In this document: one piece after another, positions 1 through 14,728 of the stretch
Layout of the letters: each line of letters opens with the position of its first letter
Position numbering within the stretch: the first letter of the stretch is position 1
From: an uncultured Collinsella sp.
GTDB lineage: Bacteria > Actinomycetota > Coriobacteriia > Coriobacteriales > Coriobacteriaceae
DNA: 14,728 nt
NCBI GenBank assembly: GCA_958346165.1
Contig: CATVQO010000021.1
Span: 1-14,728, forward strand
Direction: 5' to 3'
Notes under the pieces: generated by a model
The model's database searches: none
Seen by the model: only the letters and a program-made list of their open reading frames with translations
Told to the model about the DNA's origin: nothing
Made by a program: the position numbers and the translations under genes

Positions 1-25
1 GCCCGTGGGTTATACCCTAAGAGCA

Positions 26-48
26 AACCACCCTTTTTAAGGGTGGTT
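26..48. terminator. Short perfect hairpin, candidate bidirectional terminator
   Basis: AACCACCCTT at 26-35 and AAGGGTGGTT at 39-48 are exact reverse complements around a TTT loop, giving 10 bp. The hairpin lies about 80 bp beyond the stop of the leftward transporter gene and could also end a rightward gene outside the window. There is no long T-tract on either side, so termination is inferred from the hairpin and its position only. Confidence 0.45.
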
Positions 49-50
49 CT

Positions 51-101
51 GATTTATCTGACGGTTTAAAACGGTCTCACGTGTTACAGATTAAGACGTT
101 A
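51..101. repeat. Decayed copy (copy 1) of the 65-nt hairpin element
   Basis: The right arm, GTTACAGATTAAGACGTT at 83-100, is clearly preserved and matches the right arm of the copy at 9093-9157. The left side (about 51-62) keeps only ATCTG..AC and appears to have lost bases. The interval between arms is about 20 nt instead of the 27 nt seen in all other copies. I read it as a degenerate family member downstream of the transporter gene. Confidence 0.6.
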
Positions 102-126
102 TATCTGGACAGCCACGCCATCCCAA

Positions 127-1383
127 TTACATTCCCGTTAGCAGCACGATGTCGAGAATCGTCACGATGGCACCGATCCCTACGAGCAGCGCGTTGAGCG
201 GGCGCGAGTTGACGTATTTGCCCATGACACGGCGTGAGCTGGTGAGCCGTATGAGCACAAAGACCGTAATCGGCAACTGAAGCGACAGCAGCGCCTGACT
301 CCAGATGAGACCCTCAAAAGGATTTGGGACGACCAAGCACGCCGCCACTGCGCCGACGAAACAAGCCGCCACCCCGATCGAGGAATGTCGGTCGTGGATG
401 TCGTATTCCTCGTCGAACATGCCCGCGGTGATGGTGCCCGCCGCCATGCCCGCCGTCACACTACTCGATATGCCCGCAAACAGCAGTGCCACCGCAAAGA
501 TGGTCGAGCTTGCCGGGCCCAGAATGGGGGAGAGCGTGTCCGCTGCGACGGCGAGGTCGTCTACGACAATGCCGTGCGCAAAGAAGGTCGTTGCGGCCAG
601 GATGACCATGGCCGAGTTGATCGCCCAGCCCACGCCCATCGAAAAGAGCGTGTCGAAGAGCTCGTAGCGCAGACGTTCCTCGATAACCTGCTCGCCTTGG
701 CCTTCGAAGTGCATGGATTGGATGACCTCGGAGTGCAGGAAGAGGTTGTGAGGCATAACAACCGCGCCTAGGACACTTACGATAATCGCGGCCGAGCCGG
801 TGGGCATACTGGGTGTGATCCAGCTTGCGGCGGCCTGCGGCCAGTCGACCTTGACCAGCGTAAGCTCAGCCAAAAACGAGAGTCCTACCACGCCTACGAA
901 GGCGATGATCCATCGCTCGGCGCGCTTGTAGGAGCTCGTCATGAGCATCGCCATCGATACTGCCGCCACGATGACGCAGCCCGCGCGCACGGGCAGCCCA
1001 AAGAGCATTTGAAGGGCAATCGCGCCACCCAGGACTTCGGCCATGGCGGTGGCGATGGTCGCGAGATAGGCGCTGGCGAGCACCATGTGTCCCACGATGC
1101 GGGGGAGGTAGTGTGTCGTGGCCTCGGCAAGACAGGTGCCCGTGGCGATGCCCAGGTGCGCCGCGTTGTGCTGCAGCACAATGAGCATAATTGTGGACAG
1201 CGTGACGATCCACAGCAGCGCGTAGCCAAACTGCGAGCCCGCGGCCATATTGGAGGCCCAGTTGCCCGGGTCGATAAAGCCGACGGTGACGAGCAACCCG
1301 GGGCCGATATGCCGCGCAATGTCTAGGCCTCCGTGACCACCGGTGCGCCGGGAACCAAAGTGTTGTTTGAGATGGTTGAGCAT
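127..1383 (-). CDS. mntH: Nramp-family divalent metal (Mn2+/Fe2+) transporter
   Basis: This 418-residue integral membrane protein should import Mn2+ and/or Fe2+ with protons across the cytoplasmic membrane. The Nramp metal-site signatures are visible: DPGN at residues 38-41 in the first membrane helix and MPHN at 210-213 in the sixth. The Met of the second motif is the ligand linked in the family to Mn/Fe selectivity over Mg/Ca. About eleven hydrophobic segments and the length fit the family. I chose the ATG at 1383 because AGGAG lies 7 nt upstream of it; the frame stays open to 1419 but without a ribosome site there. The gene stands alone, divergent from gltB. An AT-rich region with a TTAGGCTAA dyad lies just upstream and may bind a DtxR/MntR-type regulator. 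Family assignment is secure; the exact metal is inferred. Confidence 0.92.
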   Translation of the reverse strand: MLNHLKQHFGSRRTGGHGGLDIARHIGPGLLVTVGFIDPGNWASNMAAGSQFGYALLWIVTLSTIMLIVLQHNAAHLGIATGTCLAEATTHYLPRIVGHMVLASAYLATIATAMAEVLGGAIALQMLFGLPVRAGCVIVAAVSMAMLMTSSYKRAERWIIAFVGVVGLSFLAELTLVKVDWPQAAASWITPSMPTGSAAIIVSVLGAVVMPHNLFLHSEVIQSMHFEGQGEQVIEERLRYELFDTLFSMGVGWAINSAMVILAATTFFAHGIVVDDLAVAADTLSPILGPASSTIFAVALLFAGISSSVTAGMAAGTITAGMFDEEYDIHDRHSSIGVAACFVGAVAACLVVPNPFEGLIWSQALLSLQLPITVFVLIRLTSSRRVMGKYVNSRPLNALLVGIGAIVTILDIVLLTGM

Positions 1384-1430
1384 GGTGAGCTCCTGCGTGC
1401 CGTTTGTTTGACGCCGCAAGGATACCCGTT

Positions 1431-1458
1431 TTAGGCTAAAAAGTTAATCAAAGCTAAC
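1431..1458 (-). promoter_or_regulatory. Candidate metalloregulator operator upstream of mntH
   Basis: TTAGGCTAA at 1431-1439 is a 4+1+4 palindrome. It is followed by GTTA(N8)TAAC at 1443-1458, in an AT-rich patch about 50 bp upstream of the transporter start. DtxR/MntR-family operators in actinobacteria are often TTAGG-type dyads, so a manganese- or iron-responsive operator is plausible. I see no convincing -35/-10 pair, and the assignment is inference from motif and position. Confidence 0.35.
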
Positions 1459-1501
1459 AAAATTGTTGTATTTGAATAGGATGGTGAAAGGGGGGTTACC
1501 G

Positions 1502-1566
1502 AAATGTCTTGATCTGTAACATCTAGGCGCCAAAATTGGGTCTTCCTGTTACAGATTGAGATGTTT
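1502..1566 (+). repeat. 65-nt hairpin element, copy 2
   Basis: The left arm AAATGTCTTGATCTGTAAC (1502-1520), a 27-nt centre and the right arm GTTACAGATTGAGATGTTT (1548-1566) pair over all 19 positions of + strand RNA. Four of those pairs are G-U; on the other strand they would be A-C mismatches. The centre can fold further, for example CCAA at 1530-1533 with TTGG at 1536-1539. It lies between the divergent mntH and gltB genes. Confidence 0.85.
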
Positions 1567-1654
1567 GAAGCGGTGAGCTTGAAGACCGAACTTGGGGCCC
1601 TTGTTGCCGTCCTTGAGGTCGGCGGTGTCCACTCGTAGGGCGTGCGTTACGCGA

Positions 1655-1680
1655 TTGTTTCGAAACGGGTGGGAAACACA
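1655..1680. promoter_or_regulatory. Candidate operator upstream of gltB
   Basis: A perfect 10-bp palindrome GTTTCGAAAC (1657-1666) is followed by a second GAAAC at 1673-1677, 11 bp after the first, about one helical turn. Together they give TTGTTTC facing GAAACACAA. The site is about 70 bp upstream of the gltB start, where a nitrogen or LysR-type regulator could act. No regulator is encoded nearby and I see no clear promoter hexamers, so the function is a guess from position and symmetry. Confidence 0.3.
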
Positions 1681-1745
1681 ACGGGCCGGCGATGCCCCTA
1701 GTATGCCTATTCAACTGACTGTCTAACACCTAGGGGAGGATCGCG

Positions 1746-4700
1746 ATGCAGGCAGATTCCGCTCAGCAGCAGGGCCTTTATCGCCCCGAATTCGACCACG
1801 ATGCATGTGGCATCGGCGCGCTTGCCGATATCAACGGCGAGCGCCATCACCAGATCCTGGACGACGCACTGTCCATTCTGGTCAACTTGGAGCACCGCGG
1901 CGGCACGGGACTCGAGAAGAACACCGGCGACGGCGCCGGCATCCTGTTCCAGGTTCCGCATCACTTTTTCCGTAAAGAGGCTCAAAAGTGCGGTCAGATT
2001 CTGCCGGCAGAGGGCGACTATGGCGTGGCCATGCTGTTCTTCCCGCAGGACGACAAGGGTGTAGAGGATGCCCGCCGCGTGTTTGAGGAGGGCTGCGCCG
2101 AAGCCGGCGTGCCGCTGCTCTTCTGGCGCGAGGTGCCGGTCGACCCGCACGACCTGGGTGAGACGGCCCGCGCCTGCATGCCTACCATCCTGCAGGCCTT
2201 CCTGGGCCGTCCGGACGACACGCCCGCCGGCGATGCCTTTGAGCGTCGCCTGTATGTGTGCCGCCGCACCATCGAGAAGAAGGCCGACGCCGAGTTTGCC
2301 CTGCGCGACAAGATCTTCTATGTGTGCTCCATGAGCTCGCGCACCATCGTGTACAAGGGCATGCTGGTCGCCACGCAGATGCGCCGCTTCTTCATCGATC
2401 TCAACGACGCCGCCGTCAAGACGGCCGTGGCACTCGTCCACTCGCGCTACTCCACCAACACCACGCCCAGTTGGGAGCGCGCGCACCCCAACCGCTTTAT
2501 CATCCACAACGGCGAGATCAACACCCTCAAGGGCAACGTCAACTGGATTCGCGCCCGCGAACCCAATCTGTACAGCCCCGTGCTGCAGCATGATCTTGAG
2601 CGTGTGATTCCCATCATCAACCGCGAGGGCTCCGATTCCGCGATTTTGGACAACGTGCTCGAATTCTTGGTCATGAACGGTCGCCCGCTCACGCGTGCCG
2701 CGTCCATGTTGTTGCCCGAGCCGTGGGACCACAACGACAGCCTGAGCGAGGAACGCCGCGCCTACGACGCCTACCAGTCCATGCTCATGGAGCCCTGGGA
2801 CGGCCCGGCCGCCATCGCCTTTACCGACGGTCGCACGCTGGGTGCCGCCCTCGACCGCAACGGCCTGCGCCCCGCCCGCTACTACGTGACGCGCGACGGC
2901 CGCTTTATGCTGGCGAGCGAGGTGGGCACCATCGAGGTGAGCCCCGAGAACATCCTGACGAGCGGCTGTCTGGGACCGGGCCAGATGCTCGAGGTCGATT
3001 TTGCCCGCGGCCGCGTGATCTACAACGACGAGCTGCGCGCCCGTTACGCCAAGGAAAAGCCCTATCGCGACTGGATCGCCGAGGAGACGCTGACCGTCGA
3101 CGCGCTCGACAAGCCCGTCGCGCCCACGCCCGCCGAGGATACCGAGGTGCCCGCCGCCGTGCGCATGGCCAAGCTCGGCTATCACTGGGATGATGTTGAC
3201 GAGGTCGTGCGCCCCATGGCCCAGCAGGGCAAGGCCCCGCTCGCCTCGATGGGCATCGATGCGCCGCTGGCCTGCCTGTCCAAGAAGACGCGTTCGTTCT
3301 TCGACTACTTCTATCAGCTGTTCGCTCAGGTCACGAACCCGCCGATCGACGCCCTTCGCGAGCATATGGTCACCTCGACCACGCTCTACCTGGGTAACCA
3401 CGGCAACCTGCTCGAGGACTCCCGTACGGCCTGTCGGCTGGTGCGCCTGGAGCGTCCGCTGCTGAGCGAGGAGGAGTTCGAGCGTATCTGCGCCATCGAC
3501 CGCGTGGGCTTTAAGACCTGCCGTTTCCGTGCCGTCTACCGCCGCGATGCCGGCGAGGGCGCGCTGCAGGCTGCGCTCAAGCAGCTTGCAGAGGACGTTG
3601 AGGCTGCGGTCCGCGACGGCGTGAACATCGTGGTGCTGAGCGATCGTGCCGCTGCGGGCGAGGTGCCCGTGCCGTCGCTGCTCGCCGTGGGCTGCGTGCA
3701 CAACCACCTGATCCGCGCTGGCGTGCGTACCTTTGCCGACATCGTGGTGGAGTGTGGCGACGCCGTGTCCCCGCACGACTTTGCGGCACTGGTGGGCTAC
3801 TCCGCGAGCGGCATCTATCCGTACAACGCACATGCGTGCATCCGCGATCTGGCGGCACGCGGCGACCTGGACGTGACGGCCGAGCAGGGCATCGCCAACT
3901 ACAACAAGGCTGCGACCGCCGGCATCGTCTCCATCATGTCCAAGATGGGCATCTCTACGGTGCAGAGCTACCATTCGGCGCAGATCTTCGAGGCCGTGGG
4001 CTTTACGCCGGAGTTCGTCAACGCGTACTTCGCCGGCACGGTGAGCCGTGTGGGAGGTATGGGTGTCGAGGACGTCGAGCGCGAGCAGAATGAGCGCTAC
4101 GACGCCGCGCTCGCTATCCTTAAGAGCCCGGCTCCCGATCAGCTGCCCACGTTGGGCCTGACCAAGTGGCGCCCGCTCGGCGGCGAGGATCACCTCATCG
4201 ATCCGCAGACTGTCTACTTGCTGCAGACCGCCTGCTGTGAGGACAGCTACGACACCTTTAAGGAGTACAGCGCCCGCCTGCACCGCACCGGCCGTGCCGT
4301 GCGCCTGCGCGACTTGCTGGACTTTGATGCCGGCGGCCGCACGCCGGTTTCGCTCGACGAGGTCGAGCCCGCGCTCAACATCGTCCGCCGCTTTAACACC
4401 GGCGCCATGTCGTACGGCTCCATCAGCAAGGAAGCACACGAGTGCATGGCCATCGCCATGAACCGCCTGCACGGCCGTTCCAACTCGGGCGAGGGCGGCG
4501 AGGACCCGCGTCGCGAGACCCCGCTGGCTAACGGTGACTCCAAGAACTCCGCCATCAAGCAGGTGGCAAGCGCGCGCTTTGGCGTGACGAGCCGCTACCT
4601 GTGCAGCGCCTTCGAGATTCAGATCAAGATGGCCCAGGGCGCCAAGCCCGGCGAGGGCGGTCACCTGCCCGGCAAGAAGGTCTACCCTTGGATTGCCGAG

Positions 4701-6443
4701 GTCCGTCAGTCCACACCCGGTATCGGCCTGATCTCGCCTCCGCCGCACCACGACATCTACTCCATCGAGGACCTGGCGGAGCTTATCTTCGATCTTAAGA
4801 ACGCCAACCCCGGCGCACGCGTGTCGGTCAAGCTGGTCAGTGAGGCCGGCGTCGGCACCATCGCCACCGGCGTTGCCAAGGGTGCTGCCGACAAGATTTT
4901 GATCAGCGGCCATAACGGCGGCTCGGGTGCTGCGGCGCGCGATTCCATTTGGCACGCGGGTCTGCCGCTGGAGCTCGGTCTTGCCGAGGCCCAGCAGACG
5001 CTGCTGCAAAACGGCCTGCGCTCGCGCGTGGTGCTCGAGGCCGACGGCAAGCTCATGGACGGCACCGATGTTGCCGTCGCCTGCCTGCTGGGTGCCGAGG
5101 AGTTTGGCTTTGCGACCATGCCGCTCATCTCCATGGGCTGCCTCATGCAGCGCGACTGCCAGCAGGATACCTGCCCGGCCGGCATCGCTACGCAAAACTG
5201 CCGCCTGCGTCGCGGCTTCCGCGGCAAGCCAGAGCACGTCGAGCACTTTATGCTCTTTGTTGCCGAGCAGCTGCGCGAGGTCATGGCGAGCCTGGGCTTC
5301 CGCACCATCGACGAGATGGTCGGCCATCCCGAGTGCTTGCGCCAGATTGAGGTCCCGGGCAACCGCAAGGCTAACCTGCTGGATCTGTCGCCCGTGCTGG
5401 CGAGCGCGACCTGTGAGTTTGGTGCCCACATCCCGGGTGCCGACGGCCGTCACTTCCTGCCCCAGATGGCTGCGGACAGTGAGCTCGACAAGACGCTCGA
5501 CTCCACGTTGTTTGTGCCCTATACGGCCGATGCCCGTGCGCACCTGCGTCCGATTCGCTTCCGCGCCGATATCGCCAACGTCAACCGCTGCGTGGGCACC
5601 ATCTTGGGCAACGCGGTGACCAAGGCGCATCCCGAGGGCCTGCCCGCCGGCTCCATCACCATCGATTGCGATGGTTCGGCCGGTCAGAGCTTTGGTGCCT
5701 TCCTGCCGCGCGGCATTACGCTCAACGTGTGCGGCGACGCCAACGACTACTTTGGCAAGGGCCTTTCGGGCGGCGAGGTGTCGGTGCGCCCCAACCCGCA
5801 TGCGACCTACAAGTTCGATGAGAACATCATCGTGGGCAACGTTGCGTTCTTTGGCGCCACGAGCGGCCGCGGCTTCATTAACGGCCTGGCAGGCCAGCGC
5901 TTTGGCGTACGCAACTCCGGTGCCACCGTGGTGGTCGAGGGCTGCGGCAACCATGGCTGCGAGTACATGACGGGTGGTCTGGCACTCATCCTGGGCGAGG
6001 TCGGGCAGAACTTCGCCGCCGGCATGACGGGTGGCGTGGCCTATGTCTTTGACCAGTACGGCACGCTCGATGCCCGTGTGAACCACGAGAGCGTCGAGCT
6101 TAAAGCCCCGACGGCCGGCGAGCTGGCGCAGATTCGCGAGCTCATCCAGGAGCACGTGGACGCGACGCAGAGCCCGCGCGGCATTAAGCTGCTCTACAGC
6201 TTTGAGACGATGAGCAAGCACTTTGTGAAGGTCATTCCGACCGAGTACGAGCGCGTGCTGGCGATTGTCGCCGCCGCCGAGGCCGTCGGCAAGACGCATG
6301 CGCAGGCCGAGGAGCTGGCGTTTGACATTGTGACCGGTCGCGCGAGCGCCGCGGATGTTGCTCGCTTCGATGTTGCGGGCGGTGCTGCGGGCGCTGCGTC
6401 CGTGGCTGCCAGCTCTGTTGCTTCGACCAAGAAGGAGGCGTAA
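1746..6443 (+). CDS. gltB: Glutamate synthase, large (glutaminase/FMN) subunit
   Basis: With GltD it converts glutamine plus 2-oxoglutarate to two glutamates in the cytoplasm. The protein has 1565 residues, slightly longer than the usual ~1500. Order: a short propeptide, then the Ntn-amidotransferase domain starting at the nucleophile Cys21 (DHDACGIG); a central domain (about 480-770); the FMN/2-oxoglutarate synthase domain (about 815-1190) with SNSGEGGED near 911 and the 3Fe-4S cysteines 1132, 1138 and 1143 (spacing C-x5-C-x4-C); and the GXGXG beta-helix domain (about 1265-1460). The FMN-domain loop usually written GHDGGTGA reads GHNGGSGA near residue 1054, a conservative divergence. The last ~30 residues are an Ala/Ser-rich tail ending KKEA. 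The start is supported by AGGGGAGG 6 nt upstream. gltD follows after 5 nt, so the two are co-transcribed. Confidence 0.98.
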   Translation: MQADSAQQQGLYRPEFDHDACGIGALADINGERHHQILDDALSILVNLEHRGGTGLEKNTGDGAGILFQVPHHFFRKEAQKCGQILPAEGDYGVAMLFFPQDDKGVEDARRVFEEGCAEAGVPLLFWREVPVDPHDLGETARACMPTILQAFLGRPDDTPAGDAFERRLYVCRRTIEKKADAEFALRDKIFYVCSMSSRTIVYKGMLVATQMRRFFIDLNDAAVKTAVALVHSRYSTNTTPSWERAHPNRFIIHNGEINTLKGNVNWIRAREPNLYSPVLQHDLERVIPIINREGSDSAILDNVLEFLVMNGRPLTRAASMLLPEPWDHNDSLSEERRAYDAYQSMLMEPWDGPAAIAFTDGRTLGAALDRNGLRPARYYVTRDGRFMLASEVGTIEVSPENILTSGCLGPGQMLEVDFARGRVIYNDELRARYAKEKPYRDWIAEETLTVDALDKPVAPTPAEDTEVPAAVRMAKLGYHWDDVDEVVRPMAQQGKAPLASMGIDAPLACLSKKTRSFFDYFYQLFAQVTNPPIDALREHMVTSTTLYLGNHGNLLEDSRTACRLVRLERPLLSEEEFERICAIDRVGFKTCRFRAVYRRDAGEGALQAALKQLAEDVEAAVRDGVNIVVLSDRAAAGEVPVPSLLAVGCVHNHLIRAGVRTFADIVVECGDAVSPHDFAALVGYSASGIYPYNAHACIRDLAARGDLDVTAEQGIANYNKAATAGIVSIMSKMGISTVQSYHSAQIFEAVGFTPEFVNAYFAGTVSRVGGMGVEDVEREQNERYDAALAILKSPAPDQLPTLGLTKWRPLGGEDHLIDPQTVYLLQTACCEDSYDTFKEYSARLHRTGRAVRLRDLLDFDAGGRTPVSLDEVEPALNIVRRFNTGAMSYGSISKEAHECMAIAMNRLHGRSNSGEGGEDPRRETPLANGDSKNSAIKQVASARFGVTSRYLCSAFEIQIKMAQGAKPGEGGHLPGKKVYPWIAEVRQSTPGIGLISPPPHHDIYSIEDLAELIFDLKNANPGARVSVKLVSEAGVGTIATGVAKGAADKILISGHNGGSGAAARDSIWHAGLPLELGLAEAQQTLLQNGLRSRVVLEADGKLMDGTDVAVACLLGAEEFGFATMPLISMGCLMQRDCQQDTCPAGIATQNCRLRRGFRGKPEHVEHFMLFVAEQLREVMASLGFRTIDEMVGHPECLRQIEVPGNRKANLLDLSPVLASATCEFGAHIPGADGRHFLPQMAADSELDKTLDSTLFVPYTADARAHLRPIRFRADIANVNRCVGTILGNAVTKAHPEGLPAGSITIDCDGSAGQSFGAFLPRGITLNVCGDANDYFGKGLSGGEVSVRPNPHATYKFDENIIVGNVAFFGATSGRGFINGLAGQRFGVRNSGATVVVEGCGNHGCEYMTGGLALILGEVGQNFAAGMTGGVAYVFDQYGTLDARVNHESVELKAPTAGELAQIRELIQEHVDATQSPRGIKLLYSFETMSKHFVKVIPTEYERVLAIVAAAEAVGKTHAQAEELAFDIVTGRASAADVARFDVAGGAAGAASVAASSVASTKKEA

Positions 6444-6448
6444 GTGCC

Positions 6449-7930
<1,482 letters not shown>

Positions 7931-7940
7931 GGCAGTCATT

Positions 7941-8007
7941 CAAGAGTGTCCCCAACGACTAGTCATTGGGGACACTCTATTTTGTCTAGTCGCCGGGGAC
8001 ACTCTTG
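7941..8007. repeat. GGGGACACTCT three-arm repeat element
   Basis: The arm CAAGAGTGTCCCC (7941-7953) is complementary to two downstream arms: 7966-7978 (used in the terminator) and a second, GGGGACACTCTTG (7995-8007), matching all 13 bases. The two downstream arms belong to direct repeats CTAGTCATTGGGGACACTCT (7959-7978) and CTAGTCGCCGGGGACACTCT (7986-8005), 27 bp apart, with three differences. Two mutually exclusive hairpins are therefore possible. The GGGGACA core is shared with the element at 11311-11381. Confidence 0.6.
7943..7983 (+). terminator. Rho-independent terminator of gltBD
   Basis: AGAGTGTCCCCAA (7943-7955) and TTGGGGACACTCT (7966-7978) form a perfect 13-bp stem around a 10-nt loop, followed by ATTTTG. 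It starts 12 nt after the gltD stop. The same stem sequence recurs downstream, so this terminator is also part of a larger repeat, described separately. Confidence 0.75.
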
Positions 8008-8140
8008 ACGTCTGACCGCTCATTTGCTGACGTGCGGACTCGCGGTACCTTGCTGTTTTCGTGATGGCTGTGGCTGGCAAGCTCAAAATCTCTGCTTATT
8101 TGCCTATGTTTAACTGGGGTTTTGTTTCGGTATAACGTAT

Positions 8141-8176
8141 CGGTCAAGCGTTCCGTCAAGTATTCGGTCAGTATCT
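8141..8176. repeat. Three 12-bp direct repeats (CGGTCA-type)
   Basis: CGGTCA (8141), CCGTCA (8153) and CGGTCA (8165) begin exactly 12 bp apart, inside similar 12-mers such as CGGTCAAGCGTT. They lie about 100 bp upstream of the unknown gene and just after a TATAAC hexamer. An operator for a repeating-site regulator is possible; with only three units, chance or a decayed repeat cannot be excluded. Confidence 0.45.
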
Positions 8177-8272
8177 GGTTTGCAACCCGATGCTCATTTC
8201 GCCCGCGCTGGCGGCGACCGCGAGCCCTCCTCGTAAGCTCAAATTGAGGTTCATCAGTTTGAGGAGGATGCC

Positions 8273-8980
8273 ATGGCTGATCATGTTTTGGACCGGGGAC
8301 GTCTGGCCGAGGCCGTCGGTGACGATATTGCCGACATGGCCCAGTTTTGGATGCTGCGAAAGTTCCAGTTTTTGGAGTCGGCGCGCACACAGTTCGAAGT
8401 GATAGTCGATCCATGGCTCAGCTATTGCGAGGAGCCCTCGCAAAACGAAATCATGGCCTATAACATGGCATTTACCGATTGGCTGCTGTTTGAGCGCCCC
8501 TATTACCACGGCAAGACGCTGCTTGGGCTGTATGTTGACGAGCCGCCGGCGTCGCTTTCGCCTGCTTCGCTCAGGCGGCTCGAACAGGTGCGCGACACGC
8601 ACTATTTCTCTCGCTTTGGCATTTTGGACAAGGATCCGGCGACTGGTATGGTCGCGCTGCGCGATACGCGCACCGACCGTCGTTTTGATGTCTACGACCC
8701 ACATATCGTGCAAAAAGAGCACTGGCGCGATGGTGCGATTGCGGTGCGCATCGCGTGCGTTGACGATATTTTGCTGACGGCGGGGCAGCTCTACCTCTAC
8801 GACATTGCGCACCTGAGCGATACGGCGGTCGACGGGCCCGGCGCCGTTCATCCGGAAGACCTGGAAGATGGCTTCGATACCTCGTGTATCAGCTTCTTTC
8901 TGAGGCTGGTCCGCGACGTCATGGGTGCCCGGGGACGGTATGTGAAGTCGCTCAACATCTACGAACAGGAATGGGAGTAG
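8273..8980 (+). CDS. Hypothetical protein, 235 residues, function not recognised
   Basis: I do not recognise this gene with confidence. It is a soluble, acidic protein with no signal peptide, no membrane segment and no metal-binding Cys cluster. A segment near residues 65-80 (DWLLFERPYYHGKTLLGLY) resembles the DW-[FL]-[LI]-F...G-K-T-LL pattern I associate with poorly characterised proteins that sometimes carry a SEC-C zinc motif; no such motif is present here. The middle (about 110-175) looks like alternating beta strands, and the C-terminal 40 residues look helical. The start is well supported by GAGGAGG 5 nt upstream of the ATG. Codon use is less biased than in gltBD, suggesting modest expression. 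It is apparently monocistronic, with the repeat-rich regions on both sides. That it is a real gene is likely; its role is unknown. Confidence 0.8.
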   Translation: MADHVLDRGRLAEAVGDDIADMAQFWMLRKFQFLESARTQFEVIVDPWLSYCEEPSQNEIMAYNMAFTDWLLFERPYYHGKTLLGLYVDEPPASLSPASLRRLEQVRDTHYFSRFGILDKDPATGMVALRDTRTDRRFDVYDPHIVQKEHWRDGAIAVRIACVDDILLTAGQLYLYDIAHLSDTAVDGPGAVHPEDLEDGFDTSCISFFLRLVRDVMGARGRYVKSLNIYEQEWE

Positions 8981-9011
8981 GGTTGGGCTGTCGCAGCGCC
9001 GCCGCCTGTCT

Positions 9012-9076
9012 ATTTGTCTCGGTCTGTAACGTCTAGAGACCGTTTGGACCCGTAGTTGTTACAGATCGAGATGAAC
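9012..9076 (+). repeat. 65-nt hairpin element, copy 3
   Basis: The left arm ATTTGTCTCGGTCTGTAAC (9012-9030) and right arm GTTACAGATCGAGATGAAC (9058-9076) pair at 18 of 19 positions on the + strand, three as G-U; only the outermost pair fails. The centre is exactly 27 nt and contains CC(GTTT)GG at 9040-9047, with further pairing outward (for example CTA 9033-9035 with TAG 9053-9055). It is the first member of a doublet. Confidence 0.85.
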
Positions 9077-9092
9077 AGGTGCAGACTCGACT

Positions 9093-9157
9093 GAATGTCT
9101 CGATCTGTAACAACAAGGGGCCGTTTGGCCATCTACCTGTTACAGATCAAGACGTTT
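9093..9157 (+). repeat. 65-nt hairpin element, copy 4
   Basis: The left arm GAATGTCTCGATCTGTAAC (9093-9111) and right arm GTTACAGATCAAGACGTTT (9139-9157) pair at 18 of 19 positions, two as G-U and one as a C-A mismatch. The 27-nt centre contains a perfect GGCC(GTTT)GGCC hairpin at 9119-9130. It starts 81 nt after copy 3 starts, leaving a 16-nt linker. Confidence 0.85.
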
Positions 9158-9304
9158 TGCTGGAACGACCGAAGCATCGCTGCGCTGGTCTGTTTATCCT
9201 CACGTCCTTCTCTTCCTCCCGTTAGCCGATATGTCCGCAGTAACCCTGTCGCGCTGGGCGATAATGGACAAATGTTCATGTTAATCGTGAGGGAGGAGCT
9301 CGAT

Positions 9305-10675
9305 ATGGCGTCTGCCGATCGTTCCACGTTGTTTATCAATGCGACCGTTCTGGATGGTTCGGAACATATGGAGCCGCAGCCCGACATGGCCGTGGTCGTC
9401 GAACGCGGCGTCATCACATGGATGGGGCCGAGTGCTGTGGCGCAGGCGCCTGCAGGTGCCGAGGTCATCGACCTGGCAGGGGCGTATCTCATGCCAGGCC
9501 TCATCAATATGCATGTGCATCTGTGCGGCTCGGGCAAGCCGGTTTCGGCGGGCGATGCGGGCGCGCTGATGAAAAAGCTCGATAATCCCGTGGGGCGCGC
9601 CATCGTGCGCCACATTCTTAAGGGCAGCGCCCAACAACAGCTGGCAAGCGGCGTGACAACGGTACGTGGCGCGGGCGACCCGCTGTTTGCGGATCTTGCC
9701 GTGCGCGATGCTATCGATGCCGGCAAGTATCAAGGTCCTCGCCTGGTGGCGCCGGGAACGGGCGTTACGGTGCCGGGGGGCCATGGTGCTGGCTTGTTCG
9801 CCCAGGTGGCTAACAGTCCCGCCGAGGCGGCCGAACAGGTGCGCGACCTGTATGCGCGCGGTGCCGATGTCATTAAACTGTTCGTAACGGGCGGCGTGTT
9901 CGATGCGACTGAGGTGGGCGAGCCGGGCGTGCTGCGCATGCCGGTCGATGTCGCCGCGGCGGCGTGCAAGGCGGCGCACGATATGGGCCTTCCGGTTATG
10001 GCCCATATCGAGAGCACCGAGGGCGTGAAGGCCGCGCTTGAGGCCGGCGTTGACACGATTGAGCACGGCGCTCCGTTGACGCCCGAGATCCTGGAGCTGT
10101 ACCGCGGCGCCGCGGGTACACAGCTTGAGGGGCGTGCGCCCAGCGTGACCTGCACCATCAGCCCCGCACTGCCGTTTGTATTGCTCGATCCGGAGAAGAC
10201 TCATTCGACTGACACGCAAAAGAAGAACGGCGACATCGTATGCTCGGGCATTATCGAGAGTGCGCGTGCGGCGCTGGAAGCCGGTATCAAGGTAGGCCTG
10301 GGCACGGATTCGAGCTGCCCGTTCGTGACCCAGTACGACATGTGGCGCGAGGTGGCCTATTTTGCCAAGTACGTGGGCGTGAGCAATGCGTTTGCGCTGC
10401 ATACGGCCACGCAGGTCAATGCCGAGCTGCTGGGCCTGGGCGGCGAGACCGGCACAATCGAGTGCGGTAAGGTCGCCGATATCCTGGTGACGCGCGAGAA
10501 CCCGCTCGATGACCTGTGCGCTCTGCGTGAGCCAATGCACGTGATGTGCCGCGGTGATCTGGTGCGCAAGCTCAAGGTGAAGCGTATCCCCGAGGTTGAT
10601 AACGAGCTCGACACGATTATGGCCATGCCGGCTGAGGCGCTGGCCGAGGAGCTCGCCCGCGACGGCGTAGCTTAG
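9305..10675 (+). CDS. Metal-dependent amidohydrolase (imidazolonepropionase/prolidase-like)
   Basis: This is a 456-residue cytoplasmic enzyme of the amidohydrolase superfamily, with a composite beta-sandwich plus TIM barrel. The metal-site residues are in canonical order: His70 and His72 (MHVHL), Lys191 (VIKLFVTGG, the usual carbamylated bridging lysine), His234 (MAHIES), His254 (IEHGAP) and Asp335 (LGTDSS). This set fits a binuclear-metal hydrolase. Characterised relatives hydrolyse Xaa-Pro or Xaa-Arg/Lys dipeptides or cyclic amides; the substrate here cannot be read from the sequence. I chose the ATG at 9305 because GGAGGAG lies 6 nt upstream and the beta-sandwich starts soon after it. The frame is open upstream to 9095, but that part overlaps the repeat element. 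It appears monocistronic and ends at a strong bidirectional terminator. No transporter or peptide-degradation partner is adjacent. Confidence 0.88.
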   Translation: MASADRSTLFINATVLDGSEHMEPQPDMAVVVERGVITWMGPSAVAQAPAGAEVIDLAGAYLMPGLINMHVHLCGSGKPVSAGDAGALMKKLDNPVGRAIVRHILKGSAQQQLASGVTTVRGAGDPLFADLAVRDAIDAGKYQGPRLVAPGTGVTVPGGHGAGLFAQVANSPAEAAEQVRDLYARGADVIKLFVTGGVFDATEVGEPGVLRMPVDVAAAACKAAHDMGLPVMAHIESTEGVKAALEAGVDTIEHGAPLTPEILELYRGAAGTQLEGRAPSVTCTISPALPFVLLDPEKTHSTDTQKKNGDIVCSGIIESARAALEAGIKVGLGTDSSCPFVTQYDMWREVAYFAKYVGVSNAFALHTATQVNAELLGLGGETGTIECGKVADILVTRENPLDDLCALREPMHVMCRGDLVRKLKVKRIPEVDNELDTIMAMPAEALAEELARDGVA

Positions 10676-10688
10676 GCGCTGGCGCGAC

Positions 10689-10720
10689 GGGGCGACAGCT
10701 TTATCGAATGATGTCGCCCC
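10689..10720 (+). other. GC-rich hairpin just after the amidohydrolase stop
   Basis: GGGGCGACA (10689-10697) and TGTCGCCCC (10712-10720) form a perfect 9-bp stem with a 14-nt loop. There is no T-tract after it, so it is not a complete intrinsic terminator. It may protect the mRNA 3' end or pause polymerase before the strong terminator that follows. Confidence 0.5.
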
Positions 10721-10725
10721 ATGCA

Positions 10726-10760
10726 AAAAGCCGAGGTCTCAGTGCGAGGCCTCGGCTTTT
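10726..10760. terminator. Strong bidirectional terminator between convergent genes
   Basis: AAAAGCCGAGGTCTC (10726-10740) pairs with GAGGCCTCGGCTTTT (10746-10760) over 15 bp with one G-U, around a 5-nt loop AGTGC. The A-tract and T-tract flanks give a U-run on either strand. It lies between the rightward amidohydrolase and the leftward zinc-ribbon gene, and can end both transcripts. Confidence 0.9.
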
Positions 10761-10782
10761 ATTTTGCCCTATGGTGTAGCGG

Positions 10783-11256
10783 CTAGGAGCGCGTTTCCAT
10801 CTTGGCGTGGCACTTGGGGCAGGTGACGCGGATCTTGCCCTTGCCCTTGGGGACGGACAGCATCTGGCCGCAGTTGGGGCACTTGAGGTACGCCGTGGTC
10901 TTGCGGCCCTTCCACATCTTCTTGGCCGTTCGCTTGGCGCGCTCAAAGTCTTCCTTGCTGGTGCCGGCCGCGCGCGAGGCGTTGGAAGCCGCAGTCCCGC
11001 CGCCCAAGCTGGCGACGTATTTGCCCAAGCCGGGAACATTGGCAGTCGCGGCGACAAAGGTCTCGTTCTCCTTGCGACGTGCATCGATGTTTTTGGACAG
11101 GCCGCGCAGCACGCCAATTACGATGACGGCGATGGCGATCCAGCTGAGCCACTGGATGTGGGCTATCGATCCGATCATCGCGATGATGATGCCGGCAAAA
11201 CCCATTACGATGGTGAGTTCATCGGCGCCATTGCGACCCTTCATAAAGTCATTCAT
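10783..11256 (-). CDS. Small membrane protein with C-terminal zinc ribbon
   Basis: The 157-residue protein has two adjacent hydrophobic segments (about 15-32 and 36-51), which should place it in the cytoplasmic membrane as a hairpin. A basic, Gly/Ala-containing linker (about 52-120) leads to a zinc ribbon. The ribbon has Cys126/129 (CPNCG) and Cys146/149 (CPKCH), with LSVPKGKGKIRVT between them, close to the short MJ0042/RpoP-like ribbon pattern found fused to membrane segments in gut Firmicutes and actinobacteria. Its biochemical role is unknown. I chose the ATG at 11256 (AAAGG about 9 nt upstream); an upstream in-frame GTG at 11286 has no ribosome site. It is transcribed alone toward the shared terminator. 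The copper operon upstream on the same strand is separated from it by a repeat-rich gap. Confidence 0.82.
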   Translation of the reverse strand: MNDFMKGRNGADELTIVMGFAGIIIAMIGSIAHIQWLSWIAIAVIVIGVLRGLSKNIDARRKENETFVAATANVPGLGKYVASLGGGTAASNASRAAGTSKEDFERAKRTAKKMWKGRKTTAYLKCPNCGQMLSVPKGKGKIRVTCPKCHAKMETRS

Positions 11257-11310
11257 GCAAATTGCCTTTCGTTCGATATGCTGCACGCCTTTATACCCGA
11301 TTTAGAGCAA

Positions 11311-11381
11311 GGGGGACAGGTTAATCTGCACCAATGTGGTGCAAACATACCTGTCCCCGGAACACCAAGACGGTGCAAAGA
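11311..11381. repeat. GGGGACAGGT two-tier palindromic element
   Basis: The outer arms GGGGACAGGT (11312-11321) and ACCTGTCCCC (11349-11358) are exact complements. They enclose an inner hairpin TGCACC(AATGT)GGTGCA at 11327-11343. A diverged second copy of the inner unit follows: CACCAATGTGGTGCAAACA (11329-11347) and CACCAAGACGGTGCAAAGA (11363-11381) match at 15 of 19 positions. The element sits between csoR and the zinc-ribbon gene and could also stop the copper transcript. Its form resembles REP-type palindromes mobilised by Y1 (RAYT) transposases, but no transposase is in view. Confidence 0.65.
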
Positions 11382-11402
11382 AGTCTGTTTCCAATGCCCC
11401 AA

Positions 11403-11675
11403 TTACTTGGAGAGTTTGTCGACGACGCGTTCGATCTCGGCGAGCTTGGCGGCTTTGAGGTCTTCGTCGCCCGATTCGATTGCCGAAGTCACGCAGCCCT
11501 CGATATGCGCCTTGAGCACGTCGGCGTTGATGCGCGCGAGGAGCGCCTGTGTGGCCATGAGCTGCGTGGAAATATCGACGCAATAGCGGTCCTCATCGAC
11601 CATCCGCAAGATGCCGTCGATCTGGCCGCGTGCCGTCTTGAGCATGCGGGTCACCGATTTGTGGTCTGCCATCAT
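11403..11675 (-). CDS. csoR: CsoR-family copper-sensing transcriptional repressor
   Basis: This 90-residue, all-helical DNA-binding protein should repress the copper operon and release DNA when it binds Cu(I). The Cu(I) ligands are in the exact CsoR spacing: Cys32, His57 and Cys61 (C-x24-H-x3-C), the same spacing as in the Mycobacterium tuberculosis protein. This separates it from the related nickel (RcnR) and formaldehyde (FrmR) sensors. The start at the first of two consecutive Met codons is supported by GAGGA about 6 nt upstream. It is the last gene of the copA-copZ-csoR unit, 48 nt after copZ. A likely target is the G/C dyad at 14496-14508 in the copA promoter, which would make the operon self-repressing. 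Confidence 0.93.
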   Translation of the reverse strand: MMADHKSVTRMLKTARGQIDGILRMVDEDRYCVDISTQLMATQALLARINADVLKAHIEGCVTSAIESGDEDLKAAKLAEIERVVDKLSK

Positions 11676-11723
11676 GGCGGGTCCTCGTTTCTGGTCGATG
11701 GGGTCGAGTGCTTCTGGTAGCTG

Positions 11724-11945
11724 CTACGCGGCGGTCACGGACAGGGCGTGGAACTTCTCGCCCGCGGCCTCGACGGCGGCGGCGAGCTGCTCGGCGGTCA
11801 CGGTGTCGGCGCACTTCACCTGGACGGTCTGGGTCTCGTGATCGGCGTCGGCGTCGGTCACGCCGACCACGTTGAGCAGTGCCGTCTCGACAGTGGCGTC
11901 GCAGTGGCCGCACATGAGGCCGGAAGTCTTGATTGTGTAACGCAT
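11724..11945 (-). CDS. copZ: Copper chaperone, single heavy-metal-associated domain
   Basis: This 73-residue cytosolic protein is a single ferredoxin-like HMA domain. It should bind Cu(I) through Cys12 and Cys15 (GLMCGHC) and deliver it to CopA or CsoR. The His in CGHC is typical of CopZ-type chaperones. I chose the ATG at 11945 because GAGAGGGA lies just upstream and the HMA fold starts at once. The frame runs open to 12056, but that extension overlaps an inverted repeat and lacks a ribosome site. It is the middle gene of the copper operon, 147 nt after copA. The long gap holds a structured repeat, so its expression may be uncoupled from copA. HMA chaperones for other metals exist, but the neighbours point to copper. 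Confidence 0.92.
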   Translation of the reverse strand: MRYTIKTSGLMCGHCDATVETALLNVVGVTDADADHETQTVQVKCADTVTAEQLAAAVEAAGEKFHALSVTAA

Positions 11946-11988
11946 GGGTATCCCTCTCTGTTGTGTCGGCTTTCCCAGCCACCCGACC

Positions 11989-12046
11989 TTGACCTTCAAG
12001 CCGTCGCTCGCGTACCAAAGTACGCGTCGCTCCTCTTTCAGGTCAA
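11989..12046 (-). repeat. Compound inverted repeat between copA and copZ
   Basis: On the operon strand the outer arms TTGACCT and AGGTCAA enclose a central 7-bp hairpin CGCGTAC(TTTG)GTACGCG, with symmetric 13-nt internal loops between them. GAGCGACG-like repeats flank the central hairpin. A second possible stem (GTCGG with CCGAC, 11965-11988) adjoins it toward copZ. It may be an mRNA processing or stability element, or a dispersed repeat; there is no T-tract for termination. Confidence 0.6.
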
Positions 12047-12092
12047 TCTCGGGCACCTGGAAAACCCGTTCTAAATGGACTTAATGGTGAGC

Positions 12093-14435
12093 CTATTTTG
12101 CCACTTTAGGCTTAAAGGATTTTAGGCGCAGCGCATTGCTTACGACGCAGACGCTCGACAGGCTCATGGCCGCGGCGCCAAACATCGGCGAGAGCTGCCA
12201 TCCGGTGAGCGGGAAGAACACGCCCGCCGCCAGCGGAATGCCGATGCCGTTGTAGAACAGTGCCCAGAACAGGTCCTGCTTGATGTTGCGGATCGTGGCG
12301 CGCGAAAGCTCGATGGCGCGGGCGACGTCCATGAGGTCGCTGCGCATGAGTACCACGTCGGCGCCCTCCTTGGCGATGTCGGCGCCGGTGCCGATAGCGA
12401 GGCCCACGTCGGAGCGCGCCAGGGCGGGGGAGTCGTTGATGCCGTCGCCCACCATGGCGACCTTGCCGCCCGCATCCTGCAGTTCGCGCACGTGGCGCTC
12501 CTTGTCGGCGGGAAGAACGTCGGCGATAACCTGCTCGCTGGTGAGTCCCACGCGGCGGGCGATGGCCTCTGCTGTCACGCGGTTGTCACCGGTGAGCATG
12601 CGCACGTCGACGCCGAGCTTGCGGAGCGCGGCGATGGCCTCGGCACTCGTTTCTTTGACCTCGTCAGCCACGGCGATGGTGCCAACGAGCTCGCTGTTCT
12701 TGGCAAAGAACAGCGGCGTTTTGCCCTCGGTGGCAAATTGCTCGGCAAGGTCCGTAGGCACGGCAGCACCCAACTCGTTCATCAGACGAACGTTGCCGGC
12801 TGCGATGGTATTCTGCCCCTCGCGTGCCGTAACGCCTCGTCCGGGCACGGCGGCAAAGTCCTCGACCATGCGTGCGACGATTCCGCGCGTTTCGCACTCG
12901 GCCATAATCGCCTCGGCCAGTGGGTGCTCACTCTGGCGCTCTAGTGCGGCGGCAAGCTTGAGCAGCGCCTTTTCACTCATGGCGGGCGAGCCGTCGGCGC
13001 GCGCTGCAACCACGATATCGGTCACGGCCGGCTTGCCGCGGGTGACGGTGCCCGTCTTATCGAGCACCACGGTGCCCACGTTGCGCAGATTCTCCAGCGC
13101 CTCGGCGCTCTTAAACAGGATGCCCATCTCGGCGCCCTTGCCGGTGCCCACCATAATGGCGACGGGCGTGGCCAGGCCCAGCGCGCACGGGCAGCTGATC
13201 ACCAGCACGGCCACGGCGGAGGTGAGCGCCTCGTTCACGCTGCCGGTCAGTGCCATCCACGCCACAAAGGTCACGGCCGAGATTGCAAACACCACGGGCA
13301 CAAACACGCCGGCGACCTTATCGGCCATGCGGGCAATGGGCGCCTTGGTGGCGTTGGCGTCCTCGACAAGCTGGATGATCTTGGCAAGCGACGTGTCGGC
13401 GCCCACGCGTGTGGCACGGAAGGTAAACGATCCGGTGCGGTTGACCGTGGCGGCGTTGACGGTGTCACCGGCGGCCTTTTCCACGGGGATGGACTCGCCG
13501 GTGAGCGCGCTCTCGTCCACGGCCGACGCGCCCTCGAGTACCACGCCGTCGACAGGGATAGACTCGCCGGGGCGCACACGCAGGACCTGGCCGGGAAGGA
13601 TGCTGTCGACGTCGACGGTGGTCTCGGTGCCGTCGTCGGCAACGACGGTCGCGGTCTTGGGTGCTAGGTCGATGAGTGCCTCGATAGCGCCGCCGGTTTT
13701 GGACTTGCTGCGCGTCTCGAGATATTTGCCCACGGTGACGAGCGACAGGATGGTGCCGGCGCTCTCAAAATACAGGTTGTCCATGCCTGTCATCATAGCC
13801 TCGTGAACCTGCCCGGCGGCCAGCTGGTCGGCCATGATAAACATGGCGTAGAGCGACCAGGCAATGGAAGCGGTGGCACCGACGGCGATGAGGGCGTCCA
13901 TGGTGGGCGCGCCGTGCACGAGTGATTTGAAGCCGTTGATAAAGTACGCGTCGTTGATGTAGACGATGGGGATGAGCAGGACAAGCTCGGTGAGGGCGAG
14001 CGTCATGCTGTGGATATGGTCCGTGAAGATGCCGGGCAGCGGCCAGCCGAGCATGTGTCCCATGCCTATGTAGAACAGCGGGATAAGAAAGATGATTGAG
14101 ATGATGAGTCGGGTGCGCATAGCGGAGGCAGTGGCCTCTAGCTTTTTGGTGGGCGACTCCATATGGGTGGCTCCGGATCTGGCTTGCGCGTTGCCGCTTG
14201 AGTTGGCGGCATCGGTGCCCGTGCTGACGGGCGAGGCCGAATAGCCCGCGCGGTCGACGGCAGTGCAGATATCGTCGGGGGAGACCTGCGCGGGGTCATA
14301 GTCGACCATCATGGAACCGGCGAGCAGGTTGACCGCGACGCTTTGGACGCCGTCGAGCTTGCTCACGGCGCGGTCCACGTGCGCCTGGCAAGCGGCGCAT
14401 GTCATGCCGCCCACGTCGAACTTATCTTGAGCCAT
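12093..14435 (-). CDS. copA: Cu(I)-exporting P1B-type ATPase
   Basis: This 780-residue membrane pump uses ATP to export Cu(I) from the cytoplasm. Order: one N-terminal HMA domain with Cys13/Cys16 (GMTCAAC); a ~30-residue Ser/Ala/Gly-rich linker (about 70-100); two platform helices; the actuator domain with TGES (312-315); the transport site CPC (415-417); the phosphorylation motif DKTGT (Asp459); the nucleotide-domain HP (504-505); and GDGINDSP (663-670). The helix-7 YN (728-729) and helix-8 MSLSS (757-761) are the remaining Cu(I) determinants of P1B-1 pumps. All catalytic residues are present. The start is supported by AAAGGAG 6 nt upstream. It is the first gene of the copA-copZ-csoR operon, with a copper-repressor-like dyad in its promoter. 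Confidence 0.97.
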
Positions 14436-14482
14436 GGCTTCTCCTTTCTGTGGCGTAGTGTTGGAATTGTTAACCTGCCGAT

Positions 14483-14513
14483 ACTATACACCCATACCCC
14501 CTGGGGGTGTCCA
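14483..14513 (-). promoter_or_regulatory. copA promoter with embedded G/C dyad operator
   Basis: On the minus strand, TGGACA (14513-14508) and TATAGT (14488-14483) resemble -35 and -10 boxes with a 19-bp spacer. Within the spacer lies ACCCCC-T-GGGGGT (14496-14508), a perfect 6+1+6 dyad overlapping the -35 edge. G/C-tract dyads of this kind are typical CsoR operators, and csoR ends the operon. The 19-bp spacer would also fit a CueR/MerR-type activator, but none is encoded here. Confidence 0.65.
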
Positions 14514-14522
14514 GTACAGAAA

Positions 14523-14539
14523 GAAATGTATGACATTTC
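14523..14539. other. Small hairpin upstream of the copA promoter
   Basis: GAAATG (14523-14528) and CATTTC (14534-14539) are perfect complements around TATGA. It lies just upstream of the copA -35 box. It could be a second regulator site or be without function; the sequence gives no further hint. Confidence 0.3.
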
Positions 14540-14582
14540 GATACAGATGAGGGTGGCTGCTCAATCGTTGGCAGCCCCTGTC

Positions 14583-14647
14583 AAACATCTCAACCTGTAA
14601 CATCTAACAGGGAAAATGACCTCTAACTGTTACAAATCGAGATTTTG
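14583..14647 (-). repeat. 65-nt hairpin element, copy 5 (inverted orientation)
   Basis: The arms AAACATCTCAACCTGTAAC (14583-14601) and GTTACAAATCGAGATTTTG (14629-14647) flank a 27-nt centre. Read on the minus strand they pair at 17 of 19 positions with three G-U pairs; on the plus strand those three become mismatches. This copy is therefore oriented opposite to copies 2, 3 and 6. It lies about 150 bp upstream of copA. Confidence 0.8.
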
Positions 14648-14662
14648 TTTTGCGTGGCTGAG

Positions 14663-14727
14663 TTCTGTCTTGATCTGTAACGGTTCGGCCGGTTTTTGCT
14701 GAGCAGCTGTTGCAGATTGAGACAATC
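14663..14727 (+). repeat. 65-nt hairpin element, copy 6
   Basis: The left arm TTCTGTCTTGATCTGTAAC (14663-14681) and right arm GTTGCAGATTGAGACAATC (14709-14727) pair over the inner 16 positions on the + strand, three as G-U; the outer three fail. The centre is again exactly 27 nt. It starts 80 nt after copy 5 starts, with a 15-nt linker, and ends at the window edge. Confidence 0.8.
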
Positions 14728-14728
14728 G

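What the first reader, a model, noticed from the sequence alone, without database searches (positions are those of the whole stretch)
1502..14727. A 65-nt intergenic hairpin family with a fixed 19-27-19 architecture
Five copies (1502-1566, 9012-9076, 9093-9157, 14583-14647, 14663-14727) share 19-nt complementary arms around an interval of exactly 27 nt; a sixth decayed copy is at 51-101. All lie outside genes, in four intergenic regions within 14.7 kb, which suggests many copies per genome. There is no U-tract after the stem, so they are not ordinary terminators, and no transposase is nearby. I know of no described element of this form. It may be a REP/MITE-like ssDNA hairpin or a family of structured RNAs.
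Basis: seen in the sequence. Interest (0 to 1): 0.82.

Follow-up and report, generated by a model that had tools for sequence, protein, structure and literature searches.

The report
Collinsella intergenic 40-bp half-site lattice
Gut bacteria of the Collinsella aerofaciens group carry dozens of copies of a rigidly spaced mirror-image DNA motif between their genes; the way it changes between relatives says it is kept as a landing pad for a DNA-binding protein, not as a hairpin or an RNA, and neither the protein nor the job is known.

Summary
In detail: five 65-nt copies lie where stated, each with a 27-nt centre (0 expected), plus a half-eroded sixth. They belong to a large family seen in part of the genus Collinsella: 22 of 43 Collinsella genomes have 18-47 exact copies, one has 1, 20 have 0; a stricter pattern hits 23 of 297 genomes of the order, all in one of 107 genera. 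The centre is 27 nt in 460 of 465 close matches over centre lengths 23-31. Of 280 neighbour distances under 300 bp, 266 are 80 or 81, so half-sites form a lattice of about 40-bp steps in alternating orientation.
The hairpin/RNA reading is not supported: the arms vary independently and several centre positions avoid pairing, yet fixed arm bases differ in 1.8% of ortholog-like comparisons against 15.6% in linkers. This fits a dyad-symmetric double-stranded protein-binding site in cooperative arrays. The protein is unknown. One lead, a small serine recombinase, co-occurs (20 of 21 array-bearing genomes, 0 of 21 others at 87% identity or more), but clade membership confounds this. Arrays gain or lose 80-bp units and bound gene losses.

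The parts
1502..1566 (.). Unit 1 (half-site blocks 1507-1521 and 1547-1561, centre 27 nt), in the divergent gap between an Nramp transporter gene (mntH-like, - strand) and gltB; one unit here, three in 14 of the 21 sequences compared at this locus
9012..9076 (.). Unit 2, first of a two-unit array between a 235-aa gene without Pfam match and an amidohydrolase gene
9077..9092 (.). 16-nt linker between units 2 and 3 (start-to-start 81 bp)
9093..9157 (.). Unit 3
14583..14647 (.). Unit 4, upstream of a heavy-metal P-type ATPase gene (- strand, starts 14435)
14648..14662 (.). 15-nt linker between units 4 and 5 (start-to-start 80 bp)
14663..14727 (.). Unit 5
82..96 (.). Right half-site of a sixth, eroded unit (expected left half-site 42-56 has 8 mismatches of 15)

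Best explanation
Each copy is a dyad-symmetric binding site in double-stranded DNA for a sequence-specific protein, probably a dimer (or two dimers), and the arrays are multi-site platforms on which that protein assembles cooperatively. The strongly held half-site is TCTCRATCTGTAACA; a weaker A/T flank outside, an inner TAG and an A/T tract at the dyad are preferred. Two inverted half-sites face each other, and in arrays half-sites alternate in orientation at 40- to 41-bp steps. Shown: fixed geometry, strong constraint on arm sequence, no constraint on base pairing, intergenic position next to convergent, divergent and co-oriented genes alike, unit-wise gain and loss. Inferred: that a protein reads it, that it binds cooperatively, and that its role is chromosome architecture or topology (as reported for gyrase and IHF on E. 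coli BIMEs) rather than control of particular genes. Recombination between arrays, which removes 80-bp units and sometimes the gene between two arrays, is most simply ordinary homologous recombination through the ~15-20 nt arms.
For: Centre 27 nt in 460 units against 3 at 26, 2 at 28, 0 at 23-25 and 29-31 (114 loci, some overlapping, 422 of 462 units distinct). Neighbour distances under 300 bp: 80 in 173, 81 in 93, 79 in 7, 78 and 82 in 1 each, and 5 at 159-235, of 280. Lattice: left-to-right 40 bp in 164 of 167; right-to-left 40 in 75, 41 in 25, 39 in 3 of 103; 7 of 345 strong half-sites unpaired. Arms vary independently. In 339 ortholog-like pairs fixed arm positions differ in 1.8%, linkers in 15.6%, the free R/Y position inside the same arm (+-23) in 13.4%: this argues against a mutational cold spot. 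Few decayed copies: of 462 units 431 have 0-2, 29 have 3-4 and 2 have more mismatches. Context of 32 arrays: 13 co-oriented, 9 convergent, 8 divergent, 2 at a stretch edge.
Against: No protein is identified and no binding was measured. Gene conversion among copies could help keep arms alike, although it would not spare the R/Y positions. In the set that was not deduplicated, pairing at +-13, 22, 25, 26 and 27 was slightly above its shuffles (for example 0.99 against 0.97); after deduplication it was not. The inner TAG (15.3%) and outer A/T (12.2%) change about as fast as linkers, so only the 15-nt core is firmly held. A/T-rich positions near 0, 10, 21 and 31 suggested a ~10-bp rhythm, but +-13, 15-17, 19, 25 and 27 are A/T too and no null was run. 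Gene-context counts were not compared with a genome-wide expectation. Orientation of the A/T tract does not follow the replichore. One unit in G022 has a 22-nt centre; G015 has lost the whole array at one locus.
Confidence: 0.55

Rival explanations
1. BIME/REPIN-like selfish repeats: pairs of inverted short elements copied by a REP-associated tyrosine transposase (RAYT) that recognises them as single-stranded hairpins.
For: Intergenic, clade-specific, inverted pairs, regular arrays, sometimes hit by insertion sequences, unit-wise gain and loss. All 21 array-bearing genomes have a PF01797 protein.
Against: 15 of 21 array-less genomes have PF01797 too. No unit lies in the 8-kb stretches around three of the five PF01797 genes of G001 (the other two, strong IS200-type matches, were not examined), and two of the three sit among other repeats. 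Arms show no compensating changes, whereas for REPs preserved palindromes through complementary mutations are reported (PMC2817692, passages).
Confidence: 0.12
2. Sites of a resident small serine recombinase (201 aa, PF00239 Resolvase with C-terminal HTH-like stretch): the unit is a res/six-like complex site at which it synapses arrays and deletes or exchanges units and the genes between them.
For: Orthologue at 87% identity or more in 20 of 21 array-bearing genomes (split over two contigs in G062; the miss is the 72%-complete G027), in 0 of 21 others, 6 of which have 58-69% homologues. In 15 of the 20 it is on the same contig as mntH and 6-13 kb from it, beside the densest array cluster; in 5 on another contig. 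Gene segments between arrays are absent in some genomes.
Against: The array-bearing genomes are the closest kin by mntH, so any gene specific to that clade would show this pattern. No unit lies in the 20-kb stretch with the gene in G001, nor a full unit in that of G015. Unit-loss junctions fall in the left arm, the right arm or the centre, not at one point. No comparable array was seen in the stretches around the homologues of six array-less genomes.
Confidence: 0.1
3. A structured RNA family or bidirectional terminator: the units are transcribed and act as hairpins.
For: Strong folding of four of the five window copies.
Against: No covariation on 52 units or 124 clusters; G.U and A.C combinations occur as independence predicts; no U-tract; present in divergent gaps; no Rfam family near its threshold.
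Confidence: 0.06
4. Immobile MITE relics that stay alike only through gene conversion.
For: Conversion-like swaps of half-centres between arrays; 19-nt inverted repeats at the ends.
Against: Fixed spacing of neighbours, fixed centre, linker-like rate at R/Y positions within conserved arms. No parent transposon with these ends was met, but none was searched for.
Confidence: 0.1

Closest known systems
E. coli BIME-2 (arrays of REP palindromes that bind DNA gyrase; IHF binds BIME-1)
   Same: Intergenic, palindromic, several units at regular spacing in alternating orientation, unit number varies between relatives, hit by insertion sequences
   Different: Different sequence; a 15-nt core half-site rather than a compact REP hairpin; strict 27-nt centre and 40-bp half-site steps; no compensatory changes; about 22 arrays in G001; gyrase binding untested
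REPIN/RAYT systems (REPIN details recalled)
   Same: Two inverted conserved ends around a variable middle, clade-specific, vertically kept
   Different: No RAYT-like gene found beside units in G001; two of three examined sit among other repeats; middle of fixed length
res/six sites of small serine recombinases (Tn3-type, Sin, beta; recalled)
   Same: Inverted half-sites in tight fixed geometry; a small serine recombinase co-occurs
   Different: Unit longer than a single recombinase dimer site; recombination junctions not at a fixed point; binding untested
parS/matS/Tus-type chromosome-organising sites (recalled)
   Same: Dispersed, conserved double-stranded sites
   Different: Arrays of 1-6 units in fixed phase, no replichore orientation seen in G001, found in one clade only

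Membership tests
REP/BIME | extragenic, multi-copy, with a consensus motif | tested here: met
REP/BIME | palindrome kept by complementary changes (stem-loop under selection) | tested here: not met
REP/BIME | binding of gyrase, IHF or Pol I | not testable with these tools
   needs biochemistry
REPIN/RAYT | cognate RAYT gene flanked by the element | tested here: not met
   three of five PF01797 loci of G001 examined: no units in their 8-kb stretches, two with other repeats; RAYTs of other genomes not examined
REPIN/RAYT | RAYT presence tracks element presence | tested here: inconclusive
   PF01797 in 21 of 21 array-bearing and 15 of 21 array-less genomes; subtypes not separated
Structured RNA | covarying stem | tested here: not met
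Structured RNA | match to an Rfam family | tested here: not met
Intrinsic terminator | stem followed by a U-tract | tested here: not met
   sequence of the five window copies
MITE | target-site duplication and an autonomous parent element | not tested
   no search made
Serine recombinase res/six site | recombination junction at a fixed dinucleotide | tested here: not met
   junctions read by eye in left arm, right arm and centre
Serine recombinase res/six site | binding by the recombinase | not testable with these tools
   needs EMSA
Phage/element attB site | integrases insert at the unit repeatedly | tested here: not met
   one insertion in a unit, at the same locus in G001, G019 and G010; the related prophages of G015 and L216 use another attB

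The most novel reading that the evidence does not exclude
The C. aerofaciens clade has a resident chromosome-wide system in which a clade-specific DNA-binding protein (possibly the co-inherited small serine recombinase) polymerises on a 40-bp lattice of alternating half-sites, organises the chromosome at about two dozen places, and makes these places exchange points where 80-bp units and whole genes are gained and lost.
Probability: 0.12. Interest if true: 0.85.

Novelty: new variant of a known kind. Interest (0 to 1): 0.62.

Why it matters
It looks like a palindromic hairpin repeat, but its evolution shows that pairing is not what is kept; other catalogued palindromic RNA or REP candidates could be tested the same way. 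It gives a precise, abundant bait for finding a new chromosome-binding protein in a common human gut bacterium, and it marks places where genes between neighbouring arrays are absent in some relatives.

Tried and rejected
Structured RNA / ssDNA hairpin: no covariation; a slight excess at five arm positions in the undeduplicated set vanished on deduplication. RAYT partner: PF01797 does not separate the groups, and three of five such loci of G001 carry no units. Orientation by replichore: none seen (left arm 18 T, 10 A, 2 undecided; right arm 11 T, 8 A; dnaA, terminus assumed opposite). Phage attB: an element with a tyrosine integrase (PF00589 at 26.5 bits, under the 27.1 cut-off; the integrase frames of G001, G019 and G010 contain stops) sits in a unit arm in G001, but the same locus is occupied in G019 and G010, and the 99%-alike integrases of G015 and prophage L216 use a different site. 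Same architecture with other arms in sister genomes: G025 has a TGTGACA-N20-TGTCACA family and G022 an ATGTCAGTTAAGCC palindrome whose pattern with a 24-30 nt gap hits 1 of 42 genomes (3 places); its 27-nt gap is a coincidence because the stem continues inwards. IS21-like insertion preference: 2 of 6 copies in G001 lie inside units, 0 of 6 examined (of 7) in G015; too few to conclude. The 2 non-Collinsella loci among the 80 listed lack the outer arms. Serine-recombinase homologues in six array-less genomes: no comparable array in the fetched stretches. Units in phage records: none; in plasmid records: one, a Collinsella record.
Full report
WHAT IS THERE. Five 65-nt elements lie at the stated coordinates, each with 19-nt arms around a 27-nt centre; 200 shuffles of the window give none. 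A sixth keeps only its right half-site (82-96).

FAMILY. In G001 the pattern CTGTAAC-N20-40-GTTACAGA gives 39 forward and 41 reverse matches, 0 for the reversed control; the listed matches all have a 27-nt centre. In 43 Collinsella genomes 22 have 18-47 copies of a stricter pattern, one has 1 and 20 have none (reversed control 0). In 297 genomes of the order a still stricter pattern hits 23, all in one of 107 genera. Over 78 residues of the mntH-like protein the array-bearing genomes match the window at 94-100%, G025 at 86%, G022 at 80%, the rest at 43% or less; this is not a species tree. G014 and G028 hold one unit each; G022 holds one with a 22-nt centre followed by half of another.

GEOMETRY. 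In 114 partly overlapping loci (422 distinct of 462 units) 460 units with at most 4 mismatches of 30 arm positions have a 27-nt centre, 3 have 26, 2 have 28, none 23-25 or 29-31. Of 280 neighbour distances under 300 bp 173 are 80, 93 are 81, 9 are 78, 79 or 82, and 5 are 159-235. Written as half-sites (TCTCRATCTGTAACA and its complement) the arrays are a lattice: 164 of 167 left-to-right steps are 40 bp, right-to-left steps are 40 (75), 41 (25) or 39 (3) of 103, and 7 of 345 strong half-sites have no partner. One G013 array has block starts 1191, 1231, 1271, 1311, 1350, 1390, 1430, 1470 (L311). Thus '19-27-19 hairpin' is one way to frame a regular array of alternating half-sites. G001 has 22 arrays in the fetched stretches: 6 single, 6 double, 9 triple, 1 quadruple.

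NOT A HAIRPIN. The profile of 401 distinct units shows arms RTCTCRATCTGTAACA, an inner TAG/CTA at +-8 to 10 and an A/T tract at the dyad. The free positions +-23 (A/G against C/T) and +-28 vary independently on the two sides. On 124 clusters that share under 60% outside the arms, pairing at +-23 is 0.500 against 0.489 expected, at +-28 0.476 against 0.527; at centre positions +-1, 3, 5 and 12 it is far below expectation (0.145 against 0.459; 0.185 against 0.298; 0.202 against 0.373; 0.105 against 0.318). Against this, the undeduplicated 401 showed pairing slightly above shuffles at +-13, 22, 25, 26 and 27, which deduplication removed. The pair counter on 47 G001 units plus the five of the window gives 85.0% paired against 85.5% in shuffles (403 of 500 at least as high) and covariation 0.121 against 0.127 (of 49 G001 units the two cut by insertions, L040:12140 and L052:4203, were not included). 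Observed and independent-expected counts at the two free pairs agree to within one sequence. RNAalifold finds a covariation term of -0.02 kcal/mol. For REPs, palindromes preserved by complementary mutation are reported (PMC2817692, passages).

UNDER SELECTION. Among 167 units of 15 regions, 339 pairs from different genomes with linker identity of at least 70% were compared: fixed arm positions differ in 1.8%, linkers in 15.6%, R/Y positions at +-23 in 13.4%, +-28 in 11.4%, +-24 in 22.3%, outer A/T in 12.2%, inner TAG in 15.3%, centre +-2 to 7 in 20.8%, the dyad A/T tract in 8.1%. So the core is firmly held, TAG and outer A/T hardly. The pairs are not independent and were chosen by linker identity. 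Of 462 units 202, 149, 80, 21 and 8 have 0, 1, 2, 3 and 4 mismatches, 2 have more (80 of the loci were chosen for an exact copy, which favours good ones).

EVOLUTION. In the 15 compared regions orthologous arrays differ mostly by whole units: 67, 147/148, 227/228, about 307, about 390 and about 468 bp between unchanged flanks. Exceptions: one locus is off by about 35 bp in G019, G020, G031 and G063 (about 342 for four units), one by about 12 bp in G019 (159 for two), others by a few bp. At mntH-gltB, 14 of 21 sequences have three units, G020, G063 and G010 two, and the window, G011, G061 and G005 one (G062, G025 and G022 could not be anchored). Junctions, read by eye, lie in the left arm, right arm or centre, and half-centres are swapped between arrays, as expected of homologous recombination or conversion through short homology. 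A ~1.1-kb segment with one gene between two arrays is missing in the window, G011, G015 and G010, and a ~3.4-kb segment in G015 and G013; the direction of change is inferred. In the dense cluster each compared locus keeps at least one unit, apart from '0' entries that arise where a missed unit split one array in two; at the GDSL-lipase locus G015 has lost the whole array.

CONTEXT. 32 arrays: 13 between co-oriented, 9 convergent, 8 divergent genes, 2 at a stretch edge; 7 overlap a crude ORF call; no genome-wide expectation was computed. In the annotated stretch of NZ_OY725717.1, 13 of 13 units lie between CDS. Flanking genes examined are metabolism, transport, regulation and unknowns.

WHO READS IT. 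Unknown. A 201-aa serine recombinase (PF00239; WP_055285671.1) has an orthologue (at least 87% identity) in 20 of 21 array-bearing and 0 of 21 array-less genomes, 6-13 kb from mntH in the 15 genomes where both are on one contig, but clade membership alone predicts this, no full unit lies in the 20-kb stretch with the gene in G001 or G015 and junctions are not at a fixed point. I hold it as a lead.

LITERATURE. Searches: Collinsella + intergenic + repeat + palindromic (5 papers), Collinsella aerofaciens + inverted repeat, REP/BIME/gyrase/nucleoid (30 papers, 12 listed), the two arm words (298 papers, 10 listed), Collinsella + intergenic repeats (none). No listed title describes this family; the unlisted papers were not seen. 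Seen: passages of PMC8040213 (one Collinsella motif upstream of L7/L12 and 250 palindromic candidates; its tables were not seen, so this family could be among them), PMC12306157 (no occurrence of Collinsella in the main text), PMC2817692 and PMC6379681 (gyrase motif with 10.75-bp periodic flanks, BIME-2 enriched); abstract of PMC1525189. Tn3/Sin/beta res sites, REPIN details, parS and matS are recalled.

VERDICT. A real, large, clade-restricted family; its hairpin look is most likely a by-product of dyad symmetry in a double-stranded binding site. It may work like a BIME-type architectural array but fails the hairpin criterion of REPs, so I do not file it as one.

Noticed in passing
L040:9776-12151 and L048:6041-10686 (G001): IS21-like elements (ends TGTTAGCGCCGG...CCGGCGCTAACA) inserted inside units with apparent 4-bp target duplications; 2 of 6 copies in G001.
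   Followed up: partly
L052:4267-8600 (G001 1712 kb); also L273, L275: Element with a tyrosine-integrase-like gene, XRE regulator and DUF3800 protein inserted in the right arm of a unit; the same locus is occupied in G019 and G010.
   Followed up: yes
L226, L229, L230, L231 (G025): Sister genome has another intergenic palindrome, TGTGACA-AAAAGTCGACAGGTTTATTT-TGTCACA and variants, at two places as inverted pairs about 72 bp apart, also near its mntH.
   Followed up: no
L232:18244-18380, L237, L238 (G022): Another long palindrome family, ATGTCAGTTAAGCCTCGAAATCG with complement, 3 exact places, one a tandem pair about 72 bp apart.
   Followed up: partly
L214 and L048:10811-12358: G028, without the family otherwise, holds one unit plus at least 1.5 kb at 91% identity to G001, homology starting at the unit: looks like horizontal transfer with the unit at the boundary.
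   Followed up: partly
L256:3166-4217, L257:3214-4358: Two PF01797 transposase genes of G001 lie among their own repeats (GGGGACAG and CCGTCCCAAATTGACTACC types).
   Followed up: partly
NZ_OY725717.1 (L285): Record labelled 'plasmid 6' (899,693 bp) of C. aerofaciens TSDC17.2-1.1 carries smpB, gltB, ftsX: probably a mislabelled piece of the chromosome.
   Followed up: no
L299:12593 and L310:16428 (G018): Sequence CTGTCTCTTATACACATCTAGATGTGTATAAGAGACAG looks like a transposase-library adapter junction left in the assembly (recalled).
   Followed up: no
L298:8794 and L312:11346: Another inverted repeat, AGTTGCGGTGAAATAGG...ATTTCACCRCAACT, in the stretches that hold the serine recombinase gene in G001 and G015.
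   Followed up: no
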